Translations under genes and position numbers: made by a program
Notes under the pieces: generated by a model
The model's database searches: none
The model's input: the letters and a program-made list of their open reading frames with translations, nothing else
What the model was told of the DNA's origin: nothing
Shown here: piece after piece, positions 1 through 64,000 of the stretch
Layout of the letters: the number at the start of each line of letters is the position of its first letter
How positions within the stretch are numbered: position 1 is the stretch's first letter
Source of the DNA: Bacillota bacterium
Lineage (GTDB): Bacteria > Bacillota > Clostridia > Lachnospirales > Bianqueaceae
Length of the DNA: 64,000 nt
Direction: 5' to 3'
Assembly (NCBI GenBank): GCA_017442535.1
Contig: JAFRZL010000015.1
Span: 1-64,000, forward strand

Positions 1-2
1 CT

Positions 3-758
3 CCTGAGGCTAATGAAAAGGCCAAAAAGATCCTGGACCAGTCCCATATGAAGGTCTGCTTCGGAGCGCAGCCCTGGCTGCTCGGCCCGAAGCTGAACCC
101 CAACGCGATCGACGAGGCCGAGCGCCAGAAAGCCGAAAAGGCGCTTCTGGAGGCCCTGGATACCGCCGAATACTTCGGCGCCCGGGGAATGGCTTTCCTG
201 GCGGGCAAATGGCAGGAAGAGACCAAAGAAGAGGCTTACAGGCAGCTTCTCAAGACCACCCGTACTCTTTGCACAGCCGCAGCCGCCAAAGGCATGAATA
301 TCGAGCTCGAGGTCTTTGATTTTGATATGGATAAAGCAGCGCTCATCGGTCCGGCGCCTCTGGCCGCGAGATTTGCCGCTGATATGCGTACTTCGCACAG
401 CAACTTCGGACTGCTGGTGGATCTGTCCCATTTCCCGACCACTTACGAGACCAGCCGATTCGTCGTACGTACGCTTCGTCCCTATATCACGCATTTCCAC
501 TTCGGCAATGCAGTAGTTAAGCCCGGCTGCGACGGCTACGGCGACCTGCATCCGCGCATGGGTTATCCGAACAGTGCCAACGATACCGCGGAGCTTCTGG
601 ATTATCTGCGTGTTCTCAAAGAAGAAGGCTTCTTTAACGCGGAGGATCCGTACGTGCTTTCGATGGAAGTGACGCTTCGTCCCGGCGAGGATGAGGGCAT
701 TGTGCTGGCCAATACCAAGCGCGTGCTGAACCGTGCCTGGGCTCTGCTGGAAGACTAA
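3..758 (+). CDS. Sugar phosphate isomerase/epimerase family protein (5' end cut by window)
   Basis: TIM-barrel protein of the xylose isomerase-like / AP endonuclease 2 superfamily, likely isomerising or epimerising a sugar or sugar acid in the cytoplasm. The frame is open to the left edge, so the ATG at 48 is probably internal and the N-terminus is missing. Metal ligands typical of the fold can be seen in order: Glu in ELEVFDF, Asp and His in LVDLSHF, His in THFHFGN and Glu in LSMEVTLRPG. It lies 29 bp before an enolase-superfamily gene on the same strand, which suggests one catabolic operon. Substrate is not readable; family call is good, exact reaction unknown. Confidence 0.75.
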   Translation, partial: PEANEKAKKILDQSHMKVCFGAQPWLLGPKLNPNAIDEAERQKAEKALLEALDTAEYFGARGMAFLAGKWQEETKEEAYRQLLKTTRTLCTAAAAKGMNIELEVFDFDMDKAALIGPAPLAARFAADMRTSHSNFGLLVDLSHFPTTYETSRFVVRTLRPYITHFHFGNAVVKPGCDGYGDLHPRMGYPNSANDTAELLDYLRVLKEEGFFNAEDPYVLSMEVTLRPGEDEGIVLANTKRVLNRAWALLED

Positions 759-787
759 TCCGTTTTCCGAATAATATGGAGGGAACT

Positions 788-1984
788 ATGTACAAGATTC
801 ATCCTGATTTTCGTCCCTATGTGCAGCCGAGCCCCGAGGCACTGGATGCCGTTCTGGAATCCAAGGTCCTGAATCTGGACGGCCTTGACAGCCCGATGAT
901 CATCAAGAGCATTGAACTGCTCTTTAATGGCGGATCACATATCGTCCGCACGACGACCAAGGACGGCCTGGTGGGCATCGCTCCCGCCAACAGCCATTTG
1001 ACATATGCCTGGCCCCTTCTGCAGATTCAGATCGCTCCTTTCTTTATCGGCAAAGATGCCCGTGATATCGAGGATCTGATTGAAGGCGTATATGTGATCA
1101 AGCTGAACTATAAGATTGCCGGCGTCGCTTATTATTCCTGCCTGTCAGCGCTCGAACTCTCCATTCTCGACCTTCTGGCCAAAGCCAAGGGCGTGCGCCT
1201 GGGCGAGCTTTTCGGTCCGCGTATCCGCGACAAAGTCAATATCTATGTGGCAAGCGGCAACCGCGGCAATACCCCCGAGGAAGAACTCGCGATCCTGCAG
1301 GAGCGTGTGGAAAAATCCGGTGCCAAAGCCATCAAGTTCAAGATCGGCGGCCGTATGAGCAAGAATGCGGACTCCCTGGAAGGCCGCAGTGAAGAACTGA
1401 TTTATCTGACGCGCAAGACTTTCGGCGACAATTTCATCATTCATGCTGACGGCAACGGCTCTTATGATGACGTCGAGGGTATCCGCTACGGCAAAATCCT
1501 TGAGGAGATCAATGCTTACTTCTACGAGGAACCCTGCCCGTTCGACAATCTGATCAATACCAAGAAGGTGGCCGATGCCATGACCATCCCGCTGGCCTTC
1601 GGCGAACAGGAGACCAGTCTGAACCGTTTCCGCTGGCTGATCCTGAATCACGGCTGCGACGTTGTGCAGCCCGATATCCTGTATTTCGGAGGACTGATCC
1701 GCACGACCAAGGTCGCCCGCATGGCAGACCTCGCCGGAATGACGATCACGCCGCATGTATCAGGCGGATTCTGCTTCGTCTACATCCTGCATCTGTCCTC
1801 GTATACGCCTAATATCGGCCATTATCAGGAGAGCAAAAAGAGCATCGAGATGACGAATGCCTTCCTGGACGGCCAGATCGAACTGAAAGACGGCGTGCTG
1901 AATATCCCCGATTCCATCGGTCTCGGCATCCGTGAAAACAATCCGATCATTACAGGTGCCTACCGGATCTTCGAAGTACGCTAA
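788..1984 (+). CDS. Enolase-superfamily (mandelate racemase/muconate lactonizing type) enzyme
   Basis: Probable sugar-acid dehydratase or racemase that abstracts a proton alpha to a carboxylate using Mg2+. About 398 residues, normal for the family. The Lys-x-Lys base is in AIKFKIGG (near 183-185), the metal ligands are Asp in HADGNGSY (near 221), Glu in YEEPCPF (near 247) and Glu in AFGEQET (near 273), and an Asp/His pair occurs in VVQPDIL and ITPHVSGG (near 296 and 323), as in the mandelate racemase subgroup. An in-frame ATG at 776 overlaps the GGAGGG ribosome site (778-783), so the start at 788 is preferred. With the upstream isomerase it suggests sugar-acid catabolism; the substrate cannot be told. 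Confidence 0.85.
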   Translation: MYKIHPDFRPYVQPSPEALDAVLESKVLNLDGLDSPMIIKSIELLFNGGSHIVRTTTKDGLVGIAPANSHLTYAWPLLQIQIAPFFIGKDARDIEDLIEGVYVIKLNYKIAGVAYYSCLSALELSILDLLAKAKGVRLGELFGPRIRDKVNIYVASGNRGNTPEEELAILQERVEKSGAKAIKFKIGGRMSKNADSLEGRSEELIYLTRKTFGDNFIIHADGNGSYDDVEGIRYGKILEEINAYFYEEPCPFDNLINTKKVADAMTIPLAFGEQETSLNRFRWLILNHGCDVVQPDILYFGGLIRTTKVARMADLAGMTITPHVSGGFCFVYILHLSSYTPNIGHYQESKKSIEMTNAFLDGQIELKDGVLNIPDSIGLGIRENNPIITGAYRIFEVR

Positions 1985-2009
1985 AGTATCAGAACCATTA
2001 TTAAACCGC

Positions 2010-2034
2010 AAAGCCGCAGATTATCTGCGGCTTT
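2010..2034 (+). terminator. Rho-independent terminator after the enolase-superfamily gene
   Basis: A perfect 11-bp stem (AAAGCCGCAGA / TCTGCGGCTTT) with a 3-base loop lies 26 bases after the stop codon and ends in a short T-rich stretch. It closes the sugar-acid operon. Confidence 0.85.
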
Positions 2035-2068
2035 GTTCTTTATCAGCACATTCGGTATATTATGTCGG

Positions 2069-2098
2069 TTGACTTCACCTATGGGCGGGCGGTACAAT
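2069..2098 (+). promoter_or_regulatory. Sigma-A type promoter for comEA
   Basis: TTGACT (2069-2074) and TACAAT (2093-2098) are separated by 18 bases, about 30 bases before the preferred comEA start. It is the only good promoter seen before comEA, so it may drive the following genes through holA. Confidence 0.6.
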
Positions 2099-2128
2099 CA
2101 TGGCGGTCATAAGGAAAGGAGGATGAGG

Positions 2129-2752
2129 ATGACTGCCAGGAGTCGCAGGTGGGTGATCCGGATTTTGACCGGGATCGGGATTCTGGCCGCGGGGGCAGCG
2201 TATTTATTCTTTAGCGGATCAGACTATGTGCCGATTCCGGTAAGAAGTGAGAATACGTCGGCGGAGGAGGCTGATTTGCCGGAAGAAGTGAGTCGTGATG
2301 AATCTTTTGCGGAATGGATCTATGTCCATGTGACGGGTGCGGTGGCAAAGCCCGACCAGGTTGTCAGACTGGAGAGTGGTGTCCGGGTCATCGATGCCAT
2401 CGAAGCTGCCGGCGGCAGCCTGGACGAGGCGGATCTCGGACGGCTGAATCTGGCAGCGAAGCTTGCGGACGGACAGAGACTCTACGTTCCCTTTGTGGGA
2501 GAGGATTCAGTCCCGGCCGGTCAGGTTCCGGGCCTAAATGATAGTGGAAGTGCGGAAAAAAGCTTGACTAACTTGAATACAGCGAGTAAAATGGAGTTGC
2601 AGGCTTTACCCGGAATCGGGCCCGCTCTTGCAGGCAGGATCATAACGTATCGCGAGACCAAAGGTGCTTTTGCCAGTATTGAGCAGATCATGAATGTCAG
2701 CGGGATCGGGGAAGTCTTATTTCAGCAGATCAGGGATCTGATTACCGTCTGA
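2129..2752 (+). CDS. comEA: ComEA family competence DNA receptor
   Basis: Membrane-anchored double-stranded DNA-binding protein of the natural transformation apparatus. Of 207 residues, about 8-28 form one membrane segment, about 60-122 an SLBB (beta-grasp) domain, and 145-205 a double helix-hairpin-helix domain with LNTASKMEL, PGIGPALAGRI and VSGIGEV, the DNA-binding hairpins. The start at 2129 is chosen because AAAGGAGG (2115-2122) lies 6 bases before it; ATG 2123 abuts the site, and the reading frame further upstream runs into the terminator. Unlike the usual comEA-comEC order, a two-component system and a lipoprotein gene lie before comEC. Confidence 0.88.
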   Translation: MTARSRRWVIRILTGIGILAAGAAYLFFSGSDYVPIPVRSENTSAEEADLPEEVSRDESFAEWIYVHVTGAVAKPDQVVRLESGVRVIDAIEAAGGSLDEADLGRLNLAAKLADGQRLYVPFVGEDSVPAGQVPGLNDSGSAEKSLTNLNTASKMELQALPGIGPALAGRIITYRETKGAFASIEQIMNVSGIGEVLFQQIRDLITV

Positions 2753-2772
2753 TTGGTGTTCAAGGAGGAAAT

Positions 2773-3456
2773 ATGGCAACACAGGTTTTAGTCGTTGATG
2801 ATGAGAAGATGATCGTAAAGGGCATCCGCTATGCGCTGGAGCATGACGGGTATGAGGTGGAAACGGCTTATGACGGTGAGACCGCGCTCGACATGATCAA
2901 GAATAAAGCATATGATCTGATTGTGCTGGATGTTATGCTGCCCAAGCTTGACGGAATTCAGGTATGCCAGATGGTGCGTGAGTTTTCCGAGGTCCCGATC
3001 ATCATGCTGACAGCCAAGAGCGAGGATATGGACAAGATCCTGGGGCTGGAGTACGGCGCGGATGATTATATGACCAAGCCCTTTAATATTCTGGAGCTCA
3101 AGGCCAGGATCAAGGCGATCATCCGGCGTTCGCACGGCACCCATGATAAGAAAGAGAATGTTCTGGAGATCGGAGGACTTAAGATCAATCTGGACAGCAG
3201 GCAGGTCTTTACCGATGGCAAGGAGGTCAATCTGACCGCTAAGGAATTCGATCTGCTGGAGCTTCTGGCGCGTAATGCCGGTAAGGTCTACAGCCGTGAG
3301 AAGCTGCTCGATGTGGTCTGGGGTTACGATTATCCCGGAGACGAGCGGACGGTGGATGTGCATGTAAGGCGTCTGCGCGAGAAGATCGAGCCGCGTTCCA
3401 GCGAGCCCACCTATATTCAGACCAAATGGGGCGTAGGTTACTTCTTTAAGGATTAA
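2773..3456 (+). CDS. OmpR/PhoB-family response regulator
   Basis: Cytoplasmic transcription regulator of a two-component system. The receiver domain (1-120) has the acidic pair DD at 9-10, the phospho-acceptor Asp53 in VLDVMLPK, Thr80 and Lys102 in TKPF; the winged-helix DNA-binding domain covers about 130-225 with LTAKEFDLLELLARN and RTVDVHVRRLREKIE. At 227 residues it has full family length and resembles PhoP and WalR (YycF). An AAGGAGGA site precedes the ATG. The histidine kinase follows after 7 bases. The target genes cannot be told from sequence; there is no phosphate gene nearby and none of the usual walHIJ genes. Confidence 0.9.
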   Translation: MATQVLVVDDEKMIVKGIRYALEHDGYEVETAYDGETALDMIKNKAYDLIVLDVMLPKLDGIQVCQMVREFSEVPIIMLTAKSEDMDKILGLEYGADDYMTKPFNILELKARIKAIIRRSHGTHDKKENVLEIGGLKINLDSRQVFTDGKEVNLTAKEFDLLELLARNAGKVYSREKLLDVVWGYDYPGDERTVDVHVRRLREKIEPRSSEPTYIQTKWGVGYFFKD

Positions 3457-3463
3457 GGGATTC

Positions 3464-4906
3464 ATGAAGACTTCATGGTTTCATTCGGTCCAGGTCAGGA
3501 CGATCGTGATCCTGATTCTGGCGAGCTTATTTATCCTTAGTACGGGTTATTATGTGATCCAGGATGTGCAGATCAAGGATCGTGTCAATAACCGCATCAG
3601 TGAGATCAATCGATATGCCGTGGCGGTCGCGGCGGATATTTCCATGAACCAGTATCTGGATAAGACGTCCTCCGCCTCGGCTTATAATGAAGTGGACAGT
3701 ATGGCAGGCTTCTTTCCGGAAGCCCGTATTTTAGTGCTTTCTGCGAACTGCCGTGTGCAGAAGGACTCCAATAACCGCAGGCGCGGCCGTACAGTCATCA
3801 ATGATGATATTCTGGCGGCACTTTCGGGAACCAATGCGCAGAGGGTGGAGCAGGCGTATGTTCGTATTGCCGTTCCGATCCGTGCTTATAAGAAAGATGT
3901 GGTGCAGGGGGTCGTCTATGTGACGGCGGATATGCAGCGGCAGTATCAGCAGTCGCAGCGCGGCCTGGATACCATTCTGATCACGTCCATACTGTCCTTT
4001 TTCTCGCTGCTGGTCGTCATCATTCTGACCGTTATACTATCCTACAGGCCGCTGCATCTGATTCGGGAATGGCTGCATCAGGTGCTGAACGGACATAATA
4101 CCAGACCGCCCATGGTTCGTGACAGGAGCGAATACGGGGAACTGGTGCAGTCCATGGACTCCATCATTACAGATCTGAAGGATGCGGATAATTCCCGCCG
4201 TGAATTCGTTTCCAATGTATCCCATGAGCTGAAGACGCCGCTCTCATCCATCAAAGTACTGACGGAGTCGCTGCTGCTGCAGGAGGACGCCCCGGTCGAA
4301 GAATACAGGGACTTCCTGCAGGATATCAATTCCGAGATCGACCGAGAGAGCGCACTGATCAATGATTTGCTGTCTCTGGTCAGGCTGGAAGACAGTTCAA
4401 GCGGGCTTAATCTGTCCATGGTATCGGTCAATGACCTGGCCGAAACGGTGCTGAAGCGCCTGCAGCCTCTTGCCGATAACCGTCACATCGCTCTGATTCT
4501 GGAGAACCGCTCACAGGTTACCGCAGAGATGGACGAGATGAAGATGTCCATCGCTCTTTCCAATCTGGTGGAGAATGGCATCAAGTATAATAAAGAAGGC
4601 GGAAATGTGAGGATCTCCGTGGATCAGGACTTTGCGGACGCGGTAATCGCGGTATCCGATACGGGAATCGGGATCCCGCAGGAACATTTGAACAAGATTT
4701 TCCAGCGGTTTTACCGCGTGGATAAGACGAGGGACCGTGCCACCGGAGGAACGGGTCTGGGACTCGCGATCGTGCATCAGATCGTGACCATGCATCACGG
4801 ATCGATCAATGTACGGAGCCAGGTGGACAACGGGACTGTCTTTATTGTACGTATACCGCTGATCGCGCTGCGCGGAACAGAGACGAACGGAGGCGAACAG
4901 TCATGA
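3464..4906 (+). CDS. Sensor histidine kinase (PhoR/WalK-like)
   Basis: Membrane sensor kinase and partner of the preceding response regulator. Membrane segment 1 (about 12-32), an outside domain (33-165), membrane segment 2 (about 170-193), a HAMP-like linker, the HisKA dimerisation helix with His254 in NVSHELKTPLSS, then the ATP-binding domain with NLVENGIKYN, DTGIGIPQEHL and GGTGLGLAIV. At 480 residues it is complete. No PAS domain is evident between HAMP and HisKA, unlike WalK. Its end overlaps the next gene by 4 bases (ATGA), so the lipoprotein is translationally coupled and may belong to the same signalling unit. Confidence 0.9.
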   Translation: MKTSWFHSVQVRTIVILILASLFILSTGYYVIQDVQIKDRVNNRISEINRYAVAVAADISMNQYLDKTSSASAYNEVDSMAGFFPEARILVLSANCRVQKDSNNRRRGRTVINDDILAALSGTNAQRVEQAYVRIAVPIRAYKKDVVQGVVYVTADMQRQYQQSQRGLDTILITSILSFFSLLVVIILTVILSYRPLHLIREWLHQVLNGHNTRPPMVRDRSEYGELVQSMDSIITDLKDADNSRREFVSNVSHELKTPLSSIKVLTESLLLQEDAPVEEYRDFLQDINSEIDRESALINDLLSLVRLEDSSSGLNLSMVSVNDLAETVLKRLQPLADNRHIALILENRSQVTAEMDEMKMSIALSNLVENGIKYNKEGGNVRISVDQDFADAVIAVSDTGIGIPQEHLNKIFQRFYRVDKTRDRATGGTGLGLAIVHQIVTMHHGSINVRSQVDNGTVFIVRIPLIALRGTETNGGEQS

Positions 4907-5877
4907 GAACACGGACTTTCAGATGGATGTGCATACTGCTTGTCTGGGTCATTCTGGCCGCAGGCTGCGGTGAAACCTCCGGGGACAGCAGCCAGGTCCT
5001 GGATGAGGGCTATGAATGGGTACGTCTCTATGATACAAATGAAACGGCGACAATGCTCCATGAGGAACAGATGGCGCTTTCGGTGCACCTTTCTACCGAA
5101 GAACGCGTTTACGCGGTGCTGAAGGCGATTCTGGAGCCCCCGGAAGGATGGCTGAGCATTGTGCCGGCCGGGTTCGACCTTTCCTACAGGCTCGAAGCTC
5201 CTGAGGGGGAGACGGAGGAAGAAGCCTTTTCCTCCCTGAAGCTTTTTATCGAAGGGCAGTATAATGAACTTGCGCCCAATGCGGAGAATGTGCTTCGCGG
5301 CGGGATTATGAAGACCTTTATTCGGCTGCGGGATATCGCTTCCGTAGAGCTTTTCGCGGATACGGACGGGGATCCGGCGACGCCTTTGATGCAGGTCTCT
5401 TATCTGACGCAGGATACGGTGATCATCAATGAGAAGGACGAGAATTTCTTCCGTGATACCATGGAGCTTCGCCTGTATTTCCTGAATCCGGATCAGACCG
5501 GGCTGGAGCTGGAGAGGCGTGTGACGACGCTGCTGATGTCGGACCGTTCCGTGGATAAGGTGATGGAGATGCTGCTGCAGGGGCCACAGACAGAAGGACT
5601 AATCTCGCCTTTCCCGGCGGGCAGTGCCGTAAATGAGATCCTGATCCGCAACAATATCTGTTATCTGGATCTGAACGAGGCCTTTGTCCGCAATCAGATC
5701 ATTCAGTCCGAACTGCAGGATCAGCTGACGATCTATGCGATCGTCAATTCACTGACTTCCATCTATGGCATTGATTCGGTACAGTTCCTGATCGACGGGC
5801 AGCAGACGGAGGCTTTCCGCTCGGTAAAGATCAACAGCCCGCTCTCCTTTAATGAAGAGCTGGTCAGTAAGGGGTAA
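4903..5877 (+). CDS. Lipoprotein with GerMN domains
   Basis: Predicted exported lipoprotein of 324 residues. Signal peptide 1-22 ends in the lipobox LAAGC, so Cys is lipidated and the protein anchored to the outer face of the membrane. The C-terminal half has a clear GerMN-type domain, including LRLYFLNPDQTGLELERR, VMEMLLQGPQTEG and ICYLDLNEAFV; the N-terminal half looks like a more divergent copy (VYAVLKAILEPPEG). GerMN domains occur in GerM and in LpqB, which partners a sensor kinase in Actinobacteria. The 4-base overlap with the histidine kinase gene suggests by analogy a regulator of that kinase; this is inference. Confidence 0.8.
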   Translation: MRTRTFRWMCILLVWVILAAGCGETSGDSSQVLDEGYEWVRLYDTNETATMLHEEQMALSVHLSTEERVYAVLKAILEPPEGWLSIVPAGFDLSYRLEAPEGETEEEAFSSLKLFIEGQYNELAPNAENVLRGGIMKTFIRLRDIASVELFADTDGDPATPLMQVSYLTQDTVIINEKDENFFRDTMELRLYFLNPDQTGLELERRVTTLLMSDRSVDKVMEMLLQGPQTEGLISPFPAGSAVNEILIRNNICYLDLNEAFVRNQIIQSELQDQLTIYAIVNSLTSIYGIDSVQFLIDGQQTEAFRSVKINSPLSFNEELVSKG

Positions 5878-5912
5878 TCGGCACAGCTTAATCGGTCGTC
5901 CCGCCTGAGGAA

Positions 5913-8174
5913 TTGACGATCAAAAGACCTTTTGTTTGGATGCTGGCTGCCTATGTGACGGGTCTGGTGCTCGGAGCATGGGCGTGGTGGCCGCTTGCGG
6001 CAGCGGCATGTTCCCTTATCGTATGTTCCTGGCTGAAACGCGCGAAGGCATGTTTCCTGCTGATCATGATTCCGGTGATGTGGGCGGGTTGTCTTCGCAT
6101 GATCCCCATCAGACGGATGGAAGAGAGACTGCCGGAGCATATTCATGCCGCACGGGTCACCTGCACAGTGGAAAGCTGCCGGGAGGTATCCTCAGGATGG
6201 CAGTATACGGCTTCACTCACAGAATATGTGGGAAAAGCGTGTATCTACGGCCGGGAGAAACTTCTGCCGGGAAGTGTTTTCACCGCGGATCTGGAGCTTG
6301 CACGGATCCGCAATGCAGGGAACCCCGGCGAATTTGACGAAGAGGGTTATCAGAGAATCCGCGGCGTCTATTACGGCGGCAGGGCGGAGAATATCCGGAT
6401 CATCGGGCAGACTGAGTGGAAGCTTACCGGGTGGCTCGGCCGCCTGCAGGGGCAGCTTGCCGAAGGTTTTGACGGGCTGCTTCCACGAGAGGAAGCCGGC
6501 ATCATGAAAGCGATTCTTCTGGGGCAGGAAGAGGCATTGGATGCCGATATCCGGGACACCTTCAGGCGTGTCGGAATCGCCCATATTCTGGCTATTTCCG
6601 GGCTCCATGTGGGTATGCTTTACACCATGATCAGGCTGATCCTCGGGCGTGGGAAGCGGCCTAAACGCGCGGCTCTGCTCTCGATCGCCGTGATCTGGGG
6701 ATATACCTTTCTCACGGGCGGCGCTGTTTCCACGCTGCGCGCCGCCCTGTTCTGCATGATTTCGGCCGCCCAGCGCCTGTGGCACGGCCGGGAAGACAGG
6801 CTGAACAGCTATACGGCCGCCATGCTGCTGATCCTGCTCGTAAACCCACTTTATCTGTATGATATGGGCTTCCGCCTGTCCTTTGTGAGTGCGGCATCCA
6901 TTCTCTTTTTCAGCAATATTCCGATGCGGTGGTTCTGCTGCCCTAAACCCGTCAGACGGGTGATCGCTCCGGCAGTGGTCGCCTTTGCGGGAAGCCTTCC
7001 CCTTTCGCTGTATTATTTTAATGGATTCAGCCCGTACCAGCTGCTGTTGAATTTGCTGGTCCTACCTCTAATGGGCCTGGTTTTCGGAATGGGGGCAGTG
7101 GTGCTGGTCCTCGGACGGATCTGGAGGCCCGCCGCGGTCTTTGGCAGCGGGACCCTCTATTATGTACTCAGAGGGATCCGGCTGCTGGCAGAGAAGGTGA
7201 GTGGCCTGCCGGGGGCATTCCTGCTGACAGGCCGGCCACGGATCATTTCGATGGTTCTTTATGCACTTTGTTGGATGATGCTGCTGTGGATGATGCATCA
7301 TCCACAGCAGGCTAAAAGAGTCTGGAAGCTGCTCGCCTTCAGCGTCTGCCTCCTCATCGTAACCATTTGCCTGCCCGGACCGGCCTGGCGATGCACATTC
7401 CTGAATGTGGGGCAGGGGGACTGCTGTGTGGTCGAAAGCGGCCGCAAAGTGTATCTGGTGGATGGAGGACCCGGCTACGACACCGCGATCAAGCCCTATC
7501 TGCGTTCACGCGGCATCCGGACAATTACAGGTGTTTTTGTGAGCCACGGGGATAAGGACCATGTGGAAGGTCTGCTGCGTCTGGCGGAGGATCCTGATTT
7601 TACGGTTGAGGCCTGGTATTTACCGGCGGGCCCCCTCCATCAGAACGAGGCATTCAGCAAGCTGGAAGCACATGGTACGGTCCAAAGACTCCGGACAGGG
7701 GATGTCTATGAGTCCGGTAATCTCCGGTGGATCTGCCTTTCTCCTGATCCTTACATGGACTATGAGGATGAAAACAGCGCTTCGATGGTACTGAGACTGG
7801 ATGCAGGAGGCATCAGGGTACTCTTTACGGGAGATGCGGACCTGCGTGCGGAGGCTGTTTATGCACGCACCGCCGGCACCTGCGAGGTGCTGAAAGTAGG
7901 CCATCACGGCTCGCGGACTTCTACCGGAGAAGAACTGCTCACACAGATCAGGCCATCGATCGGCATCATCAGCTGCGACCGTGAAGGCGGTTACGGACAT
8001 CCCCATACTGAGACGGTGCAGAGGCTGCAGGCATTCGGCGTACGCGTTCTGGTCACGGAAGACACCGGAGCACTGATCGTGGAGCCTTTCCGCGGAGGAT
8101 GGGCTTACCGTCAGGGAAAAAAAACTTCCATTAGGGAGACAGAAGGGAAACATCATGGAACGACTACAGGCTGA
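5913..8174 (+). CDS. comEC: ComEC/Rec2 DNA uptake channel protein
   Basis: Polytopic membrane protein thought to carry single-stranded DNA across the membrane during transformation. At 753 residues it holds all three usual parts: an N-terminal DUF4131 region (about 1-180), the competence membrane domain with many helices (about 200-490, including HILAISGLHVGML), and a C-terminal metallo-beta-lactamase domain with VSHGDKDHVEGL and LKVGHHGSRTS, so the nuclease motif is intact. The start is TTG at 5913, because MTIKRPFVWML matches the usual ComEC N-terminus; the ribosome site is weak and ATG 5940 is the alternative. It overlaps holA by 20 bases, the classical neighbour. Confidence 0.9.
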   Translation: MTIKRPFVWMLAAYVTGLVLGAWAWWPLAAAACSLIVCSWLKRAKACFLLIMIPVMWAGCLRMIPIRRMEERLPEHIHAARVTCTVESCREVSSGWQYTASLTEYVGKACIYGREKLLPGSVFTADLELARIRNAGNPGEFDEEGYQRIRGVYYGGRAENIRIIGQTEWKLTGWLGRLQGQLAEGFDGLLPREEAGIMKAILLGQEEALDADIRDTFRRVGIAHILAISGLHVGMLYTMIRLILGRGKRPKRAALLSIAVIWGYTFLTGGAVSTLRAALFCMISAAQRLWHGREDRLNSYTAAMLLILLVNPLYLYDMGFRLSFVSAASILFFSNIPMRWFCCPKPVRRVIAPAVVAFAGSLPLSLYYFNGFSPYQLLLNLLVLPLMGLVFGMGAVVLVLGRIWRPAAVFGSGTLYYVLRGIRLLAEKVSGLPGAFLLTGRPRIISMVLYALCWMMLLWMMHHPQQAKRVWKLLAFSVCLLIVTICLPGPAWRCTFLNVGQGDCCVVESGRKVYLVDGGPGYDTAIKPYLRSRGIRTITGVFVSHGDKDHVEGLLRLAEDPDFTVEAWYLPAGPLHQNEAFSKLEAHGTVQRLRTGDVYESGNLRWICLSPDPYMDYEDENSASMVLRLDAGGIRVLFTGDADLRAEAVYARTAGTCEVLKVGHHGSRTSTGEELLTQIRPSIGIISCDREGGYGHPHTETVQRLQAFGVRVLVTEDTGALIVEPFRGGWAYRQGKKTSIRETEGKHHGTTTG

Positions 8175-9147
8175 TCTCAAATCAGGCAGATTTACAGGCG
8201 TTTATCTACTCTATGGGGCGGAGGATTATCTGATCCATTTTTATTCCGACCGTCTGGTGGACAAAAACGTTGCCCCCGAAGACCGCATGATGAACTTTTG
8301 CGAGCTGGAAGGCGCGGAAGCAACGGCGGACCGTATTCAGGAAAGCACCGACACCTATCCGTTCATGGGCGAAAAACGTGTGACACTCGTACGCAACTCG
8401 GATTGGTTCTCCGGCAAAAAGAATGATCCGGACGGTCAGGAAAAGCTCCGTAGATGTCTTGCGAACCTGCCGCCGACAGCGCTCCTGATCATCGAGGAAA
8501 AAAACGTGGATAAGCGTTCTGCCCTCTATAAGGCCGCTGCTTCGGCCGGGACAGCGGTGGAGCTGAACACCCCGGATGAAGAAGGCCTGATCCGTTTTAT
8601 TGCCCGTGAACTGGCTAAATACTCCAAGCAACTCAGCCGTGAGACAGCCCGGTATTTCCTGCAGTGGGTGGGCGGCGACATGGTCTACCAGGAGCTTGAA
8701 CTGGAGAAACTCGCTTCGTACGCGGGTGACAGGCAGATCGTCACGCCGAGGGATGTGGAAGCCATCTGCACGCCTCAGGCCGAAAGCGATGTCTTTAAGA
8801 TGACGGATGCGCTTGGCGCACGTAACAGGAGAGAAGCCATGCGGATCTATGAAAGACTGTTGCAGGCCAACGAAGCACCGCAGAGGATCTTTTTCCTGCT
8901 GGCGGCCCAGATCAGGCGCCTCTACCGTTTCAGCATCGCAAAAGCCGCGAGTGTCTCCGATCAGGAGGCCGCACAGTTCGCCGGCGTATCACCCAAAGCC
9001 GGCTGGATCTATGCCAAACAGGCCGGACGCTTCCGCAGAGAACAGCTGGAGTCATTGATGGATACACTTGTTGAGATGGATGAGAAGTCCAAATTAGGGC
9101 AGCTGGACGCATCGGACGCGATCGAACAGCTGATCGCATCGATTTGA
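8155..9147 (+). CDS. holA: DNA polymerase III subunit delta
   Basis: Clamp-loader subunit that opens the beta sliding clamp during replication. It has 330 residues, the usual length, with the N-terminal AAA-like fold (GVYLLYGAEDYLIHF), the Tyr-Pro-Phe region in DTYPFMGEKRVTLVRN, and the C-terminal collar helices with IFFLLAAQIRRLYRF and LGQLDASDAIEQLI, all typical of HolA. The start lies inside the end of comEC (20-base overlap). The order comEC-holA-rpsT is conserved in Bacillota. A weak hairpin with a T-run follows, and rpsT has its own promoter. Confidence 0.92.
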   Translation: MERLQADLKSGRFTGVYLLYGAEDYLIHFYSDRLVDKNVAPEDRMMNFCELEGAEATADRIQESTDTYPFMGEKRVTLVRNSDWFSGKKNDPDGQEKLRRCLANLPPTALLIIEEKNVDKRSALYKAAASAGTAVELNTPDEEGLIRFIARELAKYSKQLSRETARYFLQWVGGDMVYQELELEKLASYAGDRQIVTPRDVEAICTPQAESDVFKMTDALGARNRREAMRIYERLLQANEAPQRIFFLLAAQIRRLYRFSIAKAASVSDQEAAQFAGVSPKAGWIYAKQAGRFRREQLESLMDTLVEMDEKSKLGQLDASDAIEQLIASI

Positions 9148-9152
9148 GTGCC

Positions 9153-9182
9153 GGAAAGGGCTTTTCCTGCCATATTTTTTCA
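9153..9182 (+). terminator. Weak hairpin and T-run after holA
   Basis: GGAAA / TTTCC forms a 5-bp stem just after the holA stop, and a T-run begins a few bases later. The stem is short, so termination may be partial. Confidence 0.4.
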
Positions 9183-9201
9183 AAAAAAGTCAAAATAATT
9201 C

Positions 9202-9230
9202 TTGACAATGATTTTCAGAGGGATTATAAT
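9202..9230 (+). promoter_or_regulatory. Consensus sigma-A promoter for rpsT
   Basis: Exact TTGACA (9202-9207) and TATAAT (9225-9230) with the ideal 17-base spacing, in an AT-rich setting about 70 bases before rpsT. It is among the strongest promoters in the window, as expected for a ribosomal protein gene. Confidence 0.9.
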
Positions 9231-9302
9231 ATAAGTTGTGTTTGTCCGTTCTATTATTCGTGTCTCAGATGATAGAATACACTTGTAGGAGGAGTAATTT
9301 CC

Positions 9303-9569
9303 ATGGCAAATATCAAGTCCGCTAAGAAAAGAGTTCGTGTGATCGAGAAGAAGACGCTTCGCAACAGAATGGTGAAGTCTCAGGTTAAGACCGCTGTCAA
9401 GAAGGTCCAGACCGAGATCAAGGCCGGCAATGCCGAGGCCGCCAAGGCCAATCTGCAGCTTGCGATTTCCACTATCGACAAGGCCAGATCCAAGGGCGTT
9501 CTTCATAAGAATACCGCTTCTCGCAAGATCTCTCGTCTGACCAAGGCTGTGAACAAGATCACTGCCTGA
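9303..9569 (+). CDS. rpsT: 30S ribosomal protein S20
   Basis: Small-subunit ribosomal protein S20 that binds 16S rRNA early in assembly. It has 88 residues, is very rich in Lys and Ala, and carries the family N-terminus MANIKSAKKRVRVIEK, the RNA-binding KKTLRNRMVKS segment and the C-terminal KGVLHKNTASRKISRLTK. A strong AGGAGGAG site precedes the ATG. It is a single-gene transcription unit, with a consensus promoter upstream and a terminator downstream. In spore-formers such as B. subtilis gpr and spoIIP normally follow; here lepA is next. Confidence 0.97.
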   Translation: MANIKSAKKRVRVIEKKTLRNRMVKSQVKTAVKKVQTEIKAGNAEAAKANLQLAISTIDKARSKGVLHKNTASRKISRLTKAVNKITA

Positions 9570-9587
9570 TGATCACGCTGCACTCAT

Positions 9588-9623
9588 AACCGCAGAGGTA
9601 ACTCACGACCTTTGCGGTTTTTT
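9588..9623 (+). terminator. Rho-independent terminator after rpsT
   Basis: AACCGCAGAGGT (9588-9599) pairs with ACCTTTGCGGTT (9608-9619), with one mismatch and an 8-base loop, followed by a T-run. Confidence 0.88.
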
Positions 9624-9697
9624 CTTTCTCTAAATGCCCGGCGCGGAGGCTGTAAGGTTTTTTTGCGCGGTATCTTCTCATCGGGTCAAATCTATGT

Positions 9698-9756
9698 TAT
9701 AATGAATCTGTATGTGCCCGGGCCGACCGTGGTCCGGAGGGAGCTTGACGGCTCCC
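9698..9756 (+). promoter_or_regulatory. lepA promoter and leader hairpin
   Basis: TATAAT at 9698-9703 has only a weak -35 match (TTCTCA, 9675-9680). The leader contains a 6-bp hairpin GGGAGC / GCTCCC (9739-9744 and 9751-9756) just before the ribosome site GGAGGAGG, which could influence lepA translation; this is inference. Confidence 0.5.
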
Positions 9757-9781
9757 GCAGACTAATGGAGGAGGATGCGCG

Positions 9782-11596
9782 ATGAAACAAGCCAACATCC
9801 GTAATTTTTCGATTATTGCGCATATTGATCACGGCAAATCCACACTGGCAGACCGGATCATCGAGAAGACCGGGCTGCTGACCGCGCGCGAGATGCAGGA
9901 TCAGGTGCTGGACAATATGGATCTGGAACGTGAGCGGGGGATCACGATCAAGGCGCAGGCGGTGCGTCTGATTTACCGTGCCGCAGACGGGCAGGAGTAT
10001 ATCCTGAACCTGATCGATACCCCCGGACATGTGGACTTTAATTATGAAGTCTCCCGGAGCCTTGCGGCCTGCGAGGGAGCTTTGCTTGTGGTGGACGCGA
10101 CGCAGGGTATCGAGGCACAGACGCTTGCGAACTGCTATCTGGCGCTGGATCATAATCTGGAGATCCTGCCGGTCATCAACAAAATCGATCTGATCGCAGC
10201 CGATCCGGACCGTGTGAAGACCGAGATAGAGGATATCATCGGGCTGGATACTTCCGAGGCGCCCCTGATCTCGGCTAAAACCGGGCAAAATATCGATGAG
10301 GTGCTGGAAAAGATCGTTACCATGCTCCCGCCGCCCGAGGGCGACCCCGAAGCGCCGCTGCAGGCGCTGATTTTCGACTCCCTCTACGATTCATACCGCG
10401 GAGTCATTGTCTTTATCCGTGTGAAAGAGGGACGGATCAGGAAAGGCATGCGCATTCGTTTTATGGCGGCCGGTGTGGAATATGACGTGGTGGAAGCCGG
10501 TTATATGGGGGCCGGACGGCTGATGCCTTCCGAGGAAGGGCTCGAGGCCGGCGAAGTCGGCTATTTTACCGCGAGCATTAAAGAAGTCGCGCATACGCGC
10601 GTGGGCGATACGGTGACCGGAGCCGACAGACCCGCGGCGACGGCACTCCCCGGATACAAACAGGTCCAGTCCATGGTTTTCTGCGGCATGTATCCGGCCG
10701 ACGGGTCCAAATATCCTGATCTGCGCGACGCGCTGGATAAAATGAAGCTGAACGACGCTTCGCTGTTCTTTGAAGCCGAAACGTCCAAAGCACTCGGATT
10801 CGGCTTCCGCTGCGGTTTTCTGGGGTTGCTGCATATGGAGATCATCGAGGAGAGGCTGGAGAGGGAATTTAATCTGGATCTGGTGACGACCGCGCCAGGC
10901 GTTGTCTACAAGGTGCATAAGAATAACGGTGAAGTAGTGATGCTCTCCAACCCGGCGGATCTGCCCGAGCCGACCGAGATCGAATACATGGAAGAACCGA
11001 TCGTAAAGGCTGAGATCATGCTGCCGACCGAGCATATCGGCGGCATCATGAAGCTCTGTCAGGACCGCCGCGGCGAATACGTGGGGACGGAGTATATCGA
11101 GAACACGCGCGCACTCCTGACGTATAAACTGCCTTTGAACGAGATCATTTATGATTTCTTTGACGCGCTCAAATCGCGGAGCCGCGGATATGCTTCCTTC
11201 GATTACGACCTGTTGGGTTATGAGAGATCTACGCTCGTCAGGCTCGACATTCTGATCAACCGCGAGCCCGTGGACGCGCTCTCCTTTATCGTGCACGAGT
11301 CCAAGGCCTATGAGAGGGCCCGCCGGATCGTGGAGCGCCTTAAGGATGAGATCCCGCGCCACCTCTTTGAGATTCCGATCCAAGCCGCGATCGGCGGCAA
11401 AGTCATCGCCCGCGAGACCGTCAAGGCGATGCGCAAGGATGTTCTGGCCAAGTGCTACGGCGGTGATATTACACGTAAGAAGAAGCTGCTCGAAAAGCAG
11501 AAAGAGGGCAAGAAGAGGATGCGCCAGATCGGCAATGTCGAAGTGCCGCAGGCAGCCTTTATGAGCGTGCTTAAATTTGACGAGGATGATAATTAA
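9782..11596 (+). CDS. lepA: Elongation factor 4 (LepA) GTPase
   Basis: Translational GTPase that binds the ribosome and affects initiation and back-translocation. It has 604 residues, the usual length. Visible motifs are the P-loop AHIDHGKST, switch region [15 protein letters not shown]3 DTPGHVDF, G4 NKIDL, G5 SAKTG and the LepA-specific C-terminus ending near [16 protein letters not shown]. The ribosome site GGAGGAGG is strong. The stop codon shares a base with the hemW start (TAATG), so the two are coupled. In B. subtilis the order rpsT-gpr-spoIIP-lepA-hemW is usual; the sporulation genes are missing here. Confidence 0.96.
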
Positions 11597-12732
11597 TGGA
11601 GGAGACGGGCCTCTATCTGCATTACCCCTTCTGTGTCCGCAAATGCGCCTACTGTGATTTCCTGTCGGCACCCGCGGATGAGGGGACGCGCGCTGAATAT
11701 GCGGATGCGCTGAAGCGTGATCTGGCAGGCCGCGCGCAGGAACTGGGTGCTATGAAGGTGCGAAGTGTGTATATCGGCGGGGGGACGCCTTCGCTGATGG
11801 AGCCTGAGGAGATCATCTCCTTGATGCAGACAGTCCATGATCTTGCGGGGGAATGGCTCCCGCAGGCGGAGTGTACGATCGAGGCCAACCCCGGGACCGT
11901 TACACCGGATAAAGCCGTGGCCTGGCGTCAGGCCGGGATCAACAGAGTAAGCATGGGCATGCAGGCCGCGCAGGATACGCTGCTGCAAACGCTTGGCCGT
12001 ATCCACCGCAGGCAGGATGTGATCGACAGTGTCAGGATCGTCCGGCAGGCCGGGTTCCGGAACCTGAATCTGGACCTGATGATGGGTCTCCCGGGACAGT
12101 CCATGGAGGACTGGCAGCAGACACTGGAGCTCGCTTTCAGTCTGGAGCCGGAACATCTGTCCTGCTACAGCCTGATCCTGGAAGAAGGAACGCCTCTGGA
12201 GAGACAGGTGCAATCGGGACGGATGCGGCTGCCCGATGAGGAGCTGGACCGCGCCATGTACGCGGAGACGCTCCTTCAGATGCAAAACCACGGATTTGAA
12301 CAGTACGAGATCTCCAATTTCGCTAAAACCGGATATGAAAGCCGGCATAATCTGGGGTACTGGGATCTGTCCCCTTACCTTGGCATCGGGCTGGGAGCGT
12401 CTTCCTACATAGATGGAAGACGGCTGAAAAACACATCCGACCTGAATGCCTATCTGGAGGCAGAGGATCCGTCAAAGCTGTTCTCTGTGGAGCAGGAAGC
12501 TTCCAGACAGAACGACCTGGAAGAATGGATGTTCCTGGGGCTGCGCCGTACACAGGGGATCTCCCGGGAGGCGTTTAAGGCTTTTTTCGGGACGGAACTG
12601 CAGGAGGAATATGGGCAGCAGATCCGGGAACTGATCCGGGACGGCCTACTGGAACGCTGCGGCGACATGATCCGGCTGACAAGGCGGGGACTCGACCTGG
12701 CCAATTATGTATTTGAAGCATTTTTGCGATAA
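11596..12732 (+). CDS. hemW: Radical SAM heme chaperone HemW (coproporphyrinogen oxidase-like)
   Basis: Radical SAM protein related to oxygen-independent coproporphyrinogen III oxidase, now viewed as a heme chaperone. The 4Fe-4S cysteines are in FCVRKCAYCDF (Cys13, 17, 20), followed by the SAM-binding VYIGGGTPSL. The residue after CxxxCxx is Cys as in CxxxCxxC HemW, and the extra cysteine of true HemN is missing. It has 378 residues, normal, including the C-terminal HemN region (DLEEWMFLGLRRTQGI). The start overlaps the lepA stop by one base. The position next to lepA and before hrcA is conserved in Bacillota. Confidence 0.92.
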   Translation: MEETGLYLHYPFCVRKCAYCDFLSAPADEGTRAEYADALKRDLAGRAQELGAMKVRSVYIGGGTPSLMEPEEIISLMQTVHDLAGEWLPQAECTIEANPGTVTPDKAVAWRQAGINRVSMGMQAAQDTLLQTLGRIHRRQDVIDSVRIVRQAGFRNLNLDLMMGLPGQSMEDWQQTLELAFSLEPEHLSCYSLILEEGTPLERQVQSGRMRLPDEELDRAMYAETLLQMQNHGFEQYEISNFAKTGYESRHNLGYWDLSPYLGIGLGASSYIDGRRLKNTSDLNAYLEAEDPSKLFSVEQEASRQNDLEEWMFLGLRRTQGISREAFKAFFGTELQEEYGQQIRELIRDGLLERCGDMIRLTRRGLDLANYVFEAFLR

Positions 12733-12744
12733 GAGGTGAACGAA

Positions 12745-13503
12745 ATGGGCAGAAGCGAGGAGTTTCTGGACCTGTATAAGGAAATGGAAGAGATGCTGGT
12801 GCAGCGTTTCGCGGAGGCGGGGCGCAGGACTTCCAGCGTCGTGATGGACTTTTTGAACACGGAAGAAGGCCTGCCCTTTCGCGAGGACCTGAATGTCTGC
12901 CGTGAGGTGCGGAATGTCCTGGCCCATCACGCGTCCATCAGGGGAGAAGCGGTAGTGGAGCCGGCGGAGGCGCTGCTGGATGTGATCCGGCAGGTACTGG
13001 ACTTCCTGAAAAAGCCGCAGCCGGCGCTGGCCTTCGCAACGCCGCGCGAGAGGATGCTGACCACCACCCCCGGCCAGCAGGCCCTCAAGCTGATGCGGGA
13101 GATGCAGAAAAACGGCTTCTCACATGTGCCTGTTTTCCGCTATAATAAGCTGGACGGCGTGTTCAGCATCAGCACGGTATTTTCGTATCTGCTGAAACCG
13201 GGTGCGGGGCCCATTACGGAAGAGACTGAGGTACAGGACTTCGGCAGTCTGCTCCGGATCGGGCAGCACGATTCCGAACGGTTCGAGGTCGTGGATAAGG
13301 ATACGGATTACTGGACAGTGCTGAGCCTTTTTAACCGCAAGGCGGACGGGCCTCGCAAGAGACTTGCCGTGATTTTTATTACGGATGACGGGACGCTCGA
13401 CGGACATATCCTGGGCATGATCACGCCCTGGGATCTGATCGCGCACCGCATGCCGCACCAGACGGAGATTCCGGAGAAATTCGAGTCTTTCTACGAATCC
13501 TGA
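12745..13503 (+). CDS. CBS-domain protein with possible N-terminal HEPN-like region
   Basis: Protein of 252 residues. The C-terminal two thirds read as a CBS pair: MLTTTPGQQALKLMREMQ with FSHVPVFRYNKLDGVFS (about 90-145) and VVDKDTDYWTVLSLFNRK with RLAVIFITDDG and ILGMITPWDL (about 180-240). CBS pairs bind adenine nucleotides. The N-terminal helical part has EDLNVCREVRNVLAHH, where Arg56-Asn57 and His61 fit the R-x4-H pattern of HEPN RNases. The start is ATG 12745, since GAGGTGA (12734-12740) is its ribosome site; GTG 12736 lies within it. It sits between hemW and hrcA. RNase activity is unproven. Confidence 0.65.
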   Translation: MGRSEEFLDLYKEMEEMLVQRFAEAGRRTSSVVMDFLNTEEGLPFREDLNVCREVRNVLAHHASIRGEAVVEPAEALLDVIRQVLDFLKKPQPALAFATPRERMLTTTPGQQALKLMREMQKNGFSHVPVFRYNKLDGVFSISTVFSYLLKPGAGPITEETEVQDFGSLLRIGQHDSERFEVVDKDTDYWTVLSLFNRKADGPRKRLAVIFITDDGTLDGHILGMITPWDLIAHRMPHQTEIPEKFESFYES

Positions 13504-13529
13504 TTATGAATAAATTGTTAATTTTGAAA

Positions 13530-13564
13530 TAGCACTTGACAAAAAGCCTGTCGAGTGCTATTTT
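13530..13564 (+). promoter_or_regulatory. hrcA operon promoter inside a wide CIRCE-like dyad
   Basis: TTGACA (13536-13541) and TATTTT (13559-13564) are 17 bases apart. The promoter lies in an inverted repeat: TAGCACTTGACA (13530-13541) and TGTCGAGTGCTA (13549-13560) match in 11 of 12 positions. Its arms contain the CIRCE half-sites AGCACT and GAGTGCTA but spaced wider than the canonical 9 bases. Confidence 0.75.
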
Positions 13565-13575
13565 ATACACAGATG

Positions 13576-13602
13576 TTAGCACTCTTCCTCGTTGAGTGCT
13601 AA
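13576..13602 (+). promoter_or_regulatory. CIRCE operator (HrcA-binding site)
   Basis: TTAGCACTC (13576-13584), 9 bases, then GAGTGCTAA (13594-13602): a perfect match to the CIRCE consensus. It lies between promoter and hrcA start and implies autorepression of the hrcA-grpE-dnaK-dnaJ operon by HrcA with GroEL. Confidence 0.97.
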
Positions 13603-13633
13603 CAGACTTCAAACATAGGAGGAGGGACATCGG

Positions 13634-14737
13634 ATGGATGAACTCAGTGAGCGGCAGATGCAGATTCTGCAAGCCATTATTCTGAACTACCTCGAGACGG
13701 CAGAGCCCGTCGGCTCACGGACTATTTCACGCCGTTCGCCTCTTGGTTTGAGCTCGGCAACGATCCGCAACGAGATGGCGGATCTGGAAGAACTGGGCTT
13801 TATCCAGCAGCCGCATACGTCGGCCGGCCGGATTCCTTCTTCCAAAGGATACCGCCTGTACGTGGATTCCTTGCTGCAATCGCAGCGCGTGCCTGATGAG
13901 GCTGACAGCCGGGTGCTCCGGGCCATGCTTAAGAACAAGACACATCAGTTGGATTCCGTTCTTAAAGAGATCGGCGAACTGCTTTCGGTGATGACCAGAT
14001 ATCCTACCGTTGTCACCATGCCCCGTTTGAACCGCACCAAGCTGAAACATCTTCAGCTGATCCCGCTGGATGAGAAGTCCGCGATTCTGATGATCGTGAC
14101 GGACGGCAATATCGTCCGTAATCACGTGATCAAGGTGGCAAGGCCAATTTCCGCGGATGAGGGCGACCGCCTGACCAAAGTGCTGAATAAGCATCTGCAG
14201 GGACTTGCGATGGAAGAGATCAATCTTCCGATCATTCAGAAGCTCCGTCATGACCTCGGATCCGATCAGGAGATCGTTTCCGGGCTGCTGGATGCCATTC
14301 AGGCGACTGTGGAATATGCGGATGATGTCGAGATGTATACGGCAGGCACTACCAATATTCTGGACTTTCCGGAGTTCAATGATATCAGCAGCGCGCGTGC
14401 GGTTATGGAGGTATTCCACCGCAAGGACGAAATGCTCGCGGCGATCCGCGGCACGCAGACGGCCGGCGGCCGGAACCTGAGGATCACCATCGGTTCCGAG
14501 AACGAGCTGGCGGCGATGCAGGACTGCAGCGTCATTACCACGACCTATACGGTGGGCGGTAATAATATCGGTTCAATCAGCGTGATCGGACCTGTACGGA
14601 TGGATTACGGCAAGGTCATTTCCACGCTTGGCAATATGATCTCGGATTTCCAGAACATGCTGGAAACGGAAAACAGTCCGGACAGACCGCCCGATTCGGG
14701 CGGGGACAGTCCGCCTGATCCGCCCGGAACAGATTAG
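13634..14737 (+). CDS. hrcA: Heat-inducible transcription repressor HrcA
   Basis: Repressor of class I heat-shock genes that binds CIRCE. It has 367 residues. The N-terminal winged helix (1-75) contains VGSRTISRRSPLGLSSATIR and IQQPHTSAGRIPSSKGYR, the DNA-recognition parts; the GAF-like and dimerisation regions follow, ending with NNIGSISVIGPVRMDYGKVI. The tail beyond about 345 is a short Pro/Asp/Gly-rich extension, not typical of HrcA. The ribosome site AGGAGGAGGG precedes ATG 13634. A CIRCE element directly upstream supports autoregulation, and grpE follows after 23 bases. Confidence 0.96.
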   Translation: MDELSERQMQILQAIILNYLETAEPVGSRTISRRSPLGLSSATIRNEMADLEELGFIQQPHTSAGRIPSSKGYRLYVDSLLQSQRVPDEADSRVLRAMLKNKTHQLDSVLKEIGELLSVMTRYPTVVTMPRLNRTKLKHLQLIPLDEKSAILMIVTDGNIVRNHVIKVARPISADEGDRLTKVLNKHLQGLAMEEINLPIIQKLRHDLGSDQEIVSGLLDAIQATVEYADDVEMYTAGTTNILDFPEFNDISSARAVMEVFHRKDEMLAAIRGTQTAGGRNLRITIGSENELAAMQDCSVITTTYTVGGNNIGSISVIGPVRMDYGKVISTLGNMISDFQNMLETENSPDRPPDSGGDSPPDPPGTD

Positions 14738-14760
14738 CAACAGCAGAGAGGCAATCAGTG

Positions 14761-17288
<2,528 letters not shown>

Positions 17289-17314
17289 GGACAGACAGCA
17301 GGTTATGGTTCAAA

Positions 17315-17341
17315 CGGTGGGAGCCGGACAGGTTCCCACCG
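17315..17341 (+). other. Intercistronic hairpin between dnaK and dnaJ
   Basis: CGGTGGGA (17315-17322) pairs with TCCCACCG (17334-17341), extended inward by GCC/GGT to an 11-bp stem with a 5-base loop. No T-run follows, so it is more likely a processing or stability element, or a partial attenuator, than a full terminator. Confidence 0.7.
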
Positions 17342-17386
17342 CTTGGCTGTATATACATATATTGCGGAAAGCAGGTGAAGTAGGAG

Positions 17387-18532
17387 ATGGCGGAAGAAAA
17401 AAGGGATTACTATGAGGTCCTAGGGGTAGGCAAAGACGCGACCGAACAGGAAATCAAAAAGGCTTACCGAGTGCTGGCCAAGAAATACCATCCCGACGCC
17501 AATCCGGGCGATAAAGAAGCGGAAGCCAAATTCAAAGAAGCGACAGAAGCCTACGCGATCCTTTCGGACGCGGACAAGAGGGCCAAGTACGACCGTTATG
17601 GTCATGCCGCATTTGATCCGGCGGCTGGAGGGACTTCTGGTTTTGACGGATTCAATTATGAGGACATCCTGAACGAATTCTTCGGCGGCGGCTTTGGCGG
17701 ATTCGGCGGGTTTTCGGATATTTTCGGCGGCGGCTACAGCCGCGGAGGCAGTTATAACGGGCCTCAGCGCGGCAACGACCTTCAGGCAACGATGGAGATC
17801 ACCTTTAAGGAAGCCGCTTTCGGCTGCCAGAAAAAGCTGGATCTGTGGATGGAGGACAATTGTCCGACCTGCGGCGGCACCGGAGCTAAACCCGGTTCTC
17901 CGATCGAAACCTGTTTCCGCTGTAAGGGTAAAGGTCAGGTCCGTACCCAGCAGCAGACGATGTTCGGCATGATGCAGAGCGTGCGTGACTGTCCCGAATG
18001 CCGGGGCACCGGTCAGATCATCAAGGAAAAGTGTTCGCAGTGCGGAGGCTCAGGCCATATCCGTACCAGAAAAACCTTTGAGGTCAGCGTACCGGCAGGC
18101 ATCGACATGGGCCAGCGTATCCGTCTGACCGAAAAGGGTGAGCCGGGCACGAACGGCGGCCCCAACGGCGACCTGTATGTTACGTTCCAGATCAAGCCCG
18201 ACCCGGTTTTCTCGCGTCAGGGCTATGATGTTTTCAGCAGCATGAATATTACCTTTGCCCAGGCAACGCTCGGCGCCGAGATCGAGGTGCCGACCATCGA
18301 CGGCAAGGTTTCGTATACGATTTCTCCGGGAACGCAGAGCGGCACACGCTTCCGTCTGCGCGGCAAAGGCATTTCTTATGTGCGGAATCCTTCGCAGCGG
18401 GGTGACCATTATGTCACCGTCAATGTCGAGGTGCCCAAACGCCTGAACGAAAAGCAGAAGGAAGCACTGCGCGCTTTCGCAGCCGAGATGGGTGAGGGTG
18501 TCCACGAGAAAAAGAAAGGCTTTTTTAGGTAA
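17387..18532 (+). CDS. dnaJ: Chaperone DnaJ (Hsp40)
   Basis: Co-chaperone that delivers substrates and triggers DnaK ATPase. It has 381 residues and full class I architecture: J domain (1-70) with the HPD motif in [10 protein letters not shown], a Gly/Phe-rich region (75-125), four zinc-binding CxxCxGxG-type repeats ([32 protein letters not shown]) and the C-terminal substrate-binding domains. It follows dnaK in the HrcA-controlled operon and is bounded on both sides by intercistronic hairpins. Confidence 0.97.
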
Positions 18533-18543
18533 ATTCAGATAGG

Positions 18544-18563
18544 ATCCCGCCGCCGTGCGGGAT
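18544..18563 (+). other. Intercistronic hairpin between dnaJ and prmA
   Basis: ATCCCGC (18544-18550) and GCGGGAT (18557-18563) form a perfect 7-bp stem with a 6-base loop, directly before the prmA ribosome site. There is no T-run. Confidence 0.65.
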
Positions 18564-18577
18564 GGAAAGGATTTAGG

Positions 18578-19537
18578 ATGAATTGGTATCGTTTTACGAT
18601 TCACACGGTAACGGATGCGGTCGAAGCGCTTTCATACAGCCTGGAGGAGGAACTTGGCGCCAAGGGCGTCGAGATCTTTGATCCCAAGGATATTTTAATG
18701 CAGGATAAGAGCCCTCTGGACTGGGACTATATCGACGAGGATCTGCTTAAGGATCTGAGCCGTGATGAAGTGCTGCTGTCGGTCTATTTCCCTGAAGAAA
18801 TGTTCGAGCGGCCGTCCGATGTGGAAGATATCAAACTGCGCATCCGTCACATGCTTGACCGGATCAGCGAGTTCCTGCCCGTGGGAACAGGAGCGATCGA
18901 GCAGTCCTGCATGGCTGAGGAGGACTGGGCCAATAACTGGAAGAAGTATTATAAACCCTTCCACATAGGGCATATCCTGGTCATTCCCAGCTGGCTGGAG
19001 GCGGAAGCAGAGCCCGGTGACCGGGTCATCCGGATGGATCCGGGAATGGCTTTCGGCAGCGGCACGCATGAGACGACCAGTATGTGCGTGTCCCTGCTGG
19101 AAGAGGTGATCCGCGGAGGAGAAACCGTCTTTGATATCGGATGCGGAAGCGGCATCCTTGGGATCGCCGCGGCTAAGCTCGGTGCGGGGCGTGTATACTG
19201 TACGGATCTTGACGCCAAGGCGGTGCATGTGGCAGCTGAAAATGTCCGTGACAATGACGTGGCGGACTGCACGACGGTCCATCTTGGCAATTTGATGCAG
19301 ATCCCGGAACTTGCAGGGGTTCATCCGCAGGTGGTGGTCTCCAATATCATTGCCGATGTGATCATCGGTTTCGCACCCAAAGTATATGAGGTGCTCGCGG
19401 AGAACGGAAGCTTTATTGCTTCGGGCATCATCATCGAACGGAAGCAGGATGTGATCGACGCTCTGTCCGCATGCGGATTCAAAGTGCTGAAGGTCCTGGA
19501 AAAAGGCAGCTGGTGCGCCGTTTTGTCCGGGAAATAA
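18578..19537 (+). CDS. prmA: Ribosomal protein L11 methyltransferase
   Basis: SAM-dependent enzyme that trimethylates ribosomal protein L11. It has 319 residues, usual length. The N-terminal substrate-binding part contains YSLEEELGAKGVEIFD and the characteristic EEDWANNWKKYYKPFHIG; the methyltransferase domain has DPGMAFGSGTHETTSMC, the SAM-binding motif I VFDIGCGSGILGIAAAKLGA and VVSNIIADVIIG. It follows dnaJ as in B. subtilis (dnaJ-prmA-rsmE), so it may be transcribed with the heat-shock operon by read-through past the hairpin. Confidence 0.95.
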   Translation: MNWYRFTIHTVTDAVEALSYSLEEELGAKGVEIFDPKDILMQDKSPLDWDYIDEDLLKDLSRDEVLLSVYFPEEMFERPSDVEDIKLRIRHMLDRISEFLPVGTGAIEQSCMAEEDWANNWKKYYKPFHIGHILVIPSWLEAEAEPGDRVIRMDPGMAFGSGTHETTSMCVSLLEEVIRGGETVFDIGCGSGILGIAAAKLGAGRVYCTDLDAKAVHVAAENVRDNDVADCTTVHLGNLMQIPELAGVHPQVVVSNIIADVIIGFAPKVYEVLAENGSFIASGIIIERKQDVIDALSACGFKVLKVLEKGSWCAVLSGK

Positions 19538-19556
19538 ATGATTTCAGAGGTACTCT

Positions 19557-20315
19557 ATGCCGAGATTTTTTATTCACAAGGAGGATATTCATGGGGAGAC
19601 TCTGCGGACGCAGGACAATACTCATCATATCCTCCATGTTTTACGTTATGAGCCGGGAGATGTGCTGACATTTTGTGACGGTGAAGGGACGGATTATCAG
19701 TGCCGGATCGAGGAAATCTCCACGGAAGGACGGCAGGAATGGCTGGAAGCCGCTGTTCTGAGCCGGGAGCCCTCCGCGACTGAGCCGGCTGTCTGGATGA
19801 CGCTGTTTCAGGGCATCCCCAAGGCAGACAAGATGGAATGGATTATCGAGAAGAGCGTGGAGCTCGGGGTGAGTGAAATCGTCCCCGTCGCGATGGCACG
19901 CTCCGTATCACGTCCGGATGGGGCGAAGCTGGCCTCCAAGGTGCAGCGCTGGAACAAAATCAGCCTTTCGGCAGCGGAGCAGTCGGGCAGGGGAAGGATC
20001 CCGCAGGTCCGGATGCCCGTTAGCAGTGCGGAACTGGCAGGGGAGCTGGCAGATTATGACCTGGTGATCATCTGCTATGAGGATGCCAGGCTGAACAGCC
20101 TCCGGCAGATTCTCAGCAAAGCTGTCATGCAGAATGGCATGCCGCGCCGCGTCGCTGTGATCATCGGGCCGGAAGGCGGCCTGGAAAGCGATGAGGTGGA
20201 TCTGTGGCAGCGCTCCGGCGGGCTGATCGCGGGTCTCGGGCCGAGGATTCTCCGAACCGAGACGGCCGGTACCGTCGCCGCGGCTTTGATCTTTTACGAA
20301 CTGAATCAGATGTGA
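19557..20315 (+). CDS. rsmE: 16S rRNA m3U1498 methyltransferase RsmE
   Basis: SPOUT-class methyltransferase that modifies U1498 of 16S rRNA. It has 252 residues. The N-terminal PUA-like domain (1-70) begins MPRFFIHKEDIHGETL with HHILHVLRYEPGD; the knotted SPOUT domain has QGIPKADKMEWIIEKSVELG, SAAEQSGRG, VAVIIGPEGGLESDEVDL and LGPRILRTETAG, all hallmarks of the family. It lies 19 bases after prmA. The gene usually found next in B. subtilis (mtaB) is not here; a cysteine desulfurase follows after 9 bases. Confidence 0.95.
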   Translation: MPRFFIHKEDIHGETLRTQDNTHHILHVLRYEPGDVLTFCDGEGTDYQCRIEEISTEGRQEWLEAAVLSREPSATEPAVWMTLFQGIPKADKMEWIIEKSVELGVSEIVPVAMARSVSRPDGAKLASKVQRWNKISLSAAEQSGRGRIPQVRMPVSSAELAGELADYDLVIICYEDARLNSLRQILSKAVMQNGMPRRVAVIIGPEGGLESDEVDLWQRSGGLIAGLGPRILRTETAGTVAAALIFYELNQM

Positions 20316-20324
20316 GGAAATACA

Positions 20325-21488
20325 ATGGCAGAGATTTATTTGGATAATGGAGCCACAACTGCACTCTCGGAGGGAGTAATGGCACGCATGACCGAGGTGA
20401 TGCGCGGCACTTACGGCAATCCTTCCTCCCTGCATCGCAAGGGGCAGGAGGCGGAGAAGGTGATGGAGGATTCACGCCGTGTGATCGCGGACTATCTCAG
20501 GGTCGATCCCAGGACGATCTATTTTACCTCCGGCGGGACCGAGAGCGCGAACACCGCCATCCTAGGCGCCGCTTACCGCAACAGAAGGCTTGGAAAGCAC
20601 ATCCTGACGGTCCGGGGCGAGCATCCGGCCACATCCGAGACGCTGCGGTACCTGGCGGATCAGGGTTATGAAGTGGAATATATCGATTCCGATGCCGAGG
20701 GGCGGGCCATATTTTCGAGTCTTCAGGCTAAACTCCGCAGTGATACGGTGCTGGTAGCCTGCTTGCACGTCAATAACGAGACCGGCGTGATCCAACCCAT
20801 CGCCGAGATGGGCCGCATCATCAAGCTCCTGAACCCGAAAACCTTCTTCTATGTGGACGCGGTACAGAGTTTTGCCAAAATGCAGATCCTTCCCGACGAA
20901 TGGAAAATCGACCTGCTTTCCGCAAGTGCGCATAAATTCCACGGACCCAAGGGTGTCGGATGCCTCTATGTGCGGCGCGGCCTGCAGCTGCCGCCGTATA
21001 TCCGCGGCGGCGGACAGGAAAACAAGCTCCGTTCCGGAACCGAAAATGTACCAGGTATCGCCGGCATGGCGGAAGCCGTGCGGGAAGCTGTGGAGGATAT
21101 GGCAGGTCATGACGCGCAGATGCGCGCGTGCAAAATGCGGCTGTATAAGGGGATTTGCGAGGCTTTTCCCGAGGCTGTCGTGAACGGGCCTTCACCGGAG
21201 ACAGGGGCTTCCCATGTCCTGAATATGCGTTTTCCCGGAATTCGTTCGGAAGTCCTCTTGCATGCACTGGAAGATTATGGTATATTTGTATCCTCAGGTT
21301 CTGCCTGTGCGTCCAACAAACCGGAGGAGAAGAGCCCTGCGCTCTCCGCACTCGGCCTCTCCAGGGATGAAATGGATCAGTCGCTCCGCTTCAGCTTCTC
21401 ACGCTGCAATCAGCCCGAAGAGATGGACGAAGTGGTGCGCGCGCTGCAGCAGCTGATGCCGCGCCTCAGGCGCTTCACACGCCGTTAA
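20325..21488 (+). CDS. Cysteine desulfurase (NifS/IscS family, thiI-linked)
   Basis: PLP enzyme that takes sulfur from cysteine as a persulfide. It has 387 residues. The N-terminus IYLDNGATTALSEGVMARM is typical; the PLP lysine lies in SASAHKFHGPKGVG, the cofactor histidine in CLHVNNETG, and the sulfur-accepting Cys in SSGSACAS. Since thiI follows by 20 bases, it most likely supplies sulfur for tRNA 4-thiouridine, like B. subtilis NifZ, rather than Fe-S cluster assembly; no iscU-like gene is seen nearby. The dedicated role is inference from neighbourhood. Confidence 0.9.
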   Translation: MAEIYLDNGATTALSEGVMARMTEVMRGTYGNPSSLHRKGQEAEKVMEDSRRVIADYLRVDPRTIYFTSGGTESANTAILGAAYRNRRLGKHILTVRGEHPATSETLRYLADQGYEVEYIDSDAEGRAIFSSLQAKLRSDTVLVACLHVNNETGVIQPIAEMGRIIKLLNPKTFFYVDAVQSFAKMQILPDEWKIDLLSASAHKFHGPKGVGCLYVRRGLQLPPYIRGGGQENKLRSGTENVPGIAGMAEAVREAVEDMAGHDAQMRACKMRLYKGICEAFPEAVVNGPSPETGASHVLNMRFPGIRSEVLLHALEDYGIFVSSGSACASNKPEEKSPALSALGLSRDEMDQSLRFSFSRCNQPEEMDEVVRALQQLMPRLRRFTRR

Positions 21489-21508
21489 GGAAAGGATGAT
21501 ATGCCATT

Positions 21509-22717
21509 ATGCGAAATGGTTTGCTGATCAAATATGGAGAGATCGCGATCAAGGGGAACAACCGCTGGAGCTTTGAGCACCTCTTGATGGATAATATTAA
21601 GGAACGCCTCAGACCGGTCGGACCGTTTACGGTGACCAAAGAGCAGGGGCGCGTTCTGATCGAGCCCTCGGGTGATGTGAGCGCGGAAGCTGCGATTGAG
21701 CCGCTCACACGTCTTTTTGGTGTGGTCGGCGTATGTCCTGCCGTGATTTTTACGGACGATTCGATGGACTCCATCTATGCCAACACGTTGGATTTCCTTA
21801 AGGAAAGCTACGGGACGGACAGCCGTCACACTTTTAAGATCGAGGTTCGCCGATCCAATAAACGCTACCCTCTGAACAGTATCGAGATCGCCTCCATGGT
21901 GGGCGAACAGGTTCTGAATGCTTTCTCGGACTGGACGGTGGACGTCCATCAGCCGGAGATCAAGGTGTTCGTGGAGCTTCGCAACCGCGTCTATGTTTAT
22001 GCCCAGACGATCCCCGGGCCCGGCGGCATGCCGGTTTCACCGGATAACCGCGCGGTCGTGCTGCTGTCGGGAGGCATTGACAGCCCGGTGGCGGGTTGGA
22101 TGATCGCGAAGCGCGGTGTTGAACTCGTTGGCGTCTATTTCCACGCGCACCCCTATACCTCGGACCGTGCCAAGGAAAAAGTCGTCGAACTGGCCCGCCG
22201 CATGAGCTTCTACGGCGGCAGGATGAAGCTCTATGTCGTACCCTTTACAGATATTGAGGAAAAACTGGATCTGACCTGCCCCAGGGATGAGATCACGATC
22301 CTGATGCGGCGCTTTATGATGCGTATTGCGGAGAAAATTGCTGAGGCCGAGAATTGTATCGCTCTGATCACCGGCGAAAACCTGGGACAGGTCGCCAGTC
22401 AGACGCTTCAGAGCCTGGTATGCACAAACGCGGTCTGCAAGCTCCCGGTGTTCCGGCCTCTGATAGGGTTTGATAAGCAGGAGATCATCGACCTTGCCAA
22501 AAAGATCGATACATACGAGACCTCGATCCTTCCCTACCAGGATTGCTGCACGATCTTTGTGGCGAAACATCCGGTGACCAAGCCCAAGCTTTCGGGAATC
22601 GAGCGGAGTGAAGCGCTGCTCGGCGATATGGAAGCGGACATGAAGGACGCGATCGACCGCTCGGAGATCTATTATCTGAATGCGGGGCATGTCGTACAGC
22701 CCGAAACCGCGCGCTGA
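21509..22717 (+). CDS. thiI: tRNA 4-thiouridine synthase ThiI
   Basis: Adenylates U8 of tRNA and transfers sulfur to make 4-thiouridine. It has 402 residues with the N-terminal ferredoxin-like and THUMP domains (1-165, starting MRNGLLIKYGEIAIKGNNR) and a PP-loop ATPase domain with VVLLSGGIDSPVAGWMIAKR. The catalytic cysteine region reads YQDCCTIFVAKHP. No C-terminal rhodanese domain is present, which is the common short form in Bacillota and is used with a dedicated desulfurase; the adjacent upstream gene encodes one. Confidence 0.95.
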   Translation: MRNGLLIKYGEIAIKGNNRWSFEHLLMDNIKERLRPVGPFTVTKEQGRVLIEPSGDVSAEAAIEPLTRLFGVVGVCPAVIFTDDSMDSIYANTLDFLKESYGTDSRHTFKIEVRRSNKRYPLNSIEIASMVGEQVLNAFSDWTVDVHQPEIKVFVELRNRVYVYAQTIPGPGGMPVSPDNRAVVLLSGGIDSPVAGWMIAKRGVELVGVYFHAHPYTSDRAKEKVVELARRMSFYGGRMKLYVVPFTDIEEKLDLTCPRDEITILMRRFMMRIAEKIAEAENCIALITGENLGQVASQTLQSLVCTNAVCKLPVFRPLIGFDKQEIIDLAKKIDTYETSILPYQDCCTIFVAKHPVTKPKLSGIERSEALLGDMEADMKDAIDRSEIYYLNAGHVVQPETAR

Positions 22718-22750
22718 AAAAGTATTTCGCTCTTTTCTTTTCCGGCGCGG

Positions 22751-22761
22751 TATGGTATAAT
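22751..22761 (+). promoter_or_regulatory. Extended -10 promoter for glnS
   Basis: TATGGTATAAT holds TGG directly before TATAAT (22756-22761), an extended -10 element; the -35 region (TTTTCT, 22733-22738) is poor. It lies 57 bases before the glnS start. Confidence 0.7.
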
Positions 22762-22817
22762 CACTTACATGATTCACAGAATCATTCACTAATTATGAGT
22801 TAAAGGAGGAGGCTGTC

Positions 22818-24488
22818 GTGGAAACCGATAAGAAGGATCTGTTTTTGCCTGAAGCCGATAATTTTATCGAACGCGAGATCAACAAAGATTTGACAGAAGG
22901 GGTTTATACCCATGTCCAGACCCGTTTCCCGCCCGAACCCAATGGATATATGCATATCGGCCACATCAAGGCGATCTGTATCGATTTCGGTACCGCCGAG
23001 AAATACGGCGGCAAATGCAATCTGCGCTTTGACGATACCAATCCCAGCAAAGAGGATACCGAATATGTGGATTCCATTATGGAGGATATCCGCTGGATGG
23101 GTTTCGATTGGGATCATCTGTACTATGCTTCGGAGTATTATGACCAGCTGTATGAGTTTGCCGAGAAGCTGATTCAGAAAGGCCTTGCCTATGTGGACGA
23201 CCTTACGCCGGAGCAGATGAAGGAGTATCGCGGGACGCTGACCGAGCCCGGCAAAAATTCTCCCTGGCGCGACCGCAGTGTGGAGGAGAATCTGGACCTG
23301 TTCCGCCGCATGAGAGCCGGCGAATTCCCCGAGGGCTCCCATATCCTGCGTGCCAAGATCGATATGGCTTCGCCCAATATCAATATGCGCGACCCTGCCA
23401 TGTACAGGATCAATTATATGCATCATCACCGTACGGGTGACAAATGGTGCATTTATCCGATGTATGATTTCGCGCATCCACTCTCGGACGCGATCGAAGG
23501 CGTGACACACTCCCTCTGCAGCTTTGAATTCGAGGATCACCGCCCCCTGTACAACTGGTTTATCGAACAGGTCGGCGTCTTCCCCAATCCGCCCCGGCAG
23601 ATCGAATTCGCCCGCATGGAGCTTACCAATATCGTGACCAGCAAGCGTAAACTCCGCGCTCTGGTTGAGAACGGTACCGTAAACGGCTGGGACGATCCCC
23701 GGATGCCCACCCTGGCGGGCCTTCGCAAACGCGGCTATACGCCCGAATCGATCAAGGCCTTTATCACGAGCACGGGTGTGGCCAAAGCGCGCGGCTCAGT
23801 GATCGATTACTCCTATCTGGAATACTGCATCCGTGAAGACCTCAAGCTTAAATCCAAGCGCGTCATGGCGGTGGTGCACCCGCTCAAGGTCGTTATCGAC
23901 AATTATCCGGAAGGCCAGATCGAATTCTTCACGATCGACAACAATCCCGAGAATCCGGAGCTTGGCAGCCGTACGGTTCCCTTCGGGCGCGAGCTCTATA
24001 TCGAGCAGGAGGACTTTATGGAAGTTCCCGCTCCCAAGTATTTCCGGCTGTCTCCCGGCCGTGAGGTACGCCTGATGGGTGCCTATTTCGTCACCTGCAC
24101 CGGCGTCGTCAAGGATGAATCCGGCAAAGTGGTCGAAGTGCACTGCACCTATGATCCCGAGACAAAGGGCGGCAACTGTGAGACGCGTAAAGTAAAGGGT
24201 ACGATCCACTGGGTAGCGGCCGGCACAGCGGTCAAAGCCTGTGTACGTCTTTATGACCATCTCTTTGTCTACAATCCTGAGACCGATGATTATCAGCTGA
24301 ATGAAGACTCCCTGGAGACGGTGGAGGAGGCCTACGTTGAGCCTTCGGTCGGCCAGGCAGAGCCCGGTACGCATTTCCAGTTCGTCCGGAACGGTTATTT
24401 TATCCTGGATCCCAAGGAATCCGAACCCGGTAAACCGGTAATCAACCGCACCGTCGCGCTGAAGAGTTCTTTCAAACCCATTATCTGA
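22818..24488 (+). CDS. glnS: Glutaminyl-tRNA synthetase
   Basis: Class I aminoacyl-tRNA synthetase charging tRNA-Gln directly. It has 556 residues. The HIGH motif sits in [18 protein letters not shown], the form specific to GlnRS, and the KMSKS loop reads [15 protein letters not shown]. The C-terminal part is the two-barrel anticodon-binding domain with [20 protein letters not shown]-like features and [20 protein letters not shown]. The start is GTG 22818 with AAGGAGG 8 bases upstream. The presence of GlnRS in a clostridium implies direct Gln charging, possibly beside the transamidation route. Confidence 0.96.
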
Positions 24489-24495
24489 GTAAATG

Positions 24496-24528
24496 AACCG
24501 GAGCCCTGAGGCCCCGGTTCCGTTTTTT
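24496..24528 (+). terminator. Rho-independent terminator after glnS
   Basis: AACCGG (24496-24501) and CCGGTT (24514-24519), continued by GCC/GGC around a CTGA loop, form the stem, followed by six T (24523-24528). Confidence 0.92.
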
Positions 24529-24559
24529 CAAAGTTTTTTTGAAATCTGAGAAATTATTC

Positions 24560-24588
24560 TTGACTAATCTGTCAGGGTATGGTATAAT
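24560..24588 (+). promoter_or_regulatory. Promoter of the tRNA-Thr gene
   Basis: TTGACT (24560-24565) and TATAAT (24583-24588) are 17 bases apart, with TGG before the -10 as well. A 6-bp hairpin TGAGAG / CTCTCA (24602-24607, 24615-24620) lies in the tRNA 5' leader. Confidence 0.88.
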
Positions 24589-24629
24589 TCGCTCGTTGAC
24601 TTGAGAGGCATCGTCTCTCAGGCTGACAT

Positions 24630-24702
<73 letters not shown>

Positions 24703-24722
24703 TTTTTCTTTGCGATTTTACA

Positions 24723-24748
24723 ACAGCGGCCGCTTGCACGGCCGCTGT
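24723..24748. terminator. Shared terminator between tRNA-Thr and the convergent DUF4097 gene
   Basis: A perfect 10-bp stem ACAGCGGCCG / CGGCCGCTGT with a 6-base loop lies between the converging transcripts. T-rich bases follow on both strands, so it can act in both directions. Confidence 0.75.
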
Positions 24749-24764
24749 CATTTTATGCTTTCAG

Positions 24765-25724
24765 TTATTGTACCAGCGAGATTTCAATATCCCCCGTGGT
24801 GGTCGTGATTTCACATTTCCCGCCCGTGACTGTATCCGGTACGCTGATTTTACCGGTTGACGCTTTCGCGATAAAGACTTTTGCGCTTCGGAGCGACCCA
24901 CGTACATCGCCCGTCGTTGTATTGACGGTGATGCTGCCTGCGTCGCAGTTTTCAAAGAAGACGTCGCCCGTACTCATGGTCAGATCAAAGTCGTCTGACG
25001 CAACGGTATTGCCAAGCGTCATCCGTCCCGTGCTGCCGGATATATGGAGGCTTTTGCAGAGAGTATCTGTCAGTTTGATTTTACCGGTGCTGACAGTGAT
25101 CGTAATGTGATCCGCACAGGCTGCGGAAATGACTTCGATATCCCCGGTTGTAGCGGAGAGATCGAAGGACTTTGCCTTGACACCGTTCAGAACGATATCA
25201 CCCGTTCCGGCCTTGGCTTTGAAGGCACCGTCAGCGGAAGCGCTGCAGATGATTTTACCGGTGCCGGACGTGATGTCGATACTGCCGAAGGAGAAGGAGG
25301 AGGGGACAGTGACTTTGCCTGTCCGGCTGTCAACCGTGAGGGATTGATAGGATTCTGCAGGCAGATAGACCGTCATAGTCAGTGATTTGGTAAAGAATGT
25401 AAGTCGGTCCATCCAGTCGCGCTGATCATCTGCCGTGATCATCAGTGTACCTTTTTCTACAGTGACCTGATGCCGAACTTTATCACGCTCCATGCAGACA
25501 ATACTGACCTTGTTGTCTGCTGCGGGAGCCAGCAGGATATCGGTCTCTACCGAGTGAATCTCAATATGATCGAATTTCTGAGAGACGGTATAGGTATTGG
25601 TCTCGTATTTCGCGGTACCGAGCATGGATAAGTCAAAGTTGGAAGTAATAAGCGGATAGACAAAGCATATGATGCCGGCCGCGATCAGGATAACGGCAAT
25701 GGCGATAATACCCTTTTTCATCAT
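24765..25724 (-). CDS. DUF4097-family membrane-anchored beta-repeat protein
   Basis: Protein of 319 residues. A membrane segment lies at about 4-26 (GIIAIAVILIAAGIICFVYP); the rest is a beta-strand repeat domain with at least ten copies of a turn motif TG(K/R/D)(I/V/M), such as SRTGKVTV, SGTGKIIC, AGTGDIVL and TTTGDIEI, about 15-25 residues apart, typical of DUF4097 (related to LiaG-type envelope proteins). It is the last gene of a padR-DUF1700-DUF4097 operon and its ATG overlaps the preceding stop (ATGATGA). The molecular role of the family is not settled; envelope stress is the usual guess. Confidence 0.85.
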   Translation of the reverse strand: MMKKGIIAIAVILIAAGIICFVYPLITSNFDLSMLGTAKYETNTYTVSQKFDHIEIHSVETDILLAPAADNKVSIVCMERDKVRHQVTVEKGTLMITADDQRDWMDRLTFFTKSLTMTVYLPAESYQSLTVDSRTGKVTVPSSFSFGSIDITSGTGKIICSASADGAFKAKAGTGDIVLNGVKAKSFDLSATTGDIEVISAACADHITITVSTGKIKLTDTLCKSLHISGSTGRMTLGNTVASDDFDLTMSTGDVFFENCDAGSITVNTTTGDVRGSLRSAKVFIAKASTGKISVPDTVTGGKCEITTTTGDIEISLVQ

Positions 25725-26317
25725 GCAATTTCCTTTCTGTTAAAACGTGTTTTAAAGCCCAGAACGGTTTTTTTGGCCAGGCGGGCCGTTCCTCTAGTCG
25801 CGGCGATACAGGCGTAGAACAGGAGTATCGATAGCCCTGCACTGAACAGTCCGACACCCAGCATGGCCAGTGCGGGAAGGTAATTACCCTGCGTAACATG
25901 GACAATGGCGAGGCCGATTCCGCCGATCACACAGCCCCACAGGGAGATTTCGATCCCCCACAGCGATATGACCAGTGCCCAGATCACTAAATAAAGGGAA
26001 AGCAGGATGACCCCGACGCTGATCAGCAGCGGGAACCACACCGGAAAACCTAAGATAATGAGAGCAATCTCCCATCCGCGCCGCGCCCGCCGCGGCTTAT
26101 CGTTTTTGAGTATCCGGGAGAGCGGGACATCGTCAATGATTTGAGCGATCACATCATTCAGCGATCCGATGCCCGCAACGGCATCCTCTTCACTGAATCC
26201 TTCCTCCATACGGTCGTCGATCATCTCGCTGTAGAAATCCAGACGCTCGTCGATTTCCTCCCGCGGCAGACCCTCCAGACCATATTCCAATTCGGCAAGA
26301 AATTCCTGTTTACGCAT
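25721..26317 (-). CDS. DUF1700 family membrane protein
   Basis: Protein of 198 residues with the DUF1700/HAAS N-terminus (MRKQEFLAELEYGLEGLP with IDERLDFYSEMIDDRMEEG and EEDAVAGIG), followed by three to four hydrophobic segments (IALIILGFPVWFPLLISVGV and onwards). DUF1700 proteins are standard companions of PadR repressors and DUF4097 proteins in Bacillota, and that is the arrangement here: its start overlaps the end of padR by 8 bases, its end overlaps the DUF4097 start. Probably a membrane partner in the same envelope-linked system; function not established. Confidence 0.88.
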   Translation of the reverse strand: MRKQEFLAELEYGLEGLPREEIDERLDFYSEMIDDRMEEGFSEEDAVAGIGSLNDVIAQIIDDVPLSRILKNDKPRRARRGWEIALIILGFPVWFPLLISVGVILLSLYLVIWALVISLWGIEISLWGCVIGGIGLAIVHVTQGNYLPALAMLGVGLFSAGLSILLFYACIAATRGTARLAKKTVLGFKTRFNRKEIA

Positions 26318-26627
26318 GGTGATCCTCCTTGATCACAAATTGATAGATAGATATGACTTCTTTCCATTCGGCCTTGAACTCCTCGATCCGTCTGAGCCCG
26401 GTTTCGGTGATATGATAATATTTCCGGAGCCTGCCGTCATGGACGGCGGTTCGGACCGTCAGCATGGCCGCATTTTCGAGCCGCTTCAGAATGGTGTAAA
26501 GTGTCGATTCGGAAAGCACGATATAGGGCTGCAAGTCTTTGATGATTTTGTAGCCGTAGGAATCTTCATTCTTAATGGCCGCCAGGACACAGACGTCCAG
26601 AAGGCCTCTTTTTAATTGAATATCCAT
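26310..26627 (-). CDS. PadR family transcriptional regulator
   Basis: Winged-helix repressor of 105 residues, the short PadR-s2 type. Typical sequence: LKRGLLDVCVLAAIKNEDSYGYKI at the N-terminus, recognition helix in ESTLYTILKRLENAAMLTV, and the wing region GRLRKYYHITETGLRRIEEF. AAAGGAGG precedes the ATG. As first gene of the operon with DUF1700 and DUF4097, and with inverted repeats around its promoter, it very likely represses its own operon. The inducer is unknown. Confidence 0.92.
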   Translation of the reverse strand: MDIQLKRGLLDVCVLAAIKNEDSYGYKIIKDLQPYIVLSESTLYTILKRLENAAMLTVRTAVHDGRLRKYYHITETGLRRIEEFKAEWKEVISIYQFVIKEDHHA

Positions 26628-26642
26628 GCCATACCTCCTTTC

Positions 26643-26696
26643 ATGTAATACATCATATCACGAAGTATTATTTATGTCAAGATGAAATAATAGAGA
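26643..26696 (-). promoter_or_regulatory. padR operon promoter with two inverted repeats
   Basis: On the minus strand TTGACA (26680-26675) and TATGAT (26657-26652) are 17 bases apart. TATTATTT and AAATAATA (26666-26692 region) form an inverted repeat around the -35, and ATGTAATACAT (26643-26653) is a palindrome overlapping the -10 that resembles the ATGT...ACAT pattern of PadR sites. Confidence 0.75.
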
Positions 26697-26794
26697 TTAC
26701 CGGCAAAAGCTTTGCGTGTGCGCAGCGATCTGAGGAAACACGATACATATGCACAGCTTATGCCGTCAAATCCCGGCCCGGCTGTCGAAAATCA

Positions 26795-26847
26795 AAAGGA
26801 CTTCCGAAGCGGTGATGCATTATGCATCAAAAGCTCGGAAGCCCTTT
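26795..26847 (-). terminator. Long hairpin after murD
   Basis: A large hairpin (outer arms AAAGG...CTTCCGAAGC against GCTCGGAAG..CCTTT, inner GATGCAT / ATGCATC) followed on the minus strand by TTTTGATTTT. It lies about 100 bases after the murD stop. The 26628-26947 gap holds only this, the padR promoter and a second small hairpin (TCCGG / CCGGA near 26862-26878). Confidence 0.65.
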
Positions 26848-26947
26848 ATTACAACCTTTTCCGGTGCTTAGGCCGGAGTCTTTTAATATGAATCCGGGAC
26901 ACGGGATGATGTCGGATGCCAGGTCTGGCTACGATCAATGGCAGAGA

Positions 26948-28366
26948 TTATAATTCATTGACCAGGCGGGCGAAGGTATTGCCGCGCTCCATGAAGTTTT
27001 TGAAGCGGTCAAAGCTGGTGCTCGCGGGGGACAGCAGGACGATATCGCCGGGCTGTGCGAGGTCATGGGCCGCTCGAACCAGATCGGGGTATTCGTCATA
27101 GTGATAAATCGGGATCGGATTCTCGATTCCTCGGCGCGCGCATTCATCCAGCAGAGCCTTCTCGATCTTTGGCGCGGTATAACCGGTGAGCAGCAGCATT
27201 TTGACATGCTCGAGCAGAGGCGAGGCCAGATCATCATAGGGGATCCCTTTGTCTTTGCCTCCGCAGATCAGGATGATCTTCTGCTTGAAAACGGAAAGGG
27301 CCGCGATGGTACGGTTGGGACTCGAATCGATGGAGCTGTTATAATAGCGTACGCCGTCAAGTGTACGGATCAGCTGCAGGCGGTGTTCGACTCCTCCGAA
27401 AGTACGGGCCACATCCGCCATGGCTTCCGGCGGCACATAGGGAGAAACAGCCAGGATCGCAGCCATATAGTTTTCAACATTATGATGTCCCGGAATGACG
27501 ATATCTTCCGCGGGGAAGAGGGGCATATGCACACCTTCGCGTACCAGTGTCAGCACACCGTGATCCAGCATAATACCGTTATCGGTACTGCCTTCATAAC
27601 TGAAATCCAGGACACGGCCGGCCGCCTCGGGTGCGAACGAAGCGGTGACGGCATTGCCGCGGTTCAGGATCAGTGTATCGTCAGGGCCCTGATACAGATA
27701 GATATTACGTTTGGCGTCGATGTATTCCTGATAGCTCTTGTGCACATCCAGATGATTCGGCGTGATATTGGTCATTACCGCGATATGCGGGCTCTGGCGC
27801 ATGGTATGCAGCTGGAAGCTGGAGAGCTCCAGAACGACAAAGTCATCCGGCCCGATCTCACCCACCTGAGGCAGGAGGGGATTACCGATATTGCCACCGA
27901 GGAAAACCTTATAGCCGCCCGCCTGCAGCATTTTGGCGATCAGTGTGGTCGTCGTGGTTTTACCGTCGCTTCCCGTAACGGCAATGGTACGTTTGGTGGG
28001 ACAGAGCGCGAAAAAGACTTCCATCTCGGAAGTGACCAGACTGCCCTGCGCACGCGCCTCCATCAGCTCCGGAATATCAAAACGCATACCGGGTGTCTTG
28101 AAAATCAGTTCTTCATGCAAATCGGACAGATAATCCGGCCCGGTCAGTAGCTTAACACCGCGGGAAGTCAGTTCTTCCGGATGATCCACGGGGTTGCGGT
28201 CGCGGGCCACGACATGGGCGCCGGCCGCAAGAAGCATATCGATCAGAGGGCGGTTGGAGACACCGATACCAATGACGCTTACGGTGCGCCCTCCGGCAAA
28301 AGCTTTGAAACGCTCCAGCGGAGCCAAGTCCTGAGCACTCAGGATATTCCACAGATTGGCAGACAT
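26948..28366 (-). CDS. murD: UDP-N-acetylmuramoyl-L-alanine:D-glutamate ligase
   Basis: Cytoplasmic Mur ligase that adds D-Glu in peptidoglycan precursor synthesis. It has 472 residues. The N-terminal nucleotide-binding region has VSVIGIGVSNRPLIDML; the ATP loop is VTGSDGKTTTTTLIAKML, with Ser-Asp where many MurD have Thr-Asn; the central domain has NITPNHLDVHKSYQEYI and the C-terminal domain has FGGVEHRLQLIRTLDGVRYY and NSSIDSSPNRTIAAL. AGGAGGAAT precedes the ATG. It stands alone on the minus strand, away from the usual mraY-murG cluster, with its own promoter and terminator. Confidence 0.94.
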   Translation of the reverse strand: MSANLWNILSAQDLAPLERFKAFAGGRTVSVIGIGVSNRPLIDMLLAAGAHVVARDRNPVDHPEELTSRGVKLLTGPDYLSDLHEELIFKTPGMRFDIPELMEARAQGSLVTSEMEVFFALCPTKRTIAVTGSDGKTTTTTLIAKMLQAGGYKVFLGGNIGNPLLPQVGEIGPDDFVVLELSSFQLHTMRQSPHIAVMTNITPNHLDVHKSYQEYIDAKRNIYLYQGPDDTLILNRGNAVTASFAPEAAGRVLDFSYEGSTDNGIMLDHGVLTLVREGVHMPLFPAEDIVIPGHHNVENYMAAILAVSPYVPPEAMADVARTFGGVEHRLQLIRTLDGVRYYNSSIDSSPNRTIAALSVFKQKIILICGGKDKGIPYDDLASPLLEHVKMLLLTGYTAPKIEKALLDECARRGIENPIPIYHYDEYPDLVRAAHDLAQPGDIVLLSPASTSFDRFKNFMERGNTFARLVNEL

Positions 28367-28395
28367 AATGATTCCTCCTAAATCCGATTGCCCCT

Positions 28396-28424
28396 ATCAT
28401 ATCATAAAAGCCACGGCTGTTCAA
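28396..28424 (-). promoter_or_regulatory. murD promoter
   Basis: On the minus strand TTGAAC (28424-28419) and TATGAT (28401-28396) are 17 bases apart, about 30 bases before the murD start. Confidence 0.75.
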
Positions 28425-28458
28425 GTCTTTTCGGAACGGATTCGGACAGACCGGGAGG

Positions 28459-28487
28459 TTGACAGGAGAGAGGGAAGATATTATAAT
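28459..28487 (+). promoter_or_regulatory. Consensus promoter for yqeG-aroE-aroK
   Basis: Exact TTGACA (28459-28464) and TATAAT (28482-28487) with 17-base spacing, 29 bases before the yqeG start and divergent from the murD promoter. Confidence 0.92.
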
Positions 28488-28516
28488 TGAATTATCACGA
28501 ATGAATTGGAGGAGAA

Positions 28517-29038
28517 ATGAAGCATCTATTATTTCCCGATCAGTATGTGGAATCCGTACATGCGATCGATTATGAAGAGCTGTACCGTCAGGGGATCAGG
28601 CTTCTCCTGTTCGATAATGATAATACGCTCGAGCTGTATACGACGCAGCTTCCCGGCCCCGAGGTGAGAGCTTTGTTCAGGCGTCTGCACGAGATCGGCT
28701 TTCAGATGTATTTGCTCTCTAACGGCCGCGAGTCACGGGTGGAGCATTTCGGCGCTGTCCTCAATGTGCCGTATTTTTACAGGATCGGTAAACCGAGTCC
28801 CAAGGGAGTGCGCCTCGCGATGGAGGCGACCGGTCATACACCGCAGGAAACCGTTGTGATCGGCGATCAGATCTTTACGGATTTGCTCGCGGGTAAGCTC
28901 GCGGGTGCGGGCGCTATTCTGACCAAGCCGATCTCGCTGGAGGTGGACGAGCTGGTCACACGCCCGAAGCGGCCATTTGAACGTCTGGTCATCCGCCGGT
29001 ATCTGAAATGGCTTAAGCGAAAGGAGCGGAACCGATGA
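28517..29038 (+). CDS. yqeG: YqeG family HAD IIIA-type phosphatase
   Basis: HAD-superfamily phosphatase of 173 residues. Motif I is LLFDNDNTLELY (the first Asp as nucleophile), motif II Ser in YLLSNGRES, motif III Lys in IGKPSPKG and motif IV VVIGDQIFTDLLAG. Members of the family act on phosphatidylglycerophosphate or related substrates (mitochondrial and cyanobacterial relatives), so a PGP phosphatase role is plausible but not shown. In B. subtilis yqeG precedes yqeH and aroE; here yqeH is missing and aroE starts within the last 4 bases of yqeG. Confidence 0.9.
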   Translation: MKHLLFPDQYVESVHAIDYEELYRQGIRLLLFDNDNTLELYTTQLPGPEVRALFRRLHEIGFQMYLLSNGRESRVEHFGAVLNVPYFYRIGKPSPKGVRLAMEATGHTPQETVVIGDQIFTDLLAGKLAGAGAILTKPISLEVDELVTRPKRPFERLVIRRYLKWLKRKERNR

Positions 29039-29934
29039 ATCTGACCCGAGCTACTATGCAGGTGGACGGCGAGACCAAGCTTTTCGGCGTCTTCGGCCAT
29101 CCGATCGCGCATACTTTTTCACCGGCCCTTCACGAGATGCTCATCCGTGCACACGGCGGGAACATGGCTTATATCGCATATCATGTATTGCCTGAGCAGC
29201 TGGAGAGCGCGGTCCGGGGTGCATGGGCCATGGGGATCCGCGGCCTGAATCTGACCATTCCTCACAAAGAATCGGTTATTCCTTTATTGTGCGGGATAGA
29301 CAGTACTGCTTACAAGGCCGGCGCCGTCAATACGCTGAAATGGACGCCTGATGGTTATTACGGCTACAATACGGACGTATACGGTATGCGAAAGCAGCTG
29401 TCGGACGGCGGCATGCGGCTTAGCGGGCAGAGGGTATTGCTGCTTGGCGCGGGCGGCGCGGCGAGGGGCGCCCTCACGGTATGCCAGCTGGAAGGGGCAT
29501 CCGAAGTCATGGTATATAATCGTCATCCTGAACGGGCCGAAATGCTGATCAGCCGTTTCCGTGAGGCGGCTGAGGGTGAGGAGATACCGAGGATGCGTGT
29601 CATCAGCCATGAGGAATTGCTGCATGAGGAGCATCCCTATGTGATCCAGACGACACCGGCTGGAATGCTGCATATCCCGGATACGCTCCCGGTTACAGAA
29701 GAAGAGTTTTACCGGGGTATCCGATACGCCGCGGACGCGGTATACCATCCGATCCGGACGCCTTTCCTGCAGAAGGTGCGTGCGCAGGGCGGCATCGGCC
29801 TCGAAGGTCAGTCGATGCTCTTCTACCAGGGGGCACGGTCGTTCGAGATCTGGAACGATTTTACCTTTACGGATGAGGAGAGGGAGAGGCTCAGACGTGA
29901 ATTCCTCGCCTGGGCGGAGGGATATTTCGCATGA
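29035..29934 (+). CDS. aroE: Shikimate dehydrogenase
   Basis: NADPH-dependent reductase converting 3-dehydroshikimate to shikimate in aromatic amino acid synthesis. It has 299 residues. The substrate-binding half has FGVFGHPIAHTFSPALHE and NLTIPHKESVIP (catalytic Lys), GAVNTLKW and YNTDVYGM (catalytic Asp); the NADP-binding half has VLLLGAGGAARGAL, and the C-terminus has EGQSMLFYQGARSFEIW. Starts and ends overlap the neighbours by 4 bases (ATGA), forming a tightly coupled yqeG-aroE-aroK unit. Confidence 0.95.
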   Translation: MNLTRATMQVDGETKLFGVFGHPIAHTFSPALHEMLIRAHGGNMAYIAYHVLPEQLESAVRGAWAMGIRGLNLTIPHKESVIPLLCGIDSTAYKAGAVNTLKWTPDGYYGYNTDVYGMRKQLSDGGMRLSGQRVLLLGAGGAARGALTVCQLEGASEVMVYNRHPERAEMLISRFREAAEGEEIPRMRVISHEELLHEEHPYVIQTTPAGMLHIPDTLPVTEEEFYRGIRYAADAVYHPIRTPFLQKVRAQGGIGLEGQSMLFYQGARSFEIWNDFTFTDEERERLRREFLAWAEGYFA

Positions 29935-30473
29935 AAACAGTGATTCTGATCGGCTTTATGGGCTGCGGCAAAACGAGCCTGGGGCAGTATGCCGCGGACA
30001 GACTGGGGATGGCTTTTGTGGATACCGACAGTCGGGTTGAAGAGATCTGCGGGATGCCCATCAGCCGGATCTTTGCGGAGAGGGGCGAGGCGTGGTTCAG
30101 GCAACTGGAGTCAGAAGTGCTTGCGGATTGCTGCCGTAGGGGTGGAACGATTGTGGCCACAGGCGGTGGGATTGTCAAGGACCCTCGCAATGCGGCCCTT
30201 GTGCACGAAAACAATGGTTTCCTACTGTACCTGCGCACGGATCCGGAGGAGATTTACCGTAGGCTCAGGGACGATAATAGCCGTCCGCTTCTGAATCCTT
30301 ACCTCGGAGAGGCGAAGCTCCGCCGCATTTGCGAACTGATGGATGAGCGGAAACTGCTTTATGAGGAGGCTGCGGATGATGTTTTTGACGAGCAGGGGGC
30401 CTCAATGGAGGAAATTGGCGAGGAGCTTAGCGTCCGCATACGTGAAATCGCCTCGGAATCCGCAAAAATCTGA
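29931..30473 (+). CDS. aroK: Shikimate kinase
   Basis: Phosphorylates shikimate with ATP, the step after AroE. It has 180 residues. Walker A is LIGFMGCGKTSLGQ, the shikimate-binding Asp-Arg pair lies in FVDTDSRVEE, then SRIFAERGEAWFRQLESE and the lid-associated TGGGIVKD and LLYLRTDPEEIYRRL. Arg in the lid region LRDDNSRPLL is present. Its start overlaps aroE by 4 bases, so two consecutive steps of the shikimate pathway are coupled in one operon. Confidence 0.95.
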   Translation: MKTVILIGFMGCGKTSLGQYAADRLGMAFVDTDSRVEEICGMPISRIFAERGEAWFRQLESEVLADCCRRGGTIVATGGGIVKDPRNAALVHENNGFLLYLRTDPEEIYRRLRDDNSRPLLNPYLGEAKLRRICELMDERKLLYEEAADDVFDEQGASMEEIGEELSVRIREIASESAKI

Positions 30474-30490
30474 TTAATTTCAAAAAAGGG

Positions 30491-30519
30491 TTGAAATTTC
30501 ATTCAAAATAAGGTAAACT
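30491..30519 (+). promoter_or_regulatory. Promoter of efp
   Basis: TTGAAA (30491-30496) and TAAACT (30514-30519) are 17 bases apart in an AT-rich gap 45 bases before efp. The -10 is weak. Confidence 0.6.
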
Positions 30520-30563
30520 ATAAAGGTAAGTCTGAATTGTGATTTGAGGAGGTTCATTTTATT

Positions 30564-31130
30564 ATGGCAGACGTAGTCAGTGCAGGCGAATTCAGAAATG
30601 GCATGACGATTGAGTACAATAATGGGGCTTATATGGTAATTGAATTCCAGCACGTTAAGCCCGGCAAGGGCGCGGCCTTTGTCCGCACCAAGCTTAAGAA
30701 TGTCAAGGGCGACGGTGTGATTGAGACTTCCTTCCGTCCTAACGAGAAGTTTGACCGCGCGATAATCGAGCGCAAGGATATGGAGTATTTGTATGCTGAC
30801 GGCGACCTGTTCTACTTCATGGATCCCGAGACCTATGAGCAGACAGTCCTTAATGCCGAGCAGCTGGGTGATTCGCTCAAGTTCGTCAAAGAGAACGAGC
30901 TTGTCCGTATCCTCTCCCATCACGGAGTGGTCTTTGGCGTGGAGCCTCCGACGTTTGTGGAGCTGACAATTACCCATACGGAGCCCGGTGCCAGGGGCAA
31001 TACCGCTACCAACGTTCTCAAGCCCGCTACGGTCGAGACCGGCGCAGTGGTTCAGGTTCCCTTGTTCATCAACGAGGGCGAAGTAATCCAGATCGATACC
31101 CGTACGGGTGAATATCTGGGCCGGGCATAA
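30564..31130 (+). CDS. efp: Translation elongation factor P
   Basis: Factor that relieves ribosome stalling at polyproline. It has 188 residues with three beta-barrel domains: the N-terminal KOW-like domain with [17 protein letters not shown], where Lys35 in PGKG is the position modified in many bacteria, and the two OB folds ending in [21 protein letters not shown], the conserved C-terminus. No modification enzyme gene is visible nearby. It is followed by a terminator and then yqhY. In spore-formers the spoIIIA operon often lies between efp and yqhY; it is not here. Confidence 0.96.
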
Positions 31131-31143
31131 GGTTAGCGATATC

Positions 31144-31177
31144 AGCATGGGCTGCCATTGGATTGGCGGTCCATGCT
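31144..31177 (+). terminator. Terminator hairpin after efp
   Basis: AGCATGG (31144-31150) pairs with CCATGCT (31171-31177), with a nested GCCA / TGGC pair inside; T-rich bases follow. The longer upstream extension of the yqhY frame runs through this hairpin and is therefore not used. Confidence 0.7.
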
Positions 31178-31208
31178 TTATCTTATCGAGGCTTGTGAGG
31201 TGACAAGT

Positions 31209-31562
31209 ATGGAAGAACGCAAGATGAATGTAATCAATCAGAAGCAGAGCAGTCAGGTAACGGTCTCCGATGAGGTCGTGGCGATCATTGCCGATCTGGC
31301 GATCAGCGATGTCAAGGGCGTGTCCACTTACGGCGGCCGCAAAGGCAAGAAGAATTATGGCAAGGGCATCGGTATCCGGATGGATGGCCGCGATGTCTAT
31401 GTTGATATTTCACTGGTGCTTGAAGCAGGCGCCAAGGTCAAGAATGTCGCTGTTCCGATTCAGCAGAAGGTCAAGACCAGTATCGAGAACATGCTCGACA
31501 TGAATGTAAAGGAAGTCAATGTCTGCGTCATAGGCATCCAGAAGAACGAAGCTTCCGAATAA
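31209..31562 (+). CDS. yqhY: Asp23/Gls24 family protein YqhY
   Basis: Cytoplasmic protein of 117 residues of the Asp23/Gls24 family. Core sequence: VTVSDEVVAIIADLAISDVKGV, then GIGIRMDGRDVYVDISLVL and VPIQQKVKTSIENMLDMNVKEVNVCV. The ATG at 31209 follows GAGGTGA by 4 bases. The position between efp and nusB is the same as in B. subtilis, where YqhY is linked to control of fatty acid synthesis (next to accB/accC); here accBC are absent. The exact role remains uncertain. Confidence 0.9.
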   Translation: MEERKMNVINQKQSSQVTVSDEVVAIIADLAISDVKGVSTYGGRKGKKNYGKGIGIRMDGRDVYVDISLVLEAGAKVKNVAVPIQQKVKTSIENMLDMNVKEVNVCVIGIQKNEASE

Positions 31563-31601
31563 TTGCCTGAATACAGACGTTAGGAAAGGTACTTTGAAAT
31601 C

Positions 31602-32039
31602 ATGAAAAGAAAAGCAGCGCGAGAACATGCCTTCCGGATCCTCTTTGCCGCCCGTTTTACGCCGGCCGGATCCTTTGACATTGATCAGGCCATCGAACGG
31701 TATTTTACGGTGACCATAGGGGAGGATACTGTGCCCGGACAGTCGGATATTGATTTTATCCGCGCCGAGGTACTGGGCACACTCGAGCATCAGGAACTGA
31801 TCAATGGCTATATTGAAGGCGCTTTGGTCGACTGGAAACTTTCACGGCTCTCCTATGTGGATCTGGCCATCCTGCAGATGGCTTTCTACGAGATGAAATA
31901 TGCCGAGGACATGCCGGTCAGCGTCAGTATCAACGAAGCAGTGGAATTAGCCAAGAAATACTCTTCCGATGAGGCGCCCGCCTTTATCAACGGGGTGCTG
32001 GGCACCCTGGCCAGACAGCTGGAGGAAGAGGGAAAATGA
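31602..32039 (+). CDS. nusB: Transcription antitermination factor NusB
   Basis: All-helical RNA-binding protein that works with NusE/S10 in rRNA antitermination. It has 145 residues, normal length. Visible features: the Arg-rich start MKRKAAREHAFRILFAARF, WKLSRLSYVDLAILQMAFYEM, and the conserved C-terminal VSINEAVELAKKYSSDEAPAFINGVLG. It overlaps xseA by 4 bases (ATGA). In B. subtilis folD lies between nusB and xseA; it is absent here. Confidence 0.95.
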   Translation: MKRKAAREHAFRILFAARFTPAGSFDIDQAIERYFTVTIGEDTVPGQSDIDFIRAEVLGTLEHQELINGYIEGALVDWKLSRLSYVDLAILQMAFYEMKYAEDMPVSVSINEAVELAKKYSSDEAPAFINGVLGTLARQLEEEGK

Positions 32040-33250
32040 ACCCCATGGTTCTGAAAGTTTCCCAGGTCAATACTTATGCGAAAAGGATTCTCGCGCAGGA
32101 TACGATTCTGAATCGTCTGCATATGACCGGGGAAATCAGCAATTTTAAGCGGCATTCCTCCGGTCATTTATATTTTGTGCTGAAGGATGAACTGGCTGCG
32201 ATCAATTGTGTGATGTTCGCGCAGGACGCCAGGACACTGCGTTTCCTCCCGAGAGAGGGGCAGCGGGTGATTGCCGAAGGCGCAGTCTCGCTGTATGAGA
32301 AGACGGGGCAGTTCCAGTTTTACGCGAGGCGCATGGTTCCGGACGGCACCGGGGCGCTCTACATAGCCTTTGAGGCGCTGAAGCAGAAGCTTGCGGCCGA
32401 AGGGCTTTTTGATCCCGCGCGTAAGAAGCCGATTCCTGCGTTTCCGCGGTCCGTGGCGCTGGTGACCTCGCCCACGGGCGCGGCAGTGCAGGATATGATC
32501 CATATTGCGCGGCGCCGCCATCCGGGGATTCAGCTGATCCTGGTACCCGTGCTGGTGCAGGGCGATCAGGCGGCTCCCTCCATCGTACAGGGACTGAGGC
32601 GCGCGGCCATGACAGGCGCTGATACGATCATTGTCGGCCGCGGAGGCGGCTCACTGGAGGATCTGTGGCCCTTTAACGAAGAACCTGTGGCCAGAGCTAT
32701 TGCGGAGTGTCCGGTTCCTGTGATCTCGGCTGTAGGGCACGAGACGGATGTTACTATCGCGGATTTCGCGGCGGATCTGCGGGCTCCCACGCCCTCTGCG
32801 GCGGCCGAGCTGGCTGTTCCGGTAGCGGATGAGCTGCTTTCTGGACTCCGCGATCTGCGGATCAGGCAGCGCCTCGCGTTAAGACGACGCATCGAGACTG
32901 AGCGGCTGATGCTGGGACAGATCCACAACAGGCCCTGCTACCGCAGACCCGGCGACTGGTTCCGCAGCACCAGACAGGCGCTCGACGAGGCCGGCGAAGC
33001 CATGCGGCTTGCAATTTCCGACAGGCTCAAAACCGCTTCCGATGCCCTCGATGCACTGCATCTGCACCTGGAATACCGTAATCCCGAATATCCGCTCAGC
33101 CGCGGCTACAGCATGCTGATGGACCCGGAAGGCCATTTTATCAGCTCAATTACAGAAATACATCCCGGCAGCCCCTATCAGGTCAGGCTGCAGGACGGCC
33201 TGGCACATATGCGGGCCGAAGGGACGGAAGGAGTTTCCCATGGAGCCTAA
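32036..33250 (+). CDS. xseA: Exodeoxyribonuclease VII large subunit
   Basis: Catalytic large subunit of ExoVII, which degrades single-stranded DNA from both ends. It has 404 residues. The N-terminal OB fold has LHMTGEISNFKRHSSGHLYF; the catalytic domain has ALVTSPTGAAVQDMIHIARR, IIVGRGGGSLEDLWPFNEE and ISAVGHETDVTIADFAADLRAPTPSAAAEL. A helical region and C-terminal NPEYPLSRGYSMLMD complete it. The helical part is somewhat shorter than in long E. coli-type XseA. The end overlaps xseB by 11 bases. Confidence 0.95.
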   Translation: MNPMVLKVSQVNTYAKRILAQDTILNRLHMTGEISNFKRHSSGHLYFVLKDELAAINCVMFAQDARTLRFLPREGQRVIAEGAVSLYEKTGQFQFYARRMVPDGTGALYIAFEALKQKLAAEGLFDPARKKPIPAFPRSVALVTSPTGAAVQDMIHIARRRHPGIQLILVPVLVQGDQAAPSIVQGLRRAAMTGADTIIVGRGGGSLEDLWPFNEEPVARAIAECPVPVISAVGHETDVTIADFAADLRAPTPSAAAELAVPVADELLSGLRDLRIRQRLALRRRIETERLMLGQIHNRPCYRRPGDWFRSTRQALDEAGEAMRLAISDRLKTASDALDALHLHLEYRNPEYPLSRGYSMLMDPEGHFISSITEIHPGSPYQVRLQDGLAHMRAEGTEGVSHGA

Positions 33251-33440
33251 AACTTACGAAGAAGCCTTTGCAAGGCTGAATGAAATAACGGCGCGGCTGG
33301 AGGATTCCACACTGCCGCTCTCGGAACTGACATCTTTATACAAAGAGGGGACGGAGCTGGAGCGTTACTGCCGCGCGCTGCTGGACAAGACCGAGAAGGA
33401 GCTCGTGGTGCTGGCGGAGGAATCTCATGAAGCCGAGTGA
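33240..33440 (+). CDS. xseB: Exodeoxyribonuclease VII small subunit
   Basis: Small helical subunit of ExoVII that stabilises XseA. It has 66 residues, the normal size, with the signature YEEAFARLNEITARLEDSTL then PLSELTSLYKEGTELERYCRALL and a Lys/Glu-rich end. Its start overlaps xseA by 11 bases and its end overlaps ispA by 14 bases, so the three are translationally coupled. Confidence 0.94.
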   Translation: MEPKTYEEAFARLNEITARLEDSTLPLSELTSLYKEGTELERYCRALLDKTEKELVVLAEESHEAE

Positions 33441-34365
33441 TTTTATCGCGGCGCAGCTGCCCATCCTTGAGGAAGAGCTTAAGTCCCGGGTTACACGGTC
33501 TGATCCGTATGGAGGCCGGATCTGGGAAGCAATGGCTTACAGTCTGATGGCCGGCGGCAAACGCATCCGACCCCTGATGCTGCAGCTTTCCGCCTGTGCG
33601 GCGGCCGGCTGCATCCGCGAGGATGTGCTTCGCGAGACGCTTCCCTTTGCCTGCGCGATCGAGATGATCCATACATATTCACTGATCCATGATGATTTGC
33701 CTGCGATGGATAATGACGATTACCGCCGCGGACGTCTGACCAATCATAAAGTATTTGGCGACGCTGTCGCGATCCTGGCCGGGGATGGACTGCTGAATCT
33801 CGCCTACGAGACGCTCTTTGAGGCCCTGAGGCAGAATCCTGCTCCGGGGCGTGTCCGGGCGGCATCCGTCATCGCGGCCGCGGCAGGCCCGGACGGTATG
33901 GTGGCCGGTCAGACGGCCGATATCCTGGCCACACTTCCCGAGGATACGGTCAGTGATCATTTATCAAATGATCCTGGGGCGGAAGCGGCCCGTCTGGAAT
34001 ATATCGAACGCAATAAAACCGGCCAGATGCTCGCCGCCGCGTTAAGAGCAGGAGCTGAGACACAGGGAGCGTCCGAGGAGGACTGTGAAGCGCTGGAACA
34101 TGCGGGATTCCTCTTTGGAAGAGCCTTTCAGATCGAGGATGATCTGCTGGATATCGAAGGCAGTCAGGCTGAGCTAGGCAAGTCCATAGGCAAGGACGCT
34201 TCGCAGAATAAGCTCACCTTTGTGAGTGTCTACGGTGTGGAGGAAGCTCGGCGTATGGTACGCGAACTCTCCGGAGAAGCCGTTCGGATTTTCCGCCGCT
34301 GGGATAATGAGCCCTCACGGCTCCTCGGCGCGTGGATCGAACAAATGATTTACAGAACGAAGTAA
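33427..34365 (+). CDS. ispA: Polyprenyl synthetase (farnesyl/geranyl diphosphate synthase)
   Basis: Makes short-chain isoprenoid diphosphates by adding IPP to allylic primers. It has 312 residues. The first Asp-rich motif is HDDLPAMDND (DDxxxxD, bacterial FPP type) and the second is QIEDDLLDIEG; the substrate Lys-Arg are in SLMAGGKRIRPLML, and KTG/Q features in RNKTGQML and DVSQNK-like DASQNKLTFVSVYG. It lies between xseB and dxs as in B. subtilis. Product length cannot be read with certainty; C15 is likely. Confidence 0.94.
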   Translation: MKPSDFIAAQLPILEEELKSRVTRSDPYGGRIWEAMAYSLMAGGKRIRPLMLQLSACAAAGCIREDVLRETLPFACAIEMIHTYSLIHDDLPAMDNDDYRRGRLTNHKVFGDAVAILAGDGLLNLAYETLFEALRQNPAPGRVRAASVIAAAAGPDGMVAGQTADILATLPEDTVSDHLSNDPGAEAARLEYIERNKTGQMLAAALRAGAETQGASEEDCEALEHAGFLFGRAFQIEDDLLDIEGSQAELGKSIGKDASQNKLTFVSVYGVEEARRMVRELSGEAVRIFRRWDNEPSRLLGAWIEQMIYRTK

Positions 34366-34380
34366 AGGTGATGGATAGAT

Positions 34381-36246
34381 ATGTACCCACTGCTTGACAC
34401 CATCCAGGGACCGGAAGATGTCAGAAAGCTGACAGAGGCTCAAACAGAGCAGCTTGCCGCGGAGATCCGTGATTTTTTGGTATGCCATGTGGCACGGACA
34501 GGCGGACATCTGAGCGCCAACCTGGGTGTGGTGGAGCTGACGCTGGCGCTTCACCGCTGCTTTGAAACACCCGTGGACCGGATCGTTTTTGATGTGGGTC
34601 ATCAGTCCTATGTACACAAGATTCTGACCGGCCGGAAGGATGAATTCGACCGGCTGAGGCAGAAAGGCGGCCTGAGCGGCTTTCCCAAGGCCCAGGAGAG
34701 CGCGCACGACAGCTTTGATACCGGACATGCTTCGACGTCGGTTTCGGCCGCTCTGGGGCTTGCCAAGGCGCGCGATCTGCAGGGACAGAAGCATTTTGTG
34801 GTCGCGGTACTTGGGGACGGAGCACTTACCGGAGGTATGGCCTATGAGGCTCTGAACCAGGCGGGCCGTGATAAAACGCCTTTGATCGTCGTCCTGAATG
34901 ATAACCAGATGTCGATCGGCCCCAATGTCGGTGCACTTTCCCGCAGCCTCCGGGGCCTGCGCACCAAGAAATCCTACCTGAAATTCAAGCTCAATCTGCA
35001 CCGTCTTCTGGACAAACGTGACGATTCTGAGGACAAGGGACCCGTTGTACGGCTGATTCAGCGGATCAAACGGCGCATCAAATACTTCCTGCTCACGGGC
35101 GTTTTCTTTGAGGAACTGGGTTTTACCTACCTGGGGCCCGTGGACGGCAATCATCTGTCTGAGGTCGAGAAGATCCTGGACCAGGCCAAGAATCTGAACA
35201 AGCCGGTACTTGTGCATATCCGTACCCTGAAGGGTAAGGGATATACGCCTGCGGAGGAGAATTCCGCCGCCTTTCATGGGATCGGTCCCTTTGATCCGGA
35301 GACGGGGGAGTGTGCCGTTCCCTCCAGAAGCTGGGCCGACGCGGTCGGATCGCAGCTGGAGCTGATGGCCAGGCAAGACCGCCGGCTCGTCGCAGTGACG
35401 GCCGCCATGCCTCAGGGGACGGGTCTTGAACAGTTCAGCAAAGATTTTCCCCGGCAGTTTTTCGATGTCGGCATCGCCGAAGAACACGCCGTGACTTTTT
35501 CCGCAGGCATGGCCAAGGGCGGGCTGCACCCGTGGGTCGTCATTTATTCGACCTTCCTGCAGCGTGCCTATGACCAGATTCTGCATGATGTTTGTCTGCC
35601 CGGCCTGCCGGTACACCTGATGCTGGACCACGCGGGTGTGGTCGGCGAGGACGGTGAGACGCATCAGGGCATCTTTGATATCGCCTATCTGGGCCATATC
35701 CCGGGAATGCAGCTGATGGCGCCTTCCTGCGAAGAAGAGCTGAGGCGGATGATGGCTTATGCCGCGGCCTGCGAAGGCCCTACCGCCATCCGCTATCCCA
35801 AAGGCAAAGTGGCAAATGACATGATCGAGCGTCCGCTTGTGATCCGCGGACAGGGCTGTGTGGTCCGCGCCTGCGAGCATCCGGATTATTTGATACTGGC
35901 GCTTGGACCCTGCGTACAGGATGCCCTGCAGGCGGCCGAAATACTCCGTCAGAAAGGCATTGAGACAGAGGTGGCGGACGCGCGCTTCGCGTCAGCTCTT
36001 GATCCGGCCTGGTACCATGAAATGGCTGCCCGCTGCGGCCGGATCCTGACGGTGGAAGACCATATCCATCAGGACGGATATGGCATGAAAGTCCGCGATC
36101 TTCTGTACAAACAGGCCGAGGTGCGCAATCTCTCGCTCCCCGATGCTTTCCTGAAGCAGGGCACCCGCGCCGAACTGCTTCGCGCGGCAGGCATCTGTCC
36201 GGAGGGTATCGCGAATCTCCTGGAGGAATGGCATGAGCAAGAATAA
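34381..36246 (+). CDS. dxs: 1-deoxy-D-xylulose-5-phosphate synthase
   Basis: Thiamine diphosphate enzyme joining pyruvate and glyceraldehyde 3-phosphate in the first step of the MEP isoprenoid pathway. It has 621 residues. Features: HLSANLGVVELTLALHRCF, FDVGHQSYVHKILTGR, the ThDP/Mg motif VLGDGALTGGMAYEALNQAG with NDNQMSIGPNVG, then the transketolase Pyr domain with DVGIAEEHAVTFSAGMAKGG and the C-terminal domain. An AAAGGTG-like site precedes the ATG. The end overlaps tlyA by 14 bases. With ispA it shows that isoprenoids come from the MEP route. Confidence 0.96.
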   Translation: MYPLLDTIQGPEDVRKLTEAQTEQLAAEIRDFLVCHVARTGGHLSANLGVVELTLALHRCFETPVDRIVFDVGHQSYVHKILTGRKDEFDRLRQKGGLSGFPKAQESAHDSFDTGHASTSVSAALGLAKARDLQGQKHFVVAVLGDGALTGGMAYEALNQAGRDKTPLIVVLNDNQMSIGPNVGALSRSLRGLRTKKSYLKFKLNLHRLLDKRDDSEDKGPVVRLIQRIKRRIKYFLLTGVFFEELGFTYLGPVDGNHLSEVEKILDQAKNLNKPVLVHIRTLKGKGYTPAEENSAAFHGIGPFDPETGECAVPSRSWADAVGSQLELMARQDRRLVAVTAAMPQGTGLEQFSKDFPRQFFDVGIAEEHAVTFSAGMAKGGLHPWVVIYSTFLQRAYDQILHDVCLPGLPVHLMLDHAGVVGEDGETHQGIFDIAYLGHIPGMQLMAPSCEEELRRMMAYAAACEGPTAIRYPKGKVANDMIERPLVIRGQGCVVRACEHPDYLILALGPCVQDALQAAEILRQKGIETEVADARFASALDPAWYHEMAARCGRILTVEDHIHQDGYGMKVRDLLYKQAEVRNLSLPDAFLKQGTRAELLRAAGICPEGIANLLEEWHEQE

Positions 36247-37042
36247 AGAACGACTGGACGTCCGTATGGTGGCCGAAGGACTCGCCGAGTCCCGGGAAAA
36301 GGCCAAGACCATCATCATGGCCGGCCAGGTCTATGTGGATGAAGTCCGGGAGGACAAGGCGGGGACGATGATTCCCGATACAGCCGTGATCACGGTAAAG
36401 GGCAGGACCCTTCCCTATGTCAGCCGCGGCGGACTGAAACTGGCCAAGGCAATCGAAACTTTTGGGTTGGACCTTTCCGGCCTTGTCTGCATCGACGCCG
36501 GCGCTTCCACCGGAGGATTCACCGACTGCATGCTGCAAAACGGCGCCGTCCGCGTCTATGCAGTGGATGTCGGGTACGGGCAGCTCGCCTGGAAGCTCCG
36601 TGAGGATCCGCGCGTCGTCGTGCTTGAAAAGACGAATGTCCGCTATCTGAATGAAGAAATCGTCCCGGAGTTATGCAATTTCGCATCCGCCGACCTCTCC
36701 TTTATCTCCCTTACCAAAGTACTGGAACCCATTGCCTCGCGGCTTAGTCAGGAGGGCCGAATGGTCTGCCTGGTCAAGCCCCAATTCGAAGCAGGCCGTG
36801 AGAAAGTAGGGAAGAAGGGCGTTGTACGCGATCCCGCGGTGCACCGCGAAGTCCTTACCCATGTGATCGAGTGGGCCTCTGAGCATGGTTTCGGCATCAG
36901 GGGACTGACTTATTCGCCCGTACGCGGGCCGGAAGGCAATATTGAATACCTGCTCCTGCTGGACCGTCATCCCGATGAGCAGCAGGAAGACTGGCGGCAG
37001 GCAATCGAAAAGGTGGTGACAGAATCCCATGAAACCCTCTAA
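36233..37042 (+). CDS. tlyA: TlyA family rRNA 2'-O-methyltransferase
   Basis: Methylates ribose hydroxyls in rRNA (TlyA of mycobacteria acts on both subunits); called YqxC in B. subtilis. It has 269 residues: an N-terminal S4 RNA-binding domain (RLDVRMVAEGLAESREKAKT with AGQVYVD, 1-60) and a Rossmann methyltransferase domain starting YVSRGGLKLAKAIETFGLD with motif I CIDAGASTGGFTDCML and VKPQFEAGREKVGKKGVVRD. Some family members were called hemolysins, but the methyltransferase residues are complete. It overlaps dxs by 14 and nadK by 14 bases. Confidence 0.94.
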   Translation: MSKNKERLDVRMVAEGLAESREKAKTIIMAGQVYVDEVREDKAGTMIPDTAVITVKGRTLPYVSRGGLKLAKAIETFGLDLSGLVCIDAGASTGGFTDCMLQNGAVRVYAVDVGYGQLAWKLREDPRVVVLEKTNVRYLNEEIVPELCNFASADLSFISLTKVLEPIASRLSQEGRMVCLVKPQFEAGREKVGKKGVVRDPAVHREVLTHVIEWASEHGFGIRGLTYSPVRGPEGNIEYLLLLDRHPDEQQEDWRQAIEKVVTESHETL

Positions 37043-37901
37043 ATTTCTGATGATCGTGAACCCTTCCAAGGATCCATTGGGTCAGGAAACCCGTCTGATC
37101 ACGGATTTTCTGCTGCAGCGGGGTGCTGAGATCTGGATCCTTCAGGATCCGGGACACAAATTCGATACGCAGATTCCTGTGGTGACCAAGGATAATCTGC
37201 CTCCCGTGGACATGGCGATCGTCCTGGGCGGCGACGGCACGATGCTTGGCAGCGCGCGCGACTTGTGGAATACAGGGATCCCGATCCTGGGTATCAATCT
37301 GGGGCATCTCGGCTTTCTGACCGCCTGTGAGAAAGAAGACTGCCTGATCGTTCTGGATCTGGTGCTCCAGGGGCATTACCGCCTGGAGGAGCGCTGTATG
37401 CTGCAAGGCCGCATCCTGCACCGCAAGGACGCTTCAGAGGTCGTTTTCCGGGGACTGAACGACGCTGCTATCACACGCGGATCTTTCTCACGCATGCTTT
37501 CCATCGCGGTGGAATTCAACGGACGCCTGATGGATCATATCTACGCCGACGGACTGGTGGTAGCGACGCCGACCGGATCCACAGGCTATAATCTCGCAGC
37601 CGGCGGCCCGATCCTTGTACCGAGCGCCAACGCACTGGTTTTCACACCGATCTGCCCGCGTTCCCTGAGCGTTCGGTCGATCGTTACCTCCAAGAGGGAC
37701 AGCCTGCAGTTTCGGGTGCTCCCCGAAGAGGACCTGGCCTTTCCGGCACTGATGCTGACCATCGACGGCCAGGAAGGTTATCCCATTGCCCCGCTTGACG
37801 AAGTCAGCGTCGAAGTGGTGCCCGGCGCGGCCAGACTGGTGCGCACCGAAGATTCGACTTTTTTCGATACGATCCGCAAGAAGCTTTTTAACGAAGACTG
37901 A
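37029..37901 (+). CDS. nadK: NAD kinase
   Basis: Phosphorylates NAD to NADP with ATP. It has 290 residues. The diagnostic loop is VLGGDGTMLGSARD, followed by GINLGHLGFLTACEK, then NDAAITRG, and the second family motif ADGLVVATPTGSTGYNLAAGGPIL. The C-terminal beta-rich part ends in a short tail. The gene begins inside tlyA (14-base overlap). nadK inside the tlyA-argR-recN cluster is common in Clostridia, whereas B. subtilis carries its NAD kinase genes elsewhere. Confidence 0.95.
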   Translation: MKPSKFLMIVNPSKDPLGQETRLITDFLLQRGAEIWILQDPGHKFDTQIPVVTKDNLPPVDMAIVLGGDGTMLGSARDLWNTGIPILGINLGHLGFLTACEKEDCLIVLDLVLQGHYRLEERCMLQGRILHRKDASEVVFRGLNDAAITRGSFSRMLSIAVEFNGRLMDHIYADGLVVATPTGSTGYNLAAGGPILVPSANALVFTPICPRSLSVRSIVTSKRDSLQFRVLPEEDLAFPALMLTIDGQEGYPIAPLDEVSVEVVPGAARLVRTEDSTFFDTIRKKLFNED

Positions 37902-37937
37902 CGGAACGGTGATGATGATTTTTTAGGAGGTATTATC

Positions 37938-38390
37938 ATGAAAGCAGACCGGCAGGCCAAAATCTTATCTATTATCGAGGAAAATCATATCGAAAAGCAG
38001 GAGGAACTCGCCGCCAAGCTTACCGAAGCCGGCTACAAGGTGACTCAGGCAACGGTTTCACGCGATATCCGCGAGCTGCGCCTGACCAAAGTGACACAGG
38101 CCGACGGGAGGCAGTGCTATCAGGTGCTCTCACCGCTCGACCCGCAGTTTTTCCAGCGCTACATCAATGTGCTTAAAGAAGGCTATTCTTCGGCCGAGCC
38201 CGCCGGCAATATCCTGGTGATCCGCACGGTGGTCGGCATGGCTATGGCTGTCGCGACGGCGCTTGACAGCATGGAATTCTCCGAAGTGGTGGGTTGTATC
38301 GCAGGCGATGATACGATTTTCGCGGCGACCCGCAGCGCGGAGGAGTGCCGCACATTGCTGAAGCGTCTGCAGGACACAGTGGAGAACTGA
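37938..38390 (+). CDS. argR: Arginine repressor ArgR/AhrC
   Basis: Arginine-sensing DNA-binding protein controlling arginine metabolism. It has 150 residues. The N-terminal winged helix has ILSIIEENHIEKQEELAAKL and the recognition helix VTQATVSRDIRELRLTKV; the C-terminal hexamerisation and arginine-binding domain has VGCIAGDDTIFAATRS (the Asp-Asp pair binds arginine). An AGGAGG site precedes the ATG. Its place before recN is conserved in Bacillota. No arginine biosynthesis gene is seen in the window and no ARG box was identified. Confidence 0.95.
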   Translation: MKADRQAKILSIIEENHIEKQEELAAKLTEAGYKVTQATVSRDIRELRLTKVTQADGRQCYQVLSPLDPQFFQRYINVLKEGYSSAEPAGNILVIRTVVGMAMAVATALDSMEFSEVVGCIAGDDTIFAATRSAEECRTLLKRLQDTVEN

Positions 38391-38393
38391 TCT

Positions 38394-40100
38394 ATGCTGC
38401 TGCATTTAAGAGTGCAGAATTTTGCACTGATCGACGATGTTGAACTGGATCTCGAAGAGGGTCTGAATATCCTGACGGGCGAGACCGGCGCCGGTAAAAG
38501 CCTTATTATGGGGGCAGTGAATCTGGCGCTTGGAGCGCGCGTCAGCCGCGAGCTGCTGCGCGACGCCGAACAGCCTGCTCAGGTGGATCTCTTATTTGAT
38601 GTTACCGGTCTGCCTGCTGAGGAAGCGCTTCGCCGGGAGGAGCTGCTTGACGGTGATAGCGGAGAAGTCCTGCTTTCCCGACGCATTGCGCCGAATGGCC
38701 GCGCCGTAAACCGGCTGAATGATCAGATCGTGACGGCATCCGTGCTGCAGCGTGCGGCCGCCATCCTGATCGATGTGCATGGCCAGCATGAACACCAGTC
38801 CCTGCTGGACGCTTCCCGCCATATCGATCTGCTGGATCGTTTTGACGACCGGACCAGGGCCTGCAAAGACAAATTGACAGGACTGCTGGCACAGCGCCGC
38901 GCCGCATCGGCCGAGCTTGAACGCTGGCAGAGCCAGGCCGAGGACAAGGACCGCCTGCTCTCGCTGATGGAGTTCGAGGCGCAGGAGATCGACGAGGCGG
39001 AGCTGCGCGAGGGTGAGGAAGAAGAATTGCTCGCTTTCACACGCATGGCCCGCTCATCCGTCCGTCTGCAGGAAACCTGTCAGCTCGCCTATGCCGCGCT
39101 CCGGGGACAGGAGGATTATGGCGGCGGAGCATTGGACATGCTTGGCGAAGCACTGCTGCAGCTGCAGCGGATCGAGGATCTGGATGCGGCCCATCTTTCC
39201 GATATGGTGAATGAACTATCCGACGCGGTCAGTCTGGCCGAGGACGCATCGGTTTCGATCAGGCGCTATTCCGAATCGCTCGAATACGACCCCGAGGCAC
39301 TCGCAGAGGCCGAGAACCGTCTGGAACTGATTCGGCATCTTAAGAGCAAATTCGGAAACGGTTATGAAGCGATCATGAAATACCGGCGGGATCTGGAGGA
39401 GTCGATCCGCAAAATCACGCATATCAACGACACACTGGATCAGCTGGAAGCAGAGCTTGCCCGGATACGACGCGGGATGGAAGAGATCTGCGCCGAGCTT
39501 ACCGCGATCCGTCAGACCGTGGCGGCTGATATTTCAGCCAGGATCACGCAGGTGCTTACGACTCTGCAATTCCAGGATCCCGAATTTGCCGTACAGGTAA
39601 CGCCGCGCGCAGAGATCGGCCCCAAGGGCGCTGACAGTGTGCAGTTCATGATCCGCACCAACGTGGGAGATGTCCTCAGACCTCTGGACAAGATCGCTTC
39701 AGGCGGCGAAATCAGCCGCATCATGCTCGCGATCAAGACCGTCCTGGCGGATCGCGACGAGATCCCGACCCTGATCTTCGACGAAATCGATGCGGGGATC
39801 AGCGGCCGTACCGCCCAGCGTGTCGCGGAAAAACTCGCGATGATCGCGCGTTATCATCAAATCATTTGCATCACACATCTGCCGCAGATCGCGGCTATGG
39901 CAGACTGCCATTTGTACATCGAGAAAACGGTGCATAACGGAAGAGCCCGTACGGAGGTCACACGCCTTACGGAGGAGGCATCCGTTCAGGAGCTCGGCCG
40001 CATGTTGGGCGGAACCGAACTGACCGAATCGGCCATCCTGAATGCACAGGAGATCAAGCGGCTCGCCGCCGAATGGAAGAGAAAGGAGCTTAATCAGTGA
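38394..40100 (+). CDS. recN: DNA repair protein RecN
   Basis: SMC-like ATPase of double-strand break repair. It has 568 residues: N-terminal half of the ATPase with Walker A LTGETGAGKSLIMGAVNLAL and HGQHEHQSLLDASRHIDLLD, a central coiled coil (about 155-370), and the C-terminal half with signature KIASGGEISRIMLAIK and Walker B LIFDEIDAGISGRTAQ, then ITHLPQIAAMADCHLYIEK. The ATG is 3 bases after the argR stop. In spore-formers spoIVB and spo0A follow; here the next gene is an alpha/beta hydrolase whose GTG overlaps the recN stop. Confidence 0.96.
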   Translation: MLLHLRVQNFALIDDVELDLEEGLNILTGETGAGKSLIMGAVNLALGARVSRELLRDAEQPAQVDLLFDVTGLPAEEALRREELLDGDSGEVLLSRRIAPNGRAVNRLNDQIVTASVLQRAAAILIDVHGQHEHQSLLDASRHIDLLDRFDDRTRACKDKLTGLLAQRRAASAELERWQSQAEDKDRLLSLMEFEAQEIDEAELREGEEEELLAFTRMARSSVRLQETCQLAYAALRGQEDYGGGALDMLGEALLQLQRIEDLDAAHLSDMVNELSDAVSLAEDASVSIRRYSESLEYDPEALAEAENRLELIRHLKSKFGNGYEAIMKYRRDLEESIRKITHINDTLDQLEAELARIRRGMEEICAELTAIRQTVAADISARITQVLTTLQFQDPEFAVQVTPRAEIGPKGADSVQFMIRTNVGDVLRPLDKIASGGEISRIMLAIKTVLADRDEIPTLIFDEIDAGISGRTAQRVAEKLAMIARYHQIICITHLPQIAAMADCHLYIEKTVHNGRARTEVTRLTEEASVQELGRMLGGTELTESAILNAQEIKRLAAEWKRKELNQ

Positions 40101-41107
40101 ATACGGAACGCTTTGAAGACAAAATCCGCTGGAGCAGAGTAGAGAGTTATGAAGAGCATTATTCTCCGTACTGTGATCAGGTCTATTACACATCCTCTCA
40201 GGACCCCGCGCTGCAGCTCGCCATGCGGGTTGAGAAGCCCGCTGTACCCGGCCCGATCCTCGTGATGACCCATGGCTGGCACCAGACCATCGTGCCCTTC
40301 GAACCATGGGAGGAACCCGGTGATTCTCCCTATCTGGTAATCCAGGTGGATATGCGCGGCCGTTCTTTTTCCATGGGGCAGGCAGACTGCAACGGGTATG
40401 AGCTGATGGATATTTATGATGCCGTTCAGGCGGCCCGTTCCCGCTACGCGGACTATATCAGCGATCCGGAACTGGTCTATTTTGAAGCCGGCAGCGGCGG
40501 CGGAGGCAACGCCTTCGCACTCGCGGGCAAGTTCCCGGACTTTTTCGCGGCAGTGAACGCGCTCTACGGCATCAGCGATTATGCGGAGTGGTATCGCTGC
40601 GATTACGTGGGCGAATTCCGGGATGAACTGGATGTGTGGGTCGGCAAAGATCCTGATCTGGATCCCATGGCTTACGCTGCACGTTCCGGTCTGACAACGG
40701 TTCGCAATCTTCTCAGCCCGATCTTTATCACACACGGGGCTCTTGATCCGCGCGTACCCGTTTACCATTCCCGGATGTTTGTCGAAGCTGCCAAGGCCGC
40801 CGGCAAAACCGATCTAATCACGTATTATGAGATGGAAGGCGTCGGCATGCCCAAGCATATCAGCGGGGCTACGCAGGATCAGCTGGATACCATGCGGACG
40901 CTTGCAGACCGAAATCTGATGCTGCACTCGTCACCGATCGAACTGCCCCGTAAAGGTTCTCTCATTGTTGCGGGCTACGTCGTCACCAAGCATTTCAAGG
41001 TCTTCCTGGACTCGCTGGACAAGGTCGCCAGACTGAATTATGATCTGGATGAGGATTCCTTCAGCCTGGAGTGCAGCGTCCCCTGCGAATACCGTATCGA
41101 GAAGTAA
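40097..41107 (+). CDS. Alpha/beta hydrolase (acetylxylan esterase / prolyl oligopeptidase-like)
   Basis: Cytoplasmic serine hydrolase of 336 residues; no signal peptide. After an N-terminal lead, LVMTHGWHQT carries the oxyanion-hole His-Gly; the nucleophile Ser is probably in FEAGSGGGGNAFALAGKFP, the acid in FITHGALDPRVPV and the His near GMPKHISGA. The layout resembles cephalosporin-C deacetylase and acyl esterases, but the elbow is rich in Gly and the substrate cannot be named. It begins with GTG overlapping the recN stop, with AAAGGAG 8 bases upstream. It may be transcribed with recN, but a functional tie is unlikely. Confidence 0.75.
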   Translation: MNTERFEDKIRWSRVESYEEHYSPYCDQVYYTSSQDPALQLAMRVEKPAVPGPILVMTHGWHQTIVPFEPWEEPGDSPYLVIQVDMRGRSFSMGQADCNGYELMDIYDAVQAARSRYADYISDPELVYFEAGSGGGGNAFALAGKFPDFFAAVNALYGISDYAEWYRCDYVGEFRDELDVWVGKDPDLDPMAYAARSGLTTVRNLLSPIFITHGALDPRVPVYHSRMFVEAAKAAGKTDLITYYEMEGVGMPKHISGATQDQLDTMRTLADRNLMLHSSPIELPRKGSLIVAGYVVTKHFKVFLDSLDKVARLNYDLDEDSFSLECSVPCEYRIEK

Positions 41108-41145
41108 AAAGGCTGCGCAAGCGGTCCGAAGGGAGGTGAGGATGG

Positions 41146-42348
41146 ATGACTTTAGAGGAAGAAGCCAGGCTTTCATATTACCGGAAAGTGACGGAACTTG
41201 ACGCTCAGCGTCATATGGAACTGGTCAAACATGTCGAGACCCAGCGCCTCTGCATCCGCAAGGAGCTTTCGGTTTATTCGCTTGGAGTTTATCAGTTTCT
41301 GCAGAAGCATCACATCGCTCACACACCCGAGATCCTGGAGCTGGTGGAGGATGACGGTCGACTGATCGTGATCGAGGAGTATCTGAGTGGTATCAATCTG
41401 CAGGATATTCTGAACCATGAAGGCTGCCTGCCCTACGAGCGGGCTCTTGATATTACGATACGCCTGTGCCGGATCCTTCGGGATTTCCACGCCTGCCAGC
41501 CGCCTATCATCAACCGCGATATCAAGCCTTCCAATCTGGTAATATCCTCTTCCGGCGAGGTGCAGCTCGTGGATCTTAATGCCGCGAAATGGCTTAATAC
41601 GGAGGAAAAACGCGATACCGAACTGATCGGTACACAAGGTTATGCCGCTCCTGAGCAGTATGGGTTCGCTCCGTCCGATATCCGCACGGACATCTATGCG
41701 GTGGGCGTGCTGCTGAACAGGCTGCTTACCGGCAAGCTTCCCAGGGAAGAAGTCCCGGACGGGCCCGTGGGAGCCGTGATCCTGCGCTGCACCCAGATCG
41801 ATCCTGCTATGCGCTACTCAAACACGGACGAACTGATGACCGCGCTGGAAGTACTGATGCAAGAATACCGGATCCATCACGGCGGGCAGGGATCGGACGA
41901 ACAGCCGCAGAATATGACGGAATGGATGAACAGGCCCAAGCGGACCGGTGAGAAAACTTCCTTCGGCAGAAGCACGTTTGAGTCATCCAGGGATCCGGAT
42001 GGACCTCCGGCTTACTGCATGAGTTACCTGCCGCCCGGAATTCGCTCCGATAAATGGATCATCCGGATCATCTCCGCCGCCGTCTACATCTTCCTTATCG
42101 TGGTCTGCCTGGATATGCAGATCCAGAAGGAAGGTCAGGGCTACCTGACCGGCTGGCCGCTCTGGGTCTATCGTATCGCGGCTCTGCTGATCATTCTGCT
42201 GGAAACCGCTTTCTGGGGCAATTACAGAGGCATCCAGCACCGCATCGGTTTGTACCGCTTATCACCTGCCGCACGCTGGATCATCCGCATTCTGATCGGC
42301 ATCGGCATCCTGTTCGGAATGCTTTTACTGATTATGATCTTCTCATAG
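41146..42348 (+). CDS. Membrane-anchored Ser/Thr protein kinase with degenerate P-loop
   Basis: Hanks-type kinase of 400 residues. The catalytic loop is INRDIKPSNLVI (Arg124-Asp125, Lys127, Asn130), the metal site is VDLNAAK (Asp143 in place of DFG), and the activation segment is LIGTQGYAAPEQYGF. The Gly-rich ATP loop is missing: the equivalent region reads TELDAQRHMELVKH. The VAIK lysine is probably Lys39 in IRKEL. The C-terminus has three membrane segments (about 300-322, 341-360, 377-400), so the kinase faces the cytoplasm. GGGAGGTG precedes the ATG by 7 bases. It is followed by an HTH-like gene and a zinc-ribbon membrane protein, a pattern I recall from Clostridia. Confidence 0.85.
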   Translation: MTLEEEARLSYYRKVTELDAQRHMELVKHVETQRLCIRKELSVYSLGVYQFLQKHHIAHTPEILELVEDDGRLIVIEEYLSGINLQDILNHEGCLPYERALDITIRLCRILRDFHACQPPIINRDIKPSNLVISSSGEVQLVDLNAAKWLNTEEKRDTELIGTQGYAAPEQYGFAPSDIRTDIYAVGVLLNRLLTGKLPREEVPDGPVGAVILRCTQIDPAMRYSNTDELMTALEVLMQEYRIHHGGQGSDEQPQNMTEWMNRPKRTGEKTSFGRSTFESSRDPDGPPAYCMSYLPPGIRSDKWIIRIISAAVYIFLIVVCLDMQIQKEGQGYLTGWPLWVYRIAALLIILLETAFWGNYRGIQHRIGLYRLSPAARWIIRILIGIGILFGMLLLIMIFS

Positions 42349-42359
42349 GGGGTTAGGCC

Positions 42360-42812
42360 ATGAAGACCACGGACCAATTGAATCAGGCGCTTAGTCAGGG
42401 CAATCTGTCGGAATATTACGAACAGTTTGAGGACAAACTGGCCGACCCCGACAAGCCTTTTGCCGCTTATATGCGCAGGATTATCCGCTCCAAAGGCCTC
42501 CTGCAGCAAACCGTTTTTCTGAGGGCCGATATCCCCGAACGCTACGGCTACAAGCTGATCAGCGAGGAAAAGCATACGCGTCAGCGCGATGTGATCCTGC
42601 GTCTATGCCTGGCGGCGCATTGCTCGCTGACTGAGGTCAACCGTGCGCTGCAGCTATACTCTATGTCGCCGCTGTATCCGCGGATCCGCCGCGACGCCGC
42701 CTTTATCATTGCGTTTAACACAGGCCTTTACGAGATCGAGGCGGTGGAGGAGTTGCTCCGTGCGCATCAACTGGAGCCGCTCTACGCCTGCACTCCCGCG
42801 GACGATCTGTAA
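42360..42812 (+). CDS. Helix-rich protein resembling a diverged XRE/HTH regulator (kinase partner)
   Basis: Protein of 150 residues, 11 bases after the kinase gene. The middle section RSKGLLQQTVFLRADIPERY, followed by KLISEEKHTRQRDVILRLCL and AHCSLTEVNRALQLYSMSPLYPRIRRDAAFIIAFNTGL, has the helical order and spacing of XRE-type HTH proteins (compare ...GLSRSEVIRRSGLDRTYGYQI..GKKNPSRDKLLALALA..) but with changed recognition residues. I recall such proteins beside this type of kinase in Clostridia. It may be a substrate or output of the kinase. DNA binding is uncertain. Confidence 0.6.
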   Translation: MKTTDQLNQALSQGNLSEYYEQFEDKLADPDKPFAAYMRRIIRSKGLLQQTVFLRADIPERYGYKLISEEKHTRQRDVILRLCLAAHCSLTEVNRALQLYSMSPLYPRIRRDAAFIIAFNTGLYEIEAVEELLRAHQLEPLYACTPADDL

Positions 42813-42850
42813 TTCCCACCCCTGCGGTGGCAATAGCCCTCCCTTGGTTA

Positions 42851-42859
42851 TGATATAAT
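42851..42859 (+). promoter_or_regulatory. Extended -10 promoter before the zinc-ribbon membrane protein
   Basis: TGATATAAT (42851-42859) is an extended -10 element; no good -35 is seen. A small hairpin CCACC / GGTGG (42817-42830) sits between the previous stop and this promoter. Confidence 0.6.
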
Positions 42860-42894
42860 CTTTGCAAAAGAATCAACCAATGGAGGGATTTTTA

Positions 42895-43998
42895 ATGAGT
42901 AAAAAGAATAACGATATGAAAGTATGTCCCAATTGCGGGAGCGCGATCAGCAGCAAGGCCAAAACCTGCCCCAACTGCGGCACTAAATTCAGCGTCAAAA
43001 AGCCGTTTTTCCTGCGCCCGTGGTTTCTGATCCTGACAGCAGTGATCCTGGTGATCATCATCGTCGTACCAAAGGGCGGCAGCAGTGATGGCGGGGAGAG
43101 CAGCCGTGCTGAATCAAAATCTGCTCAGGAGAGCGGCAAGCAGAATACGAGCCGCGCCGAATCCTCAAAAAAAGAGGAATCATCCATCCCTGAAATCAAA
43201 GACGCCTATGTTGTCGGAGATGAACTGCTCGAGGGCGGCTTCCGCATCGTCTATGTCGCGAGCGGCCTCTACCAGACGGATAACGAATTCATGCAGCCCG
43301 CCGAAGGCAATCAGCACATTTTCCTGAAGTTTGCTTTTATCAATGAATCTAAAAATGACAAGAGCATCAGTTCCTTCAGCTTTGAGTGCTATGCAGACGG
43401 ATATGTACAGGAAGCGCACTATTTCGGCGACGAAGAGCTCTCCGCCTCGCTCTCGTCCGGCCGTCAGACCATGGGCATGCTGTTTTTTGAGGTCCCCAAG
43501 GATGCCAAGGAGATCGAAGTGGAGTATGAAAGCAATTTCTTCAGCGATAAAAAGATCCGCTTCCTCTATGAAGGCGAAAAGGATTCCGGTTTCCAGCTGA
43601 CACCGAACACCACCCGCACCGAAGGGGCTCTGAATCCGGGCGATACAGTCAGCACGTCCAACCTCAAGATCACATATCTTTCTTGCAGCGAGTACAAGAG
43701 TGACAACATGTTTATCCAGCCGCCCGAAGGTTATCATTTCTATCAGATAGAGCTTGAATTCGAGAATATCGGTTCTTCTGATCAGGTTGTCAGCGCCCTT
43801 GACTTTAACTGCTATGCGGACGGAACTGCCTGCGAACAAAGCTATCTCGCTGATAACGACCTTTCCGGCACCTTATCTGCCGGCCGCAAACTCAAAGGCA
43901 CCGTTACCTTTGCCATTCCGGACGGGGCCACCGTCGCCGAAGCCGAATTCGAAGAAAATATCTGGACCGGCAATCATATTGTTTTTACCATGCGCTAG
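42895..43998 (+). CDS. Zinc-ribbon membrane protein with two extracellular DUF4352-like domains
   Basis: Protein of 367 residues. A zinc ribbon lies at 10-30 (VCPNCGSAISS and TCPNCGTKF), a membrane segment at about 40-62, a Ser/Glu-rich linker (65-100), then two related domains of about 115 residues: FRIVYVASGLYQTDNEFMQP...FECYADG and LKITYLSCSEYKSDNMFIQP...FNCYADG. The duplication is clear from shared F/Y-x-CYADG and LSAGR-KLxG motifs. The fold recalls the DUF4352 beta-sandwich. The ATG at 42895 follows GGAGGG by 7 bases. It lies beside the kinase pair and may be a sensor or substrate of it. Confidence 0.75.
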   Translation: MSKKNNDMKVCPNCGSAISSKAKTCPNCGTKFSVKKPFFLRPWFLILTAVILVIIIVVPKGGSSDGGESSRAESKSAQESGKQNTSRAESSKKEESSIPEIKDAYVVGDELLEGGFRIVYVASGLYQTDNEFMQPAEGNQHIFLKFAFINESKNDKSISSFSFECYADGYVQEAHYFGDEELSASLSSGRQTMGMLFFEVPKDAKEIEVEYESNFFSDKKIRFLYEGEKDSGFQLTPNTTRTEGALNPGDTVSTSNLKITYLSCSEYKSDNMFIQPPEGYHFYQIELEFENIGSSDQVVSALDFNCYADGTACEQSYLADNDLSGTLSAGRKLKGTVTFAIPDGATVAEAEFEENIWTGNHIVFTMR

Positions 43999-44027
43999 TT
44001 GCATTGTCCATGAAATGATGGTATACT
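43999..44027 (+). promoter_or_regulatory. Promoter of the flavin-fold gene
   Basis: TTGCAT (43999-44004) and TATACT (44022-44027) are 17 bases apart, again with TGG before the -10. The -35 begins just after the previous stop codon. Confidence 0.8.
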
Positions 44028-44057
44028 ATAGCCATCCATTCATGAGGAGGAATCAAT

Positions 44058-44459
44058 ATGAAAGCTATTGAAAAGGTATATCAGTTCCTGGAAGACGCCG
44101 GCACTTACTACCTGGCCACCGTAGAAGGCGACCAGCCCCGCGTCCGTCCCTTTGGCACCATCCTGCTTTTTGAGGATAAACTTTACATCCAGACGGGTAA
44201 AATCAAACCCGTCTCGCATCAGCTCGCCGCTAATCCAAAAGCCGAGATCTGCGCCTTCAAAGATGGCTGCTGGCTCCGTCTCACCTGCGAATTGATCAAC
44301 GACGACCGCCGCGCCCCCAAAGCCGCAATGCTCGACAAAATGCCCAGCCTCAAAGCCATGTACAGCGCCGACGATAACAACACGCAGGTCCTCTACGTTC
44401 AAAACGCCACAGCTACTTTCAGCAGCTTTACCACTGCGCCTGAGGTCGTAGAGTTCTGA
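44058..44459 (+). CDS. Pyridoxamine 5'-phosphate oxidase family protein (FMN split barrel)
   Basis: Small flavin-binding type protein of 133 residues. Family pattern: VYQFLEDAGTYYLATVEGDQPRVRPFGTILLFEDKLY-like core (seen as AGTYYLATVEGDQPRVRPFG), YIQTGKIKPVSHQLAANPKAEIC and a final beta-strand region. Such proteins bind FMN or a related cofactor and often act as reductases of unknown substrate. AGGAGGAATCA precedes the ATG. It has its own promoter and is ended by a shared convergent terminator. Confidence 0.85.
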   Translation: MKAIEKVYQFLEDAGTYYLATVEGDQPRVRPFGTILLFEDKLYIQTGKIKPVSHQLAANPKAEICAFKDGCWLRLTCELINDDRRAPKAAMLDKMPSLKAMYSADDNNTQVLYVQNATATFSSFTTAPEVVEF

Positions 44460-44496
44460 TCGCCGTGAAGCACTTTCCGTGCTTCATGCTTCATTC

Positions 44497-44535
44497 AAAA
44501 AAGACATAGGGTAGATGAGGACCTATGTCTTTTTT
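44497..44535. terminator. Strong bidirectional terminator
   Basis: A perfect 14-bp stem AAAAAAGACATAGG (44497-44510) / CCTATGTCTTTTTT (44522-44535) with an 11-base loop serves both converging genes. The last codons of the minus-strand nuclease gene lie inside the right arm. A second hairpin GAAGCAC / GTGCTTC lies at about 44467-44485. Confidence 0.93.
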
Positions 44536-45227
44536 GTTGTGGAGCAGAGCTGAGCAACATGTTCGACCCAGGCGCGGAAACGTCGCTTGACCATTTCCAT
44601 ATCAAGCGGATCTTCACGGGTGATAAAGATTCTTTCTCCTTCGCTGATGCCCATTTCCTCCATTCTGGCGGCTTTCCATTCATTTGAACGGTTATATCCT
44701 TCCTCCGTCTTTCCCTGATGCTCCCACCAACACTCAAGCGCAAGCTCCATCGAAAAATCCGGCCTTATAATCGATCCGTCGAGCAGTCTAAGCGGCTTTT
44801 CGTAGCAAAACTGAATCCCTTCCGACATCAGAAAATCTGAAATCATTGCTTCGGATTTAGAGCGTACGAAATCCCCGTGCATCGTATAGATGTTATACCC
44901 GGGAGAGCGCTTGCGTGACGCAATCCATTTTGCTAAACTACGCCGGCGGTCTTGCCTTAGCTGCCTATGGATCTCCTGCCTGAGCATAAAATCGTTTGTC
45001 TTTAGCTTCTCCATCATCGGTGCAATCATTGACTCCAGGTGCTTAGCCTCATTCAAATCTGCCTTCATCTTCATTAACTCTTCACCACGCAGCGTCTGCC
45101 GGAGCAATTGGCCATGATCATAATACTGAAATTCTGCCTGAAGCCCAAAACGCCCTACATGCTCTCTGCGCAGCACACCCGATGTAATCATTCCCAGCCT
45201 ATTCACTAAAGCCATCAATTCATCCAT
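44523..45227 (-). CDS. PD-(D/E)XK-like nuclease family protein
   Basis: Protein of 234 residues. The N-terminal 100 residues are helical and basic; the C-terminal part has the layout of a PD-(D/E)XK nuclease: Glu126 in VRSKSEAMISDFLMSEGI, Asp157 in IIRPDFSMEL, Glu169-His170 in CWWEHQGK with Lys173, then a Tyr/Arg/Lys-rich helix EGYNRSNEWKAARMEEMGIS and IFITREDPLD. Catalytic geometry is inferred from spacing only. The stop codon overlaps the terminator. Upstream lie a promoter, an 18-bp perfect inverted repeat and a repeat array. The target is unknown; defence or housekeeping of repeats are both possible. Confidence 0.65.
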   Translation of the reverse strand: MDELMALVNRLGMITSGVLRREHVGRFGLQAEFQYYDHGQLLRQTLRGEELMKMKADLNEAKHLESMIAPMMEKLKTNDFMLRQEIHRQLRQDRRRSLAKWIASRKRSPGYNIYTMHGDFVRSKSEAMISDFLMSEGIQFCYEKPLRLLDGSIIRPDFSMELALECWWEHQGKTEEGYNRSNEWKAARMEEMGISEGERIFITREDPLDMEMVKRRFRAWVEHVAQLCSTTKKT

Positions 45228-45247
45228 ACAAGCACCTCCACAGAAAG

Positions 45248-45276
45248 ATCATATCACCTTTTTCTCTGGTTGGCAA
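45248..45276 (-). promoter_or_regulatory. Promoter of the nuclease-like gene
   Basis: On the minus strand TTGCCA (45276-45271) and TATGAT (45253-45248) are 17 bases apart. The long inverted repeat begins 1 base upstream of the -35. Confidence 0.7.
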
Positions 45277-45277
45277 A

Positions 45278-45320
45278 TTCCTGTTAGTACATAAATATAG
45301 GGTTTATGTACTAACAGGAA
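45278..45320. repeat. Perfect 18-bp inverted repeat upstream of the nuclease-like gene
   Basis: TTCCTGTTAGTACATAAA (45278-45295) and its exact complement (45303-45320) enclose a 7-base loop, TATAGGG. It abuts the -35 of the minus-strand promoter. No T-run follows on either strand, so an operator or recombination site is more likely than a terminator. Confidence 0.9.
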
Positions 45321-45340
45321 TAATAATCTCCAAATTACTT

Positions 45341-45522
45341 GAAAGTCTATGCCACCGCCATAGAGAATCACGGAAAGTCTATGCCACCGTCATAGAGAAT
45401 CGCGGAAAGTCTATGCCACCGCCATAGAGAATCGCCGAAAATCTATGCCACCGTCATAGAGAATCACCAAAAGTCTATGCCATCGTCATAGAGAATCACC
45501 AAAAGTCTATGCCACCGCTATG
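45341..45522. repeat. Tandem array 1 of 32-bp repeats
   Basis: Five full units and one partial, with exact period 32 (unit starts 45341, 45373, 45405, 45437, 45469, 45501). Each holds AAAGTCTATGCCACCG then (C/T)CATAGAGAATC. CTATG and CATAG form a short dyad around a 7-base middle. Units differ mainly at two or three positions. A related array lies at 52681-52936. Confidence 0.95.
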
Positions 45523-45587
45523 TGAATGCAGTATGCCTTCAAAGCAAGTCTATGAAAGAGCTGACTGCAAGCATGAACGCAAGCATC

Positions 45588-45625
45588 AAAAAACCTCTCG
45601 CGCCAAATCGACGCAAGAGGTTTTT
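45588..45625 (-). terminator. Terminator of the 6S RNA/tRNA-Ala unit
   Basis: AAACCTCTCGCG and CGCAAGAGGTTT form a long stem with a 9-base loop (one mismatch). On the minus strand the hairpin is followed by a run of six T (plus-strand A at 45588-45593). Confidence 0.85.
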
Positions 45626-45634
45626 GAATGTGAG

Positions 45635-45707
45635 TGGAGACGAAGGGATTCGAACCCTCGACCTCTCGGATGCGAACCGAACGCTCTCCCAGCTGAGCTA
45701 CGCCCCC
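45635..45707 (-). tRNA. tRNA-Ala (anticodon CGC)
   Basis: Full cloverleaf on the minus strand: acceptor GGGGGCG / CGTCTCC with the G3-U70 wobble pair that marks tRNA-Ala, D arm GCTC...GAGC, anticodon arm TTCGG-TTCGCAT-CCGAG (anticodon CGC, reads GCG), T arm GAGGG-TTCGAAT-CCCTT, discriminator A. CCA is not encoded. It lies about 28 bases after the 6S RNA. Confidence 0.95.
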
Positions 45708-45734
45708 GCACATGCCTGAAAAACAGGGCATAAA

Positions 45735-45927
45735 TCAACCCGAGATGCCGACGCCTGAAATTTGATCCCTAGCAATATGCTAGGTGGGTGTTCGCAGTAA
45801 CTACGCTGCCATCCCCTGCCTGTAAACAGGAATTAGCTTGGGGCCCGACATTGTAGGCTAGGCATATAAAACTCCCAATCTCAAGGTGTAGGTTCAAATA
45901 CACAAGCTATCGCACATCCCAGGATGC
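45735..45927 (-). ncRNA. ssrS: 6S RNA (RNA polymerase regulator)
   Basis: About 193 bases from a good promoter. The 5' part CCTGGGATGTGCGATAGC and the 3' part GGCGTCGGCATCTCGGG closely match the ends of known 6S RNA (E. coli CTGAGATGTTCGCAAGC and GGCGGCATCTCGGAG), and they pair in a 9-bp closing stem (45915-45923 with 45739-45747). The central part has TACTGCGAACACCCACC and the hairpin CCTAGCA-TAT-TGCTAGG where E. coli has CTGCGACGACACATTCACC and a hairpin. 6S RNA binds housekeeping RNA polymerase by mimicking an open promoter. The exact ends are estimated. Confidence 0.88.
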
Positions 45928-45933
45928 AAGCAT

Positions 45934-45962
45934 ATTATACCGCAAAAAGCCCCCGGATGCAA
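45934..45962 (-). promoter_or_regulatory. Promoter of the 6S RNA
   Basis: On the minus strand TTGCAT (45962-45957) and TATAAT (45939-45934) are 17 bases apart; the expected RNA start is near 45927. Confidence 0.88.
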
Positions 45963-46112
45963 CCCCTTTTTGAAAAAAAGCTGAGAATTCTTCCGGCCGG
46001 CCCAAAAGTTTTACTCCGTCCCCCGCATATCGCTTTTCCGATTATCCCGTACCACCCGGGAACCATCACATCCAAAACAACCCGAAACCTATTATTATGC
46101 TTCTGCAGAGAG

Positions 46113-46141
46113 TTGAAATCCCGCGGATAATATGCTATACT
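46113..46141 (+). promoter_or_regulatory. Promoter of the zinc-ribbon/pectinesterase unit
   Basis: TTGAAA (46113-46118) and TATACT (46136-46141) are 17 bases apart, 35 bases before the zinc-ribbon gene. Confidence 0.8.
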
Positions 46142-46175
46142 TTGACCATAGACTCCAATTAGACGGAGGTGTGTG

Positions 46176-46427
46176 ATGCGTTGCTCAATTTGCGGGGCCA
46201 GGCTGCTGGCCGATGCATGTTACTGCCATAACTGTGGCAGAAAGCTTTCAGAGGCCGAGAAAGCAAGACTTCAGTCCGGCGGGCTCGGGCTGTTTGGCCG
46301 GCGCCGTGGTAAACCAGCGCACGGCGGTGTACATACAGGGCCTGTCTGGTTAAATGATGGCTGGCATCAGGGGCTTGCGAAACTTCGCCGCGAACGTGAG
46401 GATGAAGATCCTCATGTCAGAAAATAA
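46176..46427 (+). CDS. Small zinc-ribbon protein
   Basis: Protein of 83 residues. The N-terminus is a zinc ribbon: MRCSICGARLLADACYCHNCGRK with CxxC pairs at Cys3/Cys6 and Cys17/Cys20. The rest is basic and polar with no recognisable domain. The ATG at 46176 follows GGAGGT by 5 bases; GTG 46173 is too close. It has a good promoter and lies 25 bases before a pectinesterase gene, so the two may be cotranscribed. No function can be stated; a protein or nucleic-acid binding adaptor is possible. Confidence 0.7.
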   Translation: MRCSICGARLLADACYCHNCGRKLSEAEKARLQSGGLGLFGRRRGKPAHGGVHTGPVWLNDGWHQGLAKLRREREDEDPHVRK

Positions 46428-46452
46428 TTAAATCAAATGGGGAGGTCATGTT

Positions 46453-47439
46453 ATGTTTAATGCAATTAGAGAAAGATCCCGCAGACACGAGCTGCCGCAG
46501 ACGGCAGTGATTTATGTGGGCCGTCGTGAGAATGGCGAGCCGGCGGATTATGTGACGGTGCAGGAGGCGGTGGACGCAATACCGGCGGGGAATAAGACGC
46601 CGGTGCTGATGTATCTGCTGCCGGGCCGCTATCGTGAGGTGGTGCGTGTAAACGGTGATAAGCCGATGATCACGATGGTAGGCTGCGGAGCAAAACCCGA
46701 GGATGTTGTGATCACGTATGATAATTATGCAGGCATTAAGCTTGAGAACGGCGAAATCCTGGGGACCTTCCGCAGCGCGACTGTGAGCGTGTATGCGGAT
46801 GAATTCCGTGCGCAGAACCTGACCTTCGAGAACACCTACCTGCGGACGCTGGGCGAGATCCACACGCAGTCCGTGGCTTTTTACGCTTCGGGCGAGCATA
46901 TGGTGTTCGATAATTGCCGCTTCGTGAGCAAGCAGGATACGCTGTATACGCGCGACGGCAGCCAGCTTTACCGTAACTGCTACATCGAAGGCGACGTGGA
47001 CTTTATCTTTGGCGGGGCGCGCGCGGTCTTTGATCACTGCACGATTTTCTCGCGAGTGCGGCCCGAGCGCGGTCCCGGCCAGACACAGGGCTTCGTGACG
47101 GCGCCCAGCACATTTCTGGCTCAGCGCTATGGCTACGTGCTGCGCGACTGTGTGCTTGAAAGTGACTGCGAGCCGCAGACCGTCTACCTGGGCCGTCCCT
47201 GGCATCCGGGGTACGATCCCACCGCCGTGGGCTGTGCCTACTTTGTGCACTGCGAGTTGGGCCCGCACATCATCGACGAAGGCTGGACCGACATGAGCGG
47301 CTTCCTGGCCCGCGACGCCCGCTTCGGCGAAAACCAGAACTCCGGCCCCGGCGCCGTGCAGCACCCCAGCCGCCCGCAGCTTACCGATGCAGAAGCCGCG
47401 GAACTGACGAACCTGAAAGTGCTGGGCTGGGAGGAGTAG
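46453..47439 (+). CDS. Pectinesterase (pectin methylesterase) without signal peptide
   Basis: Carbohydrate esterase family 8 beta-helix protein that removes methyl groups from pectin. It has 328 residues. Catalytic motifs: HTQSVAFYASGE (Gln), VSKQDTLYTRDG (Gln-Asp), CYIEGDVDFIFGGA (second Asp) and VYLGRPWHPG (Arg-Trp). Start and N-terminus MFNAIRERSRRHELPQTAVIY contain no signal peptide or lipobox, so it should act in the cytoplasm on imported oligogalacturonides, as known for intracellular gut enzymes of this type. GGGGAGGTC precedes the ATG. A terminator follows. Confidence 0.92.
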   Translation: MFNAIRERSRRHELPQTAVIYVGRRENGEPADYVTVQEAVDAIPAGNKTPVLMYLLPGRYREVVRVNGDKPMITMVGCGAKPEDVVITYDNYAGIKLENGEILGTFRSATVSVYADEFRAQNLTFENTYLRTLGEIHTQSVAFYASGEHMVFDNCRFVSKQDTLYTRDGSQLYRNCYIEGDVDFIFGGARAVFDHCTIFSRVRPERGPGQTQGFVTAPSTFLAQRYGYVLRDCVLESDCEPQTVYLGRPWHPGYDPTAVGCAYFVHCELGPHIIDEGWTDMSGFLARDARFGENQNSGPGAVQHPSRPQLTDAEAAELTNLKVLGWEE

Positions 47440-47481
47440 GAGCTTCCAGTCGCGCCTCAATAAGCTTCTGGCATTTTCATC

Positions 47482-47520
47482 CGCACCTGACCGGGTAAAA
47501 GTCCGGAAAGGTGTGTTTTT
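47482..47520 (+). terminator. Terminator after the pectinesterase gene
   Basis: CACCT / AGGTG and CCGG / CCGG form a two-part stem (47484-47513) followed by five T (47516-47520). It marks the left edge of the AT-rich patch. Confidence 0.7.
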
Positions 47521-47839
47521 GCTTTATTAATACAATAAGAGCTGATGATACTTTGTTTAAGGTGTTTGCGATACTCTCAATAAATTCAAGTTGAATTCTT
47601 CGCGAAAAGTTAAAAACTTTGATATTTTGCTTAAAACGAAATACTTATCTGTTGAGCAGATAAATGAATGCTGGAATCTACTGTATAATTTAATGATCTT
47701 TTTTTGACAATGGAGAACTTTTTTGTCATTATATGTTGTTTTTTGTAGCGATTGATGGTATAATTACAATTGTTTCAGAGTATAGCAGCGTTTTTGATTC
47801 ATGTTTGCAATTGGACTATTAATCATAGGAGGATACATT
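47521..47839 (+). promoter_or_regulatory. AT-rich intergenic region with promoter and palindromes
   Basis: No gene is seen. It holds a palindrome AATTCAA-G-TTGAATT (47583-47597), a 7-bp hairpin TTATCTG / CAGATAA (47645-47663), and a promoter-like pair TTGTTT (47736-47741) and TATAAT (47759-47764), 17 bases apart with TGG before the -10, upstream of the ATPase remnant. Composition is clearly more AT-rich than the core genes on both sides. Confidence 0.6.
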
Positions 47840-48316
47840 GTGAATTATATAGAGATACCTCCACATGCGCCAGCTTTAATGGAATCCACACGTGCTATTG
47901 GGTATAGCTTGGAAGCTGCAGTAGCAGATATTATTGACAATAGTATTGCAGCAAACGCGTCCGAGATAGATGTGTGTTTTTCTCCTTATGAGCTTTCTCC
48001 TTATGTTTCAATTCTCGATAATGGACATGGAATAGATCCTGATAGGATTGATGAAGCTATGAGGTATGGAAGCCAAAGTTCACTTGATGTTTGCGGCGAA
48101 AATGATTTAGGAAGATTTGGACTTGGATTAAAAATCGCATCACTATCTCAATGTAGATGTTTAACTGTCATATCGAAAAGCCGTGGTATTCTATCAGCAA
48201 GCCGATGGGATTTAGATGAAGTTAATAGAATTGGAAAATGGGCATTGATTCAACTTGATAAAGAAGATATTGAACAGATTCCCCAGTATAAAACTGAATT
48301 AGATAAGTCAACCTAA
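47840..48316 (+). pseudogene. Truncated GHKL-type ATPase (N-terminal part only)
   Basis: Reads 158 residues of a GHKL (Hsp90/MutL-like) ATP-binding domain: N box ADIIDNSIAAN, G1 box SILDNGHGI, G2 box GRFGLGLKIASLSQ. The start is GTG 47840, 7 bases after TAGGAGGA. It stops at ELDKST, before the rest of the domain and any C-terminal region, whereas such proteins are usually some 450 residues or more. The following bases code for the end of an unrelated family in another frame, so a deletion or rearrangement likely joined two gene pieces. Composition is AT-rich, suggesting acquired DNA. Confidence 0.75.
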
Positions 48317-48450
48317 TATCATGGTATGGGGCGGAACCGAAGATCGACATACGTATTTGGAGGCCTGACCGATCTAAGGTTGGCAAAGGAATCGTTTTGA
48401 GTGAAGAAGAAGCGATGTATCTGAAGGACATTTTGAATGGAATTCTATAA
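48307..48450 (+). pseudogene. C-terminal remnant of a PC4/YdbC-family gene
   Basis: In a frame different from the preceding ATPase piece, 47 codons read as ISWYGAEPKIDIRIW, then KVGKGIVLSEEEAMYLKDIL and a stop. This matches the end of the PC4 (p15, YdbC) single-stranded DNA-binding family (pattern ...VSWNGGEPKYDIRDW...KMGKGITLTEEE...). The frame has a stop just upstream and no start codon or ribosome site, so it is a remnant. Confidence 0.7.
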
Positions 48451-48468
48451 TATAAGGAGGCATTAATT

Positions 48469-49533
48469 ATGGCAGAAGAATTACAAAAGAAGGACGATAG
48501 CTTTTCACTGGAAAACATTATTTCCACAGCGGTTAAAATTCCCGGTGTAAAGGTATCAAGAACGGCGTTTCTTGAAGAGACATTTAAGGATTATCCTGAT
48601 AAGAAAAGGAGCATCCTTGATGAAGGACCTATTGCTGCAGGCATCTCCGAAGATGAATTGCAGAAGAAGGCAAAGCGACTCATTCTCGTCAGGACAAGTG
48701 AATCCTCTATAATGTCGTTTGCTGCGGGCATTCCCGGTGGACTTCTTATGGCCGCAACAGTACCTGCGGATGTTTTACAGTTCTTTGGAATGTCAATTAG
48801 ATTGGCTCAAGAACTATCCTACTTATACGGCGCTAGAGACCTTTTTGACGAAAACCAGGTTGTTGATGAGCATGTCAGGAACCAGTTGATTATGTATATT
48901 GGAGTTATGTTTGGTGTCTCTGGAACTTCAGCAGGGGTTAGGGTGTTGTCTGTGCAAATTGCTAAAACAGCTCTTAAGAAGCTTCCACAGAAGGCACTGA
49001 CTAAGACTGTTTGGTATCCAATAGTTAAGAAGATAGCTTCATCAATTGGTGTGAGAATGACCAAGACAATTGCTGCAAAAGGCATTGCTAAGGTTATTCC
49101 TATTGTTGGTGGCATTATTACTGGCGGATTGACATTCGCCTCTATGATGCCGATGGCTAATCGCCTCCAGGAAACACTGAATAAAGCATGTTTCCATTAC
49201 TCAGAGGAAGAGTTTTATAAAGATTTGGAAACTATTGAAAACGCTTCATCTGATTTTGAGGAAGAAGCTAACGTGCAACCCAATAAAATAAAGGCCGCAG
49301 ATGTTTTCAATGCTTACGCAAAAACTGCGCGCCAAAAAGCATCTTCTTTTATTAATAAGGTTGTCCCCAAAAAAGAGAAAGATACAGGTTCTAAGACTTC
49401 ACTTGTTAAAGAGGAAATAACTAAAGAGGACGTATTCGCCGATTTGGAGCGCCTCAAAAAACTCTATGACACGGAAGTCATCACAAGAGACGAATTTGAG
49501 TCTAAGAAAGAGGAACTTCTGAAGCGAATCTGA
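48469..49533 (+). CDS. EcsC-like protein with C-terminal SHOCT domain
   Basis: Protein of 354 residues. The centre has two Gly-rich hydrophobic stretches, FAAGIPGGLLMAATVPADVL (about 82-101) and AKVIPIVGGIITGGLTFASM (about 207-226), with LAQELSYLYGARDLFDE between, as in EcsC-like proteins. A charged linker leads to a SHOCT domain at the end: FADLERLKKLYDTEVITRDE and FESKKEELLKRI. AT-rich codon use sets it apart from core genes. TAAGGAGGC precedes the ATG. It lies 16 bases before the next gene and so shares an operon with it. SHOCT is an oligomerisation or targeting module; the overall role is unknown. Confidence 0.6.
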   Translation: MAEELQKKDDSFSLENIISTAVKIPGVKVSRTAFLEETFKDYPDKKRSILDEGPIAAGISEDELQKKAKRLILVRTSESSIMSFAAGIPGGLLMAATVPADVLQFFGMSIRLAQELSYLYGARDLFDENQVVDEHVRNQLIMYIGVMFGVSGTSAGVRVLSVQIAKTALKKLPQKALTKTVWYPIVKKIASSIGVRMTKTIAAKGIAKVIPIVGGIITGGLTFASMMPMANRLQETLNKACFHYSEEEFYKDLETIENASSDFEEEANVQPNKIKAADVFNAYAKTARQKASSFINKVVPKKEKDTGSKTSLVKEEITKEDVFADLERLKKLYDTEVITRDEFESKKEELLKRI

Positions 49534-49549
49534 TCAAGGAGTTTTCCCA

Positions 49550-50980
49550 ATGCTATTATTTTCTACCTCATTCGGCTTTACGTCCGATATGTCGCCGGAT
49601 AATTTCCTCAGGCTGGTTATTGAATGGAATGAAAGCAGCCAGTACGAGGAGAACCGGATCCCGGGCATCCAGTGGAACGGAGAGAGGACCATTCAGTTCA
49701 GCCATAATATGGTTTCGCTCTCCTTCCTTGAGTATGCCGGCCGCAACATACAGGCTGTTCGCTATGTTAAGACAACGGAGGATGGCGTCGTCTGGAACTC
49801 GGACTTTGTAGCAGATTTTAACACTAAGAGAATCGGTATCCAGCTGGACCGTACATTCAGTGAGGACGGTCTGGTTATGAACGCTAAATTCTCAACACCA
49901 TACTTTATATCCATGCTGATTGCAAAGGGGTATCTTTGTCCCGATCAGGGTATTCCCGTTTTGCGCGCGCCGATTTCCGTCTGTGATGATGATTTGCCCA
50001 TGATTCGCAGAGCTGTTAACGAGACGTCTTCTTATAGATTGCCCGTGGTGGTGGTAACCAGGGATAATGCGGACGCTGAGCCGCTGGATACTGCATGGCT
50101 GGCCTCACGCGTTAAAGGAGCGGCGCATGTGCTGGTCGAGCAGAGTGCAGAACAATGCAAAGAATTGCATACCCTGTACGGAAAGACAGAAGAGCCCTGT
50201 GGAGCCGTGAGGATCTATTTCCCTTCGGAGACTGTTCCGCGGCGAAAATACACCTACCGAAGTCAGGCCGGCGACCGGGAAATGCGGCTTGAGCACATTG
50301 TTCGGGATATCATCCATTACGGCATCGCACAGCGCCTGGATAGTCTATTGACTTGGGAGGGCGTCCGAAGCGCGGTCATCCGGGAAGAACTGAGCAAACA
50401 GATATCTATTCGGGAAGCTTCCGAGACTGCCCGCCGAAAAGCTGAGAACGAAGTTGACTCCGTCTACGAGACCATGGACGAAGAGCTGCGCACTCTGGAG
50501 CAGCGGGTTCAGGAACTGACCAATGTCAACAACGCCCTTTTACAGGAGATTCGGGGCCTGCGGACCAAGTATGCCGCGACGGAAAACACTCCTTTGATCG
50601 TCTCCGGAGATGAAGAAGATTATTATCCGGGCGAGGTACGTGACTTGCTGCTGGAGATTCTTGCTGATGCGATGAACCGACAGCAGCCAGGAAGCCGGCG
50701 TGCAGATATCCTGGCGGATATTTTGCAGAATAATGCTTCACTTGGCATGAGCGGGGAGAAGCGGGAACGTATCAAAAACCTGCTGCGCGGCTACCGTACC
50801 ATGACATCCGTCATTCGTCAGGAGCTGTATGACCTCGGCTTCGGGATCTCCGAGGAAGGCAGACACTATAAACTGGTTTATTACGGCGATTCAAGGTATA
50901 CGCTGACCATGGCCTGCACAGCAAGTGACAACCGCAGCGGGCAAAATGCTGCAGCTGAGATTGCGAGAAAAGTCTTGTAA
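49550..50980 (+). CDS. Coiled-coil protein with possible HicA-like C-terminal domain
   Basis: Protein of 476 residues that I do not recognise as a whole. The N-terminal 260 residues are mixed alpha/beta without clear motifs (MLLFSTSFGFTSDMSPDNFL start); a coiled coil spans about 270-345 (EELSKQISIREASETARRK, VQELTNVNNALLQEIRGLRT); the C-terminus has RHYKLVYYGDSRYTLTM and ACTASDNRSGQNAAAEI, resembling the small dsRNA-binding fold of HicA/YcfA. Composition is closer to the core genome than that of the upstream gene. AAGGAG precedes the ATG. It is the second gene of an operon with the EcsC-like/SHOCT gene. A defence role is possible but unproven. Confidence 0.55.
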   Translation: MLLFSTSFGFTSDMSPDNFLRLVIEWNESSQYEENRIPGIQWNGERTIQFSHNMVSLSFLEYAGRNIQAVRYVKTTEDGVVWNSDFVADFNTKRIGIQLDRTFSEDGLVMNAKFSTPYFISMLIAKGYLCPDQGIPVLRAPISVCDDDLPMIRRAVNETSSYRLPVVVVTRDNADAEPLDTAWLASRVKGAAHVLVEQSAEQCKELHTLYGKTEEPCGAVRIYFPSETVPRRKYTYRSQAGDREMRLEHIVRDIIHYGIAQRLDSLLTWEGVRSAVIREELSKQISIREASETARRKAENEVDSVYETMDEELRTLEQRVQELTNVNNALLQEIRGLRTKYAATENTPLIVSGDEEDYYPGEVRDLLLEILADAMNRQQPGSRRADILADILQNNASLGMSGEKRERIKNLLRGYRTMTSVIRQELYDLGFGISEEGRHYKLVYYGDSRYTLTMACTASDNRSGQNAAAEIARKVL

Positions 50981-51037
50981 TCAGCGGACCTTGCGCACAC
51001 TATTCTATTTCTATTCATTTTTACGGGAGGAAGCATG

Positions 51038-51835
51038 ATGAGTCCGAATCAGGAGTTTTATGAGGGGCTTGATCCGAAGGATGCCGTGGGGACGACGCTC
51101 AGTTTTTTGCGGACGTTTTCACCTCTTTACGCGGGCACGGTCGGCCTTGACGGCAGACCGCAGGTCAGACTCGCGGACTTTGCGTTTGAGAAGGAAGGAG
51201 CTTTCTATTTTCTCACGCTGAAGAGCAGCCGCTTCTACGCAGAGCTTTCAAAAACACCATATCTTCAGCTGTGTAACTGCGATCCGGAGGCGGGGACGGT
51301 TTTCCGACTCTCCGGTAAAGCATGTTTTACGGAAGATGAAGCCATCATTGAACGCGGCATTAAGGAACGGCCTGACATGTTGGAGAGAGCAGGCGGAGAG
51401 CGAAAAATGCTGATCGCTTTATTCCTGCTGGAGGCGCAGACTACGCTAGAAGCTGAGAAAGCTTCCGTACCAGAGATGAATCTGCGGCTGCCGGACCCGA
51501 ACGGCGTCCTGATCGGAATCACGATCAAAAAGAAGACTGAACTGAGGGACCGCCTGGTACGTGTTCTGGAGCGCCGCGAAAACGAACCTCCGGCGCTGGA
51601 TCCGGAGCTTGCCAGAGTCTACGACGGGGCTATATTTGTTTTTGCCGAGGCGGCCAAGGCTATCTGGCCCAGAATGGATATACGACCGATCGAACGCGCC
51701 GCTGTCTTTGAAACCTGGGATGAGCGTGAGAAATATACGGCTCTGGCTGCCACACTGATCGGTAATGCCGTGATCGACTCCCCGGAGGATATTACGTATT
51801 GGCTGAACCCCGATACGCTGAAAGGACTGCTATGA
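51038..51835 (+). CDS. Flavin split-barrel (PNPOx-like) protein with extra C-terminal domain
   Basis: Protein of 265 residues. The N-terminal 130 residues look like the FMN-binding split barrel: FSPLYAGTVGLDGRPQVRLADF, EGAFYFLTLKSSRFYAELSK and PYLQLCNCDPEAGTVFRLSGKA. The C-terminal 130 residues form a second, unrecognised domain with VYDGAIFVFAEAAKAIW and TWDEREKYTALAATLIGNAV. The start at 51038 follows GGGAGG by 7 bases (51035 by 4). Its end overlaps the next gene by 4 bases, so the two are coupled. Confidence 0.65.
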   Translation: MSPNQEFYEGLDPKDAVGTTLSFLRTFSPLYAGTVGLDGRPQVRLADFAFEKEGAFYFLTLKSSRFYAELSKTPYLQLCNCDPEAGTVFRLSGKACFTEDEAIIERGIKERPDMLERAGGERKMLIALFLLEAQTTLEAEKASVPEMNLRLPDPNGVLIGITIKKKTELRDRLVRVLERRENEPPALDPELARVYDGAIFVFAEAAKAIWPRMDIRPIERAAVFETWDEREKYTALAATLIGNAVIDSPEDITYWLNPDTLKGLL

Positions 51836-52635
51836 ATTCGTTAAGAGAACAGCTTTTCAGCCATGTGCGGAATGAATATGGCTGCGATATAGAGTTTCCC
51901 TGGCGCACATTGCCGGACGCGGCTGTTTTCCGCCATGCGGAGAATAAAAAATGGTACGGACTTGTGATGGAAGTCGGCCGCGATAAGCTCGGTCTGCCCG
52001 GCACCGATCCGGTCGATGTACTGAATATCAAAATCGAAGATTCGGTGCTTCGCGAGATGCAGCTGCGGCAGCCGGGATGTTTTCCAGGCTATCACATGAA
52101 TCATTTTCACTGGATGACGGTTATGCTGGACGGGACGGTCCCTTTCGCGGATATTTGTATGCTGCTGGATCGCAGCTACGAAGCAACGCTGCCCAAACGC
52201 CTGCAGGCAAAGGAGCGGCTGCCCAGGGAGTGGGTGATCCCATCCAATCCGCATTATTATGATGTGATTACTGCATTCCGCGAGCGTCAGGAGATCGAAT
52301 GGAAGCAGGGAAGAGGCATTCTGAAAGGCGACACAGTTTATCTGTATGTCGGTGCGCCTGTTTCTGCCATCCTGTATAAATGTCTGGTGACGGAGACAGG
52401 GATCCCCTACGACCGTCATCACGAAAAAATCACGATCAATGCTCTGATGCGGATCCGCTGCCTCAAGACATATCCGGCGGATCAATTTACTTTTGCCAGG
52501 CTTTACGAAGAATTCGATATCCATACGATCCGAGGGCCGCGGGGCATCCCGGACGATCTGAGCCTGGCGCTCTCAAGGGCCGGAGAAAAATACGTTATGG
52601 CATCATCCCGGGACGACTGTAAAGCCGATTCCTAA
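51832..52635 (+). CDS. MmcQ/YjbR-like protein fused to a PUA/EVE-like domain
   Basis: Protein of 267 residues. The first half is MmcQ/YjbR-like: YGCDIEFPWRTLPDAAVFRH, KKWYGLVMEVGRDKLGL, VDVLNIKIEDSVLRE and PGYHMNHFHWMTVMLDG. The second half has PSNPHYYDVITAFRERQEIE, WKQGRGILKGDTVYLYVGAP and VSAILYKCLVTETGIPYDRH, which has the look of EVE/ASCH-type domains of the PUA superfamily that bind modified bases. The ATG at 51832 overlaps the previous stop (ATGA); the upstream extension to 51799 lies within the previous gene. Base recognition is inference. Confidence 0.65.
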   Translation: MNSLREQLFSHVRNEYGCDIEFPWRTLPDAAVFRHAENKKWYGLVMEVGRDKLGLPGTDPVDVLNIKIEDSVLREMQLRQPGCFPGYHMNHFHWMTVMLDGTVPFADICMLLDRSYEATLPKRLQAKERLPREWVIPSNPHYYDVITAFRERQEIEWKQGRGILKGDTVYLYVGAPVSAILYKCLVTETGIPYDRHHEKITINALMRIRCLKTYPADQFTFARLYEEFDIHTIRGPRGIPDDLSLALSRAGEKYVMASSRDDCKADS

Positions 52636-52680
52636 GGGAATAAGCCGGTGGTCTGCGTCCCAGGTGTAATATGCATCATT

Positions 52681-52936
52681 AAAAGTCTATGCCACGTGCA
52701 TAGAGAAACGCCAATAGTCTATGCCACGGGCATAGAGAACCGCCAAAAGTCTATGCCAGTGGCATACAGAAATGCCGAAAGACTATGCCCGTGGCATAGA
52801 GAAATGCCAAAAGCCTATGCCACAGGCATAGAGAAACGCCAAAAGTCTATGCCACTGGCATAAAGAAATGCCGAAAGACTATGCCAGTGGCATAGAGAAA
52901 CGCCAAAAGTCTATGCCACGGGCATAGAGAACCACC
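52681..52936. repeat. Tandem array 2 of 32-bp palindromic repeats
   Basis: Eight full units, exact period 32, starts at 52681, 52713, 52745, 52777, 52809, 52841, 52873 and 52905. The unit is roughly RAAAGTCTATGCC-NNN-GGCATAGAGAAACGCC; CTATGCC and GGCATAG are a 7-bp dyad around a 3-base loop. Loop triplets read ACG, ACG, AGT, CGT, ACA, ACT, AGT, ACG; flanks are nearly constant. It lies before the terminator at 52971. An open frame through it is a by-product of the repeat. Confidence 0.97.
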
Positions 52937-52970
52937 TCAAACCTACTTACAGAGCCAGCCATCATCGCAG

Positions 52971-52999
52971 AACCCACTGCCTTTGTCAGTGGGTTTTCT
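52971..52999 (+). terminator. Terminator after repeat array 2
   Basis: AACCCACTG (52971-52979) and CAGTGGGTT (52987-52995) form a perfect 9-bp stem with a 7-base loop and a T-run. The array would be part of the 3' untranslated RNA of the 51.0-52.6 kb operon. Confidence 0.88.
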
Positions 53000-53058
53000 C
53001 TTTAATGTATACAGTTTGCTTTATTACACTTCCACACACTCAAAACATTCTCCTTCTC

Positions 53059-53087
53059 TTGCATTTTAGCATTGTGAATGCTATAAT
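53059..53087 (+). promoter_or_regulatory. Promoter of the aldo/keto reductase operon
   Basis: TTGCAT (53059-53064) and TATAAT (53082-53087) are 17 bases apart, 36 bases before the first gene. The gap between 52636 and 53122 otherwise holds only repeat array 2 and its terminator. Confidence 0.85.
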
Positions 53088-53122
53088 AACAATAACTAAA
53101 TCCTCAAATGGACAGGAGAATC

Positions 53123-54115
53123 ATGATGTATCAGGCAAATTCGGATCGATATCAGGGCGCAGTTTACAACCGATGCGGCAGAAGCGGGCTTAAACTGCCG
53201 GCGGTTTCGCTGGGTCTCTGGCATTCCTTCGGCAACATCGGACAGTTTGAACAGATGAAAGCGCTGGTGTTTACGGCGTTTGATCACGGGATCACGCATT
53301 TTGATCTGGCGAACAATTACGGACCGCCCGAGGGTGCGGCGGAGATGAATTTTGGCAGGATCCTGCGTGAAGAAATGCTTTCATACCGTGATGAAATGAT
53401 CATCAGCACCAAGTCGGGCTATTACATGTGGCCCGGACCTTACGGAGAGTGGGGCAGCCGTAAGCAGCTGCTCGCGAGCCTGGATCAGAGCCTGAAGCGG
53501 ATGGGGCTTGACTATGTGGATATTTTCTATCATCACAGGCCGGACCCGGATACGCCTCTTGAAGAAACCATGGGAGCGCTCGCGAGTGCGGTGACGAGCG
53601 GGAAAGCCCTGTATGTCGGACTTTCCAACTATTCCGGCGAACAGCTGGAGCGTGCGGAAGCGGTGCTTAGAGAGCTCAGGGTGCCTTTCGTCATCAACCA
53701 GAATCGTTATAATATTCTGGATCGCAGGATCGAGGAAAACGGCCTTAAGGAGACTTCTTACCGACTGGGGAAAGGGCTGATCACGTTTTCTCCGCTGGCG
53801 CAGGGGTTGCTTAGCGACCGCTATCTGGGCGGGATTCCGGCGGACAGCCGCGTAGCGGTGGATAACCGTTTCCTCAAGGAAAGCGCGCTTACCGGGGAGC
53901 GGTTAACACAGATACGGCGCTTGAACGAGGTCGCGCTGCGGCGTGGACAGACGCTCGCGCAGATGGCGCTGGCCTGGAACCTGCGGGATGGCAAAGTGAC
54001 CAGTGTACTGATCGGTGCTTCCAAACCGGCTCAGATTCTGGACAATCTCGGTGCGGTGAATAATACGGCTTTTACTGAAGAAGAGCTGAAGCTGATTGAT
54101 GAGATTGTGAGGTAA
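53123..54115 (+). CDS. Aldo/keto reductase (L-glyceraldehyde 3-phosphate reductase-like)
   Basis: NADPH-dependent carbonyl reductase of about 330 residues, similar to E. coli YghZ (its N-terminus reads MVYQAN..RYQ..EYRRCGRSGLKLPA). The catalytic tetrad is visible: Asp and Tyr in HFDLANNYGPPEGA, Lys in ISTKSGYYMWPG and His in FYHHRPDPDTPLEE. The C-terminal cofactor part has SVLIGASKPAQILDNLGAV. AGGAGA lies just before ATG 53123 and 53126, and the longer start at 53108 contains it. First gene of a run with the UroD-like and dipeptidase genes 3-4 bases apart. The natural substrate is uncertain. Confidence 0.9.
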   Translation: MMYQANSDRYQGAVYNRCGRSGLKLPAVSLGLWHSFGNIGQFEQMKALVFTAFDHGITHFDLANNYGPPEGAAEMNFGRILREEMLSYRDEMIISTKSGYYMWPGPYGEWGSRKQLLASLDQSLKRMGLDYVDIFYHHRPDPDTPLEETMGALASAVTSGKALYVGLSNYSGEQLERAEAVLRELRVPFVINQNRYNILDRRIEENGLKETSYRLGKGLITFSPLAQGLLSDRYLGGIPADSRVAVDNRFLKESALTGERLTQIRRLNEVALRRGQTLAQMALAWNLRDGKVTSVLIGASKPAQILDNLGAVNNTAFTEEELKLIDEIVR

Positions 54116-54118
54116 ATC

Positions 54119-55090
54119 ATGAACAGACGAGAGAGAGTTTTCGCAGCCATGCAGGGTCAGCCTGTGGACAGGCCGCCGGTGGGGTTCTGGCTGCATTTCC
54201 CGAAGGATAAGCATCACGGGGATGCCGCGGTGCGTACGCATCTGGAATTCATGCGTCAGACGGGAACGGATATCCTTAAGGTTATGAATGAAAACATCCT
54301 GTATGACGGGACGAGCAAGATCCTCAGCACTGCTGATATTCCCAAGTTCAGACCGTATGGACGGCATGACAGGCAGTTTGTGGACCAGATGGACATTATC
54401 AAGCGCATCGCTGAGCAGGCGAAAGGTGAGTATCCGATTATTGCCACGATTCACGGACTGCTGGCTTCGATCTTCCATGCGACGGGCTTTTCGGGGAATT
54501 TTACGAGTATGGGCTATGGGCTCGCGATTTTCTGCCGTGAGAAGCCGGCCGAGATGCGCGGGGTCCTGGACATGTTTACCGAAACGTTGATGGACCTGGT
54601 GGACTGTTCCCTGGAAGCCGGGGCGGACGGGATCTTTTACGCGGCGCTCGGCGGTGAGGCCAAGTGGTTCCTGCATGATGAGTATATGGAGACGGTTGCG
54701 CCTTTCGAGCAGCTTCTCTATGCGCATATCAAGGAGAAAACACCTTATAACATCCTCCATATCTGCAAGTCGGATATTGACTTTGAACGTTATACGCAGT
54801 TGGAGCCCGCCGTGGTCAACTGGAGCATTTATCAGAACCACCTGAGTCTGACAGAAGGGCAGAAGCTCTTCCCGAACAGCGTGATTCTGGGAGGTTTTCC
54901 TGACCGCACCGGTGTGCTTGTCACGGGCACGCCCGCGGAGATCCTCGATCACACCCGGCATGTGCTGGAGGAGATGAATTACCGTAATATCATTGTGGGT
55001 TCAGACTGTACACTTCCTACCGGGATCGATCCCGCGCGGATACGGCATGTCGTGGACTCTGTCTACATGTTAACTTCAAAGGTGGAATAA
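54119..55090 (+). CDS. Uroporphyrinogen decarboxylase family protein
   Basis: TIM-barrel protein of 323 residues of the UroD/MtaA/CmuA superfamily. It begins MNRRERVFAAMQGQPVDRPPVG, the usual start of MtaA-like members, and has VMNENILYDGT, GADGIFYAALGGEAKWFL and ILGGFPDRTGVLVTG. Heme-type UroD residues are not all present and no heme genes are near, so it is more likely a corrinoid-dependent methyltransferase relative or a catabolic enzyme of unknown reaction. It is 3 bases after the aldo/keto reductase and 2 bases before the dipeptidase gene. Confidence 0.8.
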   Translation: MNRRERVFAAMQGQPVDRPPVGFWLHFPKDKHHGDAAVRTHLEFMRQTGTDILKVMNENILYDGTSKILSTADIPKFRPYGRHDRQFVDQMDIIKRIAEQAKGEYPIIATIHGLLASIFHATGFSGNFTSMGYGLAIFCREKPAEMRGVLDMFTETLMDLVDCSLEAGADGIFYAALGGEAKWFLHDEYMETVAPFEQLLYAHIKEKTPYNILHICKSDIDFERYTQLEPAVVNWSIYQNHLSLTEGQKLFPNSVILGGFPDRTGVLVTGTPAEILDHTRHVLEEMNYRNIIVGSDCTLPTGIDPARIRHVVDSVYMLTSKVE

Positions 55091-55092
55091 TC

Positions 55093-56472
55093 ATGGAAAA
55101 GGCAAAAGAGTACTGGAGCACGAATTATCCGTCTTTTCTGGAGGATCTGAAGAGCTGGGCGAGGATCCCGAGTGTCAGCATCGCCCAGAATGGGATGTAT
55201 CCCTTTGGCAAGGCCTGTGCGGATGTGCTGGACTGTGCACTTGAGACCGGCCGCAGAATGGGATTTGAGACCGAGAACGACGATTATTACGGGGGGAGTA
55301 TCCTGTTTCGCGGAACCGGCTCCGAAGAGATAGGCATCTTTGCGCATCTGGACGTTGTGCCGGAGGGCGAAGGATGGGCACATCCCCCTTACGATCCCTA
55401 TGTAGTAGACGGCTGGATGTATGGCCGCGGCTGCGCGGACGACAAGGGCCCTGCGGTGACCGCACTTTATGTCATGAATTATCTGAAGCAGAGTGGATAT
55501 GTGCCGAAGCATACGATCCGCCTCTTCCTTGGCTGCAACGAAGAATGCGGAATGGAGGATATCAAGTATTTCCTGCGGAAACATCCGGCGCCTGCCTGGT
55601 CGATCGTGGCGGATGGAGGGTTCTCGGTCTGCTATGCGGAGAAAGGCATTCTTGAGGCCGATTTTGTGACGGATATGCCGGTGGGGATGGATTCTTTTGT
55701 GGCCGGCAATGCCTCTAATGCGGTTGCCGCTGAAGCTGAAGCACGGCTTACAAGTCCATTGATTCCGGAGGAATTCGAGTGGGTGGAGGGCCTCACTATC
55801 ACAAAGGATCAGGATGGACTGAAACTTCATGCCACAGGAAGGACGGCGCATGCCGCAGGTCCCGAAGGATCGGATAACGCGGCAGTCAAACTTGCCCGCT
55901 GCCTGCTGAGCGGACCCTGGCTCGGGCCTGAAGCGCAGAACAAACTCGCCTGGATCGCAGAGGACCTTGCGGATTATTACGGAGGAGGCGTTGGTATCGC
56001 GTGTGAAAGCGCGGAGATGGGGAAACTGACCATTGTCGCGGGCATGACAAGGACATGCGATGGCCGGCTGGTTCAAAACATCAATATCCGTTATCCCGCA
56101 GTTGTTACAGGGGACGAGCTGCTTGACAAACTGTGCCGTAAAGCGGCGGAGAGAGGTTGGAAACTCGAGAATAAGCGCGATGATCCGCCTTCCTATATGC
56201 CTCCCGATCATCCGTATGTTACACAGTTGGATAGCATCTCCCGGAAATATCTCGGCGACGTCGTGAAGCCCTATACGATGGGCGGGGGCACCTATGCGCG
56301 GCATCTGCCGAACGCCGCGGCCTATGGACCGGGTATGCCCGGACTGCAGCGGCCCACGCCTCCCGGACACGGCGGAGGCCATCAGCCGGATGAATGCGTC
56401 AGCCTGCAGCAGCTTGAAAAAGCATTTTACATTTATACGGAAGCGCTTCAGGCGCTGGATGAAATGGAGTGA
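55093..56472 (+). CDS. Sapep family M20 metallopeptidase (dipeptidase)
   Basis: Cytoplasmic metal-dependent dipeptidase of 459 residues. M20 signature residues: His and Asp in IFAHLDVVPEGEGW, bridging Asp in YGRGCADDKGPAV, Glu pair in GCNEECGMEDIKYF, metal Asp in VADGGFSV, and the final His near PPGHGGGHQPDE. The spacing fits Sapep/PepV dipeptidases with the large lid domain. It has no signal peptide. It shares a tight run with the UroD-like and aldo/keto reductase genes; no common pathway is clear. Confidence 0.92.
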   Translation: MEKAKEYWSTNYPSFLEDLKSWARIPSVSIAQNGMYPFGKACADVLDCALETGRRMGFETENDDYYGGSILFRGTGSEEIGIFAHLDVVPEGEGWAHPPYDPYVVDGWMYGRGCADDKGPAVTALYVMNYLKQSGYVPKHTIRLFLGCNEECGMEDIKYFLRKHPAPAWSIVADGGFSVCYAEKGILEADFVTDMPVGMDSFVAGNASNAVAAEAEARLTSPLIPEEFEWVEGLTITKDQDGLKLHATGRTAHAAGPEGSDNAAVKLARCLLSGPWLGPEAQNKLAWIAEDLADYYGGGVGIACESAEMGKLTIVAGMTRTCDGRLVQNINIRYPAVVTGDELLDKLCRKAAERGWKLENKRDDPPSYMPPDHPYVTQLDSISRKYLGDVVKPYTMGGGTYARHLPNAAAYGPGMPGLQRPTPPGHGGGHQPDECVSLQQLEKAFYIYTEALQALDEME

Positions 56473-56477
56473 AACCA

Positions 56478-57356
56478 ATGAGAGATGAACATTCGGAAAA
56501 CCGAGTAGACGTTGCCTTTGAGGCGGATATGTATTATAAAAGGATGCTTAAAAGTACCGCTTCCATCCGCAGACGGACGGACATGGTACCTTCCATTGCG
56601 GTGGTTCTGGGCAGCGGCCTGGGCCATTTCGGCGAGAATAAACATCTGAACATCGTGGCGGAAGTCCCGTATTCCGAGATCGAAGGCTTTCCCAGAACAA
56701 CGGTGGCGGGACATCAGGGCAAGCTGATTTTTGCCGAGTATGGCGGAAAGAATCTCGTGATCATGCAGGGAAGAGTGCATTTCTATGAAGGTTATTCCAT
56801 GCAGGACGTTGTTTATCCGCTACGTGTTCTGCATTTGCTGGGTGCCGGGACGGTGATCCTGACCAACGCGGTCGGAGCAATCAATCCGGATTTTAAACCG
56901 GGGGATCTGATGGTCGTCCGTGATCATATCTCCTTTATGGTACCTTCACCGCTGATCGGAGAGAATGTTTCCGAGCTGGGTGTTCGATTCAGTCCGATGG
57001 TGGACGCGTATGATCCCGAACTGCAGAAACTGGTGATGGAGATCGGGCAGGAACTAGGCCTGACCGTGCATAACGGCATATATATGCAGCTTACCGGACC
57101 ACAGTACGAGACACCGGCCGAGATCCACGCCTGCCGCATTCTGGGAGCTGATACGGTCGGCATGAGTACCGCAGTCGAAACCATTGCCGCGAGACATATG
57201 GGGATGCGTGTCTGCACCATCAACTGCGTCACCAATATGGCTGCCGGCGTCGGAGACCATACTTTCTCACATACGGAGGTACTGGAGACGGCGGGCAGGG
57301 GTGAGAGCGGCTACACCGTTCTGATGGAGAAACTGATCGAGAGAATGCCGTGCTAA
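56478..57356 (+). CDS. punA: Purine nucleoside phosphorylase
   Basis: Trimeric-type PNP that splits inosine and guanosine with phosphate. It has about 292 residues. Motifs: IAVVLGSGLGHFGE, the phosphate site VAGHQGKLIFAEYGG, MQGRVHFYEGYSMQDVVYPL, LTNAVGAINPDFKPGDLMVV, and VGMSTAVETIAARHMGMRV, INCVTNMAAG. The ATG at 56478 is 8 bases after GGAG; GTG 56469 overlaps that site. It follows the dipeptidase gene by 5 bases, so it probably belongs to the same run. Confidence 0.93.
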   Translation: MRDEHSENRVDVAFEADMYYKRMLKSTASIRRRTDMVPSIAVVLGSGLGHFGENKHLNIVAEVPYSEIEGFPRTTVAGHQGKLIFAEYGGKNLVIMQGRVHFYEGYSMQDVVYPLRVLHLLGAGTVILTNAVGAINPDFKPGDLMVVRDHISFMVPSPLIGENVSELGVRFSPMVDAYDPELQKLVMEIGQELGLTVHNGIYMQLTGPQYETPAEIHACRILGADTVGMSTAVETIAARHMGMRVCTINCVTNMAAGVGDHTFSHTEVLETAGRGESGYTVLMEKLIERMPC

Positions 57357-57434
57357 TGGGCTTATAGCCCTGTTATATTCTGCAGCGGATCATAAAAACA
57401 CAGAGAGACCGCAACAAAAAGAGGGGGATACATA

Positions 57435-58160
57435 ATGATCGGATTGGGAACGCTGATCAATTGCGGAAGCATTGTTGGGGGCGGTATTGTCGGCCACTTT
57501 ACCGGAAAACTCTTCAAAGAAGAGCAGCAGAACGCGCTTAATCAGGCCTGCGGCATCAGCGTCATGTTTATCGCGATCGCCGGAGCCATGCAGGGAATGC
57601 TCAGGATCGATCAGGGCGCGTTGCTGAGCGGCAAGTCAATGCTGGTTGTACTGTGCCTGGCAATAGGGACGATCATCGGAGAACTGGCCGGATTTGAACA
57701 TGCGTTTGAGCGCTTTGGCGAATGGCTGAAGCAAAAGACGGGGAATAGCAGGGATAAAGAATTTGTGAATGCTTTTGTCACCTGTTCGCTGACGGTATGC
57801 ATCGGTGCGATGGCGATCGTGGGAGCGATCCAGGACGGTATTTCGGGCAATTATTCGATTCTGGCGGTCAAATCCGTACTGGACTTCATCATCGTCGCAG
57901 TAATGACCTCTTCCATGGGAAAGGGAAGTGCGTTTTCCGCGATCCCGGTTCTGATTTTTGAAGGCGGCATTACGCTGCTTGCCCGACTGATCGCACCGAT
58001 CCTCACAGACACGGCGGTCAGTTATCTGTCGCTGATCGGTTCGGTACTGATTTTCTGCGTCGGCATCAATCTGGTCTGGGGTAAGAAAGTCCGTGTCGCC
58101 AATATGCTGCCCGCTGTCATTCTTGCGATCGCTGCGGCGTTCCTGCCGTGGGATTTCTGA
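57435..58160 (+). CDS. DUF554 family membrane protein
   Basis: Integral membrane protein of 241 residues with about six to seven helices. The start MIGLGTLINCGSIVGGGIVG and TGKLFKEEQQNALNQACGIS, then MLVVLCLAIGTIIGELAGFE, FVNAFVTCSLTVCIGAMAIVGAIQDG and the final VANMLPAVILAIAAAFLPW, match DUF554 proteins such as YqgA of E. coli. The family is suggested to transport a small solute; none is assigned. A Gly-rich AGAGGGGGA site precedes the ATG. The next gene starts 17 bases after it. Confidence 0.9.
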   Translation: MIGLGTLINCGSIVGGGIVGHFTGKLFKEEQQNALNQACGISVMFIAIAGAMQGMLRIDQGALLSGKSMLVVLCLAIGTIIGELAGFEHAFERFGEWLKQKTGNSRDKEFVNAFVTCSLTVCIGAMAIVGAIQDGISGNYSILAVKSVLDFIIVAVMTSSMGKGSAFSAIPVLIFEGGITLLARLIAPILTDTAVSYLSLIGSVLIFCVGINLVWGKKVRVANMLPAVILAIAAAFLPWDF

Positions 58161-58177
58161 TGGAGATCATTTGAATC

Positions 58178-59080
58178 ATGTTTCTGGAAAGCTTCACGCT
58201 GCCTATCGGGCAGGAAGATCATCTGATCGAAGAGCGGATGCTGTACAACGGCGGACCGAATTTAGGCTATATCGATAATACTTATCCCTGCCGTCTGTTT
58301 GAGGAGAGGGAATTATCTGAAATCTGGTTCCGGCGCATTACGATCTTCTACGGGGGAAACGGCTCAGGAAAGAGCACACTGCTTAACCTGATCGCGGAAA
58401 AGCTAGGGCTGGAGCGCACGGCTCCCTTCAACAGCAGTGAACTGTTTGATGCATATGCCCAAGCATGCCGGTATACGTTAGCTTCAGATGATGAGGGTAA
58501 ACCATGCCGGATTCCGCAGGGCAGCAGGATTATCACAAGCGATGATGTCTTTGACTATATGCTCTCGATCCGAACCAATAATCAGGAAATCGCCGAGGAG
58601 ATCGAGCGGAGCAGGGAAGAATATGCCAGGCTGAAATACGGCCGGACTGTCAAATTCAACAGTATGGACGATTATGAGCAATTGCGCGATCAGATCCATG
58701 CCAGATCAAGGTCCGTTTCCAGACGCCGGTTCATTCGGGAAACGGCCGGAAAGGAAATGCATCTGATCAGTAATGGAGAGACCGCACTGCGGTATTTTGA
58801 CGCGCGGCTGGAACCCGACACGCTATACTGCCTGGATGAGCCGGAGAACAGTATGTCACCGGCCATGCAGCTGGAGCTGAAGGCTATCCTTGAAAAACTC
58901 GCAGGCTGCTGCGGAAGCCAGATGACTATCGCGACACATTCTCCCTTCCTGCTGTCCATCAAAGACGCCAGAATCTATGACCTGGACTCATCCCCTGTAG
59001 AAGTCCGGAACTGGTGGGAGCTTGAGAATATCCAGCTGTATTACCGCTTTTTCAAGGATCATCAGGATCTTTTCGACTAA
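58178..59080 (+). CDS. ABC-type AAA family ATPase (stand-alone)
   Basis: Soluble ATPase of 300 residues. Walker A is FYGGNGSGKSTLLNL (about 58-70), the signature-like loop is LISNGETALRYF, Walker B is LYCLDEPENSMSP, and the switch His is in TIATHSPFLLSI. The insert between is helical (EEIERSREEYARLKYG). There is no membrane domain and no partner gene such as a nuclease next to it, so it is not an importer subunit of the usual kind; it resembles the stand-alone AAA_21-like ATPases. It converges with the lysR gene. Role unknown. Confidence 0.8.
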   Translation: MFLESFTLPIGQEDHLIEERMLYNGGPNLGYIDNTYPCRLFEERELSEIWFRRITIFYGGNGSGKSTLLNLIAEKLGLERTAPFNSSELFDAYAQACRYTLASDDEGKPCRIPQGSRIITSDDVFDYMLSIRTNNQEIAEEIERSREEYARLKYGRTVKFNSMDDYEQLRDQIHARSRSVSRRRFIRETAGKEMHLISNGETALRYFDARLEPDTLYCLDEPENSMSPAMQLELKAILEKLAGCCGSQMTIATHSPFLLSIKDARIYDLDSSPVEVRNWWELENIQLYYRFFKDHQDLFD

Positions 59081-59102
59081 ACTGAATATGCCTGTGATTA
59101 AG

Positions 59103-59146
59103 GCGGACGGGAGACGTGAGATATTGTCCCTCGCTCGCTTTTCTTT
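59103..59146 (+). terminator. Possible terminator between the ATPase and lysR genes
   Basis: An imperfect stem around GGGA (59109-59112) and TCCC (59127-59130) is followed by a T-rich stretch (TTTTCTTT). Pairing outside the core is broken, so the call is weak. Confidence 0.35.
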
Positions 59147-60017
59147 ATAGGTTTCTCCGGATCTGCCGCAGAAAGCGCTCTGCAAGAACACGGCGAGGTG
59201 TTTGTTTGCGCCACGCCAGATACCAATTTGTTTCGAGTAAGGGCCGCAGCGGGCAGAAGGCCAGACCGTTATCCACGGAGACATCGATCAAATGTTCCGG
59301 GACCAAAAAGCAGCCCAACCCCTCCCTGACGGATCGGATCGCGAGAAGTGCGGAGTGAATAATTGCTATGGACTGCGGAGAAGGGGATGAGTTGCCAAGC
59401 CAGCCGATGACCAGATCCTGAACCCAGTTCTCCGAGATGATCAGGGAGAGCTTCCGCAGATCGTCCGGTGTGCAGAGAAGCTTGTGCGGCAGACGCTTCT
59501 GACGCGGATACAGGATCCCCCACCTGTCCGCCCGGGGCAGAGCAAGCCAGCCCATATCAGCTCCTTCAGGTATTTCCGGTACAATAATCAGATCCAGCAG
59601 GCCTCTGCAAAGCTTTTCACGCAGACGCAGCGGCGGCTCCTGTTGAATCAGGAGTTTGAGATGCGGATAGCGATGGCGGAAGCGGATCAATTCCCGTAAT
59701 ATCAATGGATTCGCACAGAGCTCCGGTATCCCGACCGAAAGCATCGATTCTTCTAAAGCGACAGAACAGCTGAATTCGTTTTCGATCTGGTCCACCAAAC
59801 GGATCAGGTCTTCGGCCCGGTCCCTCAACAGAATGCCTTCATCGGTCAGCCTGACTTGGAAATGCTGTCGGATAAACAGTTTCCGGCCCAGTTCCGACTC
59901 AAGCGCCTGAATATGCTTGGTGACGGTGGGCTGGCTTAGATGCAGTTTGGCCGCGGCAAGCGTGATGCTCTCTTCCCCGGCTGCGTACAGAAAACTGCGA
60001 ATGTTACGTAATTCCAT
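59145..60017 (-). CDS. LysR family transcriptional regulator
   Basis: DNA-binding regulator of 290 residues. The N-terminal winged helix is typical: MELRNIRSFLYAAGEESITL, AAAKLHLSQPTVTKHIQALE and SELGRKLFIRQHFQVRLTDEG. The C-terminal effector-binding domain (90-290) follows, with an inducer that cannot be read. AGGAGGTTG precedes the ATG. It is divergent from the membrane-MORN-metallo-beta-lactamase gene and has an inverted repeat next to its start, so autorepression and control of that neighbour are likely. Confidence 0.92.
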   Translation of the reverse strand: MELRNIRSFLYAAGEESITLAAAKLHLSQPTVTKHIQALESELGRKLFIRQHFQVRLTDEGILLRDRAEDLIRLVDQIENEFSCSVALEESMLSVGIPELCANPLILRELIRFRHRYPHLKLLIQQEPPLRLREKLCRGLLDLIIVPEIPEGADMGWLALPRADRWGILYPRQKRLPHKLLCTPDDLRKLSLIISENWVQDLVIGWLGNSSPSPQSIAIIHSALLAIRSVREGLGCFLVPEHLIDVSVDNGLAFCPLRPLLETNWYLAWRKQTPRRVLAERFLRQIRRNL

Positions 60018-60042
60018 TGTATCAACCTCCTTCGTTCATTTA

Positions 60043-60066
60043 TGAAATATAATGGAGAATATTTCA
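60043..60066. promoter_or_regulatory. Inverted repeat before lysR, candidate LysR operator
   Basis: TGAAATAT (60043-60050) and ATATTTCA (60059-60066) are perfect 8-bp arms 8 bases apart, and the outer bases fit several LysR T-N11-A patterns. It lies just downstream of the expected lysR start point. Confidence 0.7.
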
Positions 60067-60074
60067 CGGCAGAG

Positions 60075-60104
60075 ATTATATGCGCATCTGGCCGGGTCTG
60101 ACAA
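60075..60104 (-). promoter_or_regulatory. lysR promoter
   Basis: On the minus strand TTGTCA (60104-60099) and TATAAT (60080-60075) are 18 bases apart; the RNA would start near 60068, at the inverted repeat. Confidence 0.7.
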
Positions 60105-60215
60105 TACTGACAAATGAATTGATATTATACGCTTCGTGCAAAGAGATGATCAGCAACCTGAATAAAACAAATTACAATGTTTACAAGTTGCGGTCAATGG
60201 GACCGCAGACTGTGC

Positions 60216-60244
60216 TTGATTTTTGTCGGAGAATATGCTAAAAT
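60216..60244 (+). promoter_or_regulatory. Promoter of the membrane-MORN-MBL gene
   Basis: TTGATT (60216-60221) and TAAAAT (60239-60244) are 17 bases apart. A 7-bp hairpin TGCGGTC / GACCGCA (60189-60207) lies just upstream. The gene starts 60 bases further on. Confidence 0.65.
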
Positions 60245-60304
60245 ACGAATCAGAATGTATCATCAAGAATTCTGACACAAAAAAACAGGAAGGAGGAGGA
60301 GCCT

Positions 60305-62476
60305 ATGTCGCTGATCCGCTTTATAGGCGAATGCATCAATGCCCTGAAAGATCAGTTTACACAACATCCCGGCACGTATATCGTCATAGGGGTAATCATG
60401 CTTTTACTGGCGGTCTGGACGACGATAAGGCTCTTCAGAAACCTTAAGGGGGCTCCATTGATCGCCCGGATTCTCTATATGGTGATAGTACTGGTCAGCA
60501 TCACTTCTTTCCTGATGCTCGGTATCATGCTGACCGTTGCCGGCGAAGTGGTGGAGCTTCATACCGAGCAGCATGGCAGGAGCTTGTATCTGGAACTGGC
60601 TGCGATCTCGACTGTTTTGATCGCCATCGAGGTATACGCCTATTCTTACTGGGATAAACAGTATCGGGCTGCATATGAAGAACTGCAGCTTCGTAAGAAG
60701 GCATTGGAGACGGATCACCGTTTCTCTTTCCTTACCGAAGAGAACGCGGCAGTGGAAGAAGCAGACGGTAATCTTACGGAAGCGTCCAAGCAGCTGCTGT
60801 ATGCCGCGGCGATCCTGATCCTCTCCATTCTCTTTTTCTTTACCCGCTGGGATACAGGCCTGGCCGGCTGGGGCTTCAAATTAGCCGGGAAAACTATCGG
60901 AAGCTGGATTTACGGCTTCTATGCCGGTAATGCCGTTGCAATCATCTTTAAAATCATAGCGATCGTTTTCCAGGTGATCGCTGCAAAATTATTCGGTAAT
61001 CCGGCCGCCCATGTGGAAGATGCCATCAGTGACGGTGTTGATATTCTTCTGGATAAAGTAGAGGCCGTTCAGGATAAATATGCTCAAAAGAAAGAAAAAT
61101 CTGTTCAAAAAGAAGCACCCCGGGTCGAGCCGCCTCAATCTGAAACCACTGTCAAGCCGCAACGTTTCGATAATTTGGTTTACAGTGAGGATCATGGTGA
61201 CAAAAAAGAGGTGCCCTCAAAGCCTGTAACGGTGTCTGAACCTGCAGTAACCCCGGCGTCAAAGTCAATAGTTGCATCAGCATCTAAGCCTACAGTTGCG
61301 CCGTCTGTTAAGCCCGTGTCTATGCCTGCATCTAAGCCCGCGCCTGCTCCGGTGAAGCGTCCCGTTAAGAAGCTGATTTACCCCGGCGGCACCTATTATG
61401 GTGAGACCGAGAACGGCAAGATGGAAGGCTGGGGGACGTATACCTTTGAGACGGGTACCGTTTACGAAGGCAATTTTCACCAGAACCGCTACGAAGGCTA
61501 TGGCAAACTGACCACAAAAGGCGTCTCGGAGTGGGGCCATTGGACAGCCAATAAGCGCAACGGCGTTTTTATGAAGGAAGAAGGACGGGAAGGCCGGAAG
61601 ATTGCACATGCATCGAAATGGGTGGAGGGTGTCAGGCAGACGGGAAGCATTTTCTGCGACAACCTTGTGCGTCAGGATGATGGCAGACGTAAAGCCTGGA
61701 TGATCGCCCACAGCGGATTCTTTGTCCAGCTGCCCGAGGTGAACCTCCTGTTTGACTGCTATACCGGTGAACTGCCTCCGTTTAACCCGGACAAAGAGAT
61801 CTTTGTCATGATCAGTCATGCACATCCGGATCACTTTAATCCTGAGATTTTCAAGCTGGCCGCCGTTTGCGGCAGAGTGCATTTTATCGTCAGCAGCGAT
61901 ATCTATGTGACCAGAACCATGGTCAGACCTTTCGGCGATGAGGATCATATCCTTGCCTGCATTGAAAGCATGAATGCGGAGGATCATTTGGATTGGGTGC
62001 TGGAATCCGGCCTGAGGATCTCGATCGATACTTCGGAGTCGACGGATGCGGGGGTAGCTTTCCTGGTGGACGTCGATGGATTCAGGGTTTATCATGCCGG
62101 AGATCTGACTAACTGGTATGATCCGGGAAGGCATTCCGAGAATGACAGAGTGCGGTTGGAACAGGATTTCCGCAGGGATTCCGCGACCCTGCTGCAGGGT
62201 AAGCGTGTTCATTTTGCGATGCTTCCAATGGATCCGCGCCTTGGCGATGTCAGCTTGGCATCGGTCCATGAATTGGTGAGCCGGTATGATATTCGTCGCT
62301 TTGCACCGATGCATCAATGGCTGGATTACGGCTTTACAGAAAGGTTTGTAAAGGCTTATCCGCAGGATGCGTCGCGGATGATCCGCATCTATGAGAATAC
62401 GCACGAATTGACCGGGGTAGGGGGAGTCCCTTCAGAGACCGCTCCCGGGAACTGGTTTATGATCGATGGTAAATAA
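60305..62476 (+). CDS. Multi-domain membrane protein: transmembrane region, MORN repeats and metallo-beta-lactamase fold
   Basis: Protein of 723 residues. About five membrane segments lie in 24-230 (YIVIGVIMLLLAVW, YMVIVLVSITSFLMLGIML, AAILILSILFFFT and others). A Pro/Ala/Lys/Ser-rich linker follows (about 250-355), then two MORN-type repeats (YYGETENGKMEGWGTYTF, VYEGNFHQNRYEGYGKLT), and from about 440 a metallo-beta-lactamase domain with ISHAHPDHFNPEIF, where the HxHxDH motif reads HAHPDH, and YHAGDLTNWYDPG. The zinc site is thus intact. AAGGAGGAGGAG precedes the ATG. It is followed after 12 bases by a PlsC-like gene. I know no named family with this order. Confidence 0.7.
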   Translation: MSLIRFIGECINALKDQFTQHPGTYIVIGVIMLLLAVWTTIRLFRNLKGAPLIARILYMVIVLVSITSFLMLGIMLTVAGEVVELHTEQHGRSLYLELAAISTVLIAIEVYAYSYWDKQYRAAYEELQLRKKALETDHRFSFLTEENAAVEEADGNLTEASKQLLYAAAILILSILFFFTRWDTGLAGWGFKLAGKTIGSWIYGFYAGNAVAIIFKIIAIVFQVIAAKLFGNPAAHVEDAISDGVDILLDKVEAVQDKYAQKKEKSVQKEAPRVEPPQSETTVKPQRFDNLVYSEDHGDKKEVPSKPVTVSEPAVTPASKSIVASASKPTVAPSVKPVSMPASKPAPAPVKRPVKKLIYPGGTYYGETENGKMEGWGTYTFETGTVYEGNFHQNRYEGYGKLTTKGVSEWGHWTANKRNGVFMKEEGREGRKIAHASKWVEGVRQTGSIFCDNLVRQDDGRRKAWMIAHSGFFVQLPEVNLLFDCYTGELPPFNPDKEIFVMISHAHPDHFNPEIFKLAAVCGRVHFIVSSDIYVTRTMVRPFGDEDHILACIESMNAEDHLDWVLESGLRISIDTSESTDAGVAFLVDVDGFRVYHAGDLTNWYDPGRHSENDRVRLEQDFRRDSATLLQGKRVHFAMLPMDPRLGDVSLASVHELVSRYDIRRFAPMHQWLDYGFTERFVKAYPQDASRMIRIYENTHELTGVGGVPSETAPGNWFMIDGK

Positions 62477-62488
62477 GGAGATATGATC

Positions 62489-63763
62489 ATGCATCAGGAA
62501 GAATTGGAACGTTTTGATATGAATCGTCCGCCCATGCGGGCCAGATGGTATCTTAAGCCGCTGACCATGGCACTGGCGCTTCCCGATCTCTGGAAGCATC
62601 ATGCAAAAATGATGCGCACCGGTGTGGAAGGGCTGAAGCCTCCCTATTTAATGCTCTGCAATCATAATGCCTATATGGACATTAAGGTCGCCGCAAAGAC
62701 TGTTTTTCCCCACTCGGCAAACTATGTTGTCGCGATCGATGGCTTTATTGGCCGGGAAGGGCTGCTGCGCCGCGTCGGGTGCATCTGCAAGCGTAAATTC
62801 ACCAATGATCTGGTCCTGGTCCGTCAGCTTAAAAAAGTCATCCAGAACGGCGATATCGCCGTGGTTTATCCGGAGGCCCGCTATTCCCTCTGCGGCACGA
62901 CCGCCGTCTTGCCTTCCTCGCTGGGCAAGCTCTGCAAGATGCTTAAAGTGCCCGTCGTAACGCTGATCTGCCACGGGCATCATATTAATTCTCCTTTCTG
63001 GAATCTGCACGACCGTAAGGTCAGGCCGATCGAGGCGGAATTATCCATGCTCTTTACGACGGAGGACCTCGAGAATTCCTCTCCTGATGAACTGAATCAG
63101 CGGATCGTGGAGCGTTTTCAATATGATGACTACACCTGGCAGAAAGAAAAAAACATCCATGTGACCTACAATGGACGCGCCGAGGGTCTGCACAAAGTCC
63201 TTTATCAGTGTCCCGCCTGCGGAAAAGAATACCATATGACTTCCAAAGGGACTTCTCTGATCTGCGAAGCCTGCGGCAAAACATGGACACTTTCCGAGCT
63301 CGGCGAACTGCATGCGGATCAGGGCGAGACCGAATTCACTCACATCCCGGACTGGTATGAGTGGGAGAGGGCGAATGTCCGCCGTGAAGTGGAGGCAGGC
63401 ACCTATTCGACCGGTGAAATGCCCGTGACAGTCGACTCCCTGCCCAATGCCAAAAAGTTTATCCGCCTGGGCGAAGGCCATATGATCCACGATATGAACG
63501 GCTTCCGTGTGAGTGGCACAGATGTGGACGGCGATCCCTTTGAGATGGTCAAGCCCGTCAGCTCGCTGTATTCCTGTCATATCGAATATGAGTATCTCGG
63601 CAAGTTCGGGGACTGTGTGGATCTGAATACACTCGAGGACACCTGGTATATCTATCCGCATGATTGCGAATTCGCGGTGACCAAGATGGCGCTCGCGACT
63701 GAAGAACTGTATTCTGCCTACCGCAGACAGATTGGTAATCCCTGCAAGCCGGGACTGGCCTAA
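62489..63763 (+). CDS. PlsC-like acyltransferase with internal zinc ribbon
   Basis: Protein of 424 residues. The first 230 residues look like a lysophosphatidate-type acyltransferase: the catalytic NHNAYMD fits H-x4-D, LRRVGCICKRKFTNDL follows, and VVYPEARYS corresponds to the EGTR-type motif with Glu-Ala. A zinc ribbon (YQCPACGKEYH and ICEACGKTW, two CxxC pairs) and a beta-rich C-terminal domain of about 150 residues follow. Membrane segments are not evident. The ATG at 62489 is 8 bases after AAGGAG; ATG 62483 is too close. It is in one operon with the membrane-MORN-MBL gene, so both may act on membrane lipids. Confidence 0.75.
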   Translation: MHQEELERFDMNRPPMRARWYLKPLTMALALPDLWKHHAKMMRTGVEGLKPPYLMLCNHNAYMDIKVAAKTVFPHSANYVVAIDGFIGREGLLRRVGCICKRKFTNDLVLVRQLKKVIQNGDIAVVYPEARYSLCGTTAVLPSSLGKLCKMLKVPVVTLICHGHHINSPFWNLHDRKVRPIEAELSMLFTTEDLENSSPDELNQRIVERFQYDDYTWQKEKNIHVTYNGRAEGLHKVLYQCPACGKEYHMTSKGTSLICEACGKTWTLSELGELHADQGETEFTHIPDWYEWERANVRREVEAGTYSTGEMPVTVDSLPNAKKFIRLGEGHMIHDMNGFRVSGTDVDGDPFEMVKPVSSLYSCHIEYEYLGKFGDCVDLNTLEDTWYIYPHDCEFAVTKMALATEELYSAYRRQIGNPCKPGLA

Positions 63764-63789
63764 TGATTTATCTTCCCAACAGACATGAA

Positions 63790-63826
63790 AAAGCCCTGCA
63801 TGAGTCCTTAAACTCCGCAGGGCTTT
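63790..63826. terminator. Bidirectional terminator
   Basis: AAAGCCCTGC (63790-63799) and GCAGGGCTTT (63817-63826) form a perfect 10-bp stem with an inner GAGT / ACTC pair. It closes the acyltransferase operon and the convergent DUF1846 gene. Confidence 0.88.
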
Positions 63827-63858
63827 GTTATACATAAAGCGTGAAAAGGGGACGGATC

Positions 63859-64000
63859 TTACTGGTGGCGGCTCGCAAATACAGGCTCACAGGTCAGGTC
63901 GATGCCCAGACGCCGCAGCAGCTGTTCCTCCGTATGGTCTAGCAGGCAGGTGGAATGTGCCTGGCAGCCTGAAAGCTTCTCCAGTTGGTCCAGGGCCTGC
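63859..64000 (-). CDS. DUF1846 family protein (C-terminal end only)
   Basis: The last 46 codons of a minus-strand gene that runs off the right edge. The sequence QALDQLEKLSGCQAHSTCLL followed by TEEQLLRRLGIDLTCEPVF has the look of the end of DUF1846 proteins (pattern ...L.GC.AHST..L...D...LRKLGI.LTCEP.Y). DUF1846 proteins are about 500 residues with no agreed function. Only the tail is seen here, so the call rests on one motif. Confidence 0.6.
   Translation of the reverse strand, partial: QALDQLEKLSGCQAHSTCLLDHTEEQLLRRLGIDLTCEPVFASRHQ

Follow-up and report, generated by a model that had tools for sequence, protein, structure and literature searches.

A perfect palindrome at the promoter of a nuclease-like gene in a Bacillota bacterium, and the tandem palindrome arrays found beside genes of the same family

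The stretch of DNA analysed here (hereafter the window) comprises the first 64,000 nucleotides of contig JAFRZL010000015.1 from a Bacillota bacterium (assembly GCA_017442535.1), and it carries a perfect inverted repeat that lies, as an earlier note made from the letters alone had placed it, between a minus-strand gene for a nuclease-like protein and an array of tandem repeats. The genes for tRNA-Ala and 6S RNA share the strand of the nuclease-like gene and lie upstream of the palindrome. The features of the region are as follows:

44496–44536, minus strand: 15-bp inverted repeat with A/T tails, terminator-like, at the 3' end of the nuclease-like gene
44523–45227, minus strand: gene for a 234-residue protein; its family is uncharacterised and has the PD-(D/E)XK-like motifs SKSE, PDF and EHxG (from alignment and profiles)
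45248–45276, minus strand: sigma-70-like promoter, with -35 TTGCCA (45276–45271), a 17-nt spacer and -10 TATGAT (45253–45248)
45277–45321, no strand assigned: perfect inverted repeat with 19-bp arms and a 7-nt loop (from sequence, fold and Markov simulation)
45341–45518, no strand assigned: tandem array of 32-bp units, 5.6 copies, with short palindromes TCTATG-N7-CATAGA, a word also present in other arrays of the genome
45584–45630: terminator-like inverted repeat after tRNA-Ala
45634–45707, minus strand: tRNA-Ala, anticodon cgc
45733–45928, minus strand: 6S RNA

In the window recN and the 6S RNA are 5.6 kb apart (38394–45928), with other genes between them and recN on the tRNA side; in two relatives (G001 and G002; loci L145 and L146) recN adjoins the 6S RNA.

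The earlier note had described a palindrome of 43 bases with 18-bp arms; we confirmed its existence and its 7-base loop (TATAGGG, 45296–45302) but found it to be larger, the arms (45277–45295 and 45303–45321) pairing perfectly over 19 bp and the whole repeat covering 45 bases. As noted earlier, there is no T-run on either flank, and arms of such length are rare by chance; the longest perfect arm in 20 simulated 64-kb windows (first-order Markov, loop of 3–14) was 11, so that the palindrome is not a product of chance. The palindrome is AT-rich (29% GC, vs. 47% for positions 44500–46000), and its strand folded as RNA is very stable (-29.1 kcal/mol, z = -7.3), with none of 200 shuffled sequences being as stable. 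In 1.87 Mb of related loci we counted 15 perfect inverted repeats with arms of at least 17 bp, six of them without a T-run; palindromes with such long perfect arms are rare, but this one is not unique in kind. The end of the palindrome at 45277 directly abuts the -35 element of the minus-strand promoter, in agreement with the earlier description. This promoter matches 10 of 12 consensus positions, has a TG before its -10 element and ranks in the top two among promoter-like sites in the region; a GGAGGTG ribosome-binding site and the ATG at 45227 follow downstream, 49 bp separating the palindrome from this start codon.

Searches of Pfam, NCBIfam and PHROGs returned no credible match for the family of the 234-residue protein. 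An alignment of 77 family members showed the motifs SKSE, PDF and EHxG, with E126, D157 and E169 conserved at 99%; E126, P156-D157 and E169 (each conserved at 90% or more) agree with the acidic motif residues of PD-(D/E)XK nucleases, whereas the lysine of the (D/E)xK motif is missing, the family reading EHxG, and a conserved lysine is present at position 124 (SKSE). Among 18 family members examined with PADLOC profiles, all 18 matched PDC-S68, 16 matched PDC-S69 and 10 matched HEAT_CxxC_PDDEXK, while Bax1 and endodeoxyribonuclease I profiles gave weak hits (E-values of 0.2–0.9). A single-sequence structure model of the protein had a mean pLDDT of 41, too low for its fold to be read; the earlier designation as nuclease-like finds support in the conserved motifs but not in a confident fold. 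Judged by these motifs, the family is an uncharacterised, multi-copy one of PD-(D/E)XK-like type. It was identified in 97 of 392 genomes of the order (profile, E-values of 1e-6 or less), and at the same threshold the genome of the window has three matches, as opposed to one by single-sequence search. The single-sequence search matched 21 of 58 genomes, this genome included, the best foreign homolog by E-value being 32% identical; there is no close ortholog among these 58 genomes. No relatives were identified in viral contigs by two single-protein scans, and a protein scan of genome_contigs, a large genome collection, also identified none; there were three weak unannotated matches in phage records, and nine plasmid records had a match to part of it, located for the most part within genes annotated as AAA family ATPase or helicase. 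Many family genes sit at contig ends (the first or last kb), as would happen if neighboring repeats interrupted the assemblies.

The earlier note had proposed searching for the arm elsewhere in the genome and upstream of homologous genes, and both searches were negative, the homologs examined being distant ones. The 18-bp arm had no other match with three or fewer mismatches in the genome of the window (2,248,545 bases in 52 contigs, ~80% complete), the core palindrome was missing from all 18 further genomes with the family (19 in total), and it had no match in genome_contigs, from which very near genomes have possibly been left out. Nor was its sequence seen upstream of distant homologs, at 29 homolog loci. 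A loose pair of its outer words, TTCCTGT...ACAGGAA with a similar span, occurs at two places in the genome, and its reversed control at one. An orthologous empty site was not readable from the 6S RNA loci of four relatives, as of 11 window genes tested only recN lay near the 6S RNA of relatives, and only in two of the four.

Many family genes lie beside tandem arrays. As a first set we used 80 loci (L056–L135) fetched from 91 listed places outside the window's own genome, and as a hold-out set 60 loci (L183–L242) from genomes outside the first 58, these being the top of the profile-match list rather than all listed places. An array was defined as a TRF repeat with a period of 28–200 and at least two copies within 500 bp of the gene, with the same thresholds in the hold-out, and the controls were 357 other ORFs of at least 200 residues more than 2 kb away (first set) and 320 genes keeping clear of every family gene (hold-out). 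Arrays were found at 29/80 family loci vs. 10/357 controls in the first set and at 32/60 family loci vs. 15/320 controls in the hold-out, where they were mostly upstream of the family gene. Coverage by arrays in the first set was 9.6% of bases at 0–250 bp from the gene and 12% at 250–500 bp, vs. 0.2–0.4% beyond 2 kb, and the units of these arrays mostly contained palindromes. Many array palindromes span ~35–41 bp (some only by eye in the other phase of the array).

The periods of the arrays at the 140 loci (31/32, 42, 52–54, 62–64, 73–75, 83–87, 94/95 and 105) suggested whole turns of the DNA helix. Taking the smallest period per locus, we found clustering on whole turns in the first set (n = 29) to be best at 10.8 bp (R 0.84; R 0.80 at 10.5 bp) and in the hold-out (n = 32) at 10.5 bp (R 0.73, phase near 0), whereas arrays more than 2 kb from family genes (n = 19 and 22) had an R of 0.28 in each case. 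The nominal p-value for this clustering, ~4e-8, is too small, since some of the loci depend on one another, five close paralogs coming from G005 alone. Whole-turn periods would suit a protein that binds one face of double-stranded DNA. The five G005 paralogs (L126, L127, L128, L131 and L134) are 81–86% identical over gene and array, with no similarity seen in their flanks, and the gene and its array therefore appear to multiply as a unit. This association of the family with helically phased arrays is a stronger and more interesting result than the palindrome itself; a description of such a nuclease–array association was not present in the literature searched, comprising listings, the starts of abstracts, PMC3733652 and PMC12306157, with preprints and most subscription papers falling outside.

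The words of the arrays are also dispersed round genomes. In the complete genome G331, GTACCCC-N(18–28)-GGGGTAC occurs at 41 sites (its reversed control at none), mostly 38 bp long, often 94 bp apart (nine turns) and clustered round the genome with varying inner sequence, one cluster lying directly upstream of a family gene (L229). A 13-mer from an array upstream of a family gene in G012 was counted 33 times (control, 0); its copies form several clusters, with spacings close to multiples of 31 bp. The genome of the window has 22 exact TCTATG-N7-CATAGA sites on three contigs, in 32-bp arrays, and related arrays on two more contigs; 32-bp arrays with CTATG...CATAG are found in the window at 52681–52931 as well as at 45341–45518, and on four other contigs (L149–L152). 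Based on their dispersal in these three genomes, the array words can be regarded as dispersed sites of a REP-like kind. They do not include the window palindrome: it has no word in common with the adjacent TCTATG array, and its center is 56 bp from the first array unit, which is not a whole number of turns. The words differ from gene to gene, and no inverted 7-mer was obtained from 19 of the 61 array loci. Loci having an inverted 7-mer in common encoded proteins with a mean identity of 60% (six pairs), vs. 35% for 814 pairs, and none of 2000 permutations gave a value as high. We considered cognacy between word and protein as a reason for this and set it aside, as the signal comes from three close pairs, for which common descent may be a sufficient explanation, and word sharing was absent from pairs that are 64% and 60% identical.

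Some family genes without an array have a single palindrome instead. We searched up to 300 bp upstream of family genes with no array within 1 kb for gapped palindromes without a T-run and spanning 34–48 bp, and found them at 8/43 genes in the first set (vs. 8/326 control ORFs) and 8/23 genes in the hold-out (vs. 11/294), although some of these array-free loci may hide degenerate arrays missed by TRF. When restricted to genes with intergenic upstream DNA, the counts were 8/31 vs. 6/148 (p = 5e-4) and 8/23 vs. 11/182 (p = 2.5e-4), respectively; these p-values are nominal, as the span range was chosen after the palindromes of both sets had been inspected, and the hold-out is consequently blind for the arrays and not for the lone palindromes. 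By its place and its 45-bp span the window palindrome fits this class, but it is an atypical member, with 19-bp arms and a 7-nt gap vs. arms mostly of 7–13 bp and gaps of 14–26. Long perfect hairpins without a T-run (arms of at least 17 bp) are not enriched at family genes, since only one of the six was within 300 bp of such a gene when ~0.65 would be expected from the 10.8% of bases (in 1.87 Mb) that lie so close. A palindrome with 20-bp arms located 3' of the homolog at L062 was rejected as an example of the same architecture; TTTTT follows it, and it is more likely the terminator of that gene.

We tentatively favor reading the palindrome as a cis site close to the promoter of the nuclease-like gene; a dyad operator is its most likely form, and the nuclease-like protein itself the likeliest binder. 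A dimeric protein would bind the dyad just upstream of the -35 element, with its center at about -59 from the inferred transcription start, and if the binder were the nuclease-like protein, the outcome may be autoregulation or the recognition of its own sites, which is our leading mechanism and an unproven one. We take this protein as the likeliest binder because locus-specific palindromes, either single or in phased arrays, recur beside genes of the family. What the analysis shows is the palindrome, the promoter match, the family and its association with palindromes and arrays, whereas protein binding here, the identity of the binder and any effect on transcription are inferred. The operator suggested in the earlier note accordingly agrees with the position of the palindrome and has indirect support from the lone palindromes that recur upstream of family genes, while the binding itself is a matter of inference. 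The main rival, and a serious one that we consider possible if somewhat improbable, is that of a neutral hairpin which came to lie near a promoter by accident and has no regulatory role. Template switching during replication can turn an imperfect inverted repeat into a perfect one, and such an origin would account for perfect 19-bp arms that exceed what a typical operator needs; it also agrees with a single-copy sequence conserved nowhere searched, and with the presence of about six long perfect hairpins lacking a T-run per 1.87 Mb of related loci, mostly away from family genes. However, this palindrome abuts a good promoter, and palindromes of 34–48 bp are enriched upstream of the gene family.

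We think it unlikely that the palindrome is the relic or a variant unit of an array, now single, whose word this nuclease or a paralog since lost once recognized. Its span is near that of array units, arrays adjoin family genes with words that differ from gene to gene, and within one genome such words are dispersed, as in G331 and G012; its fully paired arms are nevertheless unlike array units, and the genome has only one other pair of its outer words, as many as for the reversed control. There is still less to recommend a hairpin acting at the RNA level, by which read-through transcripts from the 6S RNA and tRNA-Ala genes would be stopped, ended or insulated before the nuclease gene: the stability of the fold and the location of both genes upstream on the same strand are in keeping with it, but the palindrome lacks the T-run of an intrinsic terminator and is therefore not one, a terminator-like repeat already follows the tRNA, and the palindrome lies ahead of the inferred transcription start of the nuclease gene. 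Finally, the two other suggestions of the earlier note, a recombinase site and a mobile-element end or its scar, are very improbable. The multiplication of gene–array units in G005 could be taken in their favor, but the palindrome itself had no further copy in any of the genomes searched, unlike the several copies expected of a mobile-element end, MITE or REP, and is thus unlikely to be a dispersed element end. It is not flanked by a repeated 13-mer (in 40000–46200 outside the array), and integration linked to the tRNA was discarded as a candidate, as the 3' end of the tRNA does not recur in the window at four or fewer mismatches.

The cis site that we favor resembles the dyad operators of dimeric bacterial regulators in being an inverted repeat that adjoins the -35 element of a sigma-70-like promoter, and differs from them in its unusually long and perfect arms. 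The arrays of the family, as opposed to the palindrome, recall REP/REPIN sequences and their RAYT (TnpA-REP) proteins, being short dispersed extragenic palindromes with one set beside a nuclease-like gene; however, no Y1 (HUH) transposase family was among the Pfam matches of 18 family members, the family protein instead has PD-(D/E)XK-like motifs, the arrays are helically phased with locus-specific words, and the window palindrome, unlike a REP or REPIN, is single copy. The C-terminal domain of the family matches the PADLOC profiles for the candidate PDC-S68 and for HEAT_CxxC_PDDEXK nuclease domains, but the PDC-S68 profiles have ~1200 positions and are matched near their ends, whereas our protein has 234 residues, its N-terminal part is short and palindromes adjoin its gene. 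Both iterons and centromere-like repeats are phased protein sites located beside the gene for their own binding protein. Family arrays are like these in being phased sites beside the gene of their likely binder, and unlike them in being chromosomal and dispersed, with palindromic units of ~38 bp and a nuclease-like protein. We speculate, while regarding it as doubtful, that the palindrome may be a cis site within a hitherto undescribed class of self-associated nuclease genes, whose small PD-(D/E)XK-like proteins would recognize gene-specific palindromes of ~38 bp both beside their own gene and genome-wide in whole-turn arrays, a REP-like arrangement with a nuclease other than RAYT. On its own the palindrome would be an ordinary promoter-side dyad, and its importance is that it led to a nuclease-like family tied to arrays. 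If the protein does read the array words, the family would represent a REP-like genome-wide system of DNA sites with an unrelated nuclease, and could serve as a test bed for the joint evolution of a protein and a repeat family.

Some further repeats were observed in the course of these searches. At L227 (7667–7968) the inner parts of the array units include both CACA..TGTG and CACG..CGTG, which by eye suggests a compensatory change within a small inner hairpin. The window also has an 18-bp tandem repeat of 4.8 copies at 17160–17246, and elsewhere in the same genome (L149, 3151–3285) a second array, with 39-bp units (AGAAGACGTCTCCGTCCC...), directly adjoins a 32-bp array.

Follow-up and report, generated by a model that had tools for sequence, protein, structure and literature searches.

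The two tandem arrays found in the window, a 64,000-nucleotide stretch of DNA, are members of a family of intergenic arrays that is spread over the whole genome. In its main type, a perfect 16-bp palindrome, CTATGCACGTGCATAG, and a 16-bp linker make up a 32-bp unit. The best explanation, to which we give about an even chance, is that the arrays are phased binding sites for a putative dimeric DNA-binding protein, acting on DNA and not on RNA, and with a structural role.

Array 1 (45341–45522, forward strand) contains six CTATG-N7-CATAG dyads separated by 15-bp linkers at a period of 32. Its first dyad, CTATGCCACCGCCATAG, occupies 45347–45363 (no strand), and the later ones start at 45379, 45411, 45443, 45475, and 45507, the sixth being a degenerate unit that spans 45507–45522. 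Tandem Repeats Finder delimited this array at 45341–45518 (period 32, 5.6 copies, 91% matches, score 279). The frame AAAGTCTATGCC...CATAGAGAA described at period 32 by an earlier, sequence-only reading of this DNA is present, and so is the change it reported in the inner arm, GCC or GTC where the array 2 type has GGC. The same reading described the dyad as CTATG-N7-CATAG, which is indeed found, but the pairing runs one base further (TCTATG/CATAGA).

Array 2 (52681–52931, forward strand; Tandem Repeats Finder: same limits, period 32, 7.8 copies, 84% matches, score 353) contains eight dyads of 17 bp with 15-bp linkers, again at a period of 32. Its first dyad, CTATGCCACGTGCATAG (52687–52703, no strand), is identical to CTATGCACGTGCATAG except for one inserted C, and this links the 17-bp and 16-bp types. 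The centres of array 2 occur in both orientations (CCACGGG/CCCGTGG and CCAGTGG/CCACTGG). An ORF encoding a YjbR domain (51799–52635, forward strand) ends 46 bp ahead of the array, and a terminator-like hairpin with a T run, read by eye, lies on its other side (52971–52999, forward strand). Array 1 was proposed to be the more uniform of the two, in agreement with a mean unit divergence of 10% versus 14% in array 2.

Array 1 adjoins the gene of tRNA-Ala (CGC; 45634–45707, reverse strand) and lies beyond the intrinsic terminator of its transcript (45588–45627, reverse strand); 6S RNA is encoded upstream of the tRNA (45733–45928, reverse strand). At the orthologous tRNA-Ala/6S locus, both same-genus genomes lack an array. 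On the other side, an ORF on the reverse strand (44523–45227) has its start facing the array; it had no match in Pfam or NCBIfam, and several copies of distant relatives were found in both same-genus genomes. Between this ORF and array 1, at positions 45278–45320, two perfectly complementary arms of at least 16 bp (CCTGTTAGTACATAAA...TTTATGTACTAACAGG) flank a loop of 7 bases. Within 38394–45928, the 6S RNA and tRNA-Ala genes are on the opposite strand to recN, 5.6 kb off, while in the same-genus genome G002 (L077) the three genes are direct neighbors in one orientation; the difference is a small inversion or rearrangement.

The source genome is a 2.25 Mb draft, 80% complete, which was covered by whole-genome searches and by reading selected stretches (contig ends, array surroundings, and 400 kb of interior). 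The CTATG-N7-CATAG pattern occurred 26 times genome-wide versus two times for a reversed control pattern, well in excess of chance, and 25 of these 26 dyads fell in four arrays: the two in the window, C7 (three dyads, one with the 16-bp form), and C19 (14 dyads). When array 2 was used as a DNA query against its own genome, eight further, more distant arrays were retrieved. The genome holds 109 exact copies of CTATGCACGTGCATAG, of which 108 were located, all but one inside arrays; the exception is a lone palindrome directly behind a terminator (L207:1992), which may be the seed of an array or what is left of one.

In total, the family comprises about 16–21 arrays with approximately 186 units, four arrays being of the 17-bp type and about 12–17 of the 16-bp type. 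The number is given as a range because in some cases two contig ends hold the halves of a single array, as indicated by shared sequence (C22L/C5R, 67 bp; C25R/C33L, 65 bp; C17R/C26R, 53 bp) and, for C29L/C2R, by synteny. Seventeen contig ends lie in arrays of the 16-bp type, so that these arrays break short-read assemblies, and three arrays of this type are internal to contigs (C14, C22, and C41). Thus, the two arrays of the sequence-only reading are real, but the main family with its perfect 16-bp palindrome had been missed. The genome also contains other tandem families, mostly at contig ends, with units of 63 bp (L168, L208, and L210), 66 bp (L134; L175 and L205), 95 bp (L202), 39 bp (L078:8150–8284), and 435 bp (L144:1–987), and inverted repeats were seen within at least the 63-bp family.

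The 391 other genomes of the order that were searched, among them two of the same genus and 16 of the same family, contained neither an exact copy of CTATGCACGTGCATAG nor a tandem pair of the dyad. The 24-base core was absent from 40 relatives searched at up to two mismatches, 400 kb of G002 contained no 32-bp array, and neither the viral contigs, phages, and plasmids searched nor a literature search for the palindrome returned anything relevant. Matches to the tandem pattern in public genomes were unrelated repeats with other units, in metagenome-assembled genomes (MAGs) of Treponema, Tannerellaceae, and Prevotella relatives. Unrelated 21-bp tandem repeats on CATAGAGTTCTATG were observed in Treponema and Tannerellaceae MAGs, that is, in two phyla (L031–L034). 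Judging from the sequences compared, the family appears to be private to one species among those sampled.

Evidence for a bound sequence comes from what is conserved within the unit. In a set of 155 units with the 16-bp dyad, of which 107 are exact, palindrome divergence was 4.6% for comparisons within an array and 4.8% for those between arrays. These values could be flattered because units were gathered by their resemblance to the palindrome, but the 32-bp register shows that few were missed. The corresponding values for the linker, where fair constancy is limited to an AAA run and a GATC-like stretch, were 24.5% and 47.5%, and linker divergence exceeded palindrome divergence in all 18 arrays or array ends that were scored. 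For the 17-bp type, divergence between arrays was 2.6% in the arms, 31% in the centre, and 26% in the linker. Of the arm changes, 56 were one-sided and none was compensated, and therefore it is the sequence that has been kept, not the pairing. A core that stays nearly unchanged while the DNA between its copies drifts suggests that some component of the cell recognizes the palindrome; a palindrome fixed across unlinked arrays with drifting linkers is a sign of selection that is legible from one genome. The spacing from dyad to dyad was exactly 32 bp in 155 of 162 cases, for the 16-bp and 17-bp dyads alike. This period is about three helical turns, and the constant step weakly supports helical phasing, since tandem duplication would copy the period as well.

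The relationships among loci were analyzed with the same units. The sequence-only reading had proposed a dispersed unit that formed separate arrays, and permutation tests bear this out, as units group by locus: the separation between arrays 1 and 2 was reached by eight of 5000 label permutations and that among the four 17-bp-type arrays by none of 5000. In a tree of 145 units of 32 bases each, 45 changes of locus label were counted versus a mean of 119 with shuffled labels; neither array 1 nor array 2 was monophyletic, which is unsurprising for units of 32 bases. The closest relative of array 1 is C7, on another contig (7.5% divergence), and array 2 stands at 21%, so that a local segmental copy of array 2 can be dismissed.

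The arrays are intergenic and follow the ends of genes, in most cases with a terminator in between. Of the 19 stretches that separate a gene end from an array, 11 had a terminator called by script, and a few more looked terminator-like by eye. Among the seven arrays with both flanks sequenced, six lie between tandem genes, including array 1, one of whose flanking genes is a tRNA, one (C7) lies between convergent genes, and none is placed between divergent genes. The neighboring genes are functionally unrelated to one another (sulfatases, PTS enzyme I, TrkH, an S1-domain protein, MATE, MFS, and ECF transporters, and others), and none recurs among the arrays. The arrays had also been supposed to mark accessory regions flanking a possible island; this finds no support, since arrays of the family adjoin ordinary genes such as those of PTS enzyme I, TrkH, the S1-domain protein, and the ECF transporter, and array 1 itself adjoins tRNA-Ala and 6S RNA. 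In G002, the trkH orthologue and its convergent neighbor are separated by about 100 bp containing just one terminator, whereas the same pair in the source genome is found at contig ends running into arrays with matching linkers. The array therefore fills a site that is empty in the relative.

In the reading that we prefer, each palindrome would bind one dimeric, sequence-specific DNA-binding protein, the 32-bp step would align neighboring dimers along the same face of the helix, and the whole array would serve as a high-density loading or clustering site, with a role in chromosome organization, segregation, or division control rather than in gene regulation. We infer all three elements of this reading, namely protein binding, the relevance of phasing, and the structural role. 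The arrays of the window retain the half-sites CTATG/CATAG with a centre that is one base longer and variable; they are a diverged branch, which may bind differently or be decaying, and the loss of the conserved centre is odd for an essential site. A general tendency of this genome to repeat expansion, to which the other tandem families of 39, 63, 66, and 95 bp point, may also explain part of what is seen.

The nearest working parallel to such phased sites is the centromere of the F plasmid, parS/sopC, in which twelve repeats of 43 bp carry ten motifs of 16 bp (PMC6238139). Like sopC, for which the dimeric binder is known (ParB(F)/SopB), the arrays are made of tandem units with 16-bp inverted repeats, but the step is 32 bp and there are about 16–21 chromosomal arrays instead of one; no parA or parB was recognized by Pfam among the genes flanking the arrays, a few of which had no Pfam match. 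The consensus sites of ParB and Noc are also 16-bp palindromes, that of parS being TGTTTCACGTGAAACA (PMC7383237). This sequence shares a CACGTG centre and eight of 16 positions with CTATGCACGTGCATAG; as only four of the eight half-site positions match, which would occur by chance with a probability of 11%, we set this similarity aside as evidence and retain it as a lead only. To our knowledge, parS and Noc-binding sites (NBS) are scattered single sites and not tandem arrays. The arrays studied here could form a chromosome-wide centromere-like or nucleoid-organizing set, in which one protein, perhaps of the ParB/Noc kind, would load on many dispersed phased clusters that originated in one species and the 17-bp arrays would represent a second specificity splitting off, but in this specific form the proposal is rather unlikely.

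The main rival explanation is a self-spreading intergenic repeat, similar to REP or BIME elements, in which the palindrome would be the recognition site of a copying enzyme (transposase, recombinase, or nuclease) and would be kept because only intact copies spread, without any gain for the cell. REP, BIME, and REPIN elements are species-specific, dispersed intergenic palindromes that are partly clustered (PMC2817692, PMC3116915). The family shares with them its dispersal, intergenic location, and high copy number, and this explanation further agrees with its limitation to one species among those sampled, with the site occupied in its own lineage and empty in a relative, with the preference for the space past gene ends, as for REPs, and with the solitary palindrome just behind a terminator. 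However, the units differ from REP elements by the perfect 16-bp palindrome, the fixed 32-bp step, and the near absence of singletons, 107 of the 108 located exact copies lying within arrays. They consist of CTATGCACGTGCATAG and a variable linker, and no constant GTAG-like tetranucleotide, the REP foot, was found. The Y1 transposase of RAYTs (Y1_Tnp, PF01797) gave no match in the source genome, in which, at 80% completeness, the gene could be missed, and it was matched in the control genomes, including E. coli; REP elements with a RAYT were thus rejected. Moreover, the linkers have diverged by 48% between arrays, so that any spreading is not recent. We regard a self-spreading element as possible but doubtful.

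Neutral minisatellites are a less probable explanation, and on balance an improbable one. Folding of the palindromes in single-stranded DNA would lead to slippage in the weakly constrained space behind terminators, so that copy number would vary with neither a function nor an enzyme being involved. Bacterial minisatellites (VNTR) are likewise intergenic head-to-tail repeats of constant period and variable unit sequence, and the grouping of units by locus, the strong self-complementarity between units (z from −7.8 to −9.8 in four of five stretches), and the presence of further tandem families in the same genome are all consistent with such an origin. The centres and linkers of array 2 and C35R, which occur in both orientations, are what strand switching at inverted repeats predicts; in C35R (L198), the linkers of the last units are inverted relative to the other units, as a flip of the segment between palindromes would produce. 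Nevertheless, one unit is common to many unlinked loci, unlike in minisatellites, and its arrival at these loci remains unexplained by slippage. Half of the unit is also strongly conserved, and slippage of whole units would not hold one 16-bp half below 5% when the other half has diverged by 48% between loci. A CRISPR array was rejected as well, the linkers being homologous variants of one sequence and not unique, unrelated spacers.

Finally, transcription of the arrays in 3′ UTRs as hairpins for termination, stability, or regulation would fit their position past gene 3′ ends and the stable folds predicted for four of the five stretches tested, which out-fold shuffles as would any row of complementary palindromes, but such an RNA-level role is highly improbable because terminators precede many arrays and arm changes are never compensatory, and it is further at odds with the fold of array 1, which barely beats shuffles (z −1.7), and with the mixed orientation of arrays relative to the neighboring gene.

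If a protein binds the palindromes, the species would possess a dense, phased DNA platform of its own, built since its split from the sampled relatives, and the family would offer a tractable case for the origin of new chromosome-organizing or segregation sites. If the palindrome is instead the target of a spreading enzyme, the arrays would represent a REP-like element working without the known transposase.
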